Shown: piece after piece, positions 1 to 64,000 of the stretch | How the letters are laid out: each line of letters begins with the position of its first letter | How positions within the stretch are numbered: position 1 is the first letter of the stretch | Position numbers and translations under genes: made by a program | NCBI GenBank assembly: GCA_905479105.1 | Contig: CAJQLE010000003.1 | Location: forward strand, 310,001 to 374,000 | Direction of reading: 5' to 3' | Length of the DNA: 64,000 nucleotides | Origin: an uncultured Flavobacteriales bacterium | GTDB lineage: Bacteria > Bacteroidota > Bacteroidia > Flavobacteriales_G > Salibacteraceae | Notes under the pieces: generated by a model | Seen by the model: the letters and a program-made list of their open reading frames with translations, nothing else | Told to the model about the DNA's origin: nothing | Database searches by the model: none

Positions 1-268
1 AGAAGAATCCATTTTCATCGGTAGTGTCTTTATCAAGTATTATCTGATCAAGAAACGCTGCATTCATAACAGGGTTTCTCAGATAATCTAGCGTCAATAT
101 AACTCTTTGGTTCGCTATTGCTGAGTCTCCATCAAACATCAGGTTTCCTGAAACAACGATGTCATTTGCAAATTCAAATTCATTGAATTCGTCTTCGCAA
201 GACGAAAAGTAAAAACTCAGCACAAATGCGATGACCCCGAATAATGAATAACGAAAAACTTTGCTCAC
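1..268 (-). CDS. Putative lipoprotein, N-terminal part only (cut by window start)
   Basis: Reading the minus strand from a GTG at 266-268 gives an open frame of 89 codons that runs off the window. An in-frame TAA lies just upstream (272-274), so the frame cannot begin earlier with an ATG. The first 20 residues form a short hydrophobic segment ending in FSSC, a lipobox, followed by acidic residues (EDEF), as expected for a surface or periplasmic lipoprotein. The rest (ANDIVVSGNLMFDGD and onward) looks beta-rich, but I recognise no family. The start is inferred from the signal peptide, and the function is unknown. Confidence 0.6.
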   Translation of the reverse strand, partial: MSKVFRYSLFGVIAFVLSFYFSSCEDEFNEFEFANDIVVSGNLMFDGDSAIANQRVILTLDYLRNPVMNAAFLDQIILDKDTTDENGFF

Positions 269-318
269 GCTTTAAAGACCTAGAAATAGGTAAGTTGGTT
301 GGTGAACAAATGTGATAA

Positions 319-1258
319 TTAATCTTTAGCCATGACTATTTTCCACATACCTCTTACTTCGTTTTCAGAGTAACCAGTTGCTTTATCTTCTGGATAAAGG
401 TTATTAATGCTGGCAAGCACTTCAGGTTTTATCGATTGTTCAGAGCCATGACATTGAGTGCAAAGCTTATGTGGTGATGGGAGAATAGTAAACAAATGTT
501 TCTCCTAGATCATTCAAAATGACTTCAAAATCTTCCCCGTTTTCCAGCTGAGCTTTGAATATGTTGATATAACCGATTTCTTCTTTGTTGGCTATGTTTT
601 TTGGGTTTCGGGCTTTGTCACTAACTCGTTGAATGCTTTCAACTCCCATTTCGTTTCGCATACTATCAGTTATGCTTATCGCATGAATATTGCAAAATTC
701 TATTGCTCCTTTCGTTCCTTTAGACTTTATTGCAGCCATTAGATTTTGACCAAGGTTCGCCTTGGTTGCACTCGCAACAAACTTTCCTCTCTGCTTTGGT
801 TGAAGCTTCTCGCCTTTCCCATTTGCTGGCTGATTTCCAGGATGTGTGAAGTCAACTTGGTAGATGTATTCAGCGATTCTTAGAACGTCTGATTTGTCAT
901 ATGCCATTGGAGGCATAAGTCCGAATTTTTCAATGGCATCATACATTAATACGCTGTCTTCACTCGGGTTCAGGGTGAATTCAGCTAATGCGCTAACAAA
1001 GGCATCCATTTCTGAATATTCCATTTTGTAGCGTCTTTGAATAGCAAAAATAGGAGGAGCAATTCTTGAATCTTGCCTTGCTTCTCCATTGTGACATGAG
1101 TAGCAATAAGCATTGAATAGATTTTCTCCTGGGTGAGGAACAACCGCAATCATTTGATCTGCACTTTCCGTTGTAATCTCGTTCTCTTTAACACTCGAAG
1201 TGCAAGATGCCGTTAAGCCAAGTGTGAAGAGTAAAACATAAGTGATGGTGTGATTCAT
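319..1258 (-). pseudogene. Diheme c-type cytochrome, DUF3365 (Tll0287-like) family, frameshifted
   Basis: The minus-strand frame from ATG at 1258 starts with a lipoprotein signal (LGLTASC). It carries a first heme motif CYSCH within a monoheme cytochrome c domain (about residues 40-125), then a DUF3365 domain with the FCNIHA signature and YYSPI. It stops at 467-469 exactly where family members continue into a second heme motif. That continuation is present in another frame: CTQCHG (CTQCH at 448-462), then YPEDKATGYSENEVRGMW, ending at TAA 319-321. A one-base change near 463-475 would restore a single protein of about 312 residues. This is either a real inactivating frameshift or a sequence error. 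The intact protein would be a periplasmic or outer-face heme protein, possibly a redox sensor. An upstream ATG-like frame to 1354 was rejected because the signal peptide begins at 1258. Confidence 0.75.
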
Positions 1259-1275
1259 TGTTTCCAAATTGAGCT

Positions 1276-1283
1276 CAAAAATA
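1276..1283 (-). promoter_or_regulatory. Candidate -7 promoter box (TATTTTTG) for the DUF3365 cytochrome gene
   Basis: On the minus strand TATTTTTG matches the Bacteroidota -7 consensus TAnnTTTG, 17 bases upstream of the start codon at 1258. No convincing TTG box lies 19 bases further upstream, so the call rests on one motif. Confidence 0.4.
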
Positions 1284-1420
1284 GAGATGTTAATCCATAG
1301 CCTGAGTGACAATGTATACAGATGAGATTCACACTTAAACCAAACGAAAATCATGTTATTGTCAATTCAGAAATCTAACTTTCGCGCTTCAAACAAAAAC
1401 AAAAATTGTAATGAAAATTG

Positions 1421-1666
1421 TCACGGCAGAGGAAGCAATGTCCCATTTAAAGAGTAATGACCTCGTTTACATCCATAGTGTGGCTTGTTTTCTTCCATGT
1501 TTACAGTGATGGATTTAACCTGCGACTCACAATGCTCCGGCCAATCATGCACATTACTTGTACCGTATATTGAGATGTTAGAAGTAGAGGTTATTACCAT
1601 TTTTGTTTGGCCGAAAGCTGAGCTTGATATTAAGGTGGCTATTAGTATAGTGTTGATTGCTTTCAT
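1421..1666 (-). pseudogene. Truncated YceI-like protein remnant
   Basis: The frame from ATG 1666 begins with a good signal peptide (ending SSAFGQ). It continues with ISIYGTSNVHDW and a short beta segment, which matches the start of YceI-family lipocalin-like periplasmic proteins (GTSxxHDW is typical of their Bacteroidota members). It then degenerates into an unrelated tail and stops after only 81 residues; YceI proteins are usually 170-190. I searched the three minus frames down to 1259 by eye and saw no continuation. It is probably a decayed gene, although a genuine short secreted protein cannot be excluded. Confidence 0.5.
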
Positions 1667-1824
1667 TTGTTTTTGTTTGATGGTACAAATGTGGAGGCGT
1701 TTGTACTCCCATTTTATGCCCGGTATCACAGCGAAATGTGACTTTTGTCACCTAGATATATTGATTACGGTACCTATTTAATGATGATAGAAAGCCTTAC
1801 CTTACTTAACATTGCAATAGATAA

Positions 1825-3099
1825 TTGAATACTGTGGAAAACACCCTTAAATACGCCCAAAAGCAAGATGCAGCTGATATTCTTGCATCTTTTAGAGACC
1901 TGTTTTATCACCCTGAGATCAATGGAAAACAGGCCTTATACTTTACCGGAAATAGCCTTGGACTTCAGCCAAAATCTGCAGAGGCTTATCTGAAACAAGA
2001 ATTAGAAGACTGGAGGAAATATGGAGTGGAAGGTCATTTTGAAGCACGGAGACCATGGTATTCTTACCACGAGTTTTTCTCAAAAGCAATGGCCGAAATT
2101 GCTGGTGCTAAGGAGTCTGAAGTTGTTGCAATGGGTTCACTTACTGCAAATATCCATAGCTTAATGGCGAGCTTCTATCAGCCTACTAAAACACGATACA
2201 AGATATTGTGTGAGAAAAAAGCATTTCCATCAGATACTTATGCCATGCAATCTCAAGCAAAATTGCACGGGTTTGATATCGCTGATGCCATTATAGAGAT
2301 TGCCCCAGCAAAGGGTTCTGATATCATCACGGAAGATGCAATCATTGAAAAAATTTACGAGCTTGGCGATTCACTAGCTACAGTAATGATTGGCGGTGTC
2401 AACTATTATAGTGGGCAGGTGTTTGATATGGCAGTGATTACTGATGTAGCTCATAAGGTTGGGGCGTATTGCGGTTTCGACTTGGCTCATGGAATGGGAA
2501 ACATTGAAGTGAAGTTGCATGAGTGGCAAGTTGATTTTGCCGCGTGGTGCACGTATAAATACTTAAATGGAGGGCCAGGTTCAGTAGGTGGATTGTTTGT
2601 TCATAAGAATCATCATAAACGCAAATTTCCAATTCTAGCAGGCTGGTGGGGGCACGACAAAGAAACACGGTTTAAAATGGAACCTGAATTTGTGCCAATG
2701 CAAAGTGCTGAGGCATGGCAAATGAGCAATGCACCAGTATTTAATATGGCCATTTATTTGGCTTCGCTTGAAATGTTTCAAGAAGCAACAATGCCACGTT
2801 TGTTGGCAAAAAGCCGTCCACTGACTGATTATTTGGAGTATGTGATTCAAGAAGTTGTAAAGGAGACGGGCGCTGACTTGGAAATTATCACACCAAAAGA
2901 GCATCACAGAAGAGGGTGTCAATTGAGTGTGGTTGCTCATGGCTATGGCAGGAAGTTATTTGATCAAATCACAGCGGATGGCGTGATTGCTGATTGGAGA
3001 GAACCCAATGTGATTAGAATGGCTCCTGTGCCGCTTTATAACTCTTATGAAGACGTATATCGATTTGGTGAAATATTGAAAAAAGCTTTGACTGCTTAA
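1825..3099 (+). CDS. kynU: Kynureninase
   Basis: PLP-dependent hydrolase that cleaves kynurenine or 3-hydroxykynurenine to anthranilate or 3-hydroxyanthranilate plus alanine, in cytoplasmic tryptophan catabolism and NAD de novo synthesis. The 424-residue length fits the family. Visible motifs are YFTGNSLGLQP near residue 40, the cofactor-binding FDLAHG (217-222) and the PLP-lysine motif CTYKYLNGGPG (Lys about 245). No ATG is available near the N-terminus: an in-frame stop lies at 1822-1824, so translation must begin at TTG 1825 or GTG 1834. The next gene, 20 bases downstream, is kynurenine 3-monooxygenase, so the two form an operon for consecutive pathway steps. Confidence 0.95.
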   Translation: MNTVENTLKYAQKQDAADILASFRDLFYHPEINGKQALYFTGNSLGLQPKSAEAYLKQELEDWRKYGVEGHFEARRPWYSYHEFFSKAMAEIAGAKESEVVAMGSLTANIHSLMASFYQPTKTRYKILCEKKAFPSDTYAMQSQAKLHGFDIADAIIEIAPAKGSDIITEDAIIEKIYELGDSLATVMIGGVNYYSGQVFDMAVITDVAHKVGAYCGFDLAHGMGNIEVKLHEWQVDFAAWCTYKYLNGGPGSVGGLFVHKNHHKRKFPILAGWWGHDKETRFKMEPEFVPMQSAEAWQMSNAPVFNMAIYLASLEMFQEATMPRLLAKSRPLTDYLEYVIQEVVKETGADLEIITPKEHHRRGCQLSVVAHGYGRKLFDQITADGVIADWREPNVIRMAPVPLYNSYEDVYRFGEILKKALTA

Positions 3100-3119
3100 C
3101 AGCTTAAAAAAGGAATAGA

Positions 3120-4460
3120 ATGAAAGAGGTAACTATTGTTGGAGCAGGATTGGTTGGGTCGCTATGGGCGGTTTATTTGTCTAAGGCAGGATATAAAGTT
3201 CAAATATTTGAACGTAGATCAGATATTCGGAAAGCTGAAATATCTGCCGGAAAGTCTATTAACTTGGCTCTTTCTGATAGAGGATGGAAGGCTTTAAAAG
3301 GAGCAGGTGTAGATCATTTGATCCGCGAAATTGCCATTCCAATGCCAGGTAGAATTATGCATGATTTAGCAGGTAATTTAACGTATCAGCCTTATGGAAA
3401 GGAAGGGCAGGCAATCAATTCTGTTTCGAGAGGTGGAGTAAATGCTCGCATGATGGACATTGCAGAGCAAGTGGGAAATGCGAAAATCACCTACAATACA
3501 AAGTGCTTAGGCGCAGATATGAAAGCGGGGATTTGCTACTTTGAAAATAGTGAAAGTGGAGAAAAATTTGAAGTTAAAAGTGATTTGATCTTTGCGTGTG
3601 ACGGGGCTTTTTCAGCTATTAGGTATAACTCTATGCAGAAGCTTGATCGGTTCAATTATAGCCAGACGTATATTGAAGACGGCTACCGCGAAATTCTTTT
3701 GCCAGCCAATGAAGATGGCAGCTATAAACTTGAAAAGAGTGCTTTGCATATATGGCCGCGTGGTCGATTCATGATGATTGCCCTTCCTAATGAGGATGGT
3801 TCATTTACGTGTACTTTATTTATGCCATTTGAAGGAGAAAATAGCTTTGAAAAACTTACATCTAAAGAGGCGGTGAATGATTTTTTCAAAACAACCTTCC
3901 CTGATTTCTATGAAATGATGCCAAACATTGCTGATGCATGGGAAGATCATCCTTTGGCCTCATTAGCAATAACGCGATGTTATCCTTGGCATCATGGAAA
4001 AACGGCTTTGATGGGTGATGCAGCTCACGCTACTGTTCCTTTTTATGGACAAGGTATGAATGCGGGTTTTGAGGATACTACCGTAATGAATGATCTAATG
4101 ATTAAGCATAATCACGATTGGGATAAAATCTTTGCAGAGTACAGTGTTGTGCGAAAGCCTGATGGAGATGGTTTACAAGATTTATCTCTGCACAACTACC
4201 ATGTGATGCGCGATTATGTAGCTGATCCAAAGTTTTTGCTGCAAAAGAAGATTGAAGCTCAATTCGCAGAAAAGTATCCTGACAAATGGATGCCATTGTA
4301 TAGTATGACCACTTTCTCAGATATCCGCTATTCAGTAGCTTGGAAAGAAGGGCAGCGTCAACAAAGTATTATGGATGAGGTAATGGCTATGCCAAATATC
4401 GAAGCCAAATGGGATTCGAAAGAGGTGGAGGAGATGATGTTGGCTCTGTTGGCGCGTTAG
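3120..4460 (+). CDS. kmo: Kynurenine 3-monooxygenase (FAD-dependent)
   Basis: Flavoprotein hydroxylase converting L-kynurenine to 3-hydroxykynurenine with NADPH and oxygen. It has the N-terminal Rossmann motif GAGLVG (8-13) followed by an acidic strand end (IFERR), and the second FAD motif GDAAHATVPFYGQGMNAGFED around residues 299-319. These are characteristic of the p-hydroxybenzoate hydroxylase/KMO group. Length 446 is normal. It follows kynU by 20 bases and almost certainly shares its transcript; together they make 3-hydroxyanthranilate. Other genes of the quinolinate branch are not in the window. Its stop codon overlaps the stop of the convergent gene at 4457. Confidence 0.95.
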   Translation: MKEVTIVGAGLVGSLWAVYLSKAGYKVQIFERRSDIRKAEISAGKSINLALSDRGWKALKGAGVDHLIREIAIPMPGRIMHDLAGNLTYQPYGKEGQAINSVSRGGVNARMMDIAEQVGNAKITYNTKCLGADMKAGICYFENSESGEKFEVKSDLIFACDGAFSAIRYNSMQKLDRFNYSQTYIEDGYREILLPANEDGSYKLEKSALHIWPRGRFMMIALPNEDGSFTCTLFMPFEGENSFEKLTSKEAVNDFFKTTFPDFYEMMPNIADAWEDHPLASLAITRCYPWHHGKTALMGDAAHATVPFYGQGMNAGFEDTTVMNDLMIKHNHDWDKIFAEYSVVRKPDGDGLQDLSLHNYHVMRDYVADPKFLLQKKIEAQFAEKYPDKWMPLYSMTTFSDIRYSVAWKEGQRQQSIMDEVMAMPNIEAKWDSKEVEEMMLALLAR

Positions 4461-4690
4461 TGCTTCTCTTTTTTGAAGGAAATCCCTTCATCCCAAAGGT
4501 CGCTCTGAATTTTCGCAAAGGCTTCTGGACCAATGCCCTTCAATGCTTTTATTTCAGATTTAGTAAAGCGCGAAAGATCATTTAAGATAAAAACGCCCTT
4601 GGTTAGCAATGTCTCCTGCGCTGGCTTAGCGAGATATTGCGGGAATTCGTTCGCTTTTTCTTTCACAATATTAGTTTTCAGGATATCCAT
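4457..4690 (-). CDS. Small helix-hairpin-helix protein, RNA polymerase alpha-CTD-like
   Basis: 77-residue cytoplasmic protein. The C-terminal 50 residues (PAQETLLTKGVFILNDLSRF, then KSEIKALKGIGPEAFAKIQSDL) match the fold of the RNA polymerase alpha C-terminal domain, with a helix-hairpin-helix turn KGIGP that in relatives contacts DNA backbone. It is too short to be a polymerase subunit. I chose ATG 4690 because this start leaves only the folded domain; the longer frame to 4741 runs deep into the upstream gene. It overlaps the 3' end of that lipoprotein gene by 20 bases, suggesting translational coupling. The role is unknown; DNA binding is inferred from the domain only. Confidence 0.7.
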   Translation of the reverse strand: MDILKTNIVKEKANEFPQYLAKPAQETLLTKGVFILNDLSRFTKSEIKALKGIGPEAFAKIQSDLWDEGISFKKEKH

Positions 4691-4991
4691 TATCAACCCA
4701 ACATTGTATTGCATTGATCTCAGACTGCGATAACTTTCCACCTCTCGGCATACTCTGATTTGTGAGTACTTCTCTTTCGAACTGCCCGTTGTTTATGATG
4801 CCTTGAATGCCACTATAAGTAGAATAGGATGGATGACAGCTGCCCGTAGCACATTCGGCCGTTAGGATTGCTCCAATTTCATTATCGTATGTTGGCTCGC
4901 TTCCATCGCATACAGGATCTTGCTTTCCGCAGCTTTGAATTGATATGGCTGCCATAACCAACAATGCGACTAAGACACTCTTGTTTTTCAT
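4671..4991 (-). CDS. Lipoprotein with CX4CH cytochrome-like motif
   Basis: 106-residue protein with a lipoprotein signal (hydrophobic stretch ending IQSCGK). The mature part resembles the short cytochrome c-like domain common in planctomycete/Bacteroidota proteins: EIGAILTAECATGSCHPS, then QSMPRGGKLSQSEINAIQCWVDNGYPEN. The cysteine motif is CATGSCH (CX4CH) rather than CX2CH. A distal methionine (SMP) sits where the axial ligand is expected. Heme attachment is therefore plausible but unproven. The location would be the periplasm or outer membrane. It is followed by the overlapping helix-hairpin-helix gene. Confidence 0.7.
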   Translation of the reverse strand: MKNKSVLVALLVMAAISIQSCGKQDPVCDGSEPTYDNEIGAILTAECATGSCHPSYSTYSGIQGIINNGQFEREVLTNQSMPRGGKLSQSEINAIQCWVDNGYPEN

Positions 4992-5104
4992 GGGTGATAA
5001 TTTTAAGCGATGAAAGTAATCTATACTTCCATTTCAATTCTTTAGCGGACCTTAAAAACGCCTTAAATTGCTTTTAACATTATCAATACAAGCTGCGCTA
5101 AAAT

Positions 5105-5860
5105 TTAAGGACTTACTAAGTTGATGCTCACATTGAAGTAAAAGGGATTGCCCAATGTATTTTGCACTGCAAGTGGCTGATCTCCGAAAAATCCACGATA
5201 GAAATCAGTGCCGTTTGGAACTTCATCAATGTTGTAGGAGTAGTTTACGCGATAACCTGCCTGAGCTGAAAGCCAAAAGAAACCTATCAGTTGGCGTTCA
5301 TATATAAACCTGAATCTAAGTTCGCTTCTTCTTATCTCTAGCTCATCCTTTTTCCCGTCAAAAGGATCTAAGAAAGCACTATTTTGGTTTCCAACACGGT
5401 AACTGTTGCCCTCCAATTCAAATCCTACAAAGATCATGTTTCTTGGGTTGAGTGTGTATCGTAAATGTCCTCTGGCCGGAAATAAAATTTCAGTACCCAG
5501 CAATGCAACATGATTGTTGAGGTAATTTTTACCAATAGAATAGATTAGAAACGCTGTCAGCAAGAGCGATAAAACTCCCGGAAAACGGAGGGCAAACTCA
5601 TTAATGGTGCCAAATAAGATAAAGGAAGAACCAATCACCCAATTGTAAAACGGGGGTTTATTGTAATAAGGGTAACCATATTGATAGGGAACAATCCAAT
5701 TATTATTCTGCATCATTTCGAATGTAACTATAGCTCTTCTTCCTTCTGCGGCCCTTAATTCAAGCAAATGGTTAAAGCCTAGAATACAAACAACCAAAAG
5801 AAATAACGCGATGTACGGGAGATACTTTTTAAGTAGATCTGATAACTTACTTGACGTCAT
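5105..5860 (-). pseudogene. In-frame chimera: GT39/ArnT-like N-terminus joined to outer-membrane barrel C-terminus
   Basis: Residues 1 to about 118 are the start of a polytopic GT39/ArnT-type glycosyltransferase. They include a first transmembrane helix (IALFLLVVCILGF), the luminal loop AAEGRRAIVTFEMMQ, the typical YPYYNKPPFYNW and a further helix ending YSIGKNYLNNHVALL. From about residue 119 (EILFPARGHLRYTLNP) the sequence becomes an outer-membrane beta-barrel of DUF6268 type, with alternating strands and the terminal YFNVSINLVSP. The two halves belong to different cell compartments and cannot form one working protein. The simplest reading is a deletion, or an assembly misjoin, near 5500 that fused two neighbouring minus-strand genes in frame. 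An intact GT39-like paralogue is at 36795. Confidence 0.7.
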
Positions 5861-6020
5861 GAAACATATGGCGTAAATGGAAATTAATAGCGGCTAAATA
5901 TCTGATTATTCTTCTTGTTGAGCTAAGAATAAAATTAGGCCTTGTGTCAATTTTATCGAATTAACCGAGTGGTTGTTTAAATATCTCTATGGGTTAACTA
6001 GAGGGCAATGAAGCTTAATG

Positions 6021-6028
6021 TAGTTTTG
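6021..6028 (+). promoter_or_regulatory. Candidate -7 box (TAGTTTTG) four bases before the start codon
   Basis: TAGTTTTG fits TAnnTTTG and ends at 6028, with ATG at 6033. If used, transcription would start at or within a few bases of the ATG, giving a leaderless or nearly leaderless mRNA. There is no clear -33 TTG at the expected distance. Confidence 0.35.
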
Positions 6029-6032
6029 GTGT

Positions 6033-6914
6033 ATGAGACTGGTATTGACTATAGCTTTTATTTCGATCTTATTTAGCGGTAATTTATATGCTCAAAAAGG
6101 CAGGAAAAAGCCTGTTTCTTTTCAGAAGCATTACAATGAAATCTTACCAAAAGCACCTCAGTATAAAATGAGTGGTTGGTTCTTTGCGCCAGGGGCAACG
6201 TATATGATGACGCCATTTATTTACCAAAACCGAACGTTTGATGAAACATCCACACAGAAATTCGATGCAAGAGCTCGAGGCTTGGGCAGGCCAGGCATTT
6301 ATGCTGAAGTGGGGCGCTATAAAATGCTTCCGTATTGGAAGTTCTTTAAGTTCATGGATTATGGCGTCTCTTACAAAGGTTTAAGGGGGAGCGAAAAGGC
6401 AAATGGTCAAATCGTTTCTATTCCTTCTGAAGCTCCTATTTCCGCGTTGGAAGAAACAGAAGGTACATTCGGATTTCATTATGCGGAAGCATTTGTCAAT
6501 TTCAATCACATCTGGCGAATCAATAAATACAACTTCATTCAGCATTCGTTGGGAGCGAATGCTGGTTATGCATTTATGGCAAATCAGAGCGCTGCTCCAG
6601 ATCCTTTTGGAAATGAGAACCCCGGAAAAATTGCCGCTCAATTGCACTATAAGCTCGGATTTGGAATTAAAATGCGCGGAGATTGGTTAATTATTCCTGC
6701 GCTTGAAACACCAATACTCAATGCATGGCCATTCGAAAACGGCAGATCTTTTTATGGATTTTTCTCAAGTCGATACAGGCCAGTCATTTTCAGCATTCGA
6801 ATCATGCTGATGAGACCTGCAAATACTTTAGATTGTACTCCGGTTAGAACGCGAGAAGGTTGGAAAATGCCTACCGATATGGATAAGCAAGACCAAATGG
6901 ATGGCGTGAAATAA
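6033..6914 (+). CDS. Probable outer-membrane beta-barrel protein, function unknown
   Basis: 293 residues with a clear signal peptide (FISILFSGNLYAQ) that fixes the start at ATG 6033. The mature protein is rich in aromatic/glycine beta strands (GWFFAPGATYMM, FGFHYAEAFVNF, HYKLGFGIKM), consistent with an outer-membrane barrel, and ends with a hydrophilic tail containing one cysteine. I do not recognise a named family. It stands alone, divergent from the chimeric remnant, with 50 bases before the next gene. Confidence 0.6.
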   Translation: MRLVLTIAFISILFSGNLYAQKGRKKPVSFQKHYNEILPKAPQYKMSGWFFAPGATYMMTPFIYQNRTFDETSTQKFDARARGLGRPGIYAEVGRYKMLPYWKFFKFMDYGVSYKGLRGSEKANGQIVSIPSEAPISALEETEGTFGFHYAEAFVNFNHIWRINKYNFIQHSLGANAGYAFMANQSAAPDPFGNENPGKIAAQLHYKLGFGIKMRGDWLIIPALETPILNAWPFENGRSFYGFFSSRYRPVIFSIRIMLMRPANTLDCTPVRTREGWKMPTDMDKQDQMDGVK

Positions 6915-6964
6915 CCTTCGTAATGTTTTGATCTTTAATTCGTCAAAACTTAAATTATATTATT

Positions 6965-8182
6965 ATGGGTACTCAGAAGCTAGAGATAAAGAATTCTCGA
7001 GGAAATTCACTTTACGCAACGCTAGAATTACCGAGTAACCAAAGGCCTCACGCTTATGCCATATTTGCTCATTGCTTTACGTGTTCTAGTACTCTTATTG
7101 CAGCGAAAAATATCAGTAGGTCCTTAACGAATCATGGAATTGGAGTTGTTCGATTTGATTTTACTGGATTGGGTCGCAGTGGGGGTGAATTTTCGGACAG
7201 TCATTTTTCTGGAAATGTTCAAGACTTGTTGGATGTTCATGCCTATATAAAAGAGAATTACATGGCGCCAAAACTGCTTGTTGGTCATTCCTTAGGAGGA
7301 GCTGCTGTAATCGATGCCGCTTCAAGGTTAGAAGATGTAAAAGCAGTTGCCACAATTGGCGCCCCATCGGGTGTAGAGCATACGAAAAAGCATTTTTCTC
7401 ATCGCATTGATGAAATTCCAGCCAAAGGCGAAATAGAAGTGGACATAGGAGGCCGACCGTTTAAAATCAATAAGGAGTTTGTTGAAGGGTTTGAGTCAAC
7501 AGATCTTCTTAAGATCGTTCATGATTTAAGGAAACCAATTCTCATAATGCACGCCCCTTTTGATAAGACCGTTGAAATTAAAAGCGCACAAGATTTGTTC
7601 TTGAATGCCTTTCACCCTAAGAGCTTTGTGAGTTTAGATGGTGCAGATCATTTGCTTAGCGATAAGCAAGACAGCATCTACGCAGGGGATGTTATTGGAA
7701 GTTGGGTGAAACGTTATTTTCCTGTTGATAATGAAACGGCATTAGACACCAAAAACGAGCAGCTGGTAGGTCACTTGAATTTGCTCGAGGATAATTTTAC
7801 CACCGCTATTCAAACCTCATCTCATTGCATCACGGCTGATGAGCCAACGGATGCGGGAGGTGATGACTTTGGTCCTTCCCCATACGATTTACTTTCTGCT
7901 TCATTAGCTGCGTGTACTGCTATGACATTAAAGCTTTATGCTCAACGAAAAGAATGGAATCTAGAAGAAGTTTACGTCTATATTTCGCATAGCAAGCGCC
8001 ACATCAATGATTTAGGAGAGGAGAATGAGAAAGGACGATACCTTGATCATATCTCAAAGAAAATGGAATTGATAGGCGACTTAACGGAAGAGCAAAAAGA
8101 AAAGCTAATGGAGATTGCTTCAAAATGTCCAGTGCATAAAACGTTGAAGAGTGAAGTGCTAATTGAAACGAGCCTCGATTAG
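6965..8182 (+). CDS. Alpha/beta hydrolase - OsmC fusion protein
   Basis: 405 residues carrying two domains. Residues 1-255 form a serine hydrolase: oxyanion region AHCFTCSS, nucleophile elbow GHSLGG (Ser 109), Asp 200 in PFDK and His 229 in GADHLL give a complete triad. Residues 270-405 are an OsmC/Ohr-type domain with the two conserved cysteines (LAAC 317, KCPVH 388) that reduce organic peroxides in relatives. The fusion is a known architecture in Bacteroidota and proteobacteria, predicted to detoxify hydroperoxides and act on an ester or related substrate. It is cytoplasmic with no signal peptide. Its stop overlaps by four bases the stop of the convergent YjdI-CDGSH gene, which is also redox-related. 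Confidence 0.9.
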
Positions 8183-8613
8183 CTTTCTTGCCAGCCTTCT
8201 CGCTTATGGGTGCCATCGCAGTAAGGCTTGTTGCTAGACATACCGCACCTACACGATGCCGTGATTCGTTCTCTTTTTTCTACAGCTCCATTGGAATGAG
8301 TGATTTCAATATCACCATGAACCCGAACGGGACCATTAGGGATTACTTCTATTTTGGTTAATTCGCTAACGTCCAAAGTCGCTGACTTTCCTTCACTGTT
8401 TTTGTAGTAGGACAATGCACCTGAAGGACATTGATCAATTTGCTTCATGATCTCTTCAGAGCTAGTTCCTTCAACATTGATCCAAGGCTTGCCTTTCGGG
8501 TTGAATACTGAACTCAAACCTCTCCAGCATTTTTCAGAATGAATGCATGTCGTAGGTTTCCATACCACTGTTATTTCACCGTTGGTATATTCTTTTGTGA
8601 TGTTGGCGCTCAT
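8179..8613 (-). CDS. YjdI-like iron-sulfur domain plus CDGSH domain protein
   Basis: 144-residue cytoplasmic protein with two metal sites. The first half is a Fer4_19 (YjdI) mono-cluster domain (cysteines in [10 protein letters not shown] and [10 protein letters not shown]). The C-terminus is a CDGSH iron-sulfur motif, CRCG-x5-KPYCDGTH, which binds a 2Fe-2S cluster through three Cys and one His. It probably works in redox or iron-sulfur sensing; the substrate is unknown. It is the last gene of a five-gene minus-strand run and overlaps the sulfotransferase gene by ATGA. Confidence 0.88.
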
Positions 8614-9320
8614 AATTGCTCTAGTCTTTGATTGGGAGTTGGAATGTAGTGGTTTTGATTATACCACCAAATTTTCAATGGGTTGAGAATACGTTTTTTG
8701 AAGTACTTGCTTCTCCGTTTGAGTCCAGCATTTTTGTCGGCATCATAAGCAGTTCGGTTGGCGTGAGGAAAGACAGCTTCCGGAATTTCTTCGCCAAGAA
8801 ACGTGCAGATTGTATCCCAATTTTCAATTTTAGTGATATCGATAATCAGCAAGTCATCAGGTCGATCTTTGAAGTATTCGATCACATTTTCTCTGTGTTT
8901 GACGAATACATTCAGCGTGTGTTTCTTATCATTTCTAGGGAGCCCTTTACCACGACCAAACAACCATTCATGCATTGGGCTTGATAAATCGCCAACGTGA
9001 TAGGAAACGCTGTTGTACCATTTTTCAGGTTCTCGTTCGGTTAATATGAACTTACTTCTTGGATAAAGTGCGTCAAGCTCTTTGTAGATCAAGGGGATGG
9101 GATTATCTTCCACAGCGTCCCATGAATCCATTTTTTGTTGAATGCCAGGCCAGTCATTTTTGACAATCAGTTTTAACCATTTCCATGAGTTGTGGCTGAC
9201 GCGATAACCTAACATGGAAAGGGCACGATTAAGAGTAGTCGTGCCCGTTTTCATAAATCCTATGCAAAAAACTTTATGTGGTTTCGTTGTAGACATTGTC
9301 TTAAACGAAAGTAATGGCAT
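8610..9320 (-). CDS. Sulfotransferase-family protein
   Basis: 236 residues (or 228 from ATG 9296). Near the N-terminus CIGFMKTGTTTLNRAL is the 5'-phosphosulfate-binding loop of PAPS-dependent sulfotransferases. FILTEREPEKWYNSV matches the 3'-phosphate-binding region of the Sulfotransfer_4 group. The acceptor is unknown. The start at 9320 overlaps the pirin stop as TAATG and the 3' end overlaps the next gene as ATGA, so it is translationally coupled on both sides. Confidence 0.8.
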   Translation of the reverse strand: MPLLSFKTMSTTKPHKVFCIGFMKTGTTTLNRALSMLGYRVSHNSWKWLKLIVKNDWPGIQQKMDSWDAVEDNPIPLIYKELDALYPRSKFILTEREPEKWYNSVSYHVGDLSSPMHEWLFGRGKGLPRNDKKHTLNVFVKHRENVIEYFKDRPDDLLIIDITKIENWDTICTFLGEEIPEAVFPHANRTAYDADKNAGLKRRSKYFKKRILNPLKIWWYNQNHYIPTPNQRLEQL

Positions 9321-10192
9321 TATCCAATTTCCATTGGCACTTCCATCAAAAGAACTTCAGAGTTTGTCGTTGATTCCATTTTTAATGAATTGGTATTCCA
9401 AATACCCAAGCCGTCTCTTGTATTCAGTTCCTGTCCATTGATGTTGATAGAGCCGCTCAGTACAAAAGCATAAACCCCATTTCCAGATTTTTTAATGTCG
9501 TAAGAGGTCTGGAAACCTTTCTCAAAGTCTCCTAAATGAAACCACGCATCCTGGTGAATCCAAACGCCTTCATCATCGGCCGTTGGAGATAATACTTGTT
9601 GCAATTTATTATGGCGATCAGCTTTTGGAAAGGACATTTGATCGTAGCGAGGAGTTACTCCTTTCTTGTTAGGGAAAAGCCAGATCTGTAAGAACTTTAC
9701 TGCACGATCTTTATTCTTATTGTATTCACTATGATGAACACCTGTTCCAGCACTCATTACTTGTACATCGCCTTGCTTGATGATGCCAAGATTACCCATG
9801 CTGTCTTTGTGCTCTAAATCTCCTTCCAACGGAATAGAGATGATTTCCATGTTGTTGTGTGGATGTGTTCCAAATCCCATTCCTGCTTCCACATGATCAT
9901 CATTCAAGACGCGTAAGACGCCAAAGCTCATTCGTTCTGGGTTGTGATAGTTCGCAAAACTGAATGTGTGGTTTGAATTGAGCCAACCATGGTTGGCGTT
10001 TCCGCGCGTATTTGCGCGGTGTAAAATCATATTCTCCATGACTTTCGTTGGTGTATTTGGTAAATGATTGTAACCCACTCTTTCGGCATCAGAGTTAAAG
10101 GTTGATTTTTCAAAGTCTGAGGATTCTAGATCGCTAGCGATTAGCTTACCAGCTGCTATTCCACCTACAACTCCCAGAGCCGATTTTTTCAA
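9320..10192 (-). CDS. Pirin-family protein with N-terminal signal-like segment
   Basis: The bicupin core is clear: HTFSFANYHNPERMSFGVLRVLNDD, GFGTHPHNNMEIISIPLEG and the metal-site motif GTGVHHSEYN, as in pirin (iron-binding, quercetinase-like). Ahead of it is a hydrophobic segment KKSALGVVGGIAAGKLIA with KRNEF before it, resembling a Tat signal (KRNEFLK). This would place the protein outside the cytoplasm. There is no in-frame ATG before this segment; TTG at 10192 is the conservative choice, and a TTG further upstream (within the GNAT gene) or a frameshift at a T-run near 10185-10190 are alternatives. The longer frame to 10393 overlaps the acetyltransferase by 176 bases and was rejected. Confidence 0.8.
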   Translation of the reverse strand: MKKSALGVVGGIAAGKLIASDLESSDFEKSTFNSDAERVGYNHLPNTPTKVMENMILHRANTRGNANHGWLNSNHTFSFANYHNPERMSFGVLRVLNDDHVEAGMGFGTHPHNNMEIISIPLEGDLEHKDSMGNLGIIKQGDVQVMSAGTGVHHSEYNKNKDRAVKFLQIWLFPNKKGVTPRYDQMSFPKADRHNKLQQVLSPTADDEGVWIHQDAWFHLGDFEKGFQTSYDIKKSGNGVYAFVLSGSININGQELNTRDGLGIWNTNSLKMESTTNSEVLLMEVPMEIG

Positions 10193-10217
10193 AAATTCAT
10201 TGCGTTTGATATTGGTA

Positions 10218-10511
10218 TTATTTGCGCAGTATGTCGTGTGTTTCAGGATTTTTTTCAATGATTGCTTTCGCGAAAGGACATAGTGGAAGGACCTTTTGAT
10301 TGTTCTTTCTAGCCCATTCTGCCATTTCCATAACGATACGTTTTCCAGCGCCTGTTCCTTTAGCTTTTGGATCAACAGCCGTGTGGTCAACAATAATGTT
10401 GTTCGGATCTAAACGTGAATAGGTCATTCGAGCAAGGCAATCATCACCTTTCCACATTTCGATAAGTCCTTTGGCGTTTTCTTCACTGTATCTGAATTCG
10501 TATTCCATCAC
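10218..10511 (-). CDS. Small GNAT-like acetyltransferase (YjdJ type)
   Basis: 97 residues (GTG 10511 or ATG 10508). The motif VDHTAVDPKAKGTGAGKRIVMEMAEWAR contains the acetyl-CoA pyrophosphate-binding turn (KGTGAGKR). LPLCPFAKAIIEKNPE matches the C-terminal part of the short acetyltransferases of the YjdJ/Acetyltransf_CG family. YjdJ and YjdI are often neighbours, and here the YjdI-type protein is two genes downstream. The substrate is unknown. Its start overlaps the nitroreductase stop by one base or more. Confidence 0.85.
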   Translation of the reverse strand: MMEYEFRYSEENAKGLIEMWKGDDCLARMTYSRLDPNNIIVDHTAVDPKAKGTGAGKRIVMEMAEWARKNNQKVLPLCPFAKAIIEKNPETHDILRK

Positions 10512-11086
10512 TAAAGCTTTTCTGTGAATTCGTTCAAGGGTTTTCTTGATCTTAAGGCTGTTTCTCTACTTCTGAAGGGCTCTTCTAGTTTCTCGGGATT
10601 ATCCAGATAGCCAATTACGGTGAAACATGCGGGTTCCCATTCATTGCCGTCTAAATTGAAAGCTTCAAGAGTTTCGTTGAAATGGAATCCGCCCATCATG
10701 TGGCCATATATATCTATGGATGCCGCTTCTAAAAGAAGTGTCGTGTTGGCGGCTCCAATATCATGCATGGCATGCCTGTTTGCCGTTCCGTTAGCGAAAT
10801 TCTTTTTTGCTAATGCTAGGATCAGCACGGCTCCATTTTCAGCCCAAACCTTGTTTCCTCCCATGAGGCAGTTGGCCATTTTGTCAAACCCGGCAGTGCC
10901 TTTGTGTGCATATAGATATTTCCATGGTTGTTCGTTCATACTACTTGCTGCCCATGAAGTAGCTTCGAAAAGATGCTCTACAGTTTCTTCAGAGATGGCC
11001 TTGTCAGCAAATGACCGTGCACTCCATCGCTTTGAAATCAGTTCTGATATGGGGTATTTCGTTTCTGGTGTCTTAGGATTCTTCAT
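10511..11086 (-). CDS. Nitroreductase-family FMN oxidoreductase
   Basis: 191 residues from ATG 11086. The N-terminal SKRWSARSFADKAISEE and ATSWAASSMNEQPW are the FMN-binding signature of NfsB-like nitroreductases; MHDIGAANTTLLLEAAS and CFTVIGYL are also typical. It likely reduces nitro compounds, quinones or related electrophiles with NAD(P)H. It heads a run of five overlapping genes that looks like an oxidative or electrophile stress operon. The frame extending to 11140 adds a segment that lies over the promoter box and was not chosen. Confidence 0.9.
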   Translation of the reverse strand: MKNPKTPETKYPISELISKRWSARSFADKAISEETVEHLFEATSWAASSMNEQPWKYLYAHKGTAGFDKMANCLMGGNKVWAENGAVLILALAKKNFANGTANRHAMHDIGAANTTLLLEAASIDIYGHMMGGFHFNETLEAFNLDGNEWEPACFTVIGYLDNPEKLEEPFRSRETALRSRKPLNEFTEKL

Positions 11087-11106
11087 GTTGGTTTTTAAAT
11101 CAGGTT

Positions 11107-11114
11107 CAAATATA
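11107..11114 (-). promoter_or_regulatory. -7 promoter box (TATATTTG) for the nitroreductase operon
   Basis: On the minus strand TATATTTG is a perfect TAnnTTTG box, 20 bases upstream of the start at 11086, in an AT-rich 70-base intergenic stretch. No clear -33 TTG at 19 bases. Confidence 0.5.
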
Positions 11115-11180
11115 TACAAATACAATAAATGTATGTACATATATAATTATAATTCTCTCTTAATTGAAGAATAGAACTAC

Positions 11181-12458
11181 TTAAGAAATGTATTGTTCAG
11201 GTTTGTCAGAATCTGTAGGATCCTCTTCTGATTCGTCTTTTTGAGGTTTGCCCAACATTTCAAGAACCTCGTCATCGAGGTCCTTACTGTCTGCTTTGAT
11301 CATGACCCACGTCATTACTAAGGCAGTGGCAATTATTACGAAAAGTAAAACGCCATTATCAAAGGACTCAATTTGAAGTTCTGCTGGTATGGCAAAGAAT
11401 AATAAAACAGTAATTAATCCGCGCGGTGCGATATAAACTTCGGGTAGAATGTCTTTACCAAGGAAAAGTTGAAACATCAAAAACCTCAAGCCATAAATAG
11501 ATGCTAAAATCAATGCAGAAATCAAGATAACCTTAATGCTCAATAATGAGCTGAGCATGATCGTAATACCGAAGATGATAAAGAAAAATGTGCGCACAAT
11601 AAAGGCTGTCTCGCCAGTTACTATGTGCAGCTCATGAAAGAGTGATTTGATGCTTTCTTCTTTGTGAATGCGTTTGAGAAACCCAGGGAAGAAGAGTTTC
11701 GAATTGCTGATTACTAGACCGAAGACGAGTATAATAATGAGACTTGAAAGGTGAAGTTGTTTGCCAATGGCATAGAGTAAAATGAGAATTGCGATAAGCA
11801 AGAATGTCTTGATCTGAGTCTTAATGTTCTGAAAAACATAGATCAAACCATATGCGGCAACAATACTTACGACTACAGTGATGACAAGATTAAGAAAGAA
11901 GCCTCCTACGGCATCTCCACTTGAGCCCGACTCCGTTAGGGAGATGAGGAAGTAGAAAAACATGATTCCTAAAATGTCGCTGAAAGTGCTTTCATAAATG
12001 CAGAATTCCTTCTTTTTCTGAGCTAGATTGCCAACAGATGGAATAATAATGGCACTGCTTAATATGGATAACGGCACTGCGTAAATCATGGCGGTTAACC
12101 ATGAGAAGTCAGGTAAAATGAGCATGATGATGAATGCTGCAACAGCTGAAGAAACAACCAAACCCAGCAAGGCAATCAATAATGATTTACCAATCAGAGG
12201 CATTTTTTCGCGTTCGAGCTTCAAGTCAAGAGCGGCCTCTAAAACGATCATGATTAATCCTACAATTCCTAATATTTCAAGGTATGGAAACCAGTCAATC
12301 CTGCCCACGTCAAAGTAGTTCATCGCTTGCTTGATGATGATTCCAGTAATGATCAATAATAAAACTGATGGTACATTGAAACGCTTGGCGATGAGGTTAT
12401 AGAAATATGAAATGATTACGATCACCGATGCGGCAATCACAAGGGTATATGCACTCAT
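11181..12458 (-). CDS. CPA-family sodium (cation):proton antiporter
   Basis: 425-residue polytopic membrane protein with about 12 hydrophobic helices. It opens with AAKRFNVPSVLLLIITGI-like sequence typical of CPA1/KefB exchangers. The conserved transport-site region reads YESTFSDILGIMFFY, the SD pair replacing the ND of many CPA1 members. FGLVISNS and APRGLITVLLFF are further family motifs. A short acidic cytoplasmic tail follows the last helix (KPQKDESEEDPTDSD). Predicted role: exchange of Na+ (or K+) for H+ across the inner membrane. It stands alone on the minus strand. Confidence 0.85.
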   Translation of the reverse strand: MSAYTLVIAASVIVIISYFYNLIAKRFNVPSVLLLIITGIIIKQAMNYFDVGRIDWFPYLEILGIVGLIMIVLEAALDLKLEREKMPLIGKSLLIALLGLVVSSAVAAFIIMLILPDFSWLTAMIYAVPLSILSSAIIIPSVGNLAQKKKEFCIYESTFSDILGIMFFYFLISLTESGSSGDAVGGFFLNLVITVVVSIVAAYGLIYVFQNIKTQIKTFLLIAILILLYAIGKQLHLSSLIIILVFGLVISNSKLFFPGFLKRIHKEESIKSLFHELHIVTGETAFIVRTFFFIIFGITIMLSSLLSIKVILISALILASIYGLRFLMFQLFLGKDILPEVYIAPRGLITVLLFFAIPAELQIESFDNGVLLFVIIATALVMTWVMIKADSKDLDDEVLEMLGKPQKDESEEDPTDSDKPEQYIS

Positions 12459-12526
12459 GCGCTTAGTTTAGAATTTTGACTGAGCGGGCAAGATATGAAA
12501 TCCAATGCTTGAAGAATGGGTAAGGA

Positions 12527-13984
12527 CTAATTCACTTGAATCACCAATTTCAATTTTTCTGATTTGGTGCGAGCTTTTAACCAGTTTTCTAGTCGTTCCT
12601 TTTCACTCTGAGATGGGCGTTTTTTAAATTGAACATAGGCAAAGGTTATGGTGTCAACACGCAAACTATCCATACTTACAACTGGGTTACGCATCAAAGT
12701 AAACTCCTGAATACCTTCATGCTGTGCCTTTAGTTCTGCGGAAATATCTGTTACGGGAAGTTCTCTGGATCTGAATCTGTAGATTTCATTTTCTAAGATT
12801 CTAATTTGCTCGTCTTTCGATTGCAGCACTTCTTCATTTCGTTTATAAAGGTCTTCAATGATTCCGGATTTCATGTTTTGATTCATCAGTTGAACCGTTT
12901 CCATGTCCAGTCCTTTTTCTCCAATTGCACCTTGCCGAATGATCAGTTCTGCATCTTGTAATCTAGTGTTTTGCTTGATTTTATTTTTCAAAAGATTGAT
13001 TGTTTCTTCAGGAATCGGTTGTCCAATTAAGGCCAATTCAATGCGTTTAATTTCACCATCTGAGGTTATATTCTTACTGATTACTTGGGCATTATCGAAC
13101 ACACAATTCTCAGTTATGAAAATAGCTGCTTCTCTTTCAAAAACACTTTTTTTTACTAAGTTAAAGGCGATCCAAAAGCTTGGAAGCGTAACCAAGACTA
13201 CGATTATCGCAATCCATCGCTTTACACGTTTTTCACGGATGGTGTCTACAAACGATTTTGTTGGGTAACGCAAGAATCGAACGATGATAATAGTGGATAA
13301 ACTGATGAATACAGAATTGATCGTGAACAGGTAAAAAGCCCCAGCGAAATAAGCGAGGTTTCCCGTAGCTATTCCATAACCAGCGGTGCACAATGGAGGC
13401 ATCAAAGCGGTGGCGATTGCTACTCCAGGAATTGCGTTGCTTTTCTCTCTTCTTGATCCTGCAACAATGCCGGCCAAACCTCCAAACAGGGCAATCATAA
13501 CATCCCAGATGGTAGGCGTTGTACGCGCTAAAAGTTCGCTTTGGGCATCGCTTAAAGGGGTGAGGAAAAAGTATATGGTACTTGTGATTACAGAAATCCC
13601 AACCATGATTCCCAGATTCTTGGCAGCTTTTTTAATTAGCGCAAAGTCATTGGTTCCAACTCCCATTCCAAGACCCATAATCGGCCCCATCAATGGTGAA
13701 ATAAGCATCGCACCAATAATGACGGCAGCTGAATTCATGTTTAGACCGATCGATGCGATAAGAATCGCAAAAATCAAAATCCAAATATTAGTTCCTTTGA
13801 ATTCTACACCTTTTTTAATGTACTCGATGGTGTCAGCTGGGTCAGCGTTATCATCTTCAAGACTAAGCCTGTGCCTGAGGAAAACAGCAAGTTCCTTGAT
13901 TATTCTCCGTAAATTAATGCGCGGTTCAGATTTTTTCATCTCATCAGAAGGCGAATCAACTGCAGGTTTTTCGTCTTGGTTCAT
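12527..13984 (-). CDS. DUF389 (TIGR00341-type) membrane protein
   Basis: Integral membrane protein with the DUF389 core: MNSAAVIIGAMLISPLMGPIMGLGMGVG, then GIVAGSRREKSNAIPGVAIATALMPPLCTAGYG. Six or so helices lie between residues 75 and 285, followed by a long soluble C-terminal region of about 200 residues with a predicted coiled-coil (NEEVLQSKDEQIRILENEI). The family function is not established; some members are linked to membrane stress. ATG 13984 is preferred over an in-frame GTG at 14002. Confidence 0.85.
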   Translation of the reverse strand: MNQDEKPAVDSPSDEMKKSEPRINLRRIIKELAVFLRHRLSLEDDNADPADTIEYIKKGVEFKGTNIWILIFAILIASIGLNMNSAAVIIGAMLISPLMGPIMGLGMGVGTNDFALIKKAAKNLGIMVGISVITSTIYFFLTPLSDAQSELLARTTPTIWDVMIALFGGLAGIVAGSRREKSNAIPGVAIATALMPPLCTAGYGIATGNLAYFAGAFYLFTINSVFISLSTIIIVRFLRYPTKSFVDTIREKRVKRWIAIIVVLVTLPSFWIAFNLVKKSVFEREAAIFITENCVFDNAQVISKNITSDGEIKRIELALIGQPIPEETINLLKNKIKQNTRLQDAELIIRQGAIGEKGLDMETVQLMNQNMKSGIIEDLYKRNEEVLQSKDEQIRILENEIYRFRSRELPVTDISAELKAQHEGIQEFTLMRNPVVSMDSLRVDTITFAYVQFKKRPSQSEKERLENWLKARTKSEKLKLVIQVN

Positions 13985-14111
13985 TTTTTTAGCTTTCAGC
14001 ACGAAAGGTGCAAAAGAATTTTGTTTTGAATGTAATAACTGAAAACTTTTAATGGGTTATTAATCTGATAATTATGTGTTTCCTCATTCTGCAAAAGAGC
14101 TTTTCGTATGC

Positions 14112-14119
14112 TATCTTTG
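14112..14119 (+). promoter_or_regulatory. -7 promoter box (TATCTTTG) for the E1 gene
   Basis: Perfect TAnnTTTG match 21 bases upstream of ATG 14141 in the divergent intergenic region shared with the DUF389 gene. Confidence 0.5.
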
Positions 14120-14140
14120 ACGGCCCTATAATATTGAGAT

Positions 14141-16234
14141 ATGAGCGATAAAGTGAAAGAGGATAAAGTGAGGTTGCCGTTGGATAAGAAAACCCTGCTT
14201 AAAGCATGGGAATTGATGTGCACAGCTAAGAGGATGAGTAATCTTTATAATGAAAATATTCAGATCACTTCAAAATATGTTCATGCTACAAGCAGAGGTC
14301 ATGAGGCAGCTCAACTCGCATTGGCTTTGCAATTAAAACCTCAAGATTTTGTTGCGCCTTATTATAGAGATGATTCCATTCTATTGGGAATTGGAATGAC
14401 ACCTTACGATTTGATGCTTCAGCTTTTTGCCAAAAGAGATGATCCATTTTCTGGTGGTCGAACGTATTATTGTCACCCGTCATTAAATGATGCTGATAAA
14501 CCAAAAATCCCTCATCAATCTTCTGCAACAGGAATGCAAGCTATTCCAACCACAGGGGTTGGCATGGGAATTCAATACAAAGAAAATCAAGGCTTAGCGG
14601 AAGATTACAAAGGGGAAAACCCTGTTGTGGTTTGCTCATTAGGTGATGCGTCCATCACAGAAGGAGAAGTAGCTGAAGCATTTCAAATGGCAGTTTTGAA
14701 GCAGCTTCCAATGTTGTATTTCATTCAAGACAACGAATGGGATATTTCTGCAAGTGCCGATGAAATTAGAGCAGGCGATGCAACGCATTACGCGAGAGGA
14801 TTCAAAGGCCTAGAAGTAATCACCGTTGAGAAAGGACATGATTTTATCGACTGTTATCAAGCCTTGAATAAAGCCATAACAACCATTCGAAAGGAAAGGA
14901 GGCCATTTTTAGTACACCTGAAAGTGCCGTTGCTGAGTCACCATACTTCTGGGGTTCGCATGGAGTGGTATCGTGATGATTTGGAAGACGATAAAAAGCG
15001 AGATCCATATCCGTATCTCAAGAATCAACTGCTGGGTTTTGGAATTAAGAGTGAAGACTTAGAGCGCTTGGAAATGAGCGCCATTGAGTTAGTTGAAAAA
15101 GATTTTAAACGCGCTCAAAAGGCTGAAGAACCAAGACCTGAAGATCTTTTGACGCATATATATGCTCCAACTCCAATTACGGAAGAAAAAGGCGAACGTG
15201 ATCCAAAAGGCAAGGAGAAAACTGTAATGGTAGATAGTGCTTTGTTTGCTGTGAGAGAGATTATGGAAAAGCACCCTGAAGCATTGCTTTACGGACAAGA
15301 TGTAGGTCATAGATTAGGTGGTGTGTTTCGCGAAGCAGCCACACTTGCGCAGCAATTTGGAAAAGACCGTGTTTTCAATACTCCAATTCAAGAGGCTTTT
15401 ATCATTGGCTCTACCGTTGGAATGAGTGCTGTGGGTTTGAAGCCAATCGTTGAGGTTCAATTTGCAGATTACATATGGCCTGGACTGAATCAGCTATTTA
15501 CAGAAGTGAGCAGAAGTTACTATTTGAGTAATGGAAAATGGCCTGTGAGTTGTGTGATCCGTGTGCCAATTGGCGCTTACGGTAGTGGCGGTCCTTACCA
15601 CAGTTCTTCTATTGAAAGTATTCTCTCTAATATCCGAGGAATTAAGGTGGCTTACCCGAGCACAGGAGCCGATTTAAAAGGATTACTCAAAGCGGCTTAC
15701 TATGATCCAAATCCATGTGTTTTGTTAGAGCACAAGGGGTTGTATTGGTCAAAAATTAAAGGAACAGAAGGAGCGAAGACAACGGAGCCGAGTGAAGATT
15801 ATGTGGTTCCATTTGGTAAAGCACGCATTGTTCAAGAGGCAGATCAAGAAAGAATTGACAAAGGCGAAAGCTGTGTGGTTATTACTTATGGTCGCGGAGT
15901 GTATTGGAGTGAATCTGCTGCCAAGCATTTCCCAGGTCAGGTGGAGATTTTGGATTTACGCTCTATTCAGCCAGTAGATGCTGAAGCCATTTTTGGGGCG
16001 ACTAAGAAACACAACAAGGTAATTGTGGTGACCGAAGAACCACGAGGAAGTTCGTTCGCACAAGGCATTGCCGGCAGAGTAGTGGATGATTGCTTCGAAA
16101 GTTTAGACGCGCCAGTTATAGTGGTTGGAGCAAAAGACACCCCAGCGATTCCGTTGAATGAAATTTTGGAAAAAGAATATCTCCCTGATGAAGAAGAGGT
16201 GAGAGCTGCGATTGAAAGGGTGCTTGGGTTTTAA
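14141..16234 (+). CDS. Fused E1 alpha/beta subunit of 2-oxoacid (branched-chain type) dehydrogenase
   Basis: 697-residue thiamine diphosphate enzyme, the decarboxylating E1 component of a 2-oxoacid dehydrogenase complex, probably the branched-chain (2-oxoisovalerate) type. Residues 1-345 are the alpha part with the ThDP motif (GDASITEGEVAEAF through to DNEW). Residues about 360-697 are the beta part (YGQDVGHRLGGVFR, NTPIQEAFIIGSTVG, VQFADYIWPGLNQ, RVPIGAYGSGGPYHSSS). The alpha-beta fusion is usual in Bacteroidota. The E2 and E3 partners are not in this window. Assignment to branched-chain rather than pyruvate substrates is by resemblance only. Confidence 0.9.
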   Translation: MSDKVKEDKVRLPLDKKTLLKAWELMCTAKRMSNLYNENIQITSKYVHATSRGHEAAQLALALQLKPQDFVAPYYRDDSILLGIGMTPYDLMLQLFAKRDDPFSGGRTYYCHPSLNDADKPKIPHQSSATGMQAIPTTGVGMGIQYKENQGLAEDYKGENPVVVCSLGDASITEGEVAEAFQMAVLKQLPMLYFIQDNEWDISASADEIRAGDATHYARGFKGLEVITVEKGHDFIDCYQALNKAITTIRKERRPFLVHLKVPLLSHHTSGVRMEWYRDDLEDDKKRDPYPYLKNQLLGFGIKSEDLERLEMSAIELVEKDFKRAQKAEEPRPEDLLTHIYAPTPITEEKGERDPKGKEKTVMVDSALFAVREIMEKHPEALLYGQDVGHRLGGVFREAATLAQQFGKDRVFNTPIQEAFIIGSTVGMSAVGLKPIVEVQFADYIWPGLNQLFTEVSRSYYLSNGKWPVSCVIRVPIGAYGSGGPYHSSSIESILSNIRGIKVAYPSTGADLKGLLKAAYYDPNPCVLLEHKGLYWSKIKGTEGAKTTEPSEDYVVPFGKARIVQEADQERIDKGESCVVITYGRGVYWSESAAKHFPGQVEILDLRSIQPVDAEAIFGATKKHNKVIVVTEEPRGSSFAQGIAGRVVDDCFESLDAPVIVVGAKDTPAIPLNEILEKEYLPDEEEVRAAIERVLGF

Positions 16235-16277
16235 TAATCCTTCTTTTTTATATGTTTGATACCTAACGTAAATCGGA

Positions 16278-17318
16278 ATGAGGATTCAAAACATAGTCAA
16301 AAAGGTGTGCGCCATTACGTTATTATTCTTAAGCGCGTTAACTGCTTTTTCTCAAACAACTTACCCACAAGGCATTTACCTGTTATTAAGAGATCTCCAA
16401 TCAAAAACACCAACGCACACTTTTCACGCAACCGTTATACAGCGGAAAAGCGCTCCCCTTTACCTGCTAGGTGGGAATGATTACCAGGTCAAAAGTCAGA
16501 GCATTCAAAGAAGGGAAATTAGAAAGGATTGGTTGGCTTATTCGGATGGCACGGATTTATTTATTAATTGTTATCCAATAGGTCTTCAATCGCATTATTC
16601 GAAGGTTTTGATTGAAGGTGAATATTTGTTCTTTAACGCGGGAATAAGGGAAAGTACGGTCACAGCAATAGTATTACCAACGGCACTTTTATTTGGACTT
16701 GCGGGCGGAGTAATCAGCAGTTGGATTATTGCGGGTAAAAGACGTCCGTATGCACTTCCCTTATCAACCGGAACACCTATTCAGTTGCGTAAGAAGTCAA
16801 TGGGAGAAATATTATCTGTTGAGCCGGAACTTCAAGCTGCGTATATGAAAGAGGATGTCAAAACGGATCAAGTCGTTTTAAGAAAGTATATCAAATTGGT
16901 GAATAGTCATACTGGAGCGAAGAAGCGAGAGCAAAAGGTCAAATTGAATATTGCTGAATCAGAATTCACAAAAACGGTGGATTTGGTTTTGTACAGAAAT
17001 AAAAGCAAACAGAAAGAAGAATTGCTGAACCTTTTGATCTCGGATAGCATTTCAAAAGAAATGGTAATTAATAGCTACACTCATTTGAAGCTTATGTATT
17101 CTTCAAAACCAATAAAGGTTTGCGCAGGTGATGAATCCAGCTGCATATATTTAGACTATTCTGAAAAATCTACACTTTATGTCAATTGTTCGAAGACAGA
17201 AAAAAATCCATTGGCACAATTGGAAATAGTTGATCCATCAACAGGTGAATGGGACTCTGAACTTGCCAGAAATGGGCAAAGAAGACGAAAAAGAAAGGCT
17301 GAAAAAGTGAAGCAATAA
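16278..17318 (+). CDS. Hypothetical exported protein with one internal membrane segment
   Basis: 346 residues. The N-terminus is a signal peptide (LLFLSALTAFSQ) starting at ATG 16278. A second hydrophobic stretch (TAIVLPTALLFGLAGGVISSWIIAG) lies near residues 125-150, and the rest is basic and hydrophilic, ending in an Arg/Lys-rich tail (RRRKRKAEK). I do not recognise a domain. It lies 43 bases after the E1 gene and may be cotranscribed; nothing links the functions. Confidence 0.55.
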   Translation: MRIQNIVKKVCAITLLFLSALTAFSQTTYPQGIYLLLRDLQSKTPTHTFHATVIQRKSAPLYLLGGNDYQVKSQSIQRREIRKDWLAYSDGTDLFINCYPIGLQSHYSKVLIEGEYLFFNAGIRESTVTAIVLPTALLFGLAGGVISSWIIAGKRRPYALPLSTGTPIQLRKKSMGEILSVEPELQAAYMKEDVKTDQVVLRKYIKLVNSHTGAKKREQKVKLNIAESEFTKTVDLVLYRNKSKQKEELLNLLISDSISKEMVINSYTHLKLMYSSKPIKVCAGDESSCIYLDYSEKSTLYVNCSKTEKNPLAQLEIVDPSTGEWDSELARNGQRRRKRKAEKVKQ

Positions 17319-17338
17319 GTGAAGCAATTCACCAAAGG

Positions 17339-18445
17339 TTAATGACGTTCCGATAAGACTTTAATAAATAAGCCATTCTCTTCCTCCGTCCCAGTGCTAA
17401 TCCTCACACAATGCGGCAATCCAAATGCTTTGAGATGACGGATAAATACTCCTTTGTTGAGCATGTCATCCGTGAATTGCTTGGCTGCTTCTTCGGTCTT
17501 TAAATCTACCATCACAAAATTGCCATAAGAAGGAATGTAGTCTAACTCTGCTTCGTGCAGCGCTAAGTAGAAGTCAGTAAGCGCTTTTTTGTTGAGCTCA
17601 AGTGCTGACTTTATATGCTCTTGGTCTTCAAAAGCCGCCAAAGCAGCAGCTTGGGCAATATTAGAAGGTGCAAACGTCATTTTCACCTTAGCCATGGCTT
17701 CAATCAAAGGCGCAGGTCCAAGTGCAAATCCAATACGCATTCCAGCAATACCGTATGCTTTACTAAATGTCCTTAATGTAATTACATTGGGTTGTCTCAG
17801 CTCAAAGCTGTCAGGATAATCATCAGAAAGTGAATGCGCATAAGAATAATATGCTTCATCGATAATGATCAAAACATCCTTTGGAACCAACTGAATCATT
17901 TCATCCAACTCATCATTCGTAATGATGGTGCCGGTTGGATTGTTTGGGTTAGCGATATAAATTGCTTTTGTTTCAGGATTGATGGATTCTACAATACGCT
18001 TTACATCGAATCGATAACCTCTTCCTAAAGGAAGTTTTCTCAATTTTTTATTGTTGGCTTTCGCCCAAATATAAAGGGCTACAAATGTGCCTTCGCATGT
18101 CAAAAGCTCGTCATCAGCGTTAAGGAATGACCTGAAAACATTGTCAAGTAACGATTCTGATCCGTTGTCTACAACTACATTCTCAATGTCACAATTATGT
18201 GCTTTAGCGATGCTTTTCCGAAGTGCTACGGATGCGGGATCTGGATAAACCTTTAGGTTTTTTGACTCCTTTTCTATGGCTTCGATCACCTTAGGAGATG
18301 GCCCCAGGTTATTCTCATTATTCCAAAGAATTGCCCACTCTTTTAGTTGAAGGTCAGCAATAATTTCAGCTATAGGTTTCCCAGGCTTGTAGGAATTTAG
18401 ATCTTGTATGTGTTGTGGAATGTGCACCATTTTGATTTCCACCAT
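17339..18445 (-). CDS. hisC: Histidinol-phosphate aminotransferase-like (class I/II) enzyme
   Basis: 368-residue PLP aminotransferase. The substrate/cofactor loop NPNNPTG (166-172), DEAYY (196-200), Schiff-base lysine in TFSKAYG (Lys 229) and GMRIGFA are all present, and the overall pattern is that of HisC. No other histidine genes lie nearby, so it could act on phenylalanine/tyrosine or another amino acid, as many HisC paralogues do. The start at 18445 or ATG 18430 are both possible. Confidence 0.8.
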   Translation of the reverse strand: MVEIKMVHIPQHIQDLNSYKPGKPIAEIIADLQLKEWAILWNNENNLGPSPKVIEAIEKESKNLKVYPDPASVALRKSIAKAHNCDIENVVVDNGSESLLDNVFRSFLNADDELLTCEGTFVALYIWAKANNKKLRKLPLGRGYRFDVKRIVESINPETKAIYIANPNNPTGTIITNDELDEMIQLVPKDVLIIIDEAYYSYAHSLSDDYPDSFELRQPNVITLRTFSKAYGIAGMRIGFALGPAPLIEAMAKVKMTFAPSNIAQAAALAAFEDQEHIKSALELNKKALTDFYLALHEAELDYIPSYGNFVMVDLKTEEAAKQFTDDMLNKGVFIRHLKAFGLPHCVRISTGTEEENGLFIKVLSERH

Positions 18446-18488
18446 CCTGAACCAGAATGGCGCGAAGTCTAAAAGTACACTTTAGGGC

Positions 18489-18623
18489 TTACCCTAAAAG
18501 TAGAACTAAGAAAATGACGATCAATAGACTTGAAGCGTAAACGATTCCAAATCCACCCATTGTTTCGTCAAAAACAGTGTTTAAGAATCCTTTTGGCTTG
18601 TCGTTGTGCGTATCGTGTGACAT
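18489..18623 (-). CDS. 44-residue single-pass membrane peptide
   Basis: Short frame from ATG 18623 to TAA 18489-18491. The first 21 residues are hydrophilic and His/Asp/Lys-rich (MSHDTHNDKPKG), then FDETMGGFG, then one strong transmembrane helix (VYASSLLIVIFLVLLLG) at the very C-terminus. The clean soluble-then-helix layout, full open frame and position 43 bases upstream of hisC in the same direction argue it is real. Short His-rich tail-anchored peptides of this kind occur in Bacteroidota, but I cannot name a family or function. Confidence 0.6.
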   Translation of the reverse strand: MSHDTHNDKPKGFLNTVFDETMGGFGIVYASSLLIVIFLVLLLG

Positions 18624-18675
18624 AGTCTAAAATTTTAGCGAAAATAAGCGATTCAATTTATTTCTACGTCTTAAA

Positions 18676-18705
18676 TTGAATATCGTTCTATCGAGGTTAT
18701 ATTCG
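18676..18705 (+). promoter_or_regulatory. Promoter for the M14 peptidase gene (TTG-N19-TATATTCG)
   Basis: TTG at 18676-18678, a spacer of exactly 19 bases, and TATATTCG at 18698-18705 (one mismatch to TAnnTTTG) reproduce the two-box Bacteroidota promoter. ATG 18726 follows 20 bases later. Confidence 0.55.
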
Positions 18706-18725
18706 TCACACCTAACTTGCTTTAC

Positions 18726-21071
18726 ATGAGAACATTATTATTCCTATTTGCGCTTGTTTGTGCTATAAATATTCAAGCACAACAGTATTCTAAACTTAAA
18801 GTATACCTAAACCCGATTGCTGAAAACCTTATTCAAGAAAGAGGTTTAGAATTGGATCACGGTATCGTGAAAAAGGGAGTTTTCCTGATCAATGACTTTG
18901 ATGCTGAAACCATTGCGTGGATGGATGAGTCTGGCATTCAGTATGATGTTTTAATTGAGGATGTAAAACATTTTTATACCACCAGAAAAGATAATTCTAA
19001 TTCAAGAGGAAATAGGGATGCTTGTTTCACCACACAAAACGATACCATAGACATTCCTGAAAATTTCCAATTAGGAAGTATGGGAGGCTTTTACACCTAT
19101 CAAGAGTTTTTGCAAAATTTAGATTCGATGCATGCATTGTTTCCTGATTTGATATCAGAACGAGCGGTGATTGACACTTTTTTAACGCACGAGGGACTTG
19201 CGTTGTATCAAGTCAAAATATCAGACAATGTATCGGTTAATGAAAATGAGCCAGAGTTGCTATATACTGCGATTCATCATGCTCGCGAGCCTCAATCAAT
19301 GACTCAATTGATTTTCTTCATGTGGTATATGTTAGAAAATTACGCTACTGATGATGAGGTGAAATATCTGGTTGATAACACACAAATGTATTTTGTCCCG
19401 ATGGTAAATCCTGATGGCTATATCTATAATGAAACAACCGATCCTAATGGAGGTGGAATGTGGCGAAAGAACAGAAGAAATAATGGTGATGGAACAGATG
19501 GTGTGGACCTCAATAGAAACTATGGATACGAATGGGGAATTGATAATCAAGGCTCGTCTCCAAACACGGGCAGTGAAACATATCGCGGTCTATCAGCTTT
19601 CTCCGAGCAAGAAACCAGAGCGGTGGCTTGGTTGAGTGAGCAGCATCAATTCACACTTGCTCTTAACTATCATGCTTATGGAAATTACTTGATCTATCCT
19701 TGGGGAACCGGAACAGTATTAACTCCAGACTCGAATACCTTCATAGCGCTAGCAACTGAAATGACGCGAGTTAATAACTATGTCTTTGGCACTGGAGTGC
19801 AAACTGTGGGATATAATGTGAATGGCGACTCAGATGATTGGATGTATGGCGAGCAAACAACCAAAAACAAGATGCTTTCTATGACGCCAGAAGTTGGGAA
19901 ACAGGACGATGGGTTTTGGCCAATGACGTCTAGAATCACTCCTTTAAGCCAGGAGAATTTATTGCCAAATATGTTGTTGGCTCATTTTGCCGGAGATTAC
20001 GCCACTATAGCTAGCTTAGAGTCTCAATTTATAGAAGACTTGACCGGTAACATTAACTTTTCAGCTACGCGACTTGGATTGGAATTCAATGGTCCTTATA
20101 GCTTTGGCGTAGAGCCAATTTCTTCAAATATTTCTAACCTAGGTGCGGCAGTTGACCTCAATGCAATGGTTATTGCTGAAGCAAACCCAGTATCAGTTTC
20201 TTATGAATTAGATCCATTGATCATCCAAGGAGAAGATGTAGTATATGATTTGGTGGCAACATTTAATGGTTTCAGTGTAAAGCAAAGAGTGACTCGAGTA
20301 TTCGGTTCAGCAACTGCAATCGCCCAAAATGATGGAGATATTTCAGCGTTTGTTTCAGGAAGTGATTGGAATGAAACTACAGAAGATTTTGTGAGTCCTA
20401 GTAAGTCAATCACTGATTCACCATTTGGGATATCACCGAACAATATGATGAATGATCTTGAATTAGAACTCGCTGTAGATCTTGAGAATAGCACGCTTGC
20501 TCAACTTCAATTTCAAGGAAAATGGTTCATCGAGGCAGGTTGGGACTATGCTCAAATCTTGGCATCTCCAGTTGGTGAAGAAAACTGGTCTCCTCTTTGC
20601 GGAAAATACTCCGTTGAAGGAAATAGTTTTCAAGATCAAGGTCAGCCTTTGTGGGATGGCTTTCAGAGCAACTGGGTGATGGAAGAGGTTAGTTTGAATG
20701 ACTACTTAGGACAGCAGATTAAAATCAAATTTCGAATGGTGACAGATCCCTTCGTTAGCTATGATGGATTCTATTTTGATGATTTAAAGATTGTTTCTTT
20801 TGACGATACAACGAACACCATAGGAGTAAAAGAAAACACCGATATTGAATGGACCGTTTTCCCTAATCCGGCCAATGATGTCTTACATATCAAAGCTCCT
20901 CGATCAGAAAGGTTAACCTATGCAGTATATGATCTTTCTGGAAGAATGGTTGAACAAGGTTTAGTAGGGGATGGCAATATCGTCACTACATCTTGGGGTC
21001 AGGGAAGCTATGTGCTGCAATTACGCTCAGACAGTCGATCAGAGACACATCGCATTGTGATGATCCACTAG
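18726..21071 (+). CDS. Secreted M14 zinc carboxypeptidase with T9SS sorting domain
   Basis: About 781 residues from ATG 18726 (a TTG nine bases upstream is less likely). A signal peptide ends INIQAQ. The peptidase domain (about 115-430) has the zinc motif HHAREPQS near 184-191, the substrate-binding DGVDLNRNYGYEW, the third zinc ligand in NYHAYGNYLIYPW and the catalytic Glu in MTPEVGK. A beta-sandwich region with a jelly-roll-like immune-evasion/adhesion appearance follows. The last 75 residues (VFPNPANDVLHIK, YDLSGRMVEQG) are a T9SS type A sorting domain, so the enzyme is exported across the outer membrane. It trims peptides outside the cell. Confidence 0.92.
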   Translation: MRTLLFLFALVCAINIQAQQYSKLKVYLNPIAENLIQERGLELDHGIVKKGVFLINDFDAETIAWMDESGIQYDVLIEDVKHFYTTRKDNSNSRGNRDACFTTQNDTIDIPENFQLGSMGGFYTYQEFLQNLDSMHALFPDLISERAVIDTFLTHEGLALYQVKISDNVSVNENEPELLYTAIHHAREPQSMTQLIFFMWYMLENYATDDEVKYLVDNTQMYFVPMVNPDGYIYNETTDPNGGGMWRKNRRNNGDGTDGVDLNRNYGYEWGIDNQGSSPNTGSETYRGLSAFSEQETRAVAWLSEQHQFTLALNYHAYGNYLIYPWGTGTVLTPDSNTFIALATEMTRVNNYVFGTGVQTVGYNVNGDSDDWMYGEQTTKNKMLSMTPEVGKQDDGFWPMTSRITPLSQENLLPNMLLAHFAGDYATIASLESQFIEDLTGNINFSATRLGLEFNGPYSFGVEPISSNISNLGAAVDLNAMVIAEANPVSVSYELDPLIIQGEDVVYDLVATFNGFSVKQRVTRVFGSATAIAQNDGDISAFVSGSDWNETTEDFVSPSKSITDSPFGISPNNMMNDLELELAVDLENSTLAQLQFQGKWFIEAGWDYAQILASPVGEENWSPLCGKYSVEGNSFQDQGQPLWDGFQSNWVMEEVSLNDYLGQQIKIKFRMVTDPFVSYDGFYFDDLKIVSFDDTTNTIGVKENTDIEWTVFPNPANDVLHIKAPRSERLTYAVYDLSGRMVEQGLVGDGNIVTTSWGQGSYVLQLRSDSRSETHRIVMIH

Positions 21072-21179
21072 GTTTTACACAAATCACAGTGATAACTATC
21101 AGTCATATACCTGATTTAAGGTAGGTTTAAAGAAGGGTCAATGGATTAAGTTCGAAGGGTAATCATAAATGCCCAGATC

Positions 21180-21872
21180 ATGATCCATTCATCAACCTCA
21201 GTGAATGATGCCATTCACTTCGAACCGCTCACCGAATTGGCTTTGCAGCGGTTTAATGTCGACCTTAGTAAAGGAGATGTTTCCTTTGATAATGTTGATC
21301 CAGAATCCATCAAGGATGTAACCTTCATTGTAGACTTAATCAGGTTTTACAGCGATCCAAGAAAAGATCAAATTGACCAATTTGAGCAATACTCTTTAGA
21401 CGTTATTCTTGATTATTTGCAGCGAACCCATCAGTTTTATATCAACACTATTCTTCCTAAGATGGAAATGACCATCAAGAATATTTTTGATTTGTTTCCT
21501 GAACATAATATTGTTCCGCTCTTGAAGCACTTTTTTGAGCAGTATCAAAATGATTTGTTGGAGCATATTGAGTTGGAAGAAAGACGCCTTTTTCCTTATG
21601 CCCAGAAGCTTATGATCGAGGAGTTGCCGAAGGACTATTCTGTGCACGAATTTCGTTTACATCATGATCACAGAATACAAGATCATTTGGAAGATATTAT
21701 TCTAGTAATTGAGGAGGATATTCCAATGGTCAATAAAACATTTGCGTACCGCGTTTTTAAAAACCTATTGACCCAGTTCAAAACTGATTTACACATTCAT
21801 CATATGATCGAAGAAAAGGTGTTTTTAAATAAACTCACTAAGCTAGAAAGTCACGTTAAGGCCAAACTTTAA
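21180..21872 (+). CDS. Hemerythrin-like (RIC/ScdA-type) protein
   Basis: 230-residue all-helical cytoplasmic protein. Spaced His and Glu residues fit a diiron hemerythrin fold: YLQRTHQFY, LEHIELEERRLFPY, HDHRIQDHLEDI and HIHHMIEEKVFLNKL. This resembles the C-terminal domain of the iron-sulfur repair proteins (RIC, ScdA, YtfE), but the N-terminal ScdA domain is absent. Likely roles are nitric oxide or oxygen response, inferred from the family. It is between secreted-protein genes with no evident partner. Confidence 0.75.
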   Translation: MIHSSTSVNDAIHFEPLTELALQRFNVDLSKGDVSFDNVDPESIKDVTFIVDLIRFYSDPRKDQIDQFEQYSLDVILDYLQRTHQFYINTILPKMEMTIKNIFDLFPEHNIVPLLKHFFEQYQNDLLEHIELEERRLFPYAQKLMIEELPKDYSVHEFRLHHDHRIQDHLEDIILVIEEDIPMVNKTFAYRVFKNLLTQFKTDLHIHHMIEEKVFLNKLTKLESHVKAKL

Positions 21873-21960
21873 ACCTGTAATTTTTTCATTTATCGAATGT
21901 TAGTTTGATTTGATATAAACAGTAAGTTATAGCATTTTCTTAAGTATTATTGGGGTCATT

Positions 21961-24801
21961 ATGACAATGCGCCAATTTTTTATTTTTATATTTTTGATTT
22001 TGAGTGTGAGCTCTTTTGCTCAGACTAACGTTAGTGGAAGGGTCGTTGATCCAAGTATTGGTGAAGCCTTGATTGGAGCAGCTGTAGTTTTAGAGGGAAC
22101 TATTATAGGAACAACAACTGATTTGGATGGGAAATTTTCATTTTCAGTAAACCAAAACCCACCTTTCAATTTAGTAATAAGCTTTATTGGGTTCGAACCG
22201 CAAACTATATCTGTCTTAAGCACAGATCAAAAACTGGATATCAAAATGAAGCCATCTGCAGCCATGCTCGAAGCTGTTGAAGTGGTTGGTGAACGTATTT
22301 CTGAAAAGCAAAAACAAGCTCCGCTCACGGTCGAATCGATGGATGTTATTGCCATTAAAGAAGTGGCATCTGGAAATTTTTACGAAGGACTAGCCAACAT
22401 GAAAGGTGTAGACATGACTTCGGCCAGTTTAGGATTTAAGGTGATCAATACGCGCGGTTTCAATTCCACCTCTCCTGTGCGTTCATTGCAATTGATTGAT
22501 GGAGTAGATAATCAGAGTCCAGGTTTAAACTTCTCCTTGGGTAACTTTTTAGGTTCTTCTGATTTGGATGTGATGAAAGTCGATGTAATTGCTGGGGCCA
22601 GCTCTGCATTTTATGGCCCTGGAGCTTTTAATGGTGTGATAAGCATGACCACCAAAGATCCTTTTCAATTTCCTGGATTGGCCGTTTCCGGAAAATATGG
22701 CGAACGAAATCTTCATGAGTACGCCACTCGCTGGGCAGACGTGATCCAGAATAAAGATGGGGTAGACAAATTTGCATACAAACTGAATATCTTCTATATG
22801 CGCGCAGATGATTGGGAAGCAACCAATAAAGAAGCCGTAGACGACACGCAATTGGCCGCCAATAACCCAGGCGGCTATGATGCTGTTAACACATACGGTG
22901 ATGAATTAACCAGTGTAACGAATAATAGCTATGAAAGGCCCATCGATTATCGGAATTTACCTGGACTTGGCTCTTTCAGAAGATCTGGATATGATGAAAT
23001 TGATTTGGCAGATTACAAAACTGAAAACTTAAAATTAAATGCCGCTTTTCATTACAGACTAAAACATGATGTTGAGGCGATTGCCTCAACAAGCTACAGC
23101 TACGGCACTACCATTTATCAAGGAGAAAATCGTTTTAGTCTTAAAAACATCCAATTTTTCCAAAACAGGTTAGAGCTCAAGAAAAAAGACACTTGGTTCA
23201 TAAGAGCTTATGCAACGCATGAAGACGCTGGCAACTCTTATGATATTGTTACTGCCGCCCTTCGCCTTCAAGAAGCTGCGAATTCAGAAAAAGATTGGAA
23301 TACCGAATACTCAAATTACTTTAAATTCATTCAAAGTCCCAAGATTACCGCCCTTCCCGACTATCCTACCCGACAAACAGGAGAAGACTTGGAGGAATGG
23401 GCGACAAATCGCTACCTACCCTGGTATAACAACAATCAGGATTTAATAGCCCAACTTCATAAAGAAACCTTGAACTATAGCGATTCTGCATTATTTCAAA
23501 GTTCAAGTGGAATCCCAAAATTTGAACCAGGAACCCCGCGTTTCGATTCTCTTTTCAATGACATCACAACAAGAACTTTAGGTCAACAAGGCGGTGCCGC
23601 TTTCTTTGATCGTTCTGCACTATATAACATTCAAGGAGAATATATTCTTAGACCAAAAAAGTTTGAAATAACTATCGGTGGAAATGCTCGAATTTATACT
23701 CCAAACTCCCATGGCACTATCTTTTCAGACACCATGACTTATGAGCGCCTAACAACTGACTCGGGAGTTGTTTTTACAGATTCAAGTTTCACAAAAATCA
23801 CCAATCACCAATTCGGGTTTTATGCTGGAGTGCAGCGTAAATTCATCAATGAAAAGCTGATTTCAACTATTACCCTCAGAGTTGATAAGAATCAAAATTT
23901 CGATTATCTATTTTCTCCTGCTTTTTCACTTGTCTATTTGCCTAATGAAAAGCACACCATTAGAGGAACATTTACTTCTGGAAATAGAAATCCTACGCTA
24001 GCAGATCAATATCTATTTTATGATGTTGGACGTGCCACTCTTCTAGGAAACATAAATGGTTTTGACTCTTTAGTTACAACAGAAAGCTTGCTGAATTTTG
24101 TGGATAGTAAAAACCCTGACACACTTGAATATTACAGTATTGACCCAATACGACCTGAACAAGTTCAAACGATTGAATTCGGATATAGAGGATTTTTCTT
24201 CGACAAACTATATGTGGATGCCAGTGCATATTATAGTTGGTATCAGCATTTTATTGGCTACCGATTTGGAATCGATACTGAAATCGACCCTTTTTTAAAC
24301 CCAAGAAATGTGGAAGTATATAGAATAGCTTCTAACGCAAAAAGTCAGGTAACCACCCAAGGCTTATCTGTTGGTCTAAATTACTACCTCAATAGAGTGT
24401 ACAGCTTAAACGGTAACTACAGCTACAATCAATTAACAAGCGGAGAAGATGACCCCTTGATTCCGGCATTTAACACGCCAAAAAACAAGTTCAACCTTGG
24501 TTTTACCGGAAGAGATATTAAAATCAGTTTTATTAAATCAGGTCACTTCGGTTTTGGCATCAATTACAAATGGATCGAAGGCTTCCGTTTCGAAGGCTCT
24601 CCTCAGTTTACGGGAAACATTGCCTCCTACGACTTAGTGGATGCGCAAATCAATTATACATTACCAAAAATCCATTCCATGTTAAAGCTTGGAGCGTCTA
24701 ATATTTTGAATAATAAAGTGTATCAAGTATATGGTGGACCCCAAGTTGGCAGACTTGCTTACATCTCAATTATTTACGATTGGCGTAACCATAAGAATTA
24801 A
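21961..24801 (+). CDS. TonB-dependent receptor with CarboxypepD_reg-like N-terminal domain
   Basis: 946-residue outer-membrane receptor. After the signal peptide (ILSVSSFAQ) comes a carboxypeptidase-regulatory-like domain (VSGRVVDPSIGEALIGAAV through SFIGFEPQTISV, about 22-100). The plug domain follows (GVDMTSASLGFKVINTRGFN, GASSAFYGPGAFNGVISM), then a barrel of about 22 strands ending NNKVYQVYGGPQVGRLAYIS. There is no SusD partner. The next gene, 29 bases downstream, is a T9SS-secreted alpha/beta hydrolase, and both precede a strong terminator. They probably form an operon for uptake of a product released by the hydrolase; the ligand is unknown. Confidence 0.92.
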   Translation: MTMRQFFIFIFLILSVSSFAQTNVSGRVVDPSIGEALIGAAVVLEGTIIGTTTDLDGKFSFSVNQNPPFNLVISFIGFEPQTISVLSTDQKLDIKMKPSAAMLEAVEVVGERISEKQKQAPLTVESMDVIAIKEVASGNFYEGLANMKGVDMTSASLGFKVINTRGFNSTSPVRSLQLIDGVDNQSPGLNFSLGNFLGSSDLDVMKVDVIAGASSAFYGPGAFNGVISMTTKDPFQFPGLAVSGKYGERNLHEYATRWADVIQNKDGVDKFAYKLNIFYMRADDWEATNKEAVDDTQLAANNPGGYDAVNTYGDELTSVTNNSYERPIDYRNLPGLGSFRRSGYDEIDLADYKTENLKLNAAFHYRLKHDVEAIASTSYSYGTTIYQGENRFSLKNIQFFQNRLELKKKDTWFIRAYATHEDAGNSYDIVTAALRLQEAANSEKDWNTEYSNYFKFIQSPKITALPDYPTRQTGEDLEEWATNRYLPWYNNNQDLIAQLHKETLNYSDSALFQSSSGIPKFEPGTPRFDSLFNDITTRTLGQQGGAAFFDRSALYNIQGEYILRPKKFEITIGGNARIYTPNSHGTIFSDTMTYERLTTDSGVVFTDSSFTKITNHQFGFYAGVQRKFINEKLISTITLRVDKNQNFDYLFSPAFSLVYLPNEKHTIRGTFTSGNRNPTLADQYLFYDVGRATLLGNINGFDSLVTTESLLNFVDSKNPDTLEYYSIDPIRPEQVQTIEFGYRGFFFDKLYVDASAYYSWYQHFIGYRFGIDTEIDPFLNPRNVEVYRIASNAKSQVTTQGLSVGLNYYLNRVYSLNGNYSYNQLTSGEDDPLIPAFNTPKNKFNLGFTGRDIKISFIKSGHFGFGINYKWIEGFRFEGSPQFTGNIASYDLVDAQINYTLPKIHSMLKLGASNILNNKVYQVYGGPQVGRLAYISIIYDWRNHKN

Positions 24802-24830
24802 ATCCTATTTTTATACCAAAATATATAATT

Positions 24831-26639
24831 ATGAAAAGAAAATTACAAACCCTATTTGCACTTGTATTGATAGGTGGGGCGTACTTTAGCTCAAATGCGC
24901 AAAATCGCTATCAGGATGAGATTTTCACTGATGCTGAGATTGTGAAGGCACAATCCAATCAAGTTTATGGAATAAATGTTGACTTCTTAAAGAATCAGCA
25001 GTTGTATTCTAATGCCTACATAGACGCTAATTTAACTCAAATTACAGCTGAGCATAATGAGATACGCGATTCGCTGCTAAGCGCAATTGCAAATGGAACA
25101 GCACCAAATATTCCCACCACGTATTACACCCCTTTTAGTTCAGACCCATCTTCAATCATTAAACTGATCACGCCTTTAGCGAATGATCCTGCAAATGGTG
25201 TTTATAACCCATTTCAAATGGGAATGATGGATGTTTACATGCCTAGTCCTGCATTTGATACAGAAACTAACCGTCCAGTAATGCTTTATATCCACACTGG
25301 GAATTTCTTGCCAAAAGGAATTAATGGTGGAGTTGGTGGAAGTAAGGATGACTCAGCCGCTGTTGAATTTTGCAGACAATGGGCTAAAAGAGGATATGTT
25401 GCTGTTGCACCAAACTATCGTTTGGGATGGAATCCACTTGGCGCTTTTCAATCTGACAGAACAAGAACACTACTAAATGGAGTGTTCAGAGGCATTACCG
25501 ATATCAAACAAGTTGTGAGATCGTTAAAAACTAATGCTGCCGCACTTGGTATAGATGGAGATAAAATTACCATTTATGGACAAGGTTCTGGTGGCTATGT
25601 TGCTCTCGCTTACAATTTCTTGGATAAGTATTCTGAAACAGAATTAGAGAAATTTGATCCAGATTTAACTGGAATAACTGTAATCGATCAAGATTATGTT
25701 GGTGAAATTAGCGGTCTTGGTGGGTTGCTTAACTTCTACCAATACCAATCTGTTCCTGGAACATCAGCTGATATCGCATTTTGTGTGAATGCAGGTGGCG
25801 CACTTGGAGATAAGAGTTGGATAGAAGGTGGCGAAGCACCAAACCTTTCAATTCATGCATTAAGAGATCCTTTTGCTCCTTTTACAACAGGAACTGTAAT
25901 TGTTCCAACAACCAACGAACCAGTAGTAGACGCTGACGGACCAAGTGTTTTCATGCCAGTAGTTAATTCATTCGGAAACAATGATGTTCTTGAAAACTAC
26001 AGAGTGAATGATCCAATTACTGCACGTGCTAGAAGTCAATATGGCGCCACTGTTACAACTGATATTCCAATTATCATCGGAGGAACTTCAGCTACAGTAG
26101 ATGCTGAAGCCGAAGGATTGTTCACACTTATGTTACCAGCTGGCGAAAGCTCTCCTTGGGATTGGTGGTCAGAAAGTGATTTTACTGCTTATCACGGCTA
26201 TTTGACTTCACTTGGTATTTCTATTTCTCCTGCTCAAGATATTCTTGACGGAGCTGCAGCAGGAAATCCAAATATTAAGTCTCAATCATTGAGCTATATC
26301 GATACTATTCAAGGATATATTCATCCGCGAATCATGGTAGCTTTACAAATCGGTGAGTGGGAAGCATTAAAGGTTTCTGAACTTTCATCAGAGCTTGATA
26401 ATGTTGCCATTTATCCAAACCCTGCAAGCACAAGCGTAAACTTTAAGTCAAACAACCCTGAAACTGCAATCAGCAGCATCAAATTGATTGACATTACTGG
26501 TCGTGTTGCTTACAGAAGCGCAAACATGAATTCAAATTTAGTTGAGCTGAATACTGCGAACCTTACTTCAGGGATTTACATGGGAATTATCACCCTTGAA
26601 AATGACGAAGAAGTAATCAAGAAGTTCTCTATCCAATAA
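24831..26639 (+). CDS. Secreted carboxylesterase-like alpha/beta hydrolase with T9SS sorting domain
   Basis: 602 residues with a signal peptide (YFSSNAQ). The central domain matches carboxylesterase type B/alpha-beta hydrolases: MLYIHTGNFLPKG (oxyanion region), WAKRGYVAVAPNYRLGWNP and the nucleophile elbow GQGSGGYVAL. I cannot place the catalytic His and acid with confidence. The C-terminal 75 residues (IYPNPASTSVNFKS, LIDITGRVAYRS, LTSGIYMGII) are a T9SS type A domain. It is directly downstream of the TonB-dependent receptor, suggesting it acts at the cell surface on an ester whose fragment the receptor imports. Confidence 0.85.
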   Translation: MKRKLQTLFALVLIGGAYFSSNAQNRYQDEIFTDAEIVKAQSNQVYGINVDFLKNQQLYSNAYIDANLTQITAEHNEIRDSLLSAIANGTAPNIPTTYYTPFSSDPSSIIKLITPLANDPANGVYNPFQMGMMDVYMPSPAFDTETNRPVMLYIHTGNFLPKGINGGVGGSKDDSAAVEFCRQWAKRGYVAVAPNYRLGWNPLGAFQSDRTRTLLNGVFRGITDIKQVVRSLKTNAAALGIDGDKITIYGQGSGGYVALAYNFLDKYSETELEKFDPDLTGITVIDQDYVGEISGLGGLLNFYQYQSVPGTSADIAFCVNAGGALGDKSWIEGGEAPNLSIHALRDPFAPFTTGTVIVPTTNEPVVDADGPSVFMPVVNSFGNNDVLENYRVNDPITARARSQYGATVTTDIPIIIGGTSATVDAEAEGLFTLMLPAGESSPWDWWSESDFTAYHGYLTSLGISISPAQDILDGAAAGNPNIKSQSLSYIDTIQGYIHPRIMVALQIGEWEALKVSELSSELDNVAIYPNPASTSVNFKSNNPETAISSIKLIDITGRVAYRSANMNSNLVELNTANLTSGIYMGIITLENDEEVIKKFSIQ

Positions 26640-26662
26640 GCGAATTAGATTTATTTCAATGC

Positions 26663-26691
26663 AAAGGGCGACCAGATGGTCGCCCTTTTTT
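26663..26691 (+). terminator. Strong rho-independent terminator after the receptor/hydrolase pair
   Basis: Perfect 11-base-pair stem (AAAGGGCGACC at 26663-26673 and GGTCGCCCTTT at 26678-26688) with loop AGAT and a T-run to 26691, beginning 24 bases after the hydrolase stop codon. Confidence 0.92.
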
Positions 26692-26762
26692 GTTCTAATT
26701 CGATACTTTTTCAAAAGGTGTCGCTTAGAATTTTTTACATTGACGTCCCTAATCTGTGTTGC

Positions 26763-29700
26763 ATGAAAAAACTACTTACCACTTCTCTATTATGTGTTAT
26801 TGCCTTATCGCTATTCGCACAAGACACCACATTTGTTCAAACTTTCACGTTTGACGATATCACAAAGCGAAGAGATGTTTATCAGTTTCCTGACTCACTT
26901 CAGGAGTTTAGAAAGGTGTTAATGTATAAGACGCTTAAATGCGATCAAGCTACTACTCAAGATGGTTTTGCTTGTGGAGAGTGGGATTACTTAACCTACA
27001 CGTTTGTATATGATCATACGGGAGTTCTTGATTCAAATTTGGCTACACAACGTAAATATTTAGCTGGAGGCAACGATTTTCAGACCATCCAAACGCACAC
27101 AACTCCAATGTCTGATGTCTACCAGTGGAGTCAAACGAATCGTTTAATTAGCAGTGTGATTAGCGAAAACACATTTGATTATGGCAATGGAGCATCTAGT
27201 TCAACAGATGTAATTGCAAGTGATATGAAAAGCTCGCGCTTCCAATATCTGATCAAAAAGGAAGATATCATCGCAAGTGGTTTGGCATCAGATACCATAG
27301 ATCGCCTATCACTAAATCTTCAAGGTATAGGTTCAGCGCTGGAGCATTTTACTGTTCGAATGCGCAATTACGCTCCTAACGCTATCAATAAGATGGAGTG
27401 GTTTGGATTGACCAAGGTCTTAGAAGAGAATATTACTTCCGCTACTATTGGATTAAACACGTTGAATCTGACGGAGTCATTTGTTTGGGATGGAACAAAC
27501 AACGTTCTGGTAGATATAAGCTTCACAAATACCGATGCAGGCGCATCATCAACTGTGCAAGCAGAAATTCAAATTGATTCATTGGGTTGGTTTGTAAATG
27601 GCGATGATGGCTATGTGACGTTTAGCGAAAATAGAAACCGTATCGAGGTGCCATTGAGCTCTTACGATTTCGAAGATGAAATAACGGTCAGTTTCTGGGC
27701 CTATGGTGATCCAGGAAATTTACCGGCCAACACCTCCATTTTTGAAGCTACAGATATCAACGATGTTAGAGCGTTGAATTGTCATCTTCCCTGGAGTAAT
27801 AGCAGTGTTTATTGGGATGCTGGTGATGGGTCAGGTTATGATCGAATCAATAAGGCTGCCAATGCAAATGATATAATGGGTCAATGGAATCATTGGGCAA
27901 TGACTAAAAACACGGCAACAGGTGAGATGAAAATTTACCTTAATGGAACCCAGTGGCAAACAGGAACAGATAAGAATCGTGGTTTAGGAATCCTAAAACG
28001 AATGATTATTGGAAGCGGTATGAATGGCAACCCATTTTTTGGAAAGATGGATGAATTTCGTGTTTGGAAAAAGGAATTAACTCAAGCAACGATTCAAAAT
28101 TGGATGTATAAGGATGTTACGAGTGCCCACCCGAACTATTCTGATATGGCCATTTACTTCAAGTTTGATGATGGTTATAATTTGGTTAACTCCGCAGGTT
28201 CTGGACTTGAAGGCTTTTGGCATGGAGCGCCAATGGTTAAAACTTATCCGGGATGGGAGATGTTTCGTAATGCGACTAAAACGAATAAAGTGCCGCGCTT
28301 AACCTTATCACAAGGAGACTACATTGATAGTTACGTTACGACAACGGTGAACGATACGGTTAATCAGCCGCTCTTTTCGATCGTAGAATATGGTGTCGTT
28401 GGAAATGCTGCCGAGGCGATTAATGGTACATATGTCCGACCTGATGGGTACAGCTATGTCTACAATGCCATGGGCGTTGCAATCGACTCGAACTACTATG
28501 CTGGCAACACTACGTGGACAAATGCTAATCTTTCATTTTATTACCCGCCATTTGAAGTAATAGATAGATACGAAATTGGCCGCTTTATAACGCCATATGG
28601 TATAGGGTTAAGTCTCGGTCCTGATGGCTTTACATGGGTTTATGATGTAACAGATTACGCTCATTTATTAAGAGGAGAAGTAGATATTTCATCAGGAAAC
28701 CAACAAGAATTACTTGATCTAAAGTTTGCATTTGTTCAAGGAACACCTCCTGCTCACGTAGTTGAGTTAACACGACCTTGGGGTCAATCTCGTTCAATGT
28801 TATACAGTGCGTTGGATAATGATGATGCATTAGAACCAATTTCAATAGATGTACATCCTAATGCGGCAAGACAGAAGGTGATAGCTCGATTCACTGGACA
28901 TGGACACAACAGTAATACAGGGAGTTTCCCGCACTGCTGCGAATGGAAAGACAACACACATTCTCTTTACGTCAATAATGATCTGGCTACAGATTGGCAT
29001 ATCTGGCAAACGAATCAATGTGCATTTAACCCAGTTTATCCGCAAGGAGGCACTTGGCCGGGAGCTCGTGAAGGATGGTGTCCTGGTGATTTAGTCAAGA
29101 ACTTTGAATATGATGTTACCGATATGGTTTCGGGAAGTACATATGATCTCGACTATAGAATTACTCCTGTACCAAACAATAATCAGGGTATGGGTAATGG
29201 AAATTATGTCGTGGCAATGCACGTGATTCAATATGATGAACCAGCTCATTCATTAGATGCTGAAGTTTATGATGTAATAGCTCCTTCAAATCGAGGTTAT
29301 TTTTCTCGAATGAACCCCGTTTGTTATGCACCTAAAATCGTAATTCGTAATAATGGATCTACCCAGCTGACGAGTGCAAATATTACCTATCAAGTCGCGG
29401 GTGGGATACCAAAAAATTACGAATGGACGGGCTCTTTAGGTTTCCTAGAGCAGGAAGAGGTTACACTTCCATTTCAAGATGGAGCCTTTTATTTGGGTGA
29501 TGGATCAAATGTTTTCACAGCGACTATTTCTAATCCTAATGGGTCTGCGGATCAATATGCGGATAATGATGCGCTTAATTCACATTTCGAACTTCCACCG
29601 GTGACAGAAGGTGAGATTATTCTGAATCTAACAACGAATAATTTTTCATCAGAGAATGAGCTGAAATTGTACGATGCAATGAACAATGTCGTATTCTCAA

Positions 29701-30299
29701 GAAGCGGTGCTCAATTGCAATCCAATACCATCTATCGTGATACACTTAGTTTAGATACAGGGTGTTATAGAATTGAAATTACCGATCAGGCGAATGATGG
29801 ATTGTCCTATTGGGCGAATTCGAATCAAGGGGCAGGTAGTTTCAGGATTTGGACGTTTAACAATGGTGCTTTAGGATTGCTCAAAAATTTCGAACCAGAA
29901 TTTGGTCATAAGATTGACTTCGCTTTTGCCATCGATGCAATGACAATTGATACGATTTACACTGAGGTGAATGGAGTGCCTGCAGTGGTTATTGGTGGTG
30001 ATACGTTTGAGGTAAATGGCAACAATCTTTATCCTCTGAGCATAGAGAAGACGGATGATTTTAGTATTGGCCTATATCCAAACCCGAATAAGGGTAGCTT
30101 TAATGTTGAGCTTATTGGATATACTGGAGTTGTGAATATGCAACTTTATGATTTATCTGGAAAAATTGTCCACCATGATAAACTCATCTCGATGCGAGGC
30201 ACTTCCCAAAACTTTCAATTGAATCTAAGTCCCGGAATTTACTTGGTAAGGTTTAACGGAGAATTGATCAACGAAACCATGCGTGTGGTCATAGAATAG
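26763..30299 (+). CDS. PNGase F-like secreted glycoamidase with inserted LamG domain and T9SS sorting domain
   Basis: 1178 residues from ATG 26763, chosen because MKKLLTTSLLCVIALSLFAQ is a signal peptide; the longer frame crosses the terminator. The N-terminal region (about 20-270, with ACGEWDYLTYTFVYD) and the C-terminal region (about 700-850, with FTGHGHNS, HCCEWKDNTHSL, WGAREGWC-like and VVAMHVIQYDEP) resemble the two jelly-roll domains of peptide-N-glycosidase F, which removes N-glycans from glycoproteins. A LamG/concanavalin domain (about 280-470) sits between them. A further beta domain and a T9SS type A sorting domain (LYPNPNKGSF, from about 1103) end it. PNGase activity is inferred; I did not verify each catalytic acid. 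Confidence 0.8.
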   Translation: MKKLLTTSLLCVIALSLFAQDTTFVQTFTFDDITKRRDVYQFPDSLQEFRKVLMYKTLKCDQATTQDGFACGEWDYLTYTFVYDHTGVLDSNLATQRKYLAGGNDFQTIQTHTTPMSDVYQWSQTNRLISSVISENTFDYGNGASSSTDVIASDMKSSRFQYLIKKEDIIASGLASDTIDRLSLNLQGIGSALEHFTVRMRNYAPNAINKMEWFGLTKVLEENITSATIGLNTLNLTESFVWDGTNNVLVDISFTNTDAGASSTVQAEIQIDSLGWFVNGDDGYVTFSENRNRIEVPLSSYDFEDEITVSFWAYGDPGNLPANTSIFEATDINDVRALNCHLPWSNSSVYWDAGDGSGYDRINKAANANDIMGQWNHWAMTKNTATGEMKIYLNGTQWQTGTDKNRGLGILKRMIIGSGMNGNPFFGKMDEFRVWKKELTQATIQNWMYKDVTSAHPNYSDMAIYFKFDDGYNLVNSAGSGLEGFWHGAPMVKTYPGWEMFRNATKTNKVPRLTLSQGDYIDSYVTTTVNDTVNQPLFSIVEYGVVGNAAEAINGTYVRPDGYSYVYNAMGVAIDSNYYAGNTTWTNANLSFYYPPFEVIDRYEIGRFITPYGIGLSLGPDGFTWVYDVTDYAHLLRGEVDISSGNQQELLDLKFAFVQGTPPAHVVELTRPWGQSRSMLYSALDNDDALEPISIDVHPNAARQKVIARFTGHGHNSNTGSFPHCCEWKDNTHSLYVNNDLATDWHIWQTNQCAFNPVYPQGGTWPGAREGWCPGDLVKNFEYDVTDMVSGSTYDLDYRITPVPNNNQGMGNGNYVVAMHVIQYDEPAHSLDAEVYDVIAPSNRGYFSRMNPVCYAPKIVIRNNGSTQLTSANITYQVAGGIPKNYEWTGSLGFLEQEEVTLPFQDGAFYLGDGSNVFTATISNPNGSADQYADNDALNSHFELPPVTEGEIILNLTTNNFSSENELKLYDAMNNVVFSRSGAQLQSNTIYRDTLSLDTGCYRIEITDQANDGLSYWANSNQGAGSFRIWTFNNGALGLLKNFEPEFGHKIDFAFAIDAMTIDTIYTEVNGVPAVVIGGDTFEVNGNNLYPLSIEKTDDFSIGLYPNPNKGSFNVELIGYTGVVNMQLYDLSGKIVHHDKLISMRGTSQNFQLNLSPGIYLVRFNGELINETMRVVIE

Positions 30300-30452
30300 T
30301 TTCAATGCAGCTAGTCTGAGATATCCGATTATGGGAGCATTATGTTAATGAGGAACTAGCATCGGACTATGTATGGCCGAGCTCTCTGCGAATTGATGTT
30401 GGCGCTTTGGTCTATAGAGCATAATAATTATCCGCATCAACAAGCTCGCATT

Positions 30453-30460
30453 TATATTTG
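30453..30460 (+). promoter_or_regulatory. -7 promoter box (TATATTTG) for tRNA-Arg
   Basis: Perfect TAnnTTTG match ending 17 bases before the first base of the tRNA; no strong -33 box. Confidence 0.5.
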
Positions 30461-30477
30461 CGCCATCAAAATTTATT

Positions 30478-30549
30478 GGCCCCGTAGTTCAATGGATAGA
30501 ATAGAAGTTTCCTAAACTTTAGATGGCAGTTCGATCCTGCCCGGGGCTA
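30478..30549 (+). tRNA. tRNA-Arg (anticodon CCT)
   Basis: 72-base cloverleaf: acceptor GGCCCCG pairs with CGGGGCT (first pair G-U), T8-A9, D-stem GTTC/GAAT, anticodon stem GAAGT/ACTTT with loop TTCCTAA, T-stem GGCAG/CTGCC with loop TTCGATC, and discriminator A. The anticodon CCT reads AGG arginine codons. CCA is not encoded, as is usual for many Bacteroidota tRNAs. Confidence 0.95.
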
Positions 30550-30564
30550 CTTTAATCGAAAAAT

Positions 30565-32412
30565 ATGAAGTTGATCACAATTCTGAAATACGCTTTATTT
30601 TCCCTTATTATAAGTTTGGGAAGTATCGCACGTTCGCAAAACGCGCTTCATTTTGATGGAGTGAATGATGTTGTTCAGACCGCATATGCAGGTGTATTAG
30701 GTTCTGCAAATAGAACATTTGAGGCTTGGGTGAATGTCAGTCCTACTGCTGTTGGCAATAATGCAATCATAGATTATGGAACGAATGCTGTCGGCTCAAG
30801 AAATACATTTAATGTGAGTGGGAATAATGGTTTGAGCTTTATTTCTGGAGGTACAAATGCGAATATTGGCACTCCGATTAATGCAATAACTCTTGGTCAG
30901 TGGACACATGTTGCTTTTGTGTTGGATAATGGAACGGGCTATTTATATGTGAATGGTGTTCAGGAAGGAACGGGTTCATTGTCAACAGTAAACACGCCAT
31001 CAGGCAATGCAAATATGACCATCGGGGAGCGAGTTTCAGGTGGAAGTATACCCTTCGATGGATTTATAGATGAAGTACGAATTTGGGATTATGCTCGCAC
31101 ACAAGTGGAGATAGCAAACGACATGAACAATGAATTTTGCACACCTCCCCCTGGGTTAGTTTCCTATTTTAAACTCAACCAAGGAATCGCTCAAGGAGTC
31201 AACACCGGACTAACGTCTGCTATTGATGCGGTGAATAGTGCTCAAAATGGGACGTTGAATGGCTTTGCTTTGACGGGCACTTCTTCGAACTGGGTCATTG
31301 GTTATGGTTTGATTCAGGGTGCGACATTTGGCAGCATTACAACTAGTGCATGTGGTGGATTAACATCACCAAGCGGCAACTACTATTATTCTACTCCTGG
31401 AACATATACCGATACCATCAGCAACGCATTTGGTTGTGATTCGATAATAACGATCAATTTGACAAGTGTTTCTCCGAACAGTTTTTCTTCAATCACACCA
31501 AGCGCGTGTAATTCATTCGTTTCTCCAAGTGGTAATTATGTTTACACTAATTCTGGAACATATTTAGATACGCTTCAAAGTGCTTCTGGATGCGATTCTA
31601 TTATTACAATTAACCTGTCGATTCTTGAGAGCTTTGATACGATTGATGTAGATGGATGCTATGGTTTGACTTCCCCCAGTGGAAACTATTATTGGACAAG
31701 CCCAGGAACCTATCAAGACACTATAACTAACGCATCGGGTTGCGATTCTATTCTTACCATAAATTTGAGTATCCTCGGTTTTACAAGCGCAAGCTCTGAA
31801 GACACGACTTGTTTTGAGTTTATTTCTCCTTCTGGAAAGGTGTGGTCTGAGCCTGGAACGTTTATAGACACTATAACAAATTTGGTTGGATGTGACTCAA
31901 TTATCACTTTTCAGATTACAATTACTGGTTTTGATTTAGAATTGAGCAACTTAAGCGGAACCTTGGTCGCTTCAGTCACGAATGGCAGCTATCAATGGAT
32001 AGATTGTCAGACAGGAGCATTGATCAGTTCTGAAAACGATAGAACATTTAGGCCAAATTCATCAGGACAATATGCAGCAATAGTAGAAAAGGATGGTTGC
32101 ATTGATACTTCTTCTTGTGAAGAAGTGGTGGTGGTTGGAGAGCAATATTTGGAAAATAGTAATGTCATTTCAGTGTATCCTAATCCATTTAATAAGTTAC
32201 TAACTGTCAGAGTTAATTCTGAAGTAGGAGATACGCGTTTAACTATTTTGGATATGTCAGGACGAACTATTCAGATGAATAGCGCAAGGCCATTATTATT
32301 GAGCCAAGGTGAGAATCAATTCGACTTGAATTTTCTGGCACCAGGTAACTACGTGCTTAGAGTTAATGATAAAAGGACAAGTCAGTTTATTCCGATAGTG
32401 AAAATTCAATAA
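30565..32412 (+). CDS. Secreted LamG-domain protein with four Cys-containing repeats and T9SS sorting domain
   Basis: 615 residues beginning 15 bases after the tRNA. A signal peptide (SLGSIARSQ) is followed by a LamG/concanavalin-like domain (about 25-215: LHFDGVNDVVQT, FEAWVNVS, WTHVAFVLDNG, GFIDEVRIWDYART). Then come four tandem repeats of about 50 residues (about 258-454) and a T9SS type A sorting domain (VYPNPFNKLL, from about 536). No catalytic motif is visible. It is likely a surface adhesin or carbohydrate-binding protein exported by T9SS. A terminator follows at once. Confidence 0.85.
   Translation: MKLITILKYALFSLIISLGSIARSQNALHFDGVNDVVQTAYAGVLGSANRTFEAWVNVSPTAVGNNAIIDYGTNAVGSRNTFNVSGNNGLSFISGGTNANIGTPINAITLGQWTHVAFVLDNGTGYLYVNGVQEGTGSLSTVNTPSGNANMTIGERVSGGSIPFDGFIDEVRIWDYARTQVEIANDMNNEFCTPPPGLVSYFKLNQGIAQGVNTGLTSAIDAVNSAQNGTLNGFALTGTSSNWVIGYGLIQGATFGSITTSACGGLTSPSGNYYYSTPGTYTDTISNAFGCDSIITINLTSVSPNSFSSITPSACNSFVSPSGNYVYTNSGTYLDTLQSASGCDSIITINLSILESFDTIDVDGCYGLTSPSGNYYWTSPGTYQDTITNASGCDSILTINLSILGFTSASSEDTTCFEFISPSGKVWSEPGTFIDTITNLVGCDSIITFQITITGFDLELSNLSGTLVASVTNGSYQWIDCQTGALISSENDRTFRPNSSGQYAAIVEKDGCIDTSSCEEVVVVGEQYLENSNVISVYPNPFNKLLTVRVNSEVGDTRLTILDMSGRTIQMNSARPLLLSQGENQFDLNFLAPGNYVLRVNDKRTSQFIPIVKIQ
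31345..31926 (+). repeat. Four tandem ~50-residue coding repeats
   Basis: Each unit follows the pattern SPSGNYxYxxPGTYxDTIxNxxGCDSIITINL, with variable spacers. The units begin near CGGLTSPSGNY, CNSFVSPSGNY, CYGLTSPSGNY and CFEFISPSGK. Each carries two cysteines, one at the start and one in GCDSI. Similar repeats are common in large secreted proteins of Bacteroidota. Confidence 0.85.
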
Positions 32413-32416
32413 AATG

Positions 32417-32448
32417 AAAAAAGCCTCAATATGCATTGAGGCTTTTTT
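32417..32448. terminator. Bidirectional rho-independent terminator
   Basis: AAAAAAGCCTCAAT (32417-32430), loop ATGC, ATTGAGGCTTTTTT (32435-32448). The stem is flanked by A-run and T-run on both sides, so it can end the LamG gene (stop 32412) on the plus strand and the desaturase gene (stop 32466) on the minus strand. Confidence 0.92.
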
Positions 32449-32465
32449 TTGAGGAATTTCTTCGA

Positions 32466-33569
32466 TTATGCTACGGCAGGATTGGCATTATGTCCAAGCA
32501 TATAGAGCATCTTAGCATGCTCAACGATGGTTTTTCTAAAGCTTCCAATTGTATTGTAAGGAACCCCAAATTCATGAGCTGTTTCCTTTACTATTTTGGA
32601 AATTTCTTTATAATGTACGTGACAAATCGTTGGAAATAAATGATGCTCCACTTGGAAGTTTAAACCGCCTACGTACCATGAAAGCAATTTGTTGTTCGGT
32701 GCAAAATTCGTTGTTGTGATCATCTGATGCACAGCCCAGTTGTTTTCTACATTTCCATCTTCAGTAGCCAATGGAAACTGAGTTTCAGGCATTACATGAG
32801 CCGATTGAAAGATAACAGCCATCGCCATTCCAACTGCGTAATGCATTAAGAAAAAGCCTAGAAGAACTAGCCAATTGGAAATCGGGAGTAACACCATTGG
32901 AAGAACTAAGAAAGCACCGAAATAAATCACTTTCCAAAAACTAATCTTCATGAGTAACGTCACAAAATCTTTGCGGGTCTTTACCAGCCTAATTTTTCTG
33001 AAGTGAACTGCTTGACTGAAATCCGTGTAAAGAACCTTAAGAAGGATCATGAATCCATACATGAACCAAGCGTAAATATGTTGATAACGATGTATTGGCT
33101 TTACCTTCTGATGAGGAGAGAATCTTAAAAACCCAGGCGCATTGATGTCACCATCTGCTCCTTCAATGTTTGTGAAACTGTGATGAAGCACATTGTGCTG
33201 AAGTTTCCAAATGCTGCTATTAGCACCTAGAATATTCATCAATTGACCTAAGGCCATGTTGACATATTTGTTGGTGGAATAGGCACCGTGATTAGCATCG
33301 TGCATAACACTGAATCCAATACCTGCAGCTCCAAGACCCATAACTAACCACAAAGCCAAGAAGGGCAAAGTGGCGCTTACCATTCCAGTAATAATGAAAA
33401 AGTAAGGAACTAAATACAATGCTATGAGCGTGATGGTTTTAATAACCATGGATGCATTAGCGGTGCGTGAAATATTATTGGTTTCAAAATACCCATTGAC
33501 TCTAGCCCGAAGGGTCTTATAAAAGTCAGCGTCAATTTTGCGGTCGAATCGGTATGCTGTAAAATCCAT
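32466..33569 (-). CDS. Membrane fatty-acid (acyl-lipid/acyl-CoA) desaturase
   Basis: 367-residue integral membrane diiron enzyme. The three histidine boxes are HDANHG (about 90-95), HHSFTN (with QHNVLHH before it, about 127-136) and QVEHHLFP near the C-terminus, the last with Gln as in front-end (delta-6 type) desaturases. Hydrophobic pairs of helices separate them. There is no fused cytochrome b5 domain. It introduces a double bond into membrane fatty acids; regiospecificity cannot be read from the sequence. Confidence 0.92.
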   Translation of the reverse strand: MDFTAYRFDRKIDADFYKTLRARVNGYFETNNISRTANASMVIKTITLIALYLVPYFFIITGMVSATLPFLALWLVMGLGAAGIGFSVMHDANHGAYSTNKYVNMALGQLMNILGANSSIWKLQHNVLHHSFTNIEGADGDINAPGFLRFSPHQKVKPIHRYQHIYAWFMYGFMILLKVLYTDFSQAVHFRKIRLVKTRKDFVTLLMKISFWKVIYFGAFLVLPMVLLPISNWLVLLGFFLMHYAVGMAMAVIFQSAHVMPETQFPLATEDGNVENNWAVHQMITTTNFAPNNKLLSWYVGGLNFQVEHHLFPTICHVHYKEISKIVKETAHEFGVPYNTIGSFRKTIVEHAKMLYMLGHNANPAVA

Positions 33570-33598
33570 TTGTTCTTATTAGGGTGCTCTATAAGTAA

Positions 33599-33606
33599 CA
33601 AAAATA
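33599..33606 (-). promoter_or_regulatory. Candidate -7 box (TATTTTTG) for the desaturase gene
   Basis: TAnnTTTG match on the minus strand, 29 bases upstream of the desaturase start. Single-motif evidence. Confidence 0.4.
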
Positions 33607-33742
33607 CGCCTCACTTTGTTGTTAACCGGTCTAAATGTTCCTTTTTATGCCCAAGGTGCTATTATTCCCTTGCAGTGACACCTTTAGTGCGACCAATAGG
33701 ATATTGATGTAGTGATAAAGGTAAGTATCAGTAAATCAGTAA

Positions 33743-35809
33743 TTAGCGAATCTCTGCTCCACTCTCAAAGTCTGAATCTGGACTCATGAAACTCAACTTA
33801 CCGGACGCATCTTCTGCCATCAAGATCATTCCCTGACTTTCTACGCCTTTTAGTTTCCTTGGCTCTAGATTGCAAAGAACAGAAACTTGTTTTCCAATGA
33901 TTTCTTCTGGCGTGAATTGCAATGCAATTCCAGAAACTATTGTTCTTATCTCTGTTCCTAAATCCACACTCAATTGAAGTAATTTATCCGCTTTTTTTAC
34001 TTTTTCAGCGGATGTAATGGTACCAACGCGAATATCCATTTTCATGAAATCATCAAAATTGATATTCTCTTTGAAAGGTCGAGTCATTGATTCTGTGTTG
34101 GCTGTGTTTTCTTCAGTTTCTTCAACCACTGGTTTATCTTTTGAAAGCTTTTGAATTTGATGTTCAACGTCAGAATCTTCTACTTTACTAAAAAGCAATT
34201 TCCCTTCGCCAATTTCATGACCGTCTAAAAAGCCTTTGAAGACTTTGTCGATTTTAAGCATCAATCTAATTTTTGCACATGTATCTGGTAAGAAAGGTTC
34301 GAAAGCATCCGCTAAAAACGCAGTAATATTCAATGCATTGAACATGATTTGTTTGACAGCTTCAGGATCAGTTTTTTGAAGTTTCCAAGGTTCTTGATCG
34401 GCCAAATATTTGTTTCCAAATCGAGCTAAATTCATAGCCTCGGTAAGCGCATCTCTGAATTTGTAATTACTTAAAAACTCTTCAATACTCTGATGCGATC
34501 GTTCACTTTCTTGAATGATTATGTCATCAAGCTTCTCGAAAGGTACAACCCCGTTATAATATTTATTGGTGAGTACAATTACGCGGTTCACGAAGTTGCC
34601 TAAAATGGCTACCAATTCGTTATTCACCCGAGCTTGATAATCTTTCCAGGTAAATTCACTGTCTTTGCTTTCTGGAGCTATGGAGGTTAGTACATACCTT
34701 AACTCGTCTTTTCTTCCTGGGAAGTCTTCTAAATATTCGTGCAACCAAACAGCATGATTTCGTGAGGTTGATATTTTATCTCCTTCCAAGTTTAAAAACT
34801 CATTGGCGGGAACGTTTACAGGTAGATTGTAATCGCCATGTGTCTTTAGAAGAATCGGGAAGATGATACAATGAAAAACAATGTTGTCTTTCCCTATAAA
34901 ATGAACCATATCAGTTTCCGCATCTTGCCACCATTTCTTCCACGCTTCTGGATTTTCTTGATCAATAGCCCATTGCTTCGTGGCAGAAATGTAGCCGATA
35001 GGGGCGTCTAACCAAACGTACAGCACCTTTCCTTCGGCTCCTTCGAGAGGAACAGGAACGCCCCATTCAAGATCTCTAGTCATTGCTCTATCTCCCAAAC
35101 CTCCATCGATCCAACTCAAACATTGTCCAACTACTTGTTTTCTCCATTTAGAGGCATCGTGGTGAGGCGCTCCATTTAATCTTCCATCTCTGATGAATTT
35201 TTCAATCCACTCACCATGATCACCCATCGGCAGATAAAAATGCCATGTGCTTCTCAGTTCTGGCTCTGATCCACTCAATGTTGATTTTGGATCAATCAGT
35301 TCAGTCGGGCTTAGCGCTTTGCCGCAATTTTCGCATTGATCACCATAAGCTCTTTCGCTGCTGCAGTTTGGGCATGTGCCTATGATAAAACGATCCGCTA
35401 AAAACTGCTGTGCCTCTGGATCAAACATCTGTTCGCTGTGCACTTTTTTGAACACGCCTTTTTCATAAAGCTCTAAAAAAAATGCTTGAGATGTTTCTTT
35501 ATGAAGGTCAGATGAAGTTCTGTGATAAATATCAAAATCAATTCCAAAATCTTCAAATGCAGATTTATTGATTTTGTGAAATTGATCGACAATTGCCTTC
35601 GGGGTCGTTTCTTCTTTGATGGCTTTCATGCTTATAGCCGCACCATGCTCGTCTGATCCGCAAACGTGTAATACGTTTTCGTGACCATATTTCCTTCTCA
35701 AATAACGCACGTAAATATCCGCTGGAAGATAGGCGCCAGCAATATGACCTATGTGCAAAGGTCCGTTAGCATAGGGAAGAGCTGATGTAACTAAATGTCG
35801 TTTTGGCAT
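33743..35809 (-). CDS. metG: Methionyl-tRNA synthetase
   Basis: 688 residues. Class I signature HIGH within PYANGPLHIGHIAGAYLP near the N-terminus, a zinc knuckle (CPNCSSERAYGDQCENCG), the KMSKS-loop counterpart KISTS (DKISTSRNHAVWL), an anticodon-binding helical domain, and a C-terminal EMAP/Trbp111-type tRNA-binding OB domain (FMKMDIRVGTITSAEKV to GVESQGMILMAED). It charges initiator and elongator tRNA-Met. The minus-strand box TACTTTTG at 35872-35879 is a plausible promoter. Confidence 0.98.
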   Translation of the reverse strand: MPKRHLVTSALPYANGPLHIGHIAGAYLPADIYVRYLRRKYGHENVLHVCGSDEHGAAISMKAIKEETTPKAIVDQFHKINKSAFEDFGIDFDIYHRTSSDLHKETSQAFFLELYEKGVFKKVHSEQMFDPEAQQFLADRFIIGTCPNCSSERAYGDQCENCGKALSPTELIDPKSTLSGSEPELRSTWHFYLPMGDHGEWIEKFIRDGRLNGAPHHDASKWRKQVVGQCLSWIDGGLGDRAMTRDLEWGVPVPLEGAEGKVLYVWLDAPIGYISATKQWAIDQENPEAWKKWWQDAETDMVHFIGKDNIVFHCIIFPILLKTHGDYNLPVNVPANEFLNLEGDKISTSRNHAVWLHEYLEDFPGRKDELRYVLTSIAPESKDSEFTWKDYQARVNNELVAILGNFVNRVIVLTNKYYNGVVPFEKLDDIIIQESERSHQSIEEFLSNYKFRDALTEAMNLARFGNKYLADQEPWKLQKTDPEAVKQIMFNALNITAFLADAFEPFLPDTCAKIRLMLKIDKVFKGFLDGHEIGEGKLLFSKVEDSDVEHQIQKLSKDKPVVEETEENTANTESMTRPFKENINFDDFMKMDIRVGTITSAEKVKKADKLLQLSVDLGTEIRTIVSGIALQFTPEEIIGKQVSVLCNLEPRKLKGVESQGMILMAEDASGKLSFMSPDSDFESGAEIR

Positions 35810-35871
35810 GTTTGAAATATATTATTCAGAATAGGAAGTTCATGATTGAATCACATCCAAATTCACAGCTT

Positions 35872-35879
35872 CAAAAGTA
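35872..35879 (-). promoter_or_regulatory. Candidate -7 box (TACTTTTG) for metG
   Basis: Minus-strand TAnnTTTG match 62 bases upstream of the metG start, within the 89-base divergent spacer to the LD-carboxypeptidase gene. Confidence 0.4.
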
Positions 35880-35898
35880 GAATTATCTTAGTCGCAGA

Positions 35899-36795
35899 AT
35901 GAGACCGAATTATCTGAAAAATGGAGACAAAGTTGCGCTGATAGCAACAGCAAAAAAAATCGATCAAGGTCAGCTTGATGGAGCGATTGGTGAAATCGAA
36001 TCATGGGGCTTACAGGTGGTTTCAGGATCTTATCTTTATGCTATTGATCGGCAGTTTGCTGGAACCGATGAGCAAAGAGCATCCTATTTGCAATCGTCAA
36101 TTGATAATGATAAAATCAAGGCCGTTTTGTTTGCTCGAGGTGGTTATGGTACAGCACGTATTATTGACCTCATAGATTGGTCTCACTTTTCAAAGAATCC
36201 AAAATGGTTATGCGGATTTAGCGATTTGACTGTGTTGCACAGTCATATTAGCCGTCATTTGAACATTGAAACGCTGCATTCTACGATGCCTATTTTCTTT
36301 AAGGATGGTATCAAAAATGAAGGTAGTGAGTCGTTGAGAAAAGCGCTTTTTGGTGAGCATAAAAGCATTGAATGGAAAGGCAACGCGCTGAATAGAGAAG
36401 GTCAGGCAGAAGGTCAAATCATTGGTGGAAACCTTAGTGTTCTTTATTCTATAACAGGAACAACGAGTCAACCGATTTACGATGGTAAAATTCTCTTTCT
36501 AGAAGACTTAACAGAGAACCTTTATCATCTCGATCGGATGATGATGCAATTCAAGCGAGCCGGTCATCTTTCAAAATTGAAAGGATTAATAGTTGGTCAA
36601 TTCACTGAAATGGAGGATAACGCTATTCCATTTGGCAAATCAGCAGAAGAAATTATTCTGGATGCGGTAAATGATTTTAATTACCCGGTTGCCTTCAATG
36701 CCCCGATCGGCCATGTCGATCATAATGAAGCGGTGTTTTGCGGGAGAGAGGTCAGGTTGTCCTTGAATTCTGCTCAGTCAATAATTTCTTTTTAA
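35899..36795 (+). CDS. LD-carboxypeptidase (peptidase family S66)
   Basis: 298 residues, cytoplasmic. Family S66 motifs are ARGGYGTARIIDLIDW, CGFSDLTVLH (Ser nucleophile region GFSD), LFLEDLTENLYHLDRMM (Glu) and APIGHVDHNE (His), a complete Ser-Glu-His set. Relatives cleave the terminal D-Ala from murein tetrapeptides during cell-wall recycling. Its TAA stop overlaps the ATG of the next gene (TAATG), a coupling signal to the glycosyltransferase genes. Confidence 0.92.
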   Translation: MRPNYLKNGDKVALIATAKKIDQGQLDGAIGEIESWGLQVVSGSYLYAIDRQFAGTDEQRASYLQSSIDNDKIKAVLFARGGYGTARIIDLIDWSHFSKNPKWLCGFSDLTVLHSHISRHLNIETLHSTMPIFFKDGIKNEGSESLRKALFGEHKSIEWKGNALNREGQAEGQIIGGNLSVLYSITGTTSQPIYDGKILFLEDLTENLYHLDRMMMQFKRAGHLSKLKGLIVGQFTEMEDNAIPFGKSAEEIILDAVNDFNYPVAFNAPIGHVDHNEAVFCGREVRLSLNSAQSIISF

Positions 36796-38180
36796 TGGAA
36801 AAGCTGGAGAAACTCTTCGGAGGTATCCGTTTTTGGATTGCAGTCACGTTTTTACATCGATTGGCGAGCATATTGCAACCTCCGCTAGAAGTTGCTCACA
36901 ATTGGAGGCAAACTACGGTGACAATGGTTGCGAGGAATTTTTTGGAGATCGATCCGAATATATTTTATCCGAGGGTTGACATGGCAGGAGAACTTTCGGG
37001 TATTACCGGAATGGAATTCCCTTTGCTTAACTATCTCATCTATTTGGTGTCACTCATTTTTGGATACGAACACTGGTATGGCCGGTTGATTAATTTGATT
37101 GTTTCAAGCGTTGGCATCTGGTGCTTTTATGATTTGCTAAAACACTATTTCAATAAGAAAGTAGCTTTCTCATCAGCCATGGTCTTGTTGTTCTCTTTAT
37201 TCTATTATTACAGCAGAAAGATCATGCCTGACACATTTTCTGTGTCACTAATCTTTGCCGGAATTTGGGTTTGGAAGAATTTCGTTTTGACTTCGAATTT
37301 TTGGAAGTATTTCATTGGAAGCTTGTTTATTGTGCTGGGCGTTTTGAGTAAGCTTCCTTCGGTGATGATTCTGGCGTTTTTATGGCCATTGATGCTAGAA
37401 GCAAATTGGAATAAGCGAATTTTCATGAGTTGCGCAATTGGAGTCACAGGAGTTATTGCGGCACTGTGGTATTTTTATTGGGTTCCTTATTTGCAGCGGG
37501 AATATGGTTATGAACACTTTTTCATGGGTAATACGATAGCCTGGACGTTTCAATTCCTATTGAACAATTGGCAAGAGACGCTGCACATGTTCTATGTCAA
37601 AGCTGCTGGATTCTCTGGTTTTGTAGTCGCCTTTATCGGGTTATTCTTTTTGATCAGGTCAGCGCTCAGCGCAAAATTGATCGTTGGATTCAGCTTTATT
37701 CTGTTTGCTATTTTGATGCTGAAGAGTGGGGATAAATTTACCGATCATGAGTATTATATCATTCCGTTTATTCCCGTCATGGCGTTGCTTGCCGGGATTA
37801 GTTTATCTGCGCTGAAACCTAAACTGCTGTTGATGGCATTGCTGATTATTTCAGTGGAAGGAGTTGCTCGAAAATGGGAGGACCAGTTTATCAAATCAGG
37901 AAAGCAATTGACGCACTTAGATGAAATGCTTGATCCCTATATGACTAATTCTGATTTGATTGTAATCAATTCTGATGAATTACCCACTCCAATGTATTTT
38001 GCGCACCGAAAAGGATGGGTTCTGCCCAATCAAACACTTCAACAACCTCAAGAAATCGAACAATTGAAATCCAAAGGCTGCAAGTTTATATTGGTACTTA
38101 AGAAACGTTTTGGAAGTGACGTGACTTTGCCCTATGGTTTGAAGGCTGATACTGAATTATTCAAATTGTATGAACTCTGA
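36795..38180 (+). CDS. GT39/ArnT-like membrane glycosyltransferase
   Basis: 461-residue polytopic protein (about ten helices) starting at ATG 36795, immediately on the stop of the LD-carboxypeptidase gene. Early residues EVAHNWRQTTVTMVARNF with FYPRVDMAGE and GMEFPLLNYLIYL are the acidic luminal loop pattern of PMT/ArnT-like (GT-C fold) transferases that use polyprenyl-phosphate sugars. FSVSLIFAGIWVW and YYIIPFIPVMALLAG are later helices. Donor and acceptor are unknown. Its end overlaps the next glycosyltransferase by 11 bases. Confidence 0.8.
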   Translation: MEKLEKLFGGIRFWIAVTFLHRLASILQPPLEVAHNWRQTTVTMVARNFLEIDPNIFYPRVDMAGELSGITGMEFPLLNYLIYLVSLIFGYEHWYGRLINLIVSSVGIWCFYDLLKHYFNKKVAFSSAMVLLFSLFYYYSRKIMPDTFSVSLIFAGIWVWKNFVLTSNFWKYFIGSLFIVLGVLSKLPSVMILAFLWPLMLEANWNKRIFMSCAIGVTGVIAALWYFYWVPYLQREYGYEHFFMGNTIAWTFQFLLNNWQETLHMFYVKAAGFSGFVVAFIGLFFLIRSALSAKLIVGFSFILFAILMLKSGDKFTDHEYYIIPFIPVMALLAGISLSALKPKLLLMALLIISVEGVARKWEDQFIKSGKQLTHLDEMLDPYMTNSDLIVINSDELPTPMYFAHRKGWVLPNQTLQQPQEIEQLKSKGCKFILVLKKRFGSDVTLPYGLKADTELFKLYEL

Positions 38181-39570
38181 AAAATTGAATCGAGCCTTAT
38201 GGTCAGTGGTGATATTGATTTTCGGAATTTCAGCATTTCAAGGTCATGGTTACTTTCATGCAGATGAGCATTTTCAAATTATTGAGTATGCGAATTATTT
38301 TAATGGAAATATTGGAACTGATGCCTTGTCCTGGGAGTTTAAAGAGCAAATGAGGCCATCACTTCAGCCACTGTTGTTTGCGTTGTTAGATTTTAGTTTT
38401 AATGATTTTGGTGGCTTTAATGTAGCTAGAATTTCTCGATTCATTTCGGGCTCTTTTTTTCTTCTCGCTTTTTTTTTGGCTCTCAAGAAGTATAATCTAC
38501 ACAAATCTTTTGTTGGCCCTTTGTCTTTATTAATTTGGTTTATTCCTGGACTGGCAGTTCGCTTTTCTGCCGAGAATTCGGCTGGAATATGCTTTCTTTT
38601 TGGTGTTGTTTTTCTTCCGTACCCTCGGCATTCAAGCTTGGTTAATACGATTTTAGCAGGACTTTTTCTAGGATTGTCGGCAATGCTTAGAGTACAAATG
38701 CTGCCCGCTATAATTGGACTTTATGCCTTGACTTTTTCGTCAGCGAATAACCATATCAAGTTTATAACGGGATTCGCAATTTCTGCAGGAATATTGATTG
38801 CTAGTGATAGGATTTTTTATGGTCAATGGATGTTTTCTCCTTGGAACTATATCAACACCAACCTAATTGAAGCTGGAATTGCCGATGATAGGTACGGCAG
38901 TGCTCCTTTTTACTTTTACATTATAAAGCCATTCTTGAGTTCGCTTTTCATCCCGGCTATTATTTTTCTTTTTGCAATAGTTCTGTCTTTAAAGGACAAA
39001 TTCAATAATCCTATTGTGTGGGCTTTCCTATTATTTGTGTTAGCTCATAGTGTTATTGGACACAAAGAACTGAGGTTTTTATTTCCTATGCTTCCTGTTT
39101 TACTTATTCTTTTAGTGCAAGCTTGTCAAAAATCAGTTTGGCTGAAGCGATTCCATATTGCAGGATTGATGTTGCTGTTTCCGATAATGATCTATTGGTC
39201 CTATGTCCCAAGAAAATTTGCAGTTGGTTTCCTCTATGAATTAAGTCAAATGGATTCTAGTAAAAATATTTCTGTGGGTTTTTTAGATGAAAACCCTGTG
39301 AATCCTTTTGGATTACCTTACTCCTATTACGAGCTAGATCATGTCACTTTTTCTAAAATCATTCCTAACACTTCTGTTGAATCATATGATTTTATATGTG
39401 GAAACAGGAATAAGATAAAAGCTCAAACCCTTGATTTATATTCGGTTTTTATGCAGGAAAAACCAGAGTGGGTTTTGACGACCTTTAATTTCGGTGGTTG
39501 GACTGCTAGAACCCATATTTATTCATTTTATAAATTGGACGGCAATGGCATCACACAACGAACTCGGTGA
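38170..39570 (+). CDS. GT22-like (ALG9/PIG-B type) mannosyltransferase
   Basis: 466-residue GT-C fold membrane protein. The N-terminal loop GYFHADEHFQIIEYANY followed by LSWEFKEQMRPSLQPLLF, and the late motif GHKELRFLFPMLPVLLIL, are signature features of family GT22, known from eukaryotic ALG9/ALG12/PIG-B mannosyltransferases (DEHFQ, TWE-RS, HKE-RF). Bacterial members exist but are poorly characterised. It overlaps both the GT39-like gene (11 bases) and yraN (26 bases), so all are cotranscribed. Likely acts on a lipid-linked glycan. Confidence 0.8.
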   Translation: MNSEKLNRALWSVVILIFGISAFQGHGYFHADEHFQIIEYANYFNGNIGTDALSWEFKEQMRPSLQPLLFALLDFSFNDFGGFNVARISRFISGSFFLLAFFLALKKYNLHKSFVGPLSLLIWFIPGLAVRFSAENSAGICFLFGVVFLPYPRHSSLVNTILAGLFLGLSAMLRVQMLPAIIGLYALTFSSANNHIKFITGFAISAGILIASDRIFYGQWMFSPWNYINTNLIEAGIADDRYGSAPFYFYIIKPFLSSLFIPAIIFLFAIVLSLKDKFNNPIVWAFLLFVLAHSVIGHKELRFLFPMLPVLLILLVQACQKSVWLKRFHIAGLMLLFPIMIYWSYVPRKFAVGFLYELSQMDSSKNISVGFLDENPVNPFGLPYSYYELDHVTFSKIIPNTSVESYDFICGNRNKIKAQTLDLYSVFMQEKPEWVLTTFNFGGWTARTHIYSFYKLDGNGITQRTR

Positions 39571-39907
39571 AAAAGGCGAGGAGCTCGCTAATGCGCATCT
39601 TCTAAAAAATGGTTATACCATTTTAGATCGTAATTGGCGATTCGGTAAGGAAGAAATAGACATCATCGCACGATTAGATGATGAGCTTGTTATTATTGAA
39701 GTTAAAACGCGCAATTCTGATTTTTTTGGCGAACCCCATGAGTTTGTCAGTAAATCAAAGCAGGCACACTTAATTCGAGCAGCTCATGCTTATGTGGAGA
39801 AAAAGGATTTAGATCTGGAAGTTCGGTTCGATGTTATTGGAATAATTGCAAATAAATATGAAGAGCGATTGCTGCATTTGGTAGATGCTTTTCAGCCCAA
39901 ATGGTAG
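39545..39907 (+). CDS. yraN: YraN-family (UPF0102) endonuclease-like protein
   Basis: 120 residues from ATG 39545. The PD-(D/E)XK-like core is visible: LGEKGEELANAHL, then LDRNWRFGKEEIDIIARLDDELVIIEVKTR. The domain is typical of UPF0102, whose cellular role is still unclear (a Holliday-junction-resolvase-like fold). The start lies inside the end of the GT22 gene. Confidence 0.92.
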   Translation: MASHNELGEKGEELANAHLLKNGYTILDRNWRFGKEEIDIIARLDDELVIIEVKTRNSDFFGEPHEFVSKSKQAHLIRAAHAYVEKKDLDLEVRFDVIGIIANKYEERLLHLVDAFQPKW

Positions 39908-39911
39908 TGTA

Positions 39912-40847
39912 TTAAAAGTATAGTGGGTTAAAGACCATCCCTTTATTTAAGTTCCATTCCAATGCGGGAAATGGAATTTTCACAACTCCAAATATGGGCT
40001 TGATCCAAAGGAGCGCTTTTGGTAGCCTCATGTTTTCGGTCTCAATATCCAGCGATAATAAGAACTGTCTTTCTCGCGGTCTTGAAGAGCTTATAATGTT
40101 TGGGGAATCGCTAAACTGCCATGTGTTGCTTTCAGCTCCCAACAAGCCGTTGACGCTATAACCCAATGCCACGTTGATCCATTTCGGAAAGTTGTTGGGC
40201 TTTCCAACCAACGACCAAATGTTGGCACTCAGCCAAAAGGTTTCTCCATTATAGTCTTTCAGCCATTGCTCATGCAACCCGGTTCCGAATAGATTTTGAG
40301 CCCTCCTGCCTTCTGGGTCAGGCAAATTGGTTAACCCGCTCGGCCAAAAGGTGAATTTTAATTTGATGCGTTGTTCGTGCCAGCCGAGCTGCTGAGAAAT
40401 AAATAGACCAGACCCGATGGTGTTGAACAGAAGGTCGTAATTGCTAAAACCCCATCCTGAAGAAAATCCGTCCATCAATTCAACAGCAAGTTGAAAGCTG
40501 TAACTCAATCCACCTGCGAGCCAGATTGAATTCTTTTCTTTGATTCCTGCCCAACGATTTATCTTGTAAAGATTATTACCTGCTTGATAAGCAGTTGTGG
40601 CATGACCTAATTTATCCATTTGCATCCAACCCTCCCAATCGTTGAAAAAGTGAAATTGAGTAGATTGATAATCGGTATACCATGCAAATTGAAGCGCTGA
40701 CAACGTACCTATAAATGCAGTTCCTTCCGTGCCAAGAGCCAAGGATGCTCTTTTAACATTAAGGCTGTCTGCATTTTGATACCACTTCTGTGCATTAATA
40801 AACAGAACGGTGAACGAGAATAATATGATTAGGCTAAAGCTTTTCAC
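39912..40847 (-). CDS. DUF2279 family exported protein
   Basis: 311 residues with a signal peptide (FTVLFINAQ). The core motif MQMDKLGHATTAYQAGNNLY, plus ELMDGFSSGWGFSNYDLLFNTIGSG, identifies the DUF2279 (YfiM-like) family, probably membrane-associated in the envelope. The function is unknown. It overlaps the upstream methyltransferase gene by 14 bases. Confidence 0.8.
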   Translation of the reverse strand: MKSFSLIILFSFTVLFINAQKWYQNADSLNVKRASLALGTEGTAFIGTLSALQFAWYTDYQSTQFHFFNDWEGWMQMDKLGHATTAYQAGNNLYKINRWAGIKEKNSIWLAGGLSYSFQLAVELMDGFSSGWGFSNYDLLFNTIGSGLFISQQLGWHEQRIKLKFTFWPSGLTNLPDPEGRRAQNLFGTGLHEQWLKDYNGETFWLSANIWSLVGKPNNFPKWINVALGYSVNGLLGAESNTWQFSDSPNIISSSRPRERQFLLSLDIETENMRLPKALLWIKPIFGVVKIPFPALEWNLNKGMVFNPLYF

Positions 40848-41466
40848 TTACAATGGCATAATAGTCAAACAAAAAACCTGATTTTATTTTTACCGAACGT
40901 AGAATTTTTAGGCCTCTTTCTGTCAAATGACGTTCATATTCCTTCAATGTGAATTGATGTGGATAAAGAATGTCTAGAGGTAAAAATCTGAAGAGTAGCT
41001 TAGGTAGCATATAGTTGTGGCTGTCGATGCTCAATATCAATGTTCCTCCTGGTTTTATGGCTGAAATCAAGTTGTCATAAGATCGATCTATATCCTTTAC
41101 ATGATTGATCACATTGAGGCAGTAAACCAGATCAAACGTTTCATTGAAATTGATTTCTTCCAAAGTTTGTTGATGAAAGTCTGCCCAAGGGTAATTCGAT
41201 TTATTGAAGTGATCTAAATGTTTTTCGTAACCGTCTATGAGAGGGTCGGTAGCCGTAACCTGATTTCCTTCCAGATGGATAAATATTCCAGCTGGTCCGC
41301 AACCGGCATCTAAAATTGCCTTTGCTTTTGGAGGCTCAAGCTGGAGTTCTGCAATAAAACCCTTCCAATAGCTCCTCTTCCAGTCTAAATAATCCTGTGG
41401 ATTTTTATCCGCTAGGTAGCTTTTCCACCATCGTTGTTCAAACCACTGAGCAATTTTCCATCGCAT
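40834..41466 (-). CDS. SAM-dependent class I methyltransferase
   Basis: 210 residues. The AdoMet-binding motif I is AILDAGCGPAGIFIHLEG, followed by VTATDPLIDGYEKHL. Motif IV/V area is FDLVYCLNVINHVKDIDRSYDN, then PGGTLILSID. It resembles UbiE/COQ5-type and biotin-pathway methyltransferases but the substrate is not evident. It is the first gene of the pair with the DUF2279 gene. Confidence 0.85.
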   Translation of the reverse strand: MRWKIAQWFEQRWWKSYLADKNPQDYLDWKRSYWKGFIAELQLEPPKAKAILDAGCGPAGIFIHLEGNQVTATDPLIDGYEKHLDHFNKSNYPWADFHQQTLEEINFNETFDLVYCLNVINHVKDIDRSYDNLISAIKPGGTLILSIDSHNYMLPKLLFRFLPLDILYPHQFTLKEYERHLTERGLKILRSVKIKSGFLFDYYAIVSEKL

Positions 41467-41470
41467 TTGC

Positions 41471-41478
41471 CAAATGTA
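41471..41478 (-). promoter_or_regulatory. -7 box (TACATTTG) four bases before the methyltransferase start
   Basis: Perfect minus-strand TAnnTTTG match ending at 41471, start codon at 41466. Suggests a leaderless or near-leaderless transcript. Confidence 0.45.
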
Positions 41479-41507
41479 CGTTGTCCTATGATGCGCATTT
41501 ATTAGCG

Positions 41508-41515
41508 TACATTTG
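41508..41515 (+). promoter_or_regulatory. -7 box (TACATTTG) for the pseudouridine synthase gene
   Basis: Plus-strand TAnnTTTG match 18 bases upstream of ATG 41534, divergent from the identical box at 41471-41478. Confidence 0.5.
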
Positions 41516-41533
41516 TGCCTTCAAATTGTTGTT

Positions 41534-42769
41534 ATGGCTAAGAAAACTACTTGGGAGAAGCGTGCTAAAAAAGTGCAGAAAGAAGAATTTATTGTGCTAG
41601 GTGGAACCACTTCAAAGAAGAAAGAAGGGGTGAAGCGAAGCACAAAGCCTCCTACCGATAAGAATACTGATAATTCAGAGAAATCTGATCGAGGCCCTCG
41701 CACGAGAGCTACAGGTGATCGTAAAGAAGGTGATTCAAGAGGAACAAGAGGCGGTGCCAAGTCTTTTTCGTCTGATAGAAGTGATAGAAGCAGATCTCAT
41801 GATGGTCCTAAGCCAAGAACAAGAGGTGGTAAAATAGGAGAAGATAAATTCAGAAAAACATCCGATTCGAAGCCAAAATTTGATCCTACACAATTCATTA
41901 CGAGAGATGGTGATGAAGGAGAAAATGATAGATTCAAAAACAGAGGAAATGCTGATAAGCAATTTCGTCAAAACGATAGAAAAAGTTCGTACGGTAAGTT
42001 TACCAAAGACAAGCCTTTTTCTGGCTTCGAAAAAAAGAAGCCAACGGCTCAAGATGAAGGACTAACCCGATTGAATAAATACATCGCCATGGCTGGAATT
42101 TGTTCCAGACGAGAAGCAGATACATTTATTGAAAATGGTTTGGTTTCAATAAACGGTAAGGTCGTTACAGAGCTTGGAACAAAAGTGAAGCAAGGCGATG
42201 TTGTAGAGTATGCTGGTGAGAAAATCAAGACTGAAACTCAACGATACTTGCTACTGAATAAGCCAAAAGATTGCATCACCACTGTGAATGATGAGAAAGG
42301 AAGAAGCACTGTGATTGGATTGGTCAAAAATGCTTGTAGCGAGCGTGTTTTTCCAGTGGGAAGATTGGATAGAAATACAACAGGACTTATCCTTCTTACA
42401 AATGACGGTGCATTAGCAGATAAGTTGGCCCATCCTAGCAACGAAATCAGAAAAGTATATCACGTTATTACTAACAAGAATGTGAGTATTGCTGATTTAA
42501 AGAAATTAGAGACTGGAGTGCAGTTGGATGATGGAATTGCGAAGGCTGATGCAGCATTGTTTGCCGGTGACGGTTCTGTGCGCAACGAAATCGGATTAGA
42601 AATCCATTCGGGCAGAAATCGTGTTGTACGTAGAATGTTTGAAGCAATGGGATATGAAGTTACTCGCCTTGATCGTGCTGCTTTTGCAGGATTGAGTAAG
42701 AAAGGTCTTCCCAGAGGCAGATGGAGGTTCTTGACTGACAAAGAAGTGAGCTACCTAAGAATGCTTTAA
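41534..42769 (+). CDS. 23S rRNA pseudouridine synthase, RluB/RsuA type, with long basic N-terminal extension
   Basis: 411 residues from ATG 41534. About the first 170 are low-complexity and rich in Lys, Arg, Asp, Gly and Ser (many DRS, RG repeats), probably disordered and RNA-contacting. Then an S4 RNA-binding domain (LNKYIAMAGICSRREADTFI), and the RsuA/RluB catalytic domain with PVGRLDRNTTGLILLTNDG (catalytic Asp in RLDRNT) and IHSGRNRVVRRMFEAMGYEV. It isomerises a uridine in large-subunit rRNA. Such extensions are common in Bacteroidota homologues. Confidence 0.92.
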   Translation: MAKKTTWEKRAKKVQKEEFIVLGGTTSKKKEGVKRSTKPPTDKNTDNSEKSDRGPRTRATGDRKEGDSRGTRGGAKSFSSDRSDRSRSHDGPKPRTRGGKIGEDKFRKTSDSKPKFDPTQFITRDGDEGENDRFKNRGNADKQFRQNDRKSSYGKFTKDKPFSGFEKKKPTAQDEGLTRLNKYIAMAGICSRREADTFIENGLVSINGKVVTELGTKVKQGDVVEYAGEKIKTETQRYLLLNKPKDCITTVNDEKGRSTVIGLVKNACSERVFPVGRLDRNTTGLILLTNDGALADKLAHPSNEIRKVYHVITNKNVSIADLKKLETGVQLDDGIAKADAALFAGDGSVRNEIGLEIHSGRNRVVRRMFEAMGYEVTRLDRAAFAGLSKKGLPRGRWRFLTDKEVSYLRML

Positions 42770-42878
42770 CTCATCAGTAACTAAAGTCTTCGCGTTCATA
42801 AATCTTCTTAAACGTAATTTTTATCAGGAGTTTAGCCTGTAGTTTCGAATATTCGGTTCATTGAGTCGTTTATTCACT

Positions 42879-45569
42879 ATGCGTAAATTTTTAGCTTGGT
42901 TTTTCGGGATCTGTATTTCCATAGTCGTTTTTGCGATTGGAGCATACTACCTTGCTAAAAAGTACGAAGAGCCAGTGCGTAATTATATTCTCAAAGAAGT
43001 TAATAAGCGCCTTCAATCTCCAGTTCACGTTTCGGATATTAATTTTTCTCTTTTAGAGCGATTTCCTTCTGCTTCTCTTGTGATGGATAGCGTTTGGGCC
43101 GAAGAGAACTTGGTTAAAATTGGTAAAGCAGACACTTTATTTTTCTTTCGTAAGGTCTACCTCAATCTGAACTTATTTGACATCCTAGATGGGCAATACA
43201 AAATCAATGAAATTGAAACGCGTGATGGCTTCATGCGCCTCAAGATTGATCAAGAAGGATATGATAATTTTCACATCTGGGTAGAAAACAAGGATACAAC
43301 CGGATTTCTTTTGGAGCTAGATCGCGTGCATATTCAGAATACAGAGTTTAGCTATCACAATTTATTACGTGATCAACGCTATGATATTTTAGCGGATGAG
43401 CTCTATTTCAATGGCAGATTCTCAGATGAAAGCTATACCATGGCTGTTTATGGTCAAGGCGAAGTCCATGATATCAGTATTAGAGGAACTACCTATCTCG
43501 AAAACCGACACGTGGATGTAGATACAGATCTTGATATTACCGCCTCTTCTGAACGATATGCCTTCCGCAAAGGCAACTTAATAATTGACAAAACACTCGA
43601 TTTTAAAGTTTCAGGTGCTTTTGAGGGAGATGGGATTGACCTGAGAATATTGGGCTCTGAACTTGATATCATTAAGACCCTTTCTCTTATTCCAATCGAA
43701 ACGCGATCCGCATTTGATGACTACACAAGTTCAGGAGAGCTGAGCTTTGATTGCACGCTGAAAGGTGCATTTGGCAAAACGGATAATCCAAATTTCGAAG
43801 CTACTTTTTCCGTTTCGGATGGTTCGATTTATAAGAATGCTAGTAGTTGGAAATTGACTGATTTGACGGGGGATGGATCCATAACTAATGGAGCGAGAAA
43901 GGCTTTTTCTTCGGCCGAGATAATACTTAATGATCTAAAAGGAGAATTGAATGGTGATCCATTCTCTTCGAAATTTAGTGTGTCAAATTTCAATCAACCT
44001 AACATTGATGGCTCTGTAAGATTTGAATCAAACCTTGAAGCCTTAAGTGGTTTCTTCAATGTTGAATGGATGGCTAATTCAACGGGAAAGTTTGTTCTTG
44101 ATGCCAGTATTTCAACGACACTTGCGAATCCGTCAAATCCAGAAGCAAGAGATTTCCTTAATTCGAGAGCGAGCGGAAGCATTCAACTTTATAATGCCGA
44201 CATTAAATTACCACAAGATGAGCGCTCATATAGAATTGATACGGCTTCTTTTTCTATCCTGAACAATTCTCTAGAAATTATAAAATATCGAGGTAAAATC
44301 AATACCTGTGAGATAGACCTTGAAGGAAAAGCAGATGGCTTTTTAAACTACTTTTTCAGTGAGACGGGAGATCTGGATGTTAAAGGAGTCGTGAAAACGG
44401 GTGAAATAAACTTGGACGATCTTTTCCCTACTACTTCTTCCAGTCAAAGTGGCGTAGTGGTGGCTTTTCCATCACGCGCAAATTGGGATTTAACGATTAT
44501 TTCCAAAGCATTTCGACAAGGTAAATTCGAAGCTAAAGAAATCAGTGGTAGGCTGCTCATGAATTCATTTAAGGTGGAAGCGTCTGCGTTACAATTCATG
44601 AGTCAAAGTGGAACCATGCAAGGTGATATTGGCGTATATCGTTTTAGCGAAAATCAATTTGGGATTCAAACGAATTTTAGAACCTTTGATGTTGATGTGA
44701 AGCAACTGTTTGAAACCTTTAATAATTTCGAACAGAGCTTTATCACTTCTGATGTATTGGAAGGTCGGTTAAATGCAGACATTAGCTTTCAGGCTTTATG
44801 TGATTCTATGCTTAATATTCAAACACCAAGTATCACTTCTTCCATTGATCTTAAAATCAGCGAAGGAGCTTTGGTCGGATTTAAGCCATTGATAAGTGTT
44901 GCTGATGAAATCAAGAAGAAGCCTATGCTTAGGTTGTTCATTTCAACCGATGAACTGCGTAAACGTCTTGAAATAGTTCGTTTTGCAACACTTGAGAATG
45001 AAATCACGATTCTAAACGGGGTAGTAAGTATTCCTAGAATGGAAATAAAGTCTTCTGCTCTGAATATAAATGTGAGCGGAACACACGGTTTTGATAATAA
45101 AATAGACTATCAGCTTGATTTCGCCTTCAGTGAATTGCTTGAATTGAAAGATCGCAAAGAGCCTTACAATGAATTTGTGCAAAGAGACGATGAAGGTAAA
45201 ACTCGAATTTATCTATCCATGATTGGCACTGCACAAGACTTTGAAGTGGAGGTGAAAAGAACTGACATTTCCAAGAGTGTGAAAACTGAGGTTCAGGAGG
45301 AAGGTAGAACCGTTAGAAGCTTGCTCAAAGAAGAGTTCGGAGTTTTCAAGAACGACACAACTTTAAAGTCGACCAAAGAACACAAGCCTGAACTTCAAAT
45401 AGAGTTTGATCCTGAAGGCGTAAAAGAGAAGTCAACAGAAAAGAAGGAAGTCAAGGATCCCGATAAAAAGAAACCAGAAGAAACCAACCTCCTCAATAAA
45501 TTAATGAAGAAAACCGAATCTGATAAAAAGAAATTGAAGGATGGTGAATTCGAAGATGATGACTTCTAG
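42879..45569 (+). CDS. AsmA-like envelope protein
   Basis: 896 residues from ATG 42879 (a TTG at 42861 is the alternative). One N-terminal transmembrane helix (FFGICISIVVFAIGAYYLA) is followed by an AsmA-type start (YEEPVRNYILKEVNKRL, VHVSDINFSLLERFPSASL) and a long beta-rich periplasmic body. Near the end GALVGFKPLI and ELRKRLEIVRFATLENEITILNG are typical of the AsmA C-terminal domain. A charged Lys/Glu/Asp-rich tail ends it. AsmA-like proteins are implicated in lipid transfer between the membranes; the precise role here is inferred. Confidence 0.85.
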   Translation: MRKFLAWFFGICISIVVFAIGAYYLAKKYEEPVRNYILKEVNKRLQSPVHVSDINFSLLERFPSASLVMDSVWAEENLVKIGKADTLFFFRKVYLNLNLFDILDGQYKINEIETRDGFMRLKIDQEGYDNFHIWVENKDTTGFLLELDRVHIQNTEFSYHNLLRDQRYDILADELYFNGRFSDESYTMAVYGQGEVHDISIRGTTYLENRHVDVDTDLDITASSERYAFRKGNLIIDKTLDFKVSGAFEGDGIDLRILGSELDIIKTLSLIPIETRSAFDDYTSSGELSFDCTLKGAFGKTDNPNFEATFSVSDGSIYKNASSWKLTDLTGDGSITNGARKAFSSAEIILNDLKGELNGDPFSSKFSVSNFNQPNIDGSVRFESNLEALSGFFNVEWMANSTGKFVLDASISTTLANPSNPEARDFLNSRASGSIQLYNADIKLPQDERSYRIDTASFSILNNSLEIIKYRGKINTCEIDLEGKADGFLNYFFSETGDLDVKGVVKTGEINLDDLFPTTSSSQSGVVVAFPSRANWDLTIISKAFRQGKFEAKEISGRLLMNSFKVEASALQFMSQSGTMQGDIGVYRFSENQFGIQTNFRTFDVDVKQLFETFNNFEQSFITSDVLEGRLNADISFQALCDSMLNIQTPSITSSIDLKISEGALVGFKPLISVADEIKKKPMLRLFISTDELRKRLEIVRFATLENEITILNGVVSIPRMEIKSSALNINVSGTHGFDNKIDYQLDFAFSELLELKDRKEPYNEFVQRDDEGKTRIYLSMIGTAQDFEVEVKRTDISKSVKTEVQEEGRTVRSLLKEEFGVFKNDTTLKSTKEHKPELQIEFDPEGVKEKSTEKKEVKDPDKKKPEETNLLNKLMKKTESDKKKLKDGEFEDDDF

Positions 45570-45621
45570 ATCTTCTCAATTTCTATTCGTGTTTGAAATA
45601 GTCTTTTATTCGTAAAGTTGA

Positions 45622-47136
45622 ATGTTTAGGTCCTACAACATATACTCCAATAAACAGCGCTGGAAACTTCTTTTGTTTGGTGCAGCATTGTCATTCGTGG
45701 CTTTGTCACTTTGGTATACAAAATCCTTGGTAGATAAAATTGCTGAAGAAGAACGCTCAAAAGTGGAGATATGGGCTGAGGCGGTAAAGAAGAGGTCAAC
45801 ACTTGTGCAGTATACAAGTCAATTATTTGAAAAGCTGCAATCAGGCGAACGAAGAAAAGTAGAATTGTATTTGGAAGCGACAAAGTATCTCGCAAGACCT
45901 GATATTACTGATGTAAGCTTCGCGTTGAATGTGCTTAATGACAATACAACAGTTCCTGTAATCCTTACCAATGAAAAGGGAGATATTACTTCACATCGGA
46001 ACATTATAATTCCAACAGGAAGGGAAGAGCGCAAGTATTTACGTCAAGTTCTTGATGAGATGAATGCTCAGTATGATCCGATAGAGATCGCTTATTATGG
46101 CAAGAGCAAGGTCTTTCTTCATTATATGGATTCGCGATTATTCTCTGAGTTGAAAACCACATTCGCTGATCTGCAAGAGTCTTTCATTTCTGAATTAATG
46201 CTTAATTCCGCCTCCAGTCCATTGATTTTATTAGACTCTGCCTCAAGAATGGTTGTTGAAGCAGGCAATGTTGAACAATCAATTCTCAAGGATTCAATTC
46301 TTTTGAATGAAAGGCTCGAAATGATGCTGAGTCAGCACGAGCCTTTGATAGTTGAAATCAATGGTAAAAAGGCCTTTGCGTTCTATGAAGACTCGTTCTT
46401 ACTGACGCAATTGAAGTATTATCCTTTTGTTCAGTTTGGCATCATTGGTCTTTTTATTGTCATCGCTTACTTAATGTTCAGCACAGCCCACAAGGCAGAA
46501 CAGAACCAAGTTTGGGTTGGAATGAGCAAAGAAACAGCACATCAATTAGGCACGCCATTGTCTTCTATGATTGCCTGGGTGGAGCTGCTTAAGGAAGATG
46601 AAAAGAATAAGCAGGTCGCTGAAGAGTTGACCAAGGACATCGAACGACTGCTGGTGGTTACGGATCGTTTCAGTAAAATTGGATCGCAACCTGCCTTAAA
46701 GGAACAAGATTTAATTCCATTACTCAATGAAGGAGTTGAATACTTCAAGCACCGCAATGGTAGAAACGTCAATTTCACAACCGCCTTTCCATCTCATCCA
46801 GTAATGGCAACGTTGAACACTTCACTTTTTGAATGGGTAATTGAAAACCTTGTAAAGAATGCACTAGATGCCATGGAAGGAAAAGGAAGTATTCATATAC
46901 ACGTTGAAGATTTTGAAAATAAGGTTCATATAGAGTTTACAGACTCAGGTAAGGGAATTGCTGCCAATCAATTCAAGACTATTTTTAGACCTGGCTTTAC
47001 GAGTAAAAAGCGTGGTTGGGGATTGGGATTATCACTCAGTAAACGCATTATTGAAGAATACCATAGTGGTAAAATTTATGTGTTGAAGTCAGAATTGGGA
47101 GGAGGAACTACATTCAGAATTACACTTAAACAATAA
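45622..47136 (+). CDS. Sensor histidine kinase (orphan)
   Basis: 504 residues. Two transmembrane helices (near 15-35 and 270-290) flank a periplasmic sensor region of about 235 residues. The H-box is MSKETAHQLGTPLSS (phospho-His near 308). N-box ENLVKNALDAME, G1 DSGKGI and G2 GWGLGLS complete the catalytic domain. No response regulator lies beside it, so the partner is unknown. Confidence 0.92.
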   Translation: MFRSYNIYSNKQRWKLLLFGAALSFVALSLWYTKSLVDKIAEEERSKVEIWAEAVKKRSTLVQYTSQLFEKLQSGERRKVELYLEATKYLARPDITDVSFALNVLNDNTTVPVILTNEKGDITSHRNIIIPTGREERKYLRQVLDEMNAQYDPIEIAYYGKSKVFLHYMDSRLFSELKTTFADLQESFISELMLNSASSPLILLDSASRMVVEAGNVEQSILKDSILLNERLEMMLSQHEPLIVEINGKKAFAFYEDSFLLTQLKYYPFVQFGIIGLFIVIAYLMFSTAHKAEQNQVWVGMSKETAHQLGTPLSSMIAWVELLKEDEKNKQVAEELTKDIERLLVVTDRFSKIGSQPALKEQDLIPLLNEGVEYFKHRNGRNVNFTTAFPSHPVMATLNTSLFEWVIENLVKNALDAMEGKGSIHIHVEDFENKVHIEFTDSGKGIAANQFKTIFRPGFTSKKRGWGLGLSLSKRIIEEYHSGKIYVLKSELGGGTTFRITLKQ

Positions 47137-47178
47137 GTGTTTCGTGTCTTATGTTTATTATCGTGAAAACGATAGATT

Positions 47179-47847
47179 ATGGCTTGGTTCACGAAGGAAT
47201 ACGAACAATTTTTTGACGAGCTCAATAATAACAACGAGCGTGAATGGTTTAATGCTAATAAATCTCGTTATGAAAAGCACGTAAAGAAGCCCTTTGAGGC
47301 ATTCGTTTCCGATTTGATTTTGCGCATGCAGCAGTATGATAGTGCTTGCCAGATTCAACCGAAAGATGCCATATTTCGAGTCAATAGAGATATCCGCTTT
47401 TCGAAGGATAAAACACCATATAAAGTTCAGATGTCGGCAGTCGTTGGCAAAGGAGGTAAGAAAGAGTCGTCTTTAACAGGTGTTTATCTTGAACTGGGTA
47501 GCCAACATTTGAGAGTATACGGAGGAGTCTACCAGTCAGATAAAGAACAATTGAGAAAATTGAGACAAGAAATTCTTTACAACACAGAAGATTTCTCAAA
47601 CGTCATTAATGAGAAGAGCTTCAAGCGAGTTTTTCAAGAAATAAGAGGAGAAAAAAACAAGCGGCTGGATCCTGAATTTGCTGAAATTCTTGACCAACAG
47701 CCGCTCATTGCCAATAAGCAATTCTATTATTTCGCCAACCTAGACCCTGATTTGATTACCAGTGATAAACTGGTAGATGAAATATTTAAGGCTTTCGAAG
47801 TTAGCTTGCCTGTAAGGGACTTTTTAATGACTCCTTTACTCGATTAA
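47179..47847 (+). CDS. DUF2461 (TIGR02453) family protein
   Basis: 222 residues, cytoplasmic. The family start FFDELNNNNEREWFNANKSRYEKHVKKPFE and the motif RVNRDIRFSKDKTPYK are clear. Function in the family is unknown. The stop overlaps the stop of the convergent DUF3078 gene by four bases. Confidence 0.9.
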   Translation: MAWFTKEYEQFFDELNNNNEREWFNANKSRYEKHVKKPFEAFVSDLILRMQQYDSACQIQPKDAIFRVNRDIRFSKDKTPYKVQMSAVVGKGGKKESSLTGVYLELGSQHLRVYGGVYQSDKEQLRKLRQEILYNTEDFSNVINEKSFKRVFQEIRGEKNKRLDPEFAEILDQQPLIANKQFYYFANLDPDLITSDKLVDEIFKAFEVSLPVRDFLMTPLLD

Positions 47848-48779
47848 AATTGGTACTGAACGCCCAATGAAAAGACTTCTTTGAATTGGGTGCGCGGTCC
47901 TCTTCCGTTTATCAGCCCATCCTCATTTCTATCAACATCAATCTTAATATCATCATCGTAAATAAGGTTAGTTGTAATGCTGGCAGAGAGAAAATCGTTG
48001 ATTTTCATAGCAATTAAAGTTTCCCAATTGATGTCGATGTTTTGAGGGTTGTTAAGATAGTTTGAGAAAAAATCAGCCCTAGTGCTAAGCTTCACATTTT
48101 TCAAAACTTCTTTGGTGTATTGAATCTTCACGTATCCACCCGCTTCATATCTGATCTGCTCTCCATCTGTTTTCACTCCGAAAGCATCATAAGTTGCTCC
48201 TTCCACACCAAATGCACCTGCGTCAGCAAGTCTCTGATTGTCTACGATAGTTGTTTTACTTGTGGCCAGAGAGATGTAGATGGAGAACCCTTCACTTGGT
48301 TTGTAGTCGATACCGAGACCTAATAAAATATATGCCGGAGCGAATGGGTCAGAAATAAGCGGGTTAGGAGTAGATCCATAATCATAACCTGCATCCCATT
48401 GTGTTCTGAACGTAAACATTGCCGTCCAAAAAGCATTCATCATCGGTGTGGTATGGCCTAACTTAGAGTTGATCTCAATGCGGTCATCAGTTTTTTGAAA
48501 AACTGAATTTTCGCCAATTCGAGTCAGTCCATAAGCTCCATCAAACGTATTATCCCACGTCCATTTATCCTTTTTATAATTTGCAAAAAGATTTACAAGC
48601 GCTGTGCCGCTGATTGCTGATTGACCTCCACCTTGCCAGTTGTCTAGATAGGTTTGAGAAAAGTTGAGGCCTACTAAAGCGCCTTTTTTCCAAGGGTTTT
48701 CCGCTACAGAAGCGGAGTCTTGAGCAGTTAAAGTTGACATAGTTAGGCCAAGACAGATGATGAGTAAAAGTCGTTTCAT
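47844..48779 (-). CDS. DUF3078 family outer-membrane protein
   Basis: 311 residues with a signal peptide (LTMSTLTAQ). WKKGALVGLNFSQTYLDNWQGGGQSAISG is the hallmark of DUF3078 proteins, and the remainder is a series of amphipathic strands ending in the aromatic LGVQYQF, as in outer-membrane barrels. Function is unknown. Confidence 0.88.
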   Translation of the reverse strand: MKRLLLIICLGLTMSTLTAQDSASVAENPWKKGALVGLNFSQTYLDNWQGGGQSAISGTALVNLFANYKKDKWTWDNTFDGAYGLTRIGENSVFQKTDDRIEINSKLGHTTPMMNAFWTAMFTFRTQWDAGYDYGSTPNPLISDPFAPAYILLGLGIDYKPSEGFSIYISLATSKTTIVDNQRLADAGAFGVEGATYDAFGVKTDGEQIRYEAGGYVKIQYTKEVLKNVKLSTRADFFSNYLNNPQNIDINWETLIAMKINDFLSASITTNLIYDDDIKIDVDRNEDGLINGRGPRTQFKEVFSLGVQYQF

Positions 48780-48802
48780 GATTAGATGTTAGGCTAGTTA
48801 AG

Positions 48803-49564
48803 TTATTTCTTTTTAAAGCTGTTAATAGCGTTGCGGGTGAAGTCCGATAGAACTAACGTTCCGCTCACCTGTGCACGCTCCAAGAGTAAAGTATCCCAAT
48901 GTTCAGTTCCTTCCCAAAATATTTTTTTCATTTCGGCCATAGCTTCTGGATTGAAGGATTTGATTTTTTGAATGAACGCATCAATATCTGAATCCATTTC
49001 CTCCACACTGTCGCTTGTTTCTGCGAAAAGACCTTTGTCTTTGGCCCATGATGAGCTCCTCCAATCGGCTGCTGCTATGGCTAATTCGCTGAAGGCAGCT
49101 TTGCCAATTTTTCGTTCCACTGCTGGTCCAACTACAAACGGCCCAATTCCAACAGCTAATTCAGAAAGTTTTATGGATGCATTGGACGTTGCAAAACAAT
49201 AATCACAAGAACTCGCTACACCAACACCGCCTCCAACAGTTTTGCCTTGAACTCGGCCAATTATAAACTTTGGGCATTTTCGCATGGCATTGATCACTTT
49301 GGCAAATCCACTAAAAAACACCTTACCTGTTTCTTCATTGTTAATAGCAATCAACTCGTCAAAACTTGCGCCAGCACAAAAGGCTCTATCCCCTCCACTT
49401 TTAAGAAGAATCACATTTGAATTTGGGTCTTTCCCTGCCATTCTTATGGTTTCAGCAAGCTTTCCTAGAATATGGCCCGGCAATGAGTTGCTTTGAGGAT
49501 GAAAGAATTCAATGATGGAAACTCCATCTATTACGTTGTGCTTTACGTAGGCTTCAGTCATCAT
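48803..49564 (-). CDS. Enoyl-CoA hydratase/isomerase family protein
   Basis: 253 residues (ATG 49564 or 49561). The crotonase motifs are GDRAFCAGASFDEL (oxyanion-hole strand) and GRVQGKTVGGGVGVASSCDYCFATSNASIKLSELAVGIGP. The usual catalytic Glu at the second site of true hydratases (E in PEVNLG) appears replaced by a serine/leucine context, so isomerase, hydrolase or other crotonase activity is possible. Nearest neighbours give no pathway. Confidence 0.85.
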   Translation of the reverse strand: MMTEAYVKHNVIDGVSIIEFFHPQSNSLPGHILGKLAETIRMAGKDPNSNVILLKSGGDRAFCAGASFDELIAINNEETGKVFFSGFAKVINAMRKCPKFIIGRVQGKTVGGGVGVASSCDYCFATSNASIKLSELAVGIGPFVVGPAVERKIGKAAFSELAIAAADWRSSSWAKDKGLFAETSDSVEEMDSDIDAFIQKIKSFNPEAMAEMKKIFWEGTEHWDTLLLERAQVSGTLVLSDFTRNAINSFKKK

Positions 49565-49677
49565 TTTTAGTTTGCCACAAAGAAAATGTTTTCTGTTAAA
49601 TCATCCGCAGCTTTTAGAGTTAACATGTCATGGGGAAAACTTTTCTAATCTACGTCTGCGTTTGAAGCGCATGAAAT

Positions 49678-49685
49678 TAGTTTTG
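49678..49685 (+). promoter_or_regulatory. -7 box (TAGTTTTG) five bases before the MORN-protein start
   Basis: TAnnTTTG match; CTG lies at the -33 position with the canonical 19-base spacer (49656-49658). ATG 49691 follows directly, suggesting a leaderless transcript. Confidence 0.45.
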
Positions 49686-49690
49686 ATACA

Positions 49691-51301
49691 ATGAAGAAGT
49701 CCATTTTCCTCCTATTTGTAATGATGTCTTTGCAATTGGTTGCTCAAGAATCAAAGCAGGCTGCAATTGAACCAGAATATTTTGAAACGTTTTATGATGA
49801 TGAGCATAAACATCGGTTTAGTCAAGGCTATCTCCTGCAAGGTAAAAAGCATGGTGAGTGGATTTACTATTATGAAAATGGAAAGAAGCAAGAAGAAAGT
49901 CACTTTAACAACGGTTTGTTGAGTGGAAATGTAATTTATTGGTATGAAAGTGGTCAGCGTAAAGCGGAAGGATTTTTCAAGCTTATTTATCAAAAGTCTA
50001 GGCTCGAGAGTTTACGAGATAGTACGTATAAAGAGTGGTTTCCAAATGGCAATTTAAGTCAAAAAGGGGAATATTATTACGGAGTAAAAAATGGAATTTG
50101 GACGTCTTATTTTCCCGAAGGCGACAAATGGCGGGTTGTGCAATATAACAATGGAAAGGATCATCCTGCTGAAGGTTGGAATAAAGAACGAGAGCAGACT
50201 TTGATTGCTGGACAAGGAATTATCTACGATTACTACGATAACGGTCCGCTTAAATCAAAAATGGCTGTAACAGATTCTCTTTATAATGGGATGGCTGAAT
50301 ACTACCATAACAATGGCAATCTAGAGTCAGAGGGAAGCTTGCTTGATGGAGAGAAAAATGGCCTTTGGAAATATTATTTTGAAGGCGGTGAAAAATGGAA
50401 ACACATTGAATACTTAAATGGCAAGCTAGATGGAGTGATCAAAACATGGTATGCTAATGGGGAACTGAATGTTGAAGGCCAGTATAAGAGCAACTATAAA
50501 GAAGGCGAGTGGGTTTGGTATACAAAGGAAGGAACAGTGGAAATGAAAGGATCTTTCGAAGAAAGTAAGCAGCATGGCACCTGGATCTATTATTTTGATA
50601 ACGGACAGGTAGAAAGTATCGGAGAGTTTGCTATGGATCAAAGAGAGGGAGAATGGAAAATGTTCTATAAAATTGGAGCTAAATGGAAGATAGGTACTTA
50701 TCACAACGATAAGAAAGATGGCCATTGGCAAACATTTTTTGAAGACGGTCAACTTTTGCAAGAAGGAGACTTCTCAGCTGGGAAAGAAAATGGATTATGG
50801 AGCGCATGGTATCAAAATGGACAGCTTAAAGATGAAGGTACTTACGATAAAGGAATTATGAACGGATCATGGAAGGGCTACTTTGATAACGGAAAGTTGA
50901 ACTATCAAGGAGAACAAAATCAAGGAAAAAAGGCTGGTACTTGGCAGTATGGCTATATAAATGGTGAGACTCGCGAAACAGGAAGTTATAAGAATGGCCT
51001 GAAAGACGGTAGTTGGGAATATTATTTTGACTCTGGTAATTTGGATTATACAACCAGCTATACGAATGGATCAAAAGATGGCAAAAGTGTATACTATTAC
51101 CCTCACGGATCTAAGATGAGGGAAGAGACTTATGCAATGGATCGTATCTCTGGTAAGAGTAAAATGTGGAACAAAACAGGAGCCTTAATAAGTGTTAGAA
51201 ATTATAAAAATGGCGTTCCAGATGGAAAGGCTATTAACTACGATGATAAAGGCAATGTTCTGAATGTTATGACTTATAAGAACGGAATAAGAGTAGACTA
51301 G
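49691..51301 (+). CDS. Exported MORN/YwqK-repeat protein
   Basis: 536 residues. Signal peptide (MMSLQLVAQ) fixes the start at 49691. The mature protein is almost entirely tandem repeats of the MORN-2/YwqK type (pattern G-x-W-x-Y-Y/F-x-N-G-x-x-x-x-E-G), about 20 units. Examples are GEWIYYYENG, GIWTSYFPEG, GLWKYYFEGG, GTWIYYFDNG and GSWEYYFDSG. Such proteins are often labelled antitoxin by automatic annotation because of YwqK, but no toxin is beside it. An envelope or surface binding role is the most that can be inferred. Confidence 0.85.
   Translation: MKKSIFLLFVMMSLQLVAQESKQAAIEPEYFETFYDDEHKHRFSQGYLLQGKKHGEWIYYYENGKKQEESHFNNGLLSGNVIYWYESGQRKAEGFFKLIYQKSRLESLRDSTYKEWFPNGNLSQKGEYYYGVKNGIWTSYFPEGDKWRVVQYNNGKDHPAEGWNKEREQTLIAGQGIIYDYYDNGPLKSKMAVTDSLYNGMAEYYHNNGNLESEGSLLDGEKNGLWKYYFEGGEKWKHIEYLNGKLDGVIKTWYANGELNVEGQYKSNYKEGEWVWYTKEGTVEMKGSFEESKQHGTWIYYFDNGQVESIGEFAMDQREGEWKMFYKIGAKWKIGTYHNDKKDGHWQTFFEDGQLLQEGDFSAGKENGLWSAWYQNGQLKDEGTYDKGIMNGSWKGYFDNGKLNYQGEQNQGKKAGTWQYGYINGETRETGSYKNGLKDGSWEYYFDSGNLDYTTSYTNGSKDGKSVYYYPHGSKMREETYAMDRISGKSKMWNKTGALISVRNYKNGVPDGKAINYDDKGNVLNVMTYKNGIRVD
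49820..51290 (+). repeat. About 20 tandem MORN-type coding repeats
   Basis: Repeats of about 20-24 codons, recognisable by Trp/Phe followed by aromatic pairs and Asn-Gly or Asp-Gly. Unit lengths vary, so the count is approximate. Confidence 0.75.
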
Positions 51302-51322
51302 TTATTTAGAGAATAATCTTTC

Positions 51323-51330
51323 TATATTTG
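51323..51330 (+). promoter_or_regulatory. -7 promoter box (TATATTTG) of the rimP-nusA-infB operon
   Basis: Perfect TAnnTTTG match 22 bases after the preceding stop codon. Transcription would start near 51335-51338, giving a leader of about 50 bases that contains the hairpin at 51349. Confidence 0.6.
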
Positions 51331-51348
51331 CACCTGAAAAGAAGGAAG

Positions 51349-51374
51349 TGAGGGGAGTTCCCCTCATTTTTTTT
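51349..51374 (+). terminator. Intrinsic-terminator-like hairpin in the rimP leader
   Basis: Stem TGAGGGG (51349-51355), loop AGTT, CCCCTCA (51360-51366), followed by eight T. It lies between the promoter box and ATG 51385. It may end read-through from the upstream gene or act as an attenuator; because the operon encodes NusA, regulation by the product is a possibility. Confidence 0.75.
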
Positions 51375-51384
51375 GCGAATAAAT

Positions 51385-51831
51385 ATGATTTCAGAGAGCT
51401 ACATAAGGCAGTTAGTTGAAGAAAAACTCGAAGGAACAGATATGTTCATCGTGGAGTTGAGCGTGAGTTCTAATAGCAAAATTGTTGTTGAAATTGACGG
51501 TATGTCCGGGGTGGCTATTGCTGATTGTGTAGAAGTAAGTCGACAAATCGAGTCTAATTTAGACCGAGATCAAGAAGATTTTGAGTTGCAAGTTTCTTCA
51601 GCCGGTATTGATAAACCACTGAGGGATAAAAGACAATTTGAAAAGAATATTGGTAGAGAAGTCAAAATTGTACTTCAAGACAGTGCAGAGTTGAAGGGTG
51701 AATTGCTCGAAGTGGGTGATAGCTTGAAGCTGAAGTTGCCTGCTTCTAAGAAGAAAAAATTACCTGAGAGAGAAGAAATTATCGCTTGGGAAAATATAAG
51801 AGAAACTAAAATTTTAATATCGTTTAAATAA
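51385..51831 (+). CDS. rimP: Ribosome maturation factor RimP
   Basis: 148 residues from ATG 51385 (an in-frame TTG at 51373 is inside the T-run of the hairpin and unlikely). Family features: ELSVSSNSKIVVEIDG, SRQIESNL, DFELQVSSAGIDKPL and the C-terminal SH3-like part. It assists maturation of the 30S subunit. Twelve bases separate it from nusA. Confidence 0.95.
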   Translation: MISESYIRQLVEEKLEGTDMFIVELSVSSNSKIVVEIDGMSGVAIADCVEVSRQIESNLDRDQEDFELQVSSAGIDKPLRDKRQFEKNIGREVKIVLQDSAELKGELLEVGDSLKLKLPASKKKKLPEREEIIAWENIRETKILISFK

Positions 51832-51842
51832 ACAGTGCGATC

Positions 51843-53078
51843 ATGAATGCTGATGAATTAATTGAGTCGTTTCAGGACTTTAAAGAGTTTAAAAATATCG
51901 ATCGTGTGACGATGATGCACATCCTCGAGGATGTGATTCGTGGAATGATTATTCGTGAATTTGAAGATGATTCAAGTTTTGATATTATTATCAACCCAGA
52001 TAAAGGAGACTTAGAGATTTGGAGAAACAGAACCATTGTTGAAGATGGTGCCGTGGAAGATCCGCTTTCTGAAATTGAATATAGCTCAGCCATTAAAATT
52101 GAGCCTGACTTCGAAATTGGTGAAGAAGCTTCAGAAGAACTGAAGATTGAAAATTTTGGAAGAAGAGCTATTCTATCAATGCGTCAGAATCTTCAATCTA
52201 AGATTCAGGAGCTTGAAAAAGATAGTATCTACAAAAAATACAAGGATCGTGTTGGTGATATCATCACAGGTGAAGTTTATCAAATTTGGAAGCGCGAAAT
52301 TCTTGTTCTTGATGATGAGGGAAATGAGCTTGTTCTTCCTAAGATGGAGCAAATCCCAACAGATTACTTCAAAAAGGGTGATACTGTTCGCGCGGTTGTC
52401 AGCAAGGTTGACATGAAGAATACCAGCCCTGTTATTATTCTTTCAAGAACGTCACCATCATTCTTAGAGCGTCTGTTTGAAATGGAGGTTCCTGAGATTT
52501 TTGATGGATTGATTACCATCAAGAAAATCGTTCGTGAGCCAGGGGAAAGAGCTAAAGTTGCTGTTGAATCATACGATGATAGAATAGACCCAGTAGGAGC
52601 CTGTGTAGGAATGAAAGGATCAAGAATTCATGGTATTGTGCGTGAATTGCGCAATGAAAACATTGATGTAATAAACTATACCAGCAATGCTCAGTTATTC
52701 ATTCAGCGGTCTTTAAGCCCGGCAAAAATCACCTCTATTAAGTTGGATGAGGAGAATGCTAGAGCAAGTGTGTATTTAAAGCCGGACCAAGTTTCACTTG
52801 CAATTGGTAAAGGAGGACACAATATTAAGTTGGCAGGAAAGCTTACAGGATATGAAATTGATGTCTTCAGAGAGTCTGATGATGATTATGAAGATGTAGA
52901 CTTAGAAGAATTTGCGGATGAAATCGACCACTGGATTATTGACGAGCTCAAGGCCATTGGTTGTGATACAGCGAAAAGCGTTTTAGAACTAACAATTGAA
53001 GACTTGGTTAAAAGAACAGATCTTGAAGAAGAAACAGTGAAGGAGATTGTAGGGATCTTGAAATCTGAATTTGAATAA
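51843..53078 (+). CDS. nusA: Transcription termination/antitermination factor NusA
   Basis: 411 residues, the short form typical of Bacteroidota. N-terminal polymerase-binding domain (VTMMHILEDVIRGMI), S1 domain (DIITGEVYQIWKREILV), two KH domains (DPVGACVGMKGSRIHGIVREL and SLAIGKGGHNIKLAGKL), and a C-terminal helical domain (IEDLVKRTDLEEE). It modulates pausing and hairpin-dependent termination. Second gene of the operon. Confidence 0.97.
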   Translation: MNADELIESFQDFKEFKNIDRVTMMHILEDVIRGMIIREFEDDSSFDIIINPDKGDLEIWRNRTIVEDGAVEDPLSEIEYSSAIKIEPDFEIGEEASEELKIENFGRRAILSMRQNLQSKIQELEKDSIYKKYKDRVGDIITGEVYQIWKREILVLDDEGNELVLPKMEQIPTDYFKKGDTVRAVVSKVDMKNTSPVIILSRTSPSFLERLFEMEVPEIFDGLITIKKIVREPGERAKVAVESYDDRIDPVGACVGMKGSRIHGIVRELRNENIDVINYTSNAQLFIQRSLSPAKITSIKLDEENARASVYLKPDQVSLAIGKGGHNIKLAGKLTGYEIDVFRESDDDYEDVDLEEFADEIDHWIIDELKAIGCDTAKSVLELTIEDLVKRTDLEEETVKEIVGILKSEFE

Positions 53079-53120
53079 TCGGGATAGTCCTTTAAAAATA
53101 ACGAGATTCGTAATATATTT

Positions 53121-55976
53121 ATGGCAGAAGGCGCACCAATAAGACTAAGTAAAGCAGCAAAAGAGTTTAACGTAGGACTTCCAACAGTTGTTGAGTTCTT
53201 GGCGAAGCAGGGCATCAATGTTGAAGCTCGGCCAAATACCAAGATCGAGGCACATGCATATCAATTGCTGATGGATGAGTTTGCACCTGATCGTGCAAAA
53301 AAGCAGCAGTCCAATGAATTAAGCCAAACAAAGGTTGTTCGAGAGACTATTACGCTCGATGATCAGAAGAAGGTAAAGACTGAAAACAAGCAAGACCAGG
53401 AGGAAATCCTAATCAAGAATGTTGGAGGGATGGCTGATCCTGCGGCTATAGAAAAGTCAGAACCTGTTGAGGAGGTTGTAGAAAAAAAGAAGCCCGTTGT
53501 GAAGGTTGAGGCACCAGTACCTGCGAAGGAAGAGGTGGCGCCTGTCAAAGAAGTTAAGGAAGAAGAGCAGAAGGCAGAAGAAAAACCAGCAGCTCCTCGA
53601 GATGGTGGACCAAATGTTGTGGGTAAAATTGATTTATCTTCAATTAAGTCTAACCGCCCTAAGAAAAAAGCAGAGAAGGAAGAAGAGGCTAAGGTTCAAA
53701 AAGAACAAGAAGCTGAAGCATCTAAGGCTGCTGAGAAAATTAAATCAGAGGCAAAGACTGTTGAGAAAGTTGAGAAGAAGGAAGAACCAGCTGCGTCAGC
53801 TGCTCCGACTACTCCTGTAGAACCTCAGCTGATGAAGGCTACAGCTCAAAAGCTAGACGGCCCTAAGTTCATCCGAAAAATCGTCCTTCCTGAGCCAAAA
53901 GCCCCTAAGAAGCCTGATGCTTCGAGCTCTAACGATGATGCTCGAAACAAGAGAAAAAGAAAAAGATTGCCCTCTGCAGGTCCTGAGAAACCAAAGGAGT
54001 CATTCAATAGAGATAATAAGCGTCCACCTTTCAAAAAAGGCGGACCTCAAAAAGCAACTCCAAGACCAGAGCTTACTGAAGAGCAGATTCAAAGCCAAGT
54101 TAGAGAAACTTTAGCGGCTCTTAAAAGCAAGGGTAAAACTACACGCTCGAAGTATAGAAGAGAGAGAAGAGATGCTGTAAGTGAGAAAATGCAGCAGGAG
54201 CTTGAACAAGCTCAAGAAGATCAAAAAGTACTTAAAGTAACGGAATTTGTTACCGTTAGTGAATTGGCTACAATGATGAATGTATCTCCAACGGAGGTTA
54301 TTTCAATGTGTATGTCAATTGGTATGATGGTGTCTATTAACCAACGTTTAGATTCCGAAACGCTTACAATGCTAGCGGAAGAATTCGGTTATTCCGTTGA
54401 GTTCATAAGTGCAGATATTCAAGAGTCTGTAAAGAAGGAAGATATTGATGATCCAGATTCACTGGTAGAACGTCCTCCTATTGTTACTGTAATGGGTCAC
54501 GTTGATCATGGTAAAACATCTTTACTTGACTATGTGCGTAGAGAAAATGTGATTGCAGGTGAAGCAGGAGGTATTACCCAACACATTGGGGCTTACAGCG
54601 TGGAATTGGAAAACGGAAAAGTTATCACATTCTTAGATACTCCGGGTCACGAAGCTTTTACAGCGATGCGTGCTCGTGGTGCTCAAGTAACAGATATAGC
54701 CATTATTGTAATTGCTGCAGATGATGCAGTTATGCCGCAAACGATAGAAGCGATTAATCACGCTCAGGCAGCAGGTGTAAAAATGATCTTTGCTTTCAAT
54801 AAGATTGATAAAGATGGTGCGAATGCTGAAAAAATTCGTGAGCAATTGGCTAACATGAATATTTTAGTCGAAGACTGGGGAGGTAACTTCCAATGTCAAG
54901 AGATTAGCGCAAAGACCGGTTTGAATGTCAATGAATTGCTTGAGAAAGTGCTGCTCGAAGCTGAATTACTTGAATTGACGGCTAACCCCAACAAGAATGC
55001 TAGAGGATCAATTATCGAAGCAACATTGGATAAAGGTCGTGGGTATACATCGACATTAATCGTGCAGTCTGGTACACTGAAGATTGGAGATATCATGCTT
55101 GCAGGAAGTTATTTTGGTCGTGTGAAAGCGATGTTTAACGAAAGAGGGATGCCGATTGAAGAGGCTGGACCATCTCATCCGGTTAGCTTATTAGGTTTGA
55201 ATGGAGCGCCAAGTGCAGGAGACACTTTTCTCATCATGGATGACGAAAGGGAATCGAAGAATATCGCTACAAAGCGACAGCAATTGCAGCGTGAGCAAAG
55301 TATTAGAACCCAGCGAAGAAGAACTCTTGAAGATATTGGAGATATAATTCAATTGGGTGATTACCACGAAGTTAATGTGATCATCAAGGGTGATGTTGAT
55401 GGTTCTGTTGAAGCATTGGCTGATTCATTACTTAAATTATCAACGGAGAATATTGCCATTCAGGTTATTCATAAATCTGTTGGTCAGATTTCTGAATCTG
55501 ATGTATTGTTGGCAACTGCTTCAGATGCTATCATTATTGGATTCCAGGTTCGTCCATCTGCACAAGCCAGAAGGCATGCTGAGAATGAAGGAATTGAAAT
55601 CAGAATGTATTCCATTATCTATGACGCCATCAATGATATGAAGGCGGCTATGGAAGGAATGCTTAAGCCTAAGATTGAAGAACAAATCGTTTGCAACATT
55701 GAGGTTCGTGAAACTTTTAAGATCAGCAAGGTTGGAACCATTGCAGGTTGTTATGTGTTAGATGGCACGGTAACCAGAAATACTAAGGTTCGACTGATCA
55801 GAGATGGCGTTGTTCAATACAACGGTCACTTAGGCTCATTGAAGAGGTTTAAAGACGATGTTAAGGAGGTTAAAGCGGGCTTTGAATGTGGTTTGAATAT
55901 CGATAAGTACAATGATATTCAGACAGGTGATATCATCGAAGGTTACGCAGAAGTCGAAATTGCACGCAAGCTTTAA
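53121..55976 (+). CDS. infB: Translation initiation factor IF-2
   Basis: 951 residues. A DNA-binding-like IF2_N start ([20 protein letters not shown]), a long charged low-complexity region (about 90-350), then the GTPase domain with GHVDHGKTS (G1), DTPGHEAF (G3) and NKIDKD (G4). Domains II-IV follow ([30 protein letters not shown]). It loads initiator tRNA on the ribosome. Third gene of the operon. Confidence 0.98.
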
Positions 55977-55982
55977 TTCCTT

Positions 55983-56426
55983 TTATTGAACATTGATCTC
56001 ATCCTTCACAATGAAGGATGCAGGGAATAATGAGGTAATTTCATTGTGAAACTCCATTGCTTCTAGGTGGGTTCTATAATCTCCGAGGCGAACAACCCAA
56101 TTTGGATAATTCCATTTTGTATAGGATGGATAATCTCGATAGATTTTTAAGAAATCAGATTGACTTTGAAGTGCATCTTTTTTAGCATTTGGCCCTGAAG
56201 AAGAAAAAACTTGAATACGATATCCCGAGTTTTTTGAAGTTTTTGAATCAATACTGTCCATCAAAATGAAGTATTCGTTCAATTCAATACTCATGCCGAT
56301 GATTGAAGAGTCTACTAGCTTGTCTATTACGAATTGGCTCTTAGCGCTCACGTTATCAGTGGTTTGGCAAAATGAGTGAGCTGAAAGTAGCACCGTTATT
56401 GACATTAAGCTAAGGAGTTTCCTCAT
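55983..56426 (-). CDS. Exported SPOR-domain-like protein
   Basis: 147 residues with a signal peptide (LLSAHSFCQ). The C-terminal 75 residues (GYRIQVFSSSGPNAKKDAL to NWVVRLGDYRTHLEAMEFHNEI) fit the SPOR fold, which binds denuded septal peptidoglycan. TAACTTCG on the minus strand at 56441-56448 is a one-mismatch -7 box. Convergent with infB by six bases. Confidence 0.8.
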   Translation of the reverse strand: MRKLLSLMSITVLLSAHSFCQTTDNVSAKSQFVIDKLVDSSIIGMSIELNEYFILMDSIDSKTSKNSGYRIQVFSSSGPNAKKDALQSQSDFLKIYRDYPSYTKWNYPNWVVRLGDYRTHLEAMEFHNEITSLFPASFIVKDEINVQ

Positions 56427-56655
56427 AAATTACATTTTTGCGAAGTTACTCGCGTTCAGATTTTTAGCTATTAAGCTTTAAAAATGCATTGTATTAAGTG
56501 TCTCTATATCAGAATACAATATTTGTTATATAGAATGATTTTAAATTAAACTATACGCACTGTTTTTTGAATAAATGTTCACGCTCATATGCTCATTCTT
56601 ATAAATTTGCCATCGCTTTCTGACCGCCATTTTACAACGAAAATTGAAAGAATTT
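56427..56655. other. Divergent intergenic region between SPOR gene and act operon
   Basis: 229 bases, AT-rich, no open frame of note. It holds the promoter box for actA at 56602 and a weaker minus-strand box at 56441. I see no further structure. Confidence 0.6.
56602..56609 (+). promoter_or_regulatory. -7 promoter box (TAAATTTG) of the act operon
   Basis: Perfect TAnnTTTG match 46 bases upstream of actA ATG 56656; no clear -33 box. Confidence 0.5.
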
Positions 56656-57927
56656 ATGCGAAATACGTGGGTGAGCCTGACTAAAAAGTTGCTAACGGTA
56701 ACTGGAATTCTGTCCATGCTCCTAATGTCATCGCCAGCTAACGCTCAAGATGGCGAAGCGCTTTACAAAGGCAATTGCACAGCTTGTCACAAAATTGACA
56801 AAAAAGTTATTGGCCCTGCTCTTCAAGGCTCTCGCGCTAGATGGGCTGAAAGGACTGGTAGTGATGATGCTATTATTGCCTGGATAAAGAATTCCCAAGG
56901 ATACATGAAGGAGACTGGGGATCCTTATGCTAAGCAACTCTATGAAGATTATAACAAAACAGTAATGACTCCAATGGCTTTGTCTTCTGACGAAGTAGTG
57001 GCTTTATTAGACTATGTAGATAATTGGCAGCCGGAAACTCCTGCTGCAGCAGTGGCTGCCGATGGTGGCGCGGGAGCTACTTCTTCTGAATCAACTGGAA
57101 ATCCAACCATGTGGTTGATTGTAATTATTGCGGTGTTGTTTGTTGTTTTCAGGGTTTTATGGGGGGTTAACAAGAGTTTAACGAATCTTAATCGTCAAAA
57201 AGATAATGATGAGCCTGAACCGTCAGTGGATATGTTCACTGAGTTTATTGGCTTCTTTACGAAGAACAAGGCTGTAATGGTCGTAGTTTTCTTATTGATT
57301 GCGACTTATGTTGGTGTTTTATCGTGGGATATGCTGAATGGAATAGGTGTTTATCAGGGCTATCAACCTACTCAGCCCATATGGTTTTCCCACAAAATTC
57401 ACGCGGGCCAAAACGGAATTAACTGTGTTTATTGTCATAATTCAGTTGAGAAGGGAAAGGCAGCTGGAATTCCTTCTGTGAATATTTGTATGAACTGCCA
57501 TATGGGAGTTCAAGAAGGTAAGGTTTCAGGCACAAAAGAGATTGCTAAAATTTACGATGCCATCGGTTGGGATCCAGATAAATTGCAATACACTAAGGGG
57601 TATGAGCAAAAGCCAATCGAATGGGTGAGAATTCACAATCTTCAAGATTTCGTTTACTTTAACCACAGTCAGCACGTTGTTGTTGGTAAGCAAGAGTGTC
57701 AAACGTGTCACGGTCCTATTGAAGAAATGGATGAGGTTTACCAATATTCTGAATTGACGATGGGTTGGTGTATTAACTGTCACCGTGAAACAAATGTGAG
57801 TATGGATAATAATGGCTATTACGAGTCAGTCCATGCAGAGCTAGTTGAGAAATATAAGGGCGAAGGCCTAGAAACATTCACTGTAGAGCAAATTGGTGGT
57901 CTAGAGTGTGTTAAGTGTCACTATTAA
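56656..57927 (+). CDS. actA: Alternative Complex III subunit ActA (multiheme cytochrome c)
   Basis: 423 residues from ATG 56656. Signal peptide (LMSSPANAQ), an N-terminal monoheme cytochrome c domain (CTACH near residue 41), two membrane helices (about 153-172 and 205-225), then a class III-type cytochrome with five more hemes (CVYCH, CMNCH, CQTCH, CINCH, CVKCH). In ACIII this subunit carries electrons from the iron-sulfur chain of ActB toward cytochrome c or oxidase. The fused N-terminal cytochrome is a feature of Bacteroidota versions. First gene of the operon. Confidence 0.95.
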   Translation: MRNTWVSLTKKLLTVTGILSMLLMSSPANAQDGEALYKGNCTACHKIDKKVIGPALQGSRARWAERTGSDDAIIAWIKNSQGYMKETGDPYAKQLYEDYNKTVMTPMALSSDEVVALLDYVDNWQPETPAAAVAADGGAGATSSESTGNPTMWLIVIIAVLFVVFRVLWGVNKSLTNLNRQKDNDEPEPSVDMFTEFIGFFTKNKAVMVVVFLLIATYVGVLSWDMLNGIGVYQGYQPTQPIWFSHKIHAGQNGINCVYCHNSVEKGKAAGIPSVNICMNCHMGVQEGKVSGTKEIAKIYDAIGWDPDKLQYTKGYEQKPIEWVRIHNLQDFVYFNHSQHVVVGKQECQTCHGPIEEMDEVYQYSELTMGWCINCHRETNVSMDNNGYYESVHAELVEKYKGEGLETFTVEQIGGLECVKCHY

Positions 57928-57945
57928 TCCATGTGATTGAACACT

Positions 57946-60900
57946 ATGAGTAATAATAAAGTATACTGGAGAGGAACAGAGGAGCTCGAAAAGGCACCAG
58001 CATTTGTGAAAGGTGCTGAGAAAGAATTTTCTGAGGAGTTGCCTATTGATCAGTTCCTTGCAAATAAAGACTTAGACTCTACTAACACGAGTCGCAGGGA
58101 TTTCTTGAAGTTCATGGGTTTTGGAATCACTGCAGCAACATTGGCTGCTTGTGAAACTCCTGTGGTGAAAAGTTTGCCATACGTGGTAAAGCCGGATGAG
58201 GTGATGCCGGGCATTGCAAATTATTATGCTTCTACATATTTTGATGGGTATGATTTCGCCAGTGTTTTAGTGAAAACAAGAGAAGGTCGTCCCATTCACA
58301 TAGAAGGGAATAAGCTTTCGAAAACTACAAAAGGCGGTGTTAGTGCTCGGGTTAATTCGTCTATACTTTCTTTATACAACAAGAGAAGGTTTGATGGGCC
58401 GATGAAGGAAGGCCAGTCAATTGATTGGGCCACTGTTGATTCCGAACTTAAGCAACAAATCGAGAATGTTAAATCTAATGGAGGTAACATTCGCGTGTTG
58501 TCATCTACAATGATTAGTCCTTCGTCTCAATCGTTGTTAGGTGATTTTAGAACATGGATCGAAAGTGTGAGCGAATCCGTTGATGGTGAAGTAACTGCTC
58601 AATCAACTGTGAAGCACATAATGTATGATGCCGTTTCCGCAGCGGGTATGCTCGAGGCTAATAAAAGAACACATGGTGTTGAAATTCTTCCTGGATATCA
58701 TTTTGATAAGGCGAAGGTTGTAGTCAGTTTTGGAGCTGACTTCATGGTGAATTGGATCAATCCAATAGCGTTTGCGAGAGATTTTTCTAAGACAAGAATT
58801 CCGGGTGAGAATATGAGTAAGCACTTTCAGTTTGAGACAGTGATGTCTACAACGGGATCTAACGCTGATGTTAGGGGTGCTATTAAACCATCTGAGATGG
58901 GTGCAGCTATTGCCATGCTTGGCAATGCTATTGCTGGTATGATAGGAAGCGGAGATAAAATATCTGCTTCGTTAAGTTCCGATGATAACAATGTAGAAGG
59001 TAAGATTAAGGAGGCTGCTGCTAAATTGGTTGCGGCGAAAGGTCAATCAATAGTTATCTCCGATTCTAACGACCCTAACGTTCAGGCGATAGTAAATGGT
59101 ATTAATCAAATGTTGAATAACTATGGTTCTACTATAGATTTCAATAATCCGATTAACTTAAGAAAAGGTAGTGATGCAGCTGTCGTTGAATTAATATCTG
59201 AAATGAATAATGGTTCAGTTGATATGTTGTTGGTGATGGATTCTGATCCAGTTTATACTTCTCCTGCTTCTTGGGGATTTGCTGATGCATTATCAAAAGT
59301 GAAAACGGTTGTTTCCTTTGCTGAAAAACCTGATGCTACTTCGCAAAATGCGGGTTATATTCTTCCAGTTCATCACTATTTGGAAAGTTGGAATGACGCC
59401 AATCCTTTTGCGAATGAAGTCACGTTCACCCAGCCTACAATTAATCCAATCAACAATACTCGTCAATGGCAAGATACCATGATGATTTGGATGGGAATGT
59501 CTGATTCATACTACGATCTATTACATAAGAAATGGAACAGTGAAGTTTCTGCTTCTGACGATTCAACAGTAATATTCGCAAGTAAGTGGAACGTTGCAGT
59601 TCAAGATGGCGTTTCTGTGATGGCTATGCCGAAGATGGCTATTGAGCCTGTTTTCAATAGTGAAGCAGTATCGGCCGCTGCATCTGCTTTATCTTCTCCA
59701 TCAGAAGGGTGGGAAGTAGCATTTTATGTGAAGACGGGAATTGGCATTGGTATAAATGCAGATAACCCATGGTTGCAAGAGCTTCCAGATCCAGTGACAA
59801 AAGTAGTTTGGGATCAATATGCCACTATGAATCCTTCTGACATGCGCGAACAAGGTTTGAATACCTTGATGGGCGAGCAGCAGAAAGCGGGAATGGTTAG
59901 AGTAACTGTTAACGGAATTTCCATGGAACTTCCTGTTGTTGCTGCACCAGGTCAGAAAAAAGGTACGGTTGGTGTTGCGCTTGGATACGGAAAAGGATAT
60001 GAAGGAGATCGTTTAATTGGTGAGAACGCATTTGTAATGTTGTCAGTAGTTAAAGGCTTTGTTCAATATTCGTCATCAGCTTCAGTTGAGAAGATTGAAA
60101 GACGCTACAATATTGCTTCTACTCAAACCCAGCACACGATGATGGGAAGGAAGATATTGAATGAGACTACATTGCCAGACTTTAATCAAAATGATCGTGA
60201 GCATTGGAATCCAGCAGAGATGATTAGCAATGCTTATGGTGAAAAAGTTCCTGTGAGTACGTTAGACTTATGGGCGAACCATGATATTGATTTAGGTCAC
60301 CGTTGGGGGTTGTCAATTGATTTGAATACGTGTATCGGATGTGGTTCATGTGTTACGGCATGCCATTCAGAGAATAATGTTCCGATCGTTGGAAAGGACG
60401 AAGTGAATAGAACACGTTCAATGAGCTGGTTGAGAATAGATCGTTATTACAGTAGCGAGGCTGATCCAGATATTCATGGTGATATTAGTCAGGAGAAGAA
60501 TTATGACCAAATGGAGATTCCTTCAGATTACCCAGAGGTTGGTTACATGCCTGTAATGTGTCAACACTGTAATCACGCTCCTTGTGAAACGGTATGTCCT
60601 GTCGCTGCTACTACACATAGCAATGAAGGATTTAATCAAATGACTTATAACCGTTGTATTGGTACAAGATATTGTGCGAACAACTGTCCTTATAAAGTGA
60701 GAAGATTCAATTGGTTCAACTATGTTGGCGACAGCAAGTTCACTGATGTGAATCCATCATCAGATAATTTGGCCCGTATGGTTCTTAACCCAGATGTTGT
60801 GGTTAGATCTAGAGGGGTAATGGAGAAGTGTAGTCTTTGTGTTCAGCGTGTTCAAGCAGGTAAGCTTGATGCTAAGAAAGCAGGAACAAGAGTGCCTGAT

Positions 60901-61104
60901 GGTTCAATCCAAACGGCTTGTGCATCATCTTGTCCTACCAATGCAATAACGTTTGGTGATATCAATGACAAGTCGTCTAAAGTGCGCGAAAGTGCTATGA
61001 ATGACCGTGCATACCACTTACTCGAGGAGATTGGAGTACAGCCAAATGTTTGGTATCAGACAAAAGTTAGAAACATAGAAAATTCAGCAGAACACACTGC
61101 GTGA
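57946..61104 (+). CDS. actB: Alternative Complex III subunit ActB (molybdopterin-like plus 4Fe-4S protein)
   Basis: 1052 residues from ATG 57946. A Tat signal TSRRDFLKFMG near residue 48 runs into a lipobox-like LAAC. The large first part is a molybdopterin-oxidoreductase-like domain that in ACIII lacks the cofactor. The last 260 residues are an NrfC-like ferredoxin region with four cysteine sets: CIGCGSCVTAC, CQHCNHAPCETVCP, CIGTRYCANNCP and CSLC with CASSCP. It forms the periplasmic iron-sulfur wire of the quinol:cytochrome c oxidoreductase. It begins 19 bases after actA. Confidence 0.95.
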   Translation: MSNNKVYWRGTEELEKAPAFVKGAEKEFSEELPIDQFLANKDLDSTNTSRRDFLKFMGFGITAATLAACETPVVKSLPYVVKPDEVMPGIANYYASTYFDGYDFASVLVKTREGRPIHIEGNKLSKTTKGGVSARVNSSILSLYNKRRFDGPMKEGQSIDWATVDSELKQQIENVKSNGGNIRVLSSTMISPSSQSLLGDFRTWIESVSESVDGEVTAQSTVKHIMYDAVSAAGMLEANKRTHGVEILPGYHFDKAKVVVSFGADFMVNWINPIAFARDFSKTRIPGENMSKHFQFETVMSTTGSNADVRGAIKPSEMGAAIAMLGNAIAGMIGSGDKISASLSSDDNNVEGKIKEAAAKLVAAKGQSIVISDSNDPNVQAIVNGINQMLNNYGSTIDFNNPINLRKGSDAAVVELISEMNNGSVDMLLVMDSDPVYTSPASWGFADALSKVKTVVSFAEKPDATSQNAGYILPVHHYLESWNDANPFANEVTFTQPTINPINNTRQWQDTMMIWMGMSDSYYDLLHKKWNSEVSASDDSTVIFASKWNVAVQDGVSVMAMPKMAIEPVFNSEAVSAAASALSSPSEGWEVAFYVKTGIGIGINADNPWLQELPDPVTKVVWDQYATMNPSDMREQGLNTLMGEQQKAGMVRVTVNGISMELPVVAAPGQKKGTVGVALGYGKGYEGDRLIGENAFVMLSVVKGFVQYSSSASVEKIERRYNIASTQTQHTMMGRKILNETTLPDFNQNDREHWNPAEMISNAYGEKVPVSTLDLWANHDIDLGHRWGLSIDLNTCIGCGSCVTACHSENNVPIVGKDEVNRTRSMSWLRIDRYYSSEADPDIHGDISQEKNYDQMEIPSDYPEVGYMPVMCQHCNHAPCETVCPVAATTHSNEGFNQMTYNRCIGTRYCANNCPYKVRRFNWFNYVGDSKFTDVNPSSDNLARMVLNPDVVVRSRGVMEKCSLCVQRVQAGKLDAKKAGTRVPDGSIQTACASSCPTNAITFGDINDKSSKVRESAMNDRAYHLLEEIGVQPNVWYQTKVRNIENSAEHTA

Positions 61105-61128
61105 TCATAATTGAATTAACCAGTTCAC

Positions 61129-62499
61129 ATGCAAAGAGAAGCAGCGATAAGAGAACCACTCATTTTAGGTAATAAGACCTATCATCAGATTACTGAAGAT
61201 GTCTGTGCGCCTGTAGAAGGTAAAGCCAATAAGTATTGGTACATCGTGTTTTCCATTTCCGTAATGGTCGCACTTTGGGGTTTAGGATGTATTCTTTACA
61301 CCATTGGTAGAGGTATTGGAACGTGGGGTTTGAATACCACAGTTGCTTGGGCTTGGGATATTACCAACTTCGTTTGGTGGGTAGGAATAGGTCATGCCGG
61401 TACTTTGATTTCAGCTGTGCTTTTGCTCTTTCGTCAGAAATGGAGAATGGCTATTAACAGATCGGCTGAGGCGATGACAATTTTCGCAGTTATGATGGCG
61501 GCTTTATTCCCAGGTATTCACATGGGAAGAATTTGGATGGCTTACTGGGTTTTCCCTCTTCCAAACACATTTGGATCATTGTGGGTAAACTTTAACTCAC
61601 CGCTCTTGTGGGATGTTTTTGCAATATCTACATACTTTTCGGTTTCATTGGTTTTTTGGTATATTGGATTGATCCCAGATTTTGCTACGATTAGAGATAG
61701 AGCTGTAAAACCAGTTTCTAAAATGGCTTACAGTGTTTTAAGTTTTGGATGGACTGGAAACGCAAAAGCTTGGATTCGTTTTGAAGAAGTTTCTTTGGTG
61801 TTGGCTGGTTTAGCAACCCCACTTGTATTCTCGGTACACTCCATTGTGTCAATGGACTTTGCAACTTCCGTCATTCCGGGTTGGCATACCACCATTTTTC
61901 CTCCGTACTTCGTTGCTGGAGCGATTTTCTCTGGATTTGCAATGGTTCAAACTTTACTCCTCATGGCACGAAAGGTTCTTCATTTGGAGTCTTACATTAC
62001 TATTAAGCATGCTGAGTATATGAATATTGTAATTGTTATTACAGGTTCAATGGTTGGGGTGGCATATTTATCAGAGCTGTTTATATCTTGGTATTCTGGT
62101 GTTGAGTATGAGGCTTATGCATTTTTGAATAGAGCAACTGGCCCTTATTGGTGGGCTTATTGGTCAATGATGACATGTAATGTTATTACACCTCAATTAT
62201 TCTGGTTTAAGAAATTGAGAACGAGTCTAATTGTATCATTTGTACTTTCAATATTTGTGAATATCGGTATGTGGTTCGAGCGTTTCGTGATTATCGTTAC
62301 CTCACTTCACAGAGATTATATTCCATCAAGTTGGAGTATGTTCCACCCGACATTTGTAGATATAGGAATCTTCTTAGGAACCATTGGAATCTTCTTTACA
62401 CTGTTTCTATTATTCAGTAGATTCTTCCCAGTATTAGCATTGAATGAACTGAAGTCCATTTTGAAGTCTTCAGGTGACAACTATAAAAAACAACACTAA
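61129..62499 (+). CDS. actC: Alternative Complex III subunit ActC (NrfD-like, quinol-binding)
   Basis: 456 residues, about ten transmembrane helices. The pattern TTVAWAWDITNFVWWVGIGHAGTLISA near the start, with GIHMGRIWMAYW and SVHSIVSMDFATSVIPGWH, is characteristic of ActC/NrfD. It holds the quinol oxidation site in the membrane. It lies 25 bases after actB and 2 bases before actD. Confidence 0.95.
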   Translation: MQREAAIREPLILGNKTYHQITEDVCAPVEGKANKYWYIVFSISVMVALWGLGCILYTIGRGIGTWGLNTTVAWAWDITNFVWWVGIGHAGTLISAVLLLFRQKWRMAINRSAEAMTIFAVMMAALFPGIHMGRIWMAYWVFPLPNTFGSLWVNFNSPLLWDVFAISTYFSVSLVFWYIGLIPDFATIRDRAVKPVSKMAYSVLSFGWTGNAKAWIRFEEVSLVLAGLATPLVFSVHSIVSMDFATSVIPGWHTTIFPPYFVAGAIFSGFAMVQTLLLMARKVLHLESYITIKHAEYMNIVIVITGSMVGVAYLSELFISWYSGVEYEAYAFLNRATGPYWWAYWSMMTCNVITPQLFWFKKLRTSLIVSFVLSIFVNIGMWFERFVIIVTSLHRDYIPSSWSMFHPTFVDIGIFLGTIGIFFTLFLLFSRFFPVLALNELKSILKSSGDNYKKQH

Positions 62500-62500
62500 G

Positions 62501-63025
62501 ATGAGTAAGGCTATATATGCTCTTTATGATGATGATGAGATCATGGTAGACGGTGCCAAAAGCATCTTATCAAAAAATCTTCGTATCAAAGATGTTTATT
62601 CACCATTTCCAGTTCATGGTTTGGAGAATGTACTTGGAATTAAATGGACAAGATTAGCGATCACTGCTTTTCTTTATGGTCTTACCGCTTTGACCCTCGC
62701 CTTAATAGGTATGTGGTATTTTATGATTGATGATTGGCCAATGAATATCGGTGGTAAGCCAAACAATACTTTGTATCAAAATTTACCCGCTTTTATTCCA
62801 ATTACGTTTGAGTTCACAGTATTATGTGCAGCTCATGGAATGGCGATTACTTACTTAATAAGGAATAGAACACTTCCTGGAATGGCGGCACGTAATCCTC
62901 ATCCAAGAACCACTGATGATCATTTTGCGATTGAGATATCGAAAGATGAGAATTCTGGGGTTTCTGATGATGAAATCCGCGCAATATTGAAAGAGACGAA
63001 TCCTGTTGAAATTTTTGAAAAATAG
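62501..63025 (+). CDS. actD: Alternative Complex III subunit ActD (DUF3341)
   Basis: 174 residues from ATG 62501. DUF3341 features: IYALYDDDEIMVDGAKSI, YSPFPVHGLENVLG, then two membrane helices (ALTLALIGMWYFMI and AFIPITFEFTVLCAAHGMAITYLI) and a C-terminal soluble tail. Structural subunit of the complex. Two bases separate it from actE. Confidence 0.93.
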   Translation: MSKAIYALYDDDEIMVDGAKSILSKNLRIKDVYSPFPVHGLENVLGIKWTRLAITAFLYGLTALTLALIGMWYFMIDDWPMNIGGKPNNTLYQNLPAFIPITFEFTVLCAAHGMAITYLIRNRTLPGMAARNPHPRTTDDHFAIEISKDENSGVSDDEIRAILKETNPVEIFEK

Positions 63026-63027
63026 GC

Positions 63028-63678
63028 ATGAATAAGAACACACTATACTTGTTTTCTAAGGTTGCCGCAGTCATGATGGGCTTTTATATGGTATCATGCG
63101 GCTCAAAAAGTCAAAGTCCAGGAGTTGAATATATGCCAGACATGTATCGAACGGCTGCTTTGGAACCTTATTCAGGAAACAGCAACTATGCTGATAGCAT
63201 GGAAGCACGAATGCCAGCTGATGGTTCAATAGCAAGAGGTTACCTCCCATATGGTATTCCGAATACAACGGAAGGATATGAAATGGCGGGATCATTGCTG
63301 AAGAATCCACTTCCTTCAAATGAAGAAGTTTTGGCTGATGGAAAAGTTATTTATACGAAGTATTGCGGTCATTGTCATGGTGTGGCAGGAGCTGGAGATG
63401 GACCTACAGTAACTGCTGGTGGTCACCCACCGCCCCCTGCGTACAACAGTGCCTCATTGAAGAATCTCCCTGAAGGAAAAATGTTTCATACAATCACGTA
63501 TGGAAAGAACTTAATGGGATCACATTCTTCTCAATTGAATAACGAAGAACGATGGACAGTTATACGCTACGTTCAAACTCTTCAAAATCCTGAAGGAGCT
63601 GAGAATACAGAAACTGTTTCTGATTCCACATCCACTGAGGAAGCTACAATGTCTGACGAAACAGCAATGAATAACTAA
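63028..63678 (+). CDS. actE: Alternative Complex III subunit ActE (monoheme cytochrome c lipoprotein)
   Basis: 216 residues. Lipobox GFYMVSCG near residue 24, PDMYRTAALEPY typical of ActE, then a cytochrome c domain with CGHCHG (about 112-117) and an axial Met candidate in KNLMGSHSS. Acidic Ser/Thr-rich tail. A periplasmic face electron carrier of ACIII. Confidence 0.93.
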   Translation: MNKNTLYLFSKVAAVMMGFYMVSCGSKSQSPGVEYMPDMYRTAALEPYSGNSNYADSMEARMPADGSIARGYLPYGIPNTTEGYEMAGSLLKNPLPSNEEVLADGKVIYTKYCGHCHGVAGAGDGPTVTAGGHPPPPAYNSASLKNLPEGKMFHTITYGKNLMGSHSSQLNNEERWTVIRYVQTLQNPEGAENTETVSDSTSTEEATMSDETAMNN

Positions 63679-63692
63679 ACGGAATCACAACT

Positions 63693-64000
63693 ATGGAATA
63701 CGTATTTGACGGTAGAGCAAAGAGGTTAACCTTGATATTGATGGCAGTTGGATTGCTATCTATTGTGTTGGGCTTCTTTGGCGGTGATCATGCTAGCCAG
63801 CGCGTTTGGACAAGCATTTTGATAAGTGGGTTCTTCTTTTTTGGAGTAGGACTTACAGGTACTTTCTTCTTAGCAATTCAATATGCTGCAGAATCTGGAT
63901 GGCCGACAGTTTTGAAAAGAATTTTTGAAGGTGTTGCTGCTTATCTTCCTATTGGTTCGCTCGCATTGATTTTGGTTTTCTTGGCAGGAACGTTTCATTT
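63693..64000 (+). CDS. actF: Alternative Complex III subunit ActF (NrfD-like), N-terminal part
   Basis: ATG 63693 opens a frame of 102 codons that runs past the window end. It starts MEYVFDGRAKRLTLILMAVG and contains hydrophobic helices (LLSIVLGFFGG, ILISGFFFFGVGLTGTFFLAIQYA, LPIGSLALILVFLAG), matching the start of ActF. It follows actE by 14 bases, completing the usual actABCDEF order. Cytochrome c oxidase genes commonly follow, but are outside the window. Confidence 0.9.
   Translation, partial: MEYVFDGRAKRLTLILMAVGLLSIVLGFFGGDHASQRVWTSILISGFFFFGVGLTGTFFLAIQYAAESGWPTVLKRIFEGVAAYLPIGSLALILVFLAGTFH

Follow-up and report, generated by a model that had tools for sequence, protein, structure and literature searches.

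The rimP-nusA-infB operon of an uncultured Flavobacteriales bacterium raises the question of what a strong hairpin with a T tail is doing between the probable promoter of the operon and its first codon. The operon lies in the window, the whole stretch of 64,000 nucleotides of DNA that was analysed. The features needed to address the question are as follows.

49691..51301, + strand: upstream gene for a repeat-rich protein (NCBIfam match below the cut-off only)
51323..51330, + strand: Bacteroidota sigma-A type -7 box TATATTTG, probable promoter of the operon (motif)
51349..51366, + strand: terminator hairpin TGAGGGG-AGTT-CCCCTCA (sequence, fold, conservation)
51367..51374, + strand: run of eight T, the U tract (sequence)
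51385..51831, + strand: rimP, with its ATG at 51385 (NCBIfam NF002531, above the cut-off)
51843..53078, + strand: nusA (NCBIfam TIGR01953, above the cut-off)
53121..55976, + strand: infB (NCBIfam TIGR00487, above the cut-off)

TAnnTTTG, given as the -7 consensus of the housekeeping sigma factor of Bacteroidota in the passages cited here (PMC7366714; PMC9723704), occurs a single time on the + strand within 51201-51900, as TATATTTG. Placed from this box, the transcription start probably lies near 51336. The hairpin is built from arms at 51349-51355 and 51360-51366 around the loop AGTT (51356-51359), with all seven pairs perfect. The original prediction of a perfect seven-pair hairpin with eight T ahead of the first codon of rimP was therefore correct (51349-51374, ATG at 51385). 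In the predicted fold a purine run at 51341-51348 additionally pairs with the T run, and the predicted 40-nt leader (51335-51374) has a folding energy of -19.7 kcal/mol (z = -4.3), a value equalled by none of 200 shuffles. A generic terminator scan over 13 kb was uninformative, with 8 terminator-like sites against 9.1 expected; the rimP-leader hairpin on the + strand is absent from its sites, probably as the stem was extended into the T run there. We consider it likely, with a probability of about 0.7, that the hairpin is a promoter-proximal intrinsic terminator, or attenuator, in the rimP-nusA-infB leader, and that NusA sets its efficiency in a self-limiting loop.

Conservation was assessed in three sets of loci. 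The order set (L001-L030) holds 30 loci from the 38 genomes with a match among 40 searched in the window's order; the named set (L031-L110) holds the best 80 of 592 loci; and the phylum sample (L115-L208) holds 94 loci, one per genus picked among the matches listed. That sample excludes family f15 and most of f20, which have the weakest NusA matches, and G107, in which nusA lies at a contig edge. Loci L111-L114 and L209 onward are outside this census. An iterated profile located rimP in 106 of the 110 order and named loci and in 89 of the 94 phylum loci. Leaving out L046, L063, L083 and L096 (rimP not found) and L033 and L097 (too little upstream sequence) gives 104 leaders from the first two sets. 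Leaving out L162, L165, L175, L189 and L197 (rimP not found) gives 89 from the third; three of these five loci belong to family f35 and one to f39, both treated apart below, and L189 is a 67-base stub. L013 and L031 have an identical leader and are probably one record, and the sets are not fully independent. Neighbouring genes were assigned with a simple reading-frame caller.

Two tests were applied to the 120 nt upstream of rimP. The stricter test demands a perfect stem and a T tract, the energy test allows mismatches, and a T tract was required for a hairpin to count in all counted cases. By the energy test, a U-tailed hairpin is found in 187 of 193 leaders, compared with 36 of 579 shuffles: in 103/104 of the order and named sets and in 84/89 of the phylum sample, where 35 of 36 families have a match. 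Each of the six misses (L093, L132, L146, L177, L198 and L204) has by eye a U-tailed hairpin that is weaker or farther upstream. The stricter test is passed by 173 of 193 rimP leaders (103/104 and 70/89 in the same two divisions) versus 8 of 342 among other genes whose upstream gap is 40 nt or longer (4/186 with a co-directional neighbour, 4/156 with a divergent one); dinucleotide shuffles pass in 14 of 2080 cases for the order and named sets and in 34 of 1780 for the phylum sample. Similar hairpins had been said to occur before rimP in other Flavobacteriia, and the 187 of 193 leaders bear this out and widen it to a sample of the phylum.

The stems of the 187 leaders fall into classes by clade: 99 are GGGG/CCCC, 40 other GGG/CCC, 29 inverted CCC/GGG, 9 GTGAGCG and 10 other. 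The main class, GGGG..CCCC, which includes the window's stem, mostly reads (G/T)AGGGGAC..GTCCCCT; inverted and unrelated stems occur in other families. Pairing was examined in 108 of 195 leaders chosen by sequence alone (GGGG..CCCC..TTT), with shuffled partners as the control. Outward from the core, pairs are kept in 108/108 leaders at the first position (shuffled mean 102.0), 93/108 at the second (69.5) and 60/108 at the third (52.7), and inward in 83/95 (63.6) and 72/86 (60.2), all counts that relatedness inflates. Covariation, the check proposed with the prediction, is visible in the pairs flanking the GGGG/CCCC core and as replacement of the whole stem between families; the core is invariant in the main class. 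The stem sequence is clade-specific and its pairing is kept.

The main stem is also nearly confined to this operon. The pattern GAGGGGN{3,9}CCCCTCNTTTT has 26 matches in 24 of the 40 order genomes, and 23 of the 26 precede nusA by 0.47-0.57 kb; the remaining three come from a palindromic site in the window's genome, which accounts for two matches, and from one site in G037. Across 198 phylum genomes GAGGGGACN{3,7}GTCCCCTCTTT (GAGGGGAC..GTCCCCTC-TTT) is matched 23 times, at 22 sites in as many genomes, and every match lies 0.50-0.64 kb upstream of nusA; 176 genomes have no match to this pattern, and many of them have a different rimP stem. The window's genome carries a further GAGGGG..CCCCTC-T copy at G000:C2:260565-260594, a two-way palindrome on a contig other than that of rimP.

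A hairpin in such a position could simply terminate the transcript of the gene before it and so act as an insulator, the operon's real promoter lying elsewhere. The upstream gene of the window is on the same strand and its stop codon lies 47 nt before the hairpin; it is co-directional in 29 of the 30 order loci, the window included, so that transcripts of that gene may stop at the hairpin as well. Where a tRNA-Gln lies upstream, the hairpin follows it in 9 of 10 loci. Against this, of the 64 leaders that lack an upstream tRNA and follow a divergent gene, 61 keep the hairpin, as do 109/111 with a co-directional gene and 8/8 with no gene near, and termination of the upstream gene is rejected as the whole story on the strength of the divergent cases. 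Promoter boxes, moreover, precede the hairpin. TAnnTTTG occurs in the 80 nt before it in 145 of 187 leaders, the median spacing between box and hairpin being 23 nt (controls: 10/186 farther upstream and 10/186 on the other strand), and in the 60 nt before it in 140 of 187; between hairpin and start codon it occurs in 4 of 187, in a stretch that is shorter (24 nt on average). Together with the confinement of the main stem to the operon, these observations make the insulator reading improbable. Since a box ahead of the hairpin in 140 leaders is combined with retention beside divergent neighbours, the hairpin is better regarded as a leader element than as merely the terminator of the gene upstream.

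The promoter box has its own distribution. Within the phylum sample, all 31 leaders from the class of the window's genome have it, and so do none of 20 leaders from 16 families outside that class (f16-f18, f20-f22, f28, f29, f31-f34, f38, f40, f42 and f43), so a promoter ahead of the hairpin is indicated, by motif, for the leaders that have a box. The tRNA-Gln(ttg) genes mentioned above, found in ten loci (L036, L048, L049, L064, L073, L075, L076, L090, L102 and L177), share the strand of rimP and precede it by 47-359 nt, an arrangement that recalls metY upstream of rimP in E. coli.

Which gene of the operon the hairpin goes with can be asked in families f35 and f39. RimP is a usually conserved 30S maturation factor. 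In the 40 genomes of family f35, neither of its domains (PF02576 and PF17384) is detected in 39; among the 32 genomes with a completeness of 90% or more and a contamination of 5% or less they are undetected in 31, the exception being G272, with 5% contamination. NusA is above the cut-off in 35 of the 40, has weak matches only in four and none in one, and in the three loci inspected, what comes after nusA looks by eye like the N-terminus of IF2. Thirty nusA loci of this family were collected (L211-L240), 28 of them with enough upstream sequence, and a hairpin cut-off of -6 kcal/mol, relaxed from -8, was used with its own shuffles. A hairpin with a T tract is present in 25 of the 28 nusA leaders, compared with 11 of 560 shuffles; the leaders that lack it are L220, L232 and L240, and one of the 25 that have it, L222, comes from G272. 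The hairpin is there in 19 of 21 cases in which the gene upstream of nusA is divergent. By eye, 16 of the 25 hairpins have the stem TGGGC..GCCCA, which is the stem found before rimP in f25 and f27.

Family f39 has both genes in 13 of 13 genomes. In five of these (G277, G278, G279, G286 and G287) the end of a U-tailed hairpin lies 19-40 nt ahead of nusA, and a search of the 200 nt before rimP shows none; in G276 there is a hairpin before neither gene. At the level of loci, L242, L243, L245, L250 and L254 have a U-tailed hairpin directly before nusA and not before rimP, and in L242, L243 and L245 rimP lies upstream in the same locus. Of the seven genomes of genus g111, five show a strong U-tailed hairpin at a distance of 76-149 nt from nusA that may instead end the gene upstream, and the other two show weak ones only; the rimP leaders of this genus include one strong hairpin (L210) and four weak. 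By eye, five g111 loci (L246, L248, L249, L252 and L253) show a repeated GTGTTA block about 45-75 nt before nusA that is promoter-like and unlike TAnnTTTG.

For an association with nusA, f35 is thus a clear case at the level of sequence, and f39 gives partial support only. The hairpin tracks nusA rather than rimP, because a family without detectable RimP in 39 of 40 genomes keeps it in 25 of 28 nusA leaders. A broader view of this history, to which we give even odds, is that the hairpin is an old part of nusA and not of rimP: a NusA-sensing terminator placed before whichever gene opens the nusA operon, throughout the phylum as in Firmicutes and Gammaproteobacteria, with a stem rewritten between families while its pairing is kept, nearly letter for letter the same within a family, and able to outlive the loss of rimP.

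How such an element might work can be outlined from its dimensions. RNA polymerase would start about 5 nt past the -7 box and have made the hairpin within about 40 nt; it would then either release a 40-nt RNA or continue into the operon. Because termination at such hairpins is stimulated by NusA, a rise in NusA would lower read-through and in turn NusA itself, with the levels of RimP and IF2 set by the same loop. The original suggestion of an autoregulatory attenuator is thereby supported in part: control of the leader hairpin by NusA has indirect support from its staying with nusA where rimP is gone and from the published work on other phyla described below, while termination in the cell and the effect of NusA on it are inferred. 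Given the strength of the stem and the U8 tract in the window itself, NusA may have little influence there. In the 140 leaders with a box, the predicted short RNA has a median length of 49 nt, of which a median of 17.5 nt precedes the hairpin, and six consecutive pairs with the 5' arm are possible in 10 of 140 compared with 5 of 140 after one shuffle each. With so little room and so little alternative pairing, a riboswitch, a leader peptide and an antiterminator were set aside, and as there is little space for a ligand-binding domain or a coding attenuator, the simplest reading is that the efficiency of the terminator sets the output of the operon.

The same brevity of the leader, at 40-50 nt with little room for an antiterminator or a ligand-binding structure, would also suit a terminator with a fixed low read-through, or one tuned by RimP, by ribosome supply or by NusG in place of NusA. 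In the passages cited here, Naville and Gautheret (PMC2965389) mention RimP as a protein that might provide the feedback; tuning by RimP is, however, hard to square with a hairpin that stays at nusA in f35, where RimP is undetectable in 39 of 40 genomes, and that stands before nusA and not before rimP in five f39 genomes. This evidence bears on RimP and not on a fixed terminator; we regard the group of alternatives as a whole as unlikely. It is very unlikely that the hairpin acts on the translation or stability of the rimP mRNA and that the T tract is incidental. The median distance from the end of the hairpin to the start codon is indeed 19 nt, close enough for an initiating ribosome to reach it, but in f35 its end can be 80-107 nt before nusA, too far for direct occlusion. 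The T tract itself is no test of this idea, as it was required for a hairpin to be counted. A NusA-set terminator remains the reading that we prefer.

Elements of this kind have been described before. In the passages of Naville and Gautheret (2010) cited here, rimP ranks first among genes with predicted attenuators and NusA is favoured as the factor (PMC2965389). Their element, like that of the window by sequence and fold, is a short G-rich/C-rich terminator hairpin with a T stretch 5' of rimP in rimP-nusA-infB operons, with no visible antiterminator. Its conserved stem is said to be specific to the operon, and here too the stem motif is nearly confined to it (23/26 matches in 40 genomes and 23/23 in 198, the exceptions being the palindrome of the window's genome and the site in G037). 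It differs in motif, which is GGGc..gCCC in Firmicutes and Gammaproteobacteria in the passages cited; the main class here is GGGG..CCCC, and the stem of the window lacks the c..g pair. The word "Bacteroidetes" is absent from the main text of that paper, species tables aside.

The leader of the same operon is also represented in Rfam, as RF01770 (rimP), a model of 102 positions that matches only E. coli among 14 control genomes. In E. coli, GGGCTTTAGGCCC-T7 lies 24 nt before the annotated rimP start, with CCCCGA..TCGGGG and the metY tRNA farther up. Against the rimP leader of the window no match to RF01770 is listed up to E = 10, and its gathering threshold of 47 bits is exceeded in none of 21 genomes. 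Four of the 21 have weak matches; the one in the window's genome (G000:C5:151507) lies between two convergent reading frames and was dismissed as a leader. By its sequence, the window's element is best filed with the rimP-leader attenuators, outside the Rfam model.

Feedback by NusA has been described in another phylum. In B. subtilis, NusA is autoregulated through a terminator in its own leader (Mondal 2016, as cited in PMC12288461), and in the rimP-nusA leader of S. agalactiae termination occurs 31 nt after the start, for which the authors suggest NusA feedback (PMC4448216). As told in these passages, both share with the present element an intrinsic terminator in the leader of the nusA operon, with feedback stated for the former and proposed for the latter; they differ in having RNA or protein data, whereas the Bacteroidota element is described here from sequence. 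Closer to the window, a transcribed structured 5' element before rimP is reported in Flavobacterium psychrophilum, conserved in other genera of Flavobacteriaceae and without an Rfam match (PMC9723704). In the passages cited that element reaches across one family and is given no mechanism; to it we add the phylum, the terminator form and the link to nusA. The main text of papers on the B. thetaiotaomicron transcriptome does not mention rimP or nusA, and among open-licence papers, supplementary tables aside, we found no prior report of the phylum-wide pattern or of the hairpin's retention at nusA after loss of rimP.

The rimP-leader kind of attenuator, the autoregulation of NusA in B. subtilis and the Flavobacterium 5' element are thus already known; what is added here is the reach across the phylum and the comparison with a lineage that has lost rimP. 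The 2010 description left the choice between NusA and RimP as the target open, favouring NusA, and a lineage without rimP separates the two. The clade-specific stems offer ready natural variation with which to ask what features of a terminator NusA requires. Through the levels of NusA, RimP and IF2, transcription is linked to the assembly of ribosomes and to translation. Should the loop prove real in Bacteroidota, a NusA that limits itself at a terminator in its leader would seem nearly universal in bacteria, and not the habit of a few model groups.
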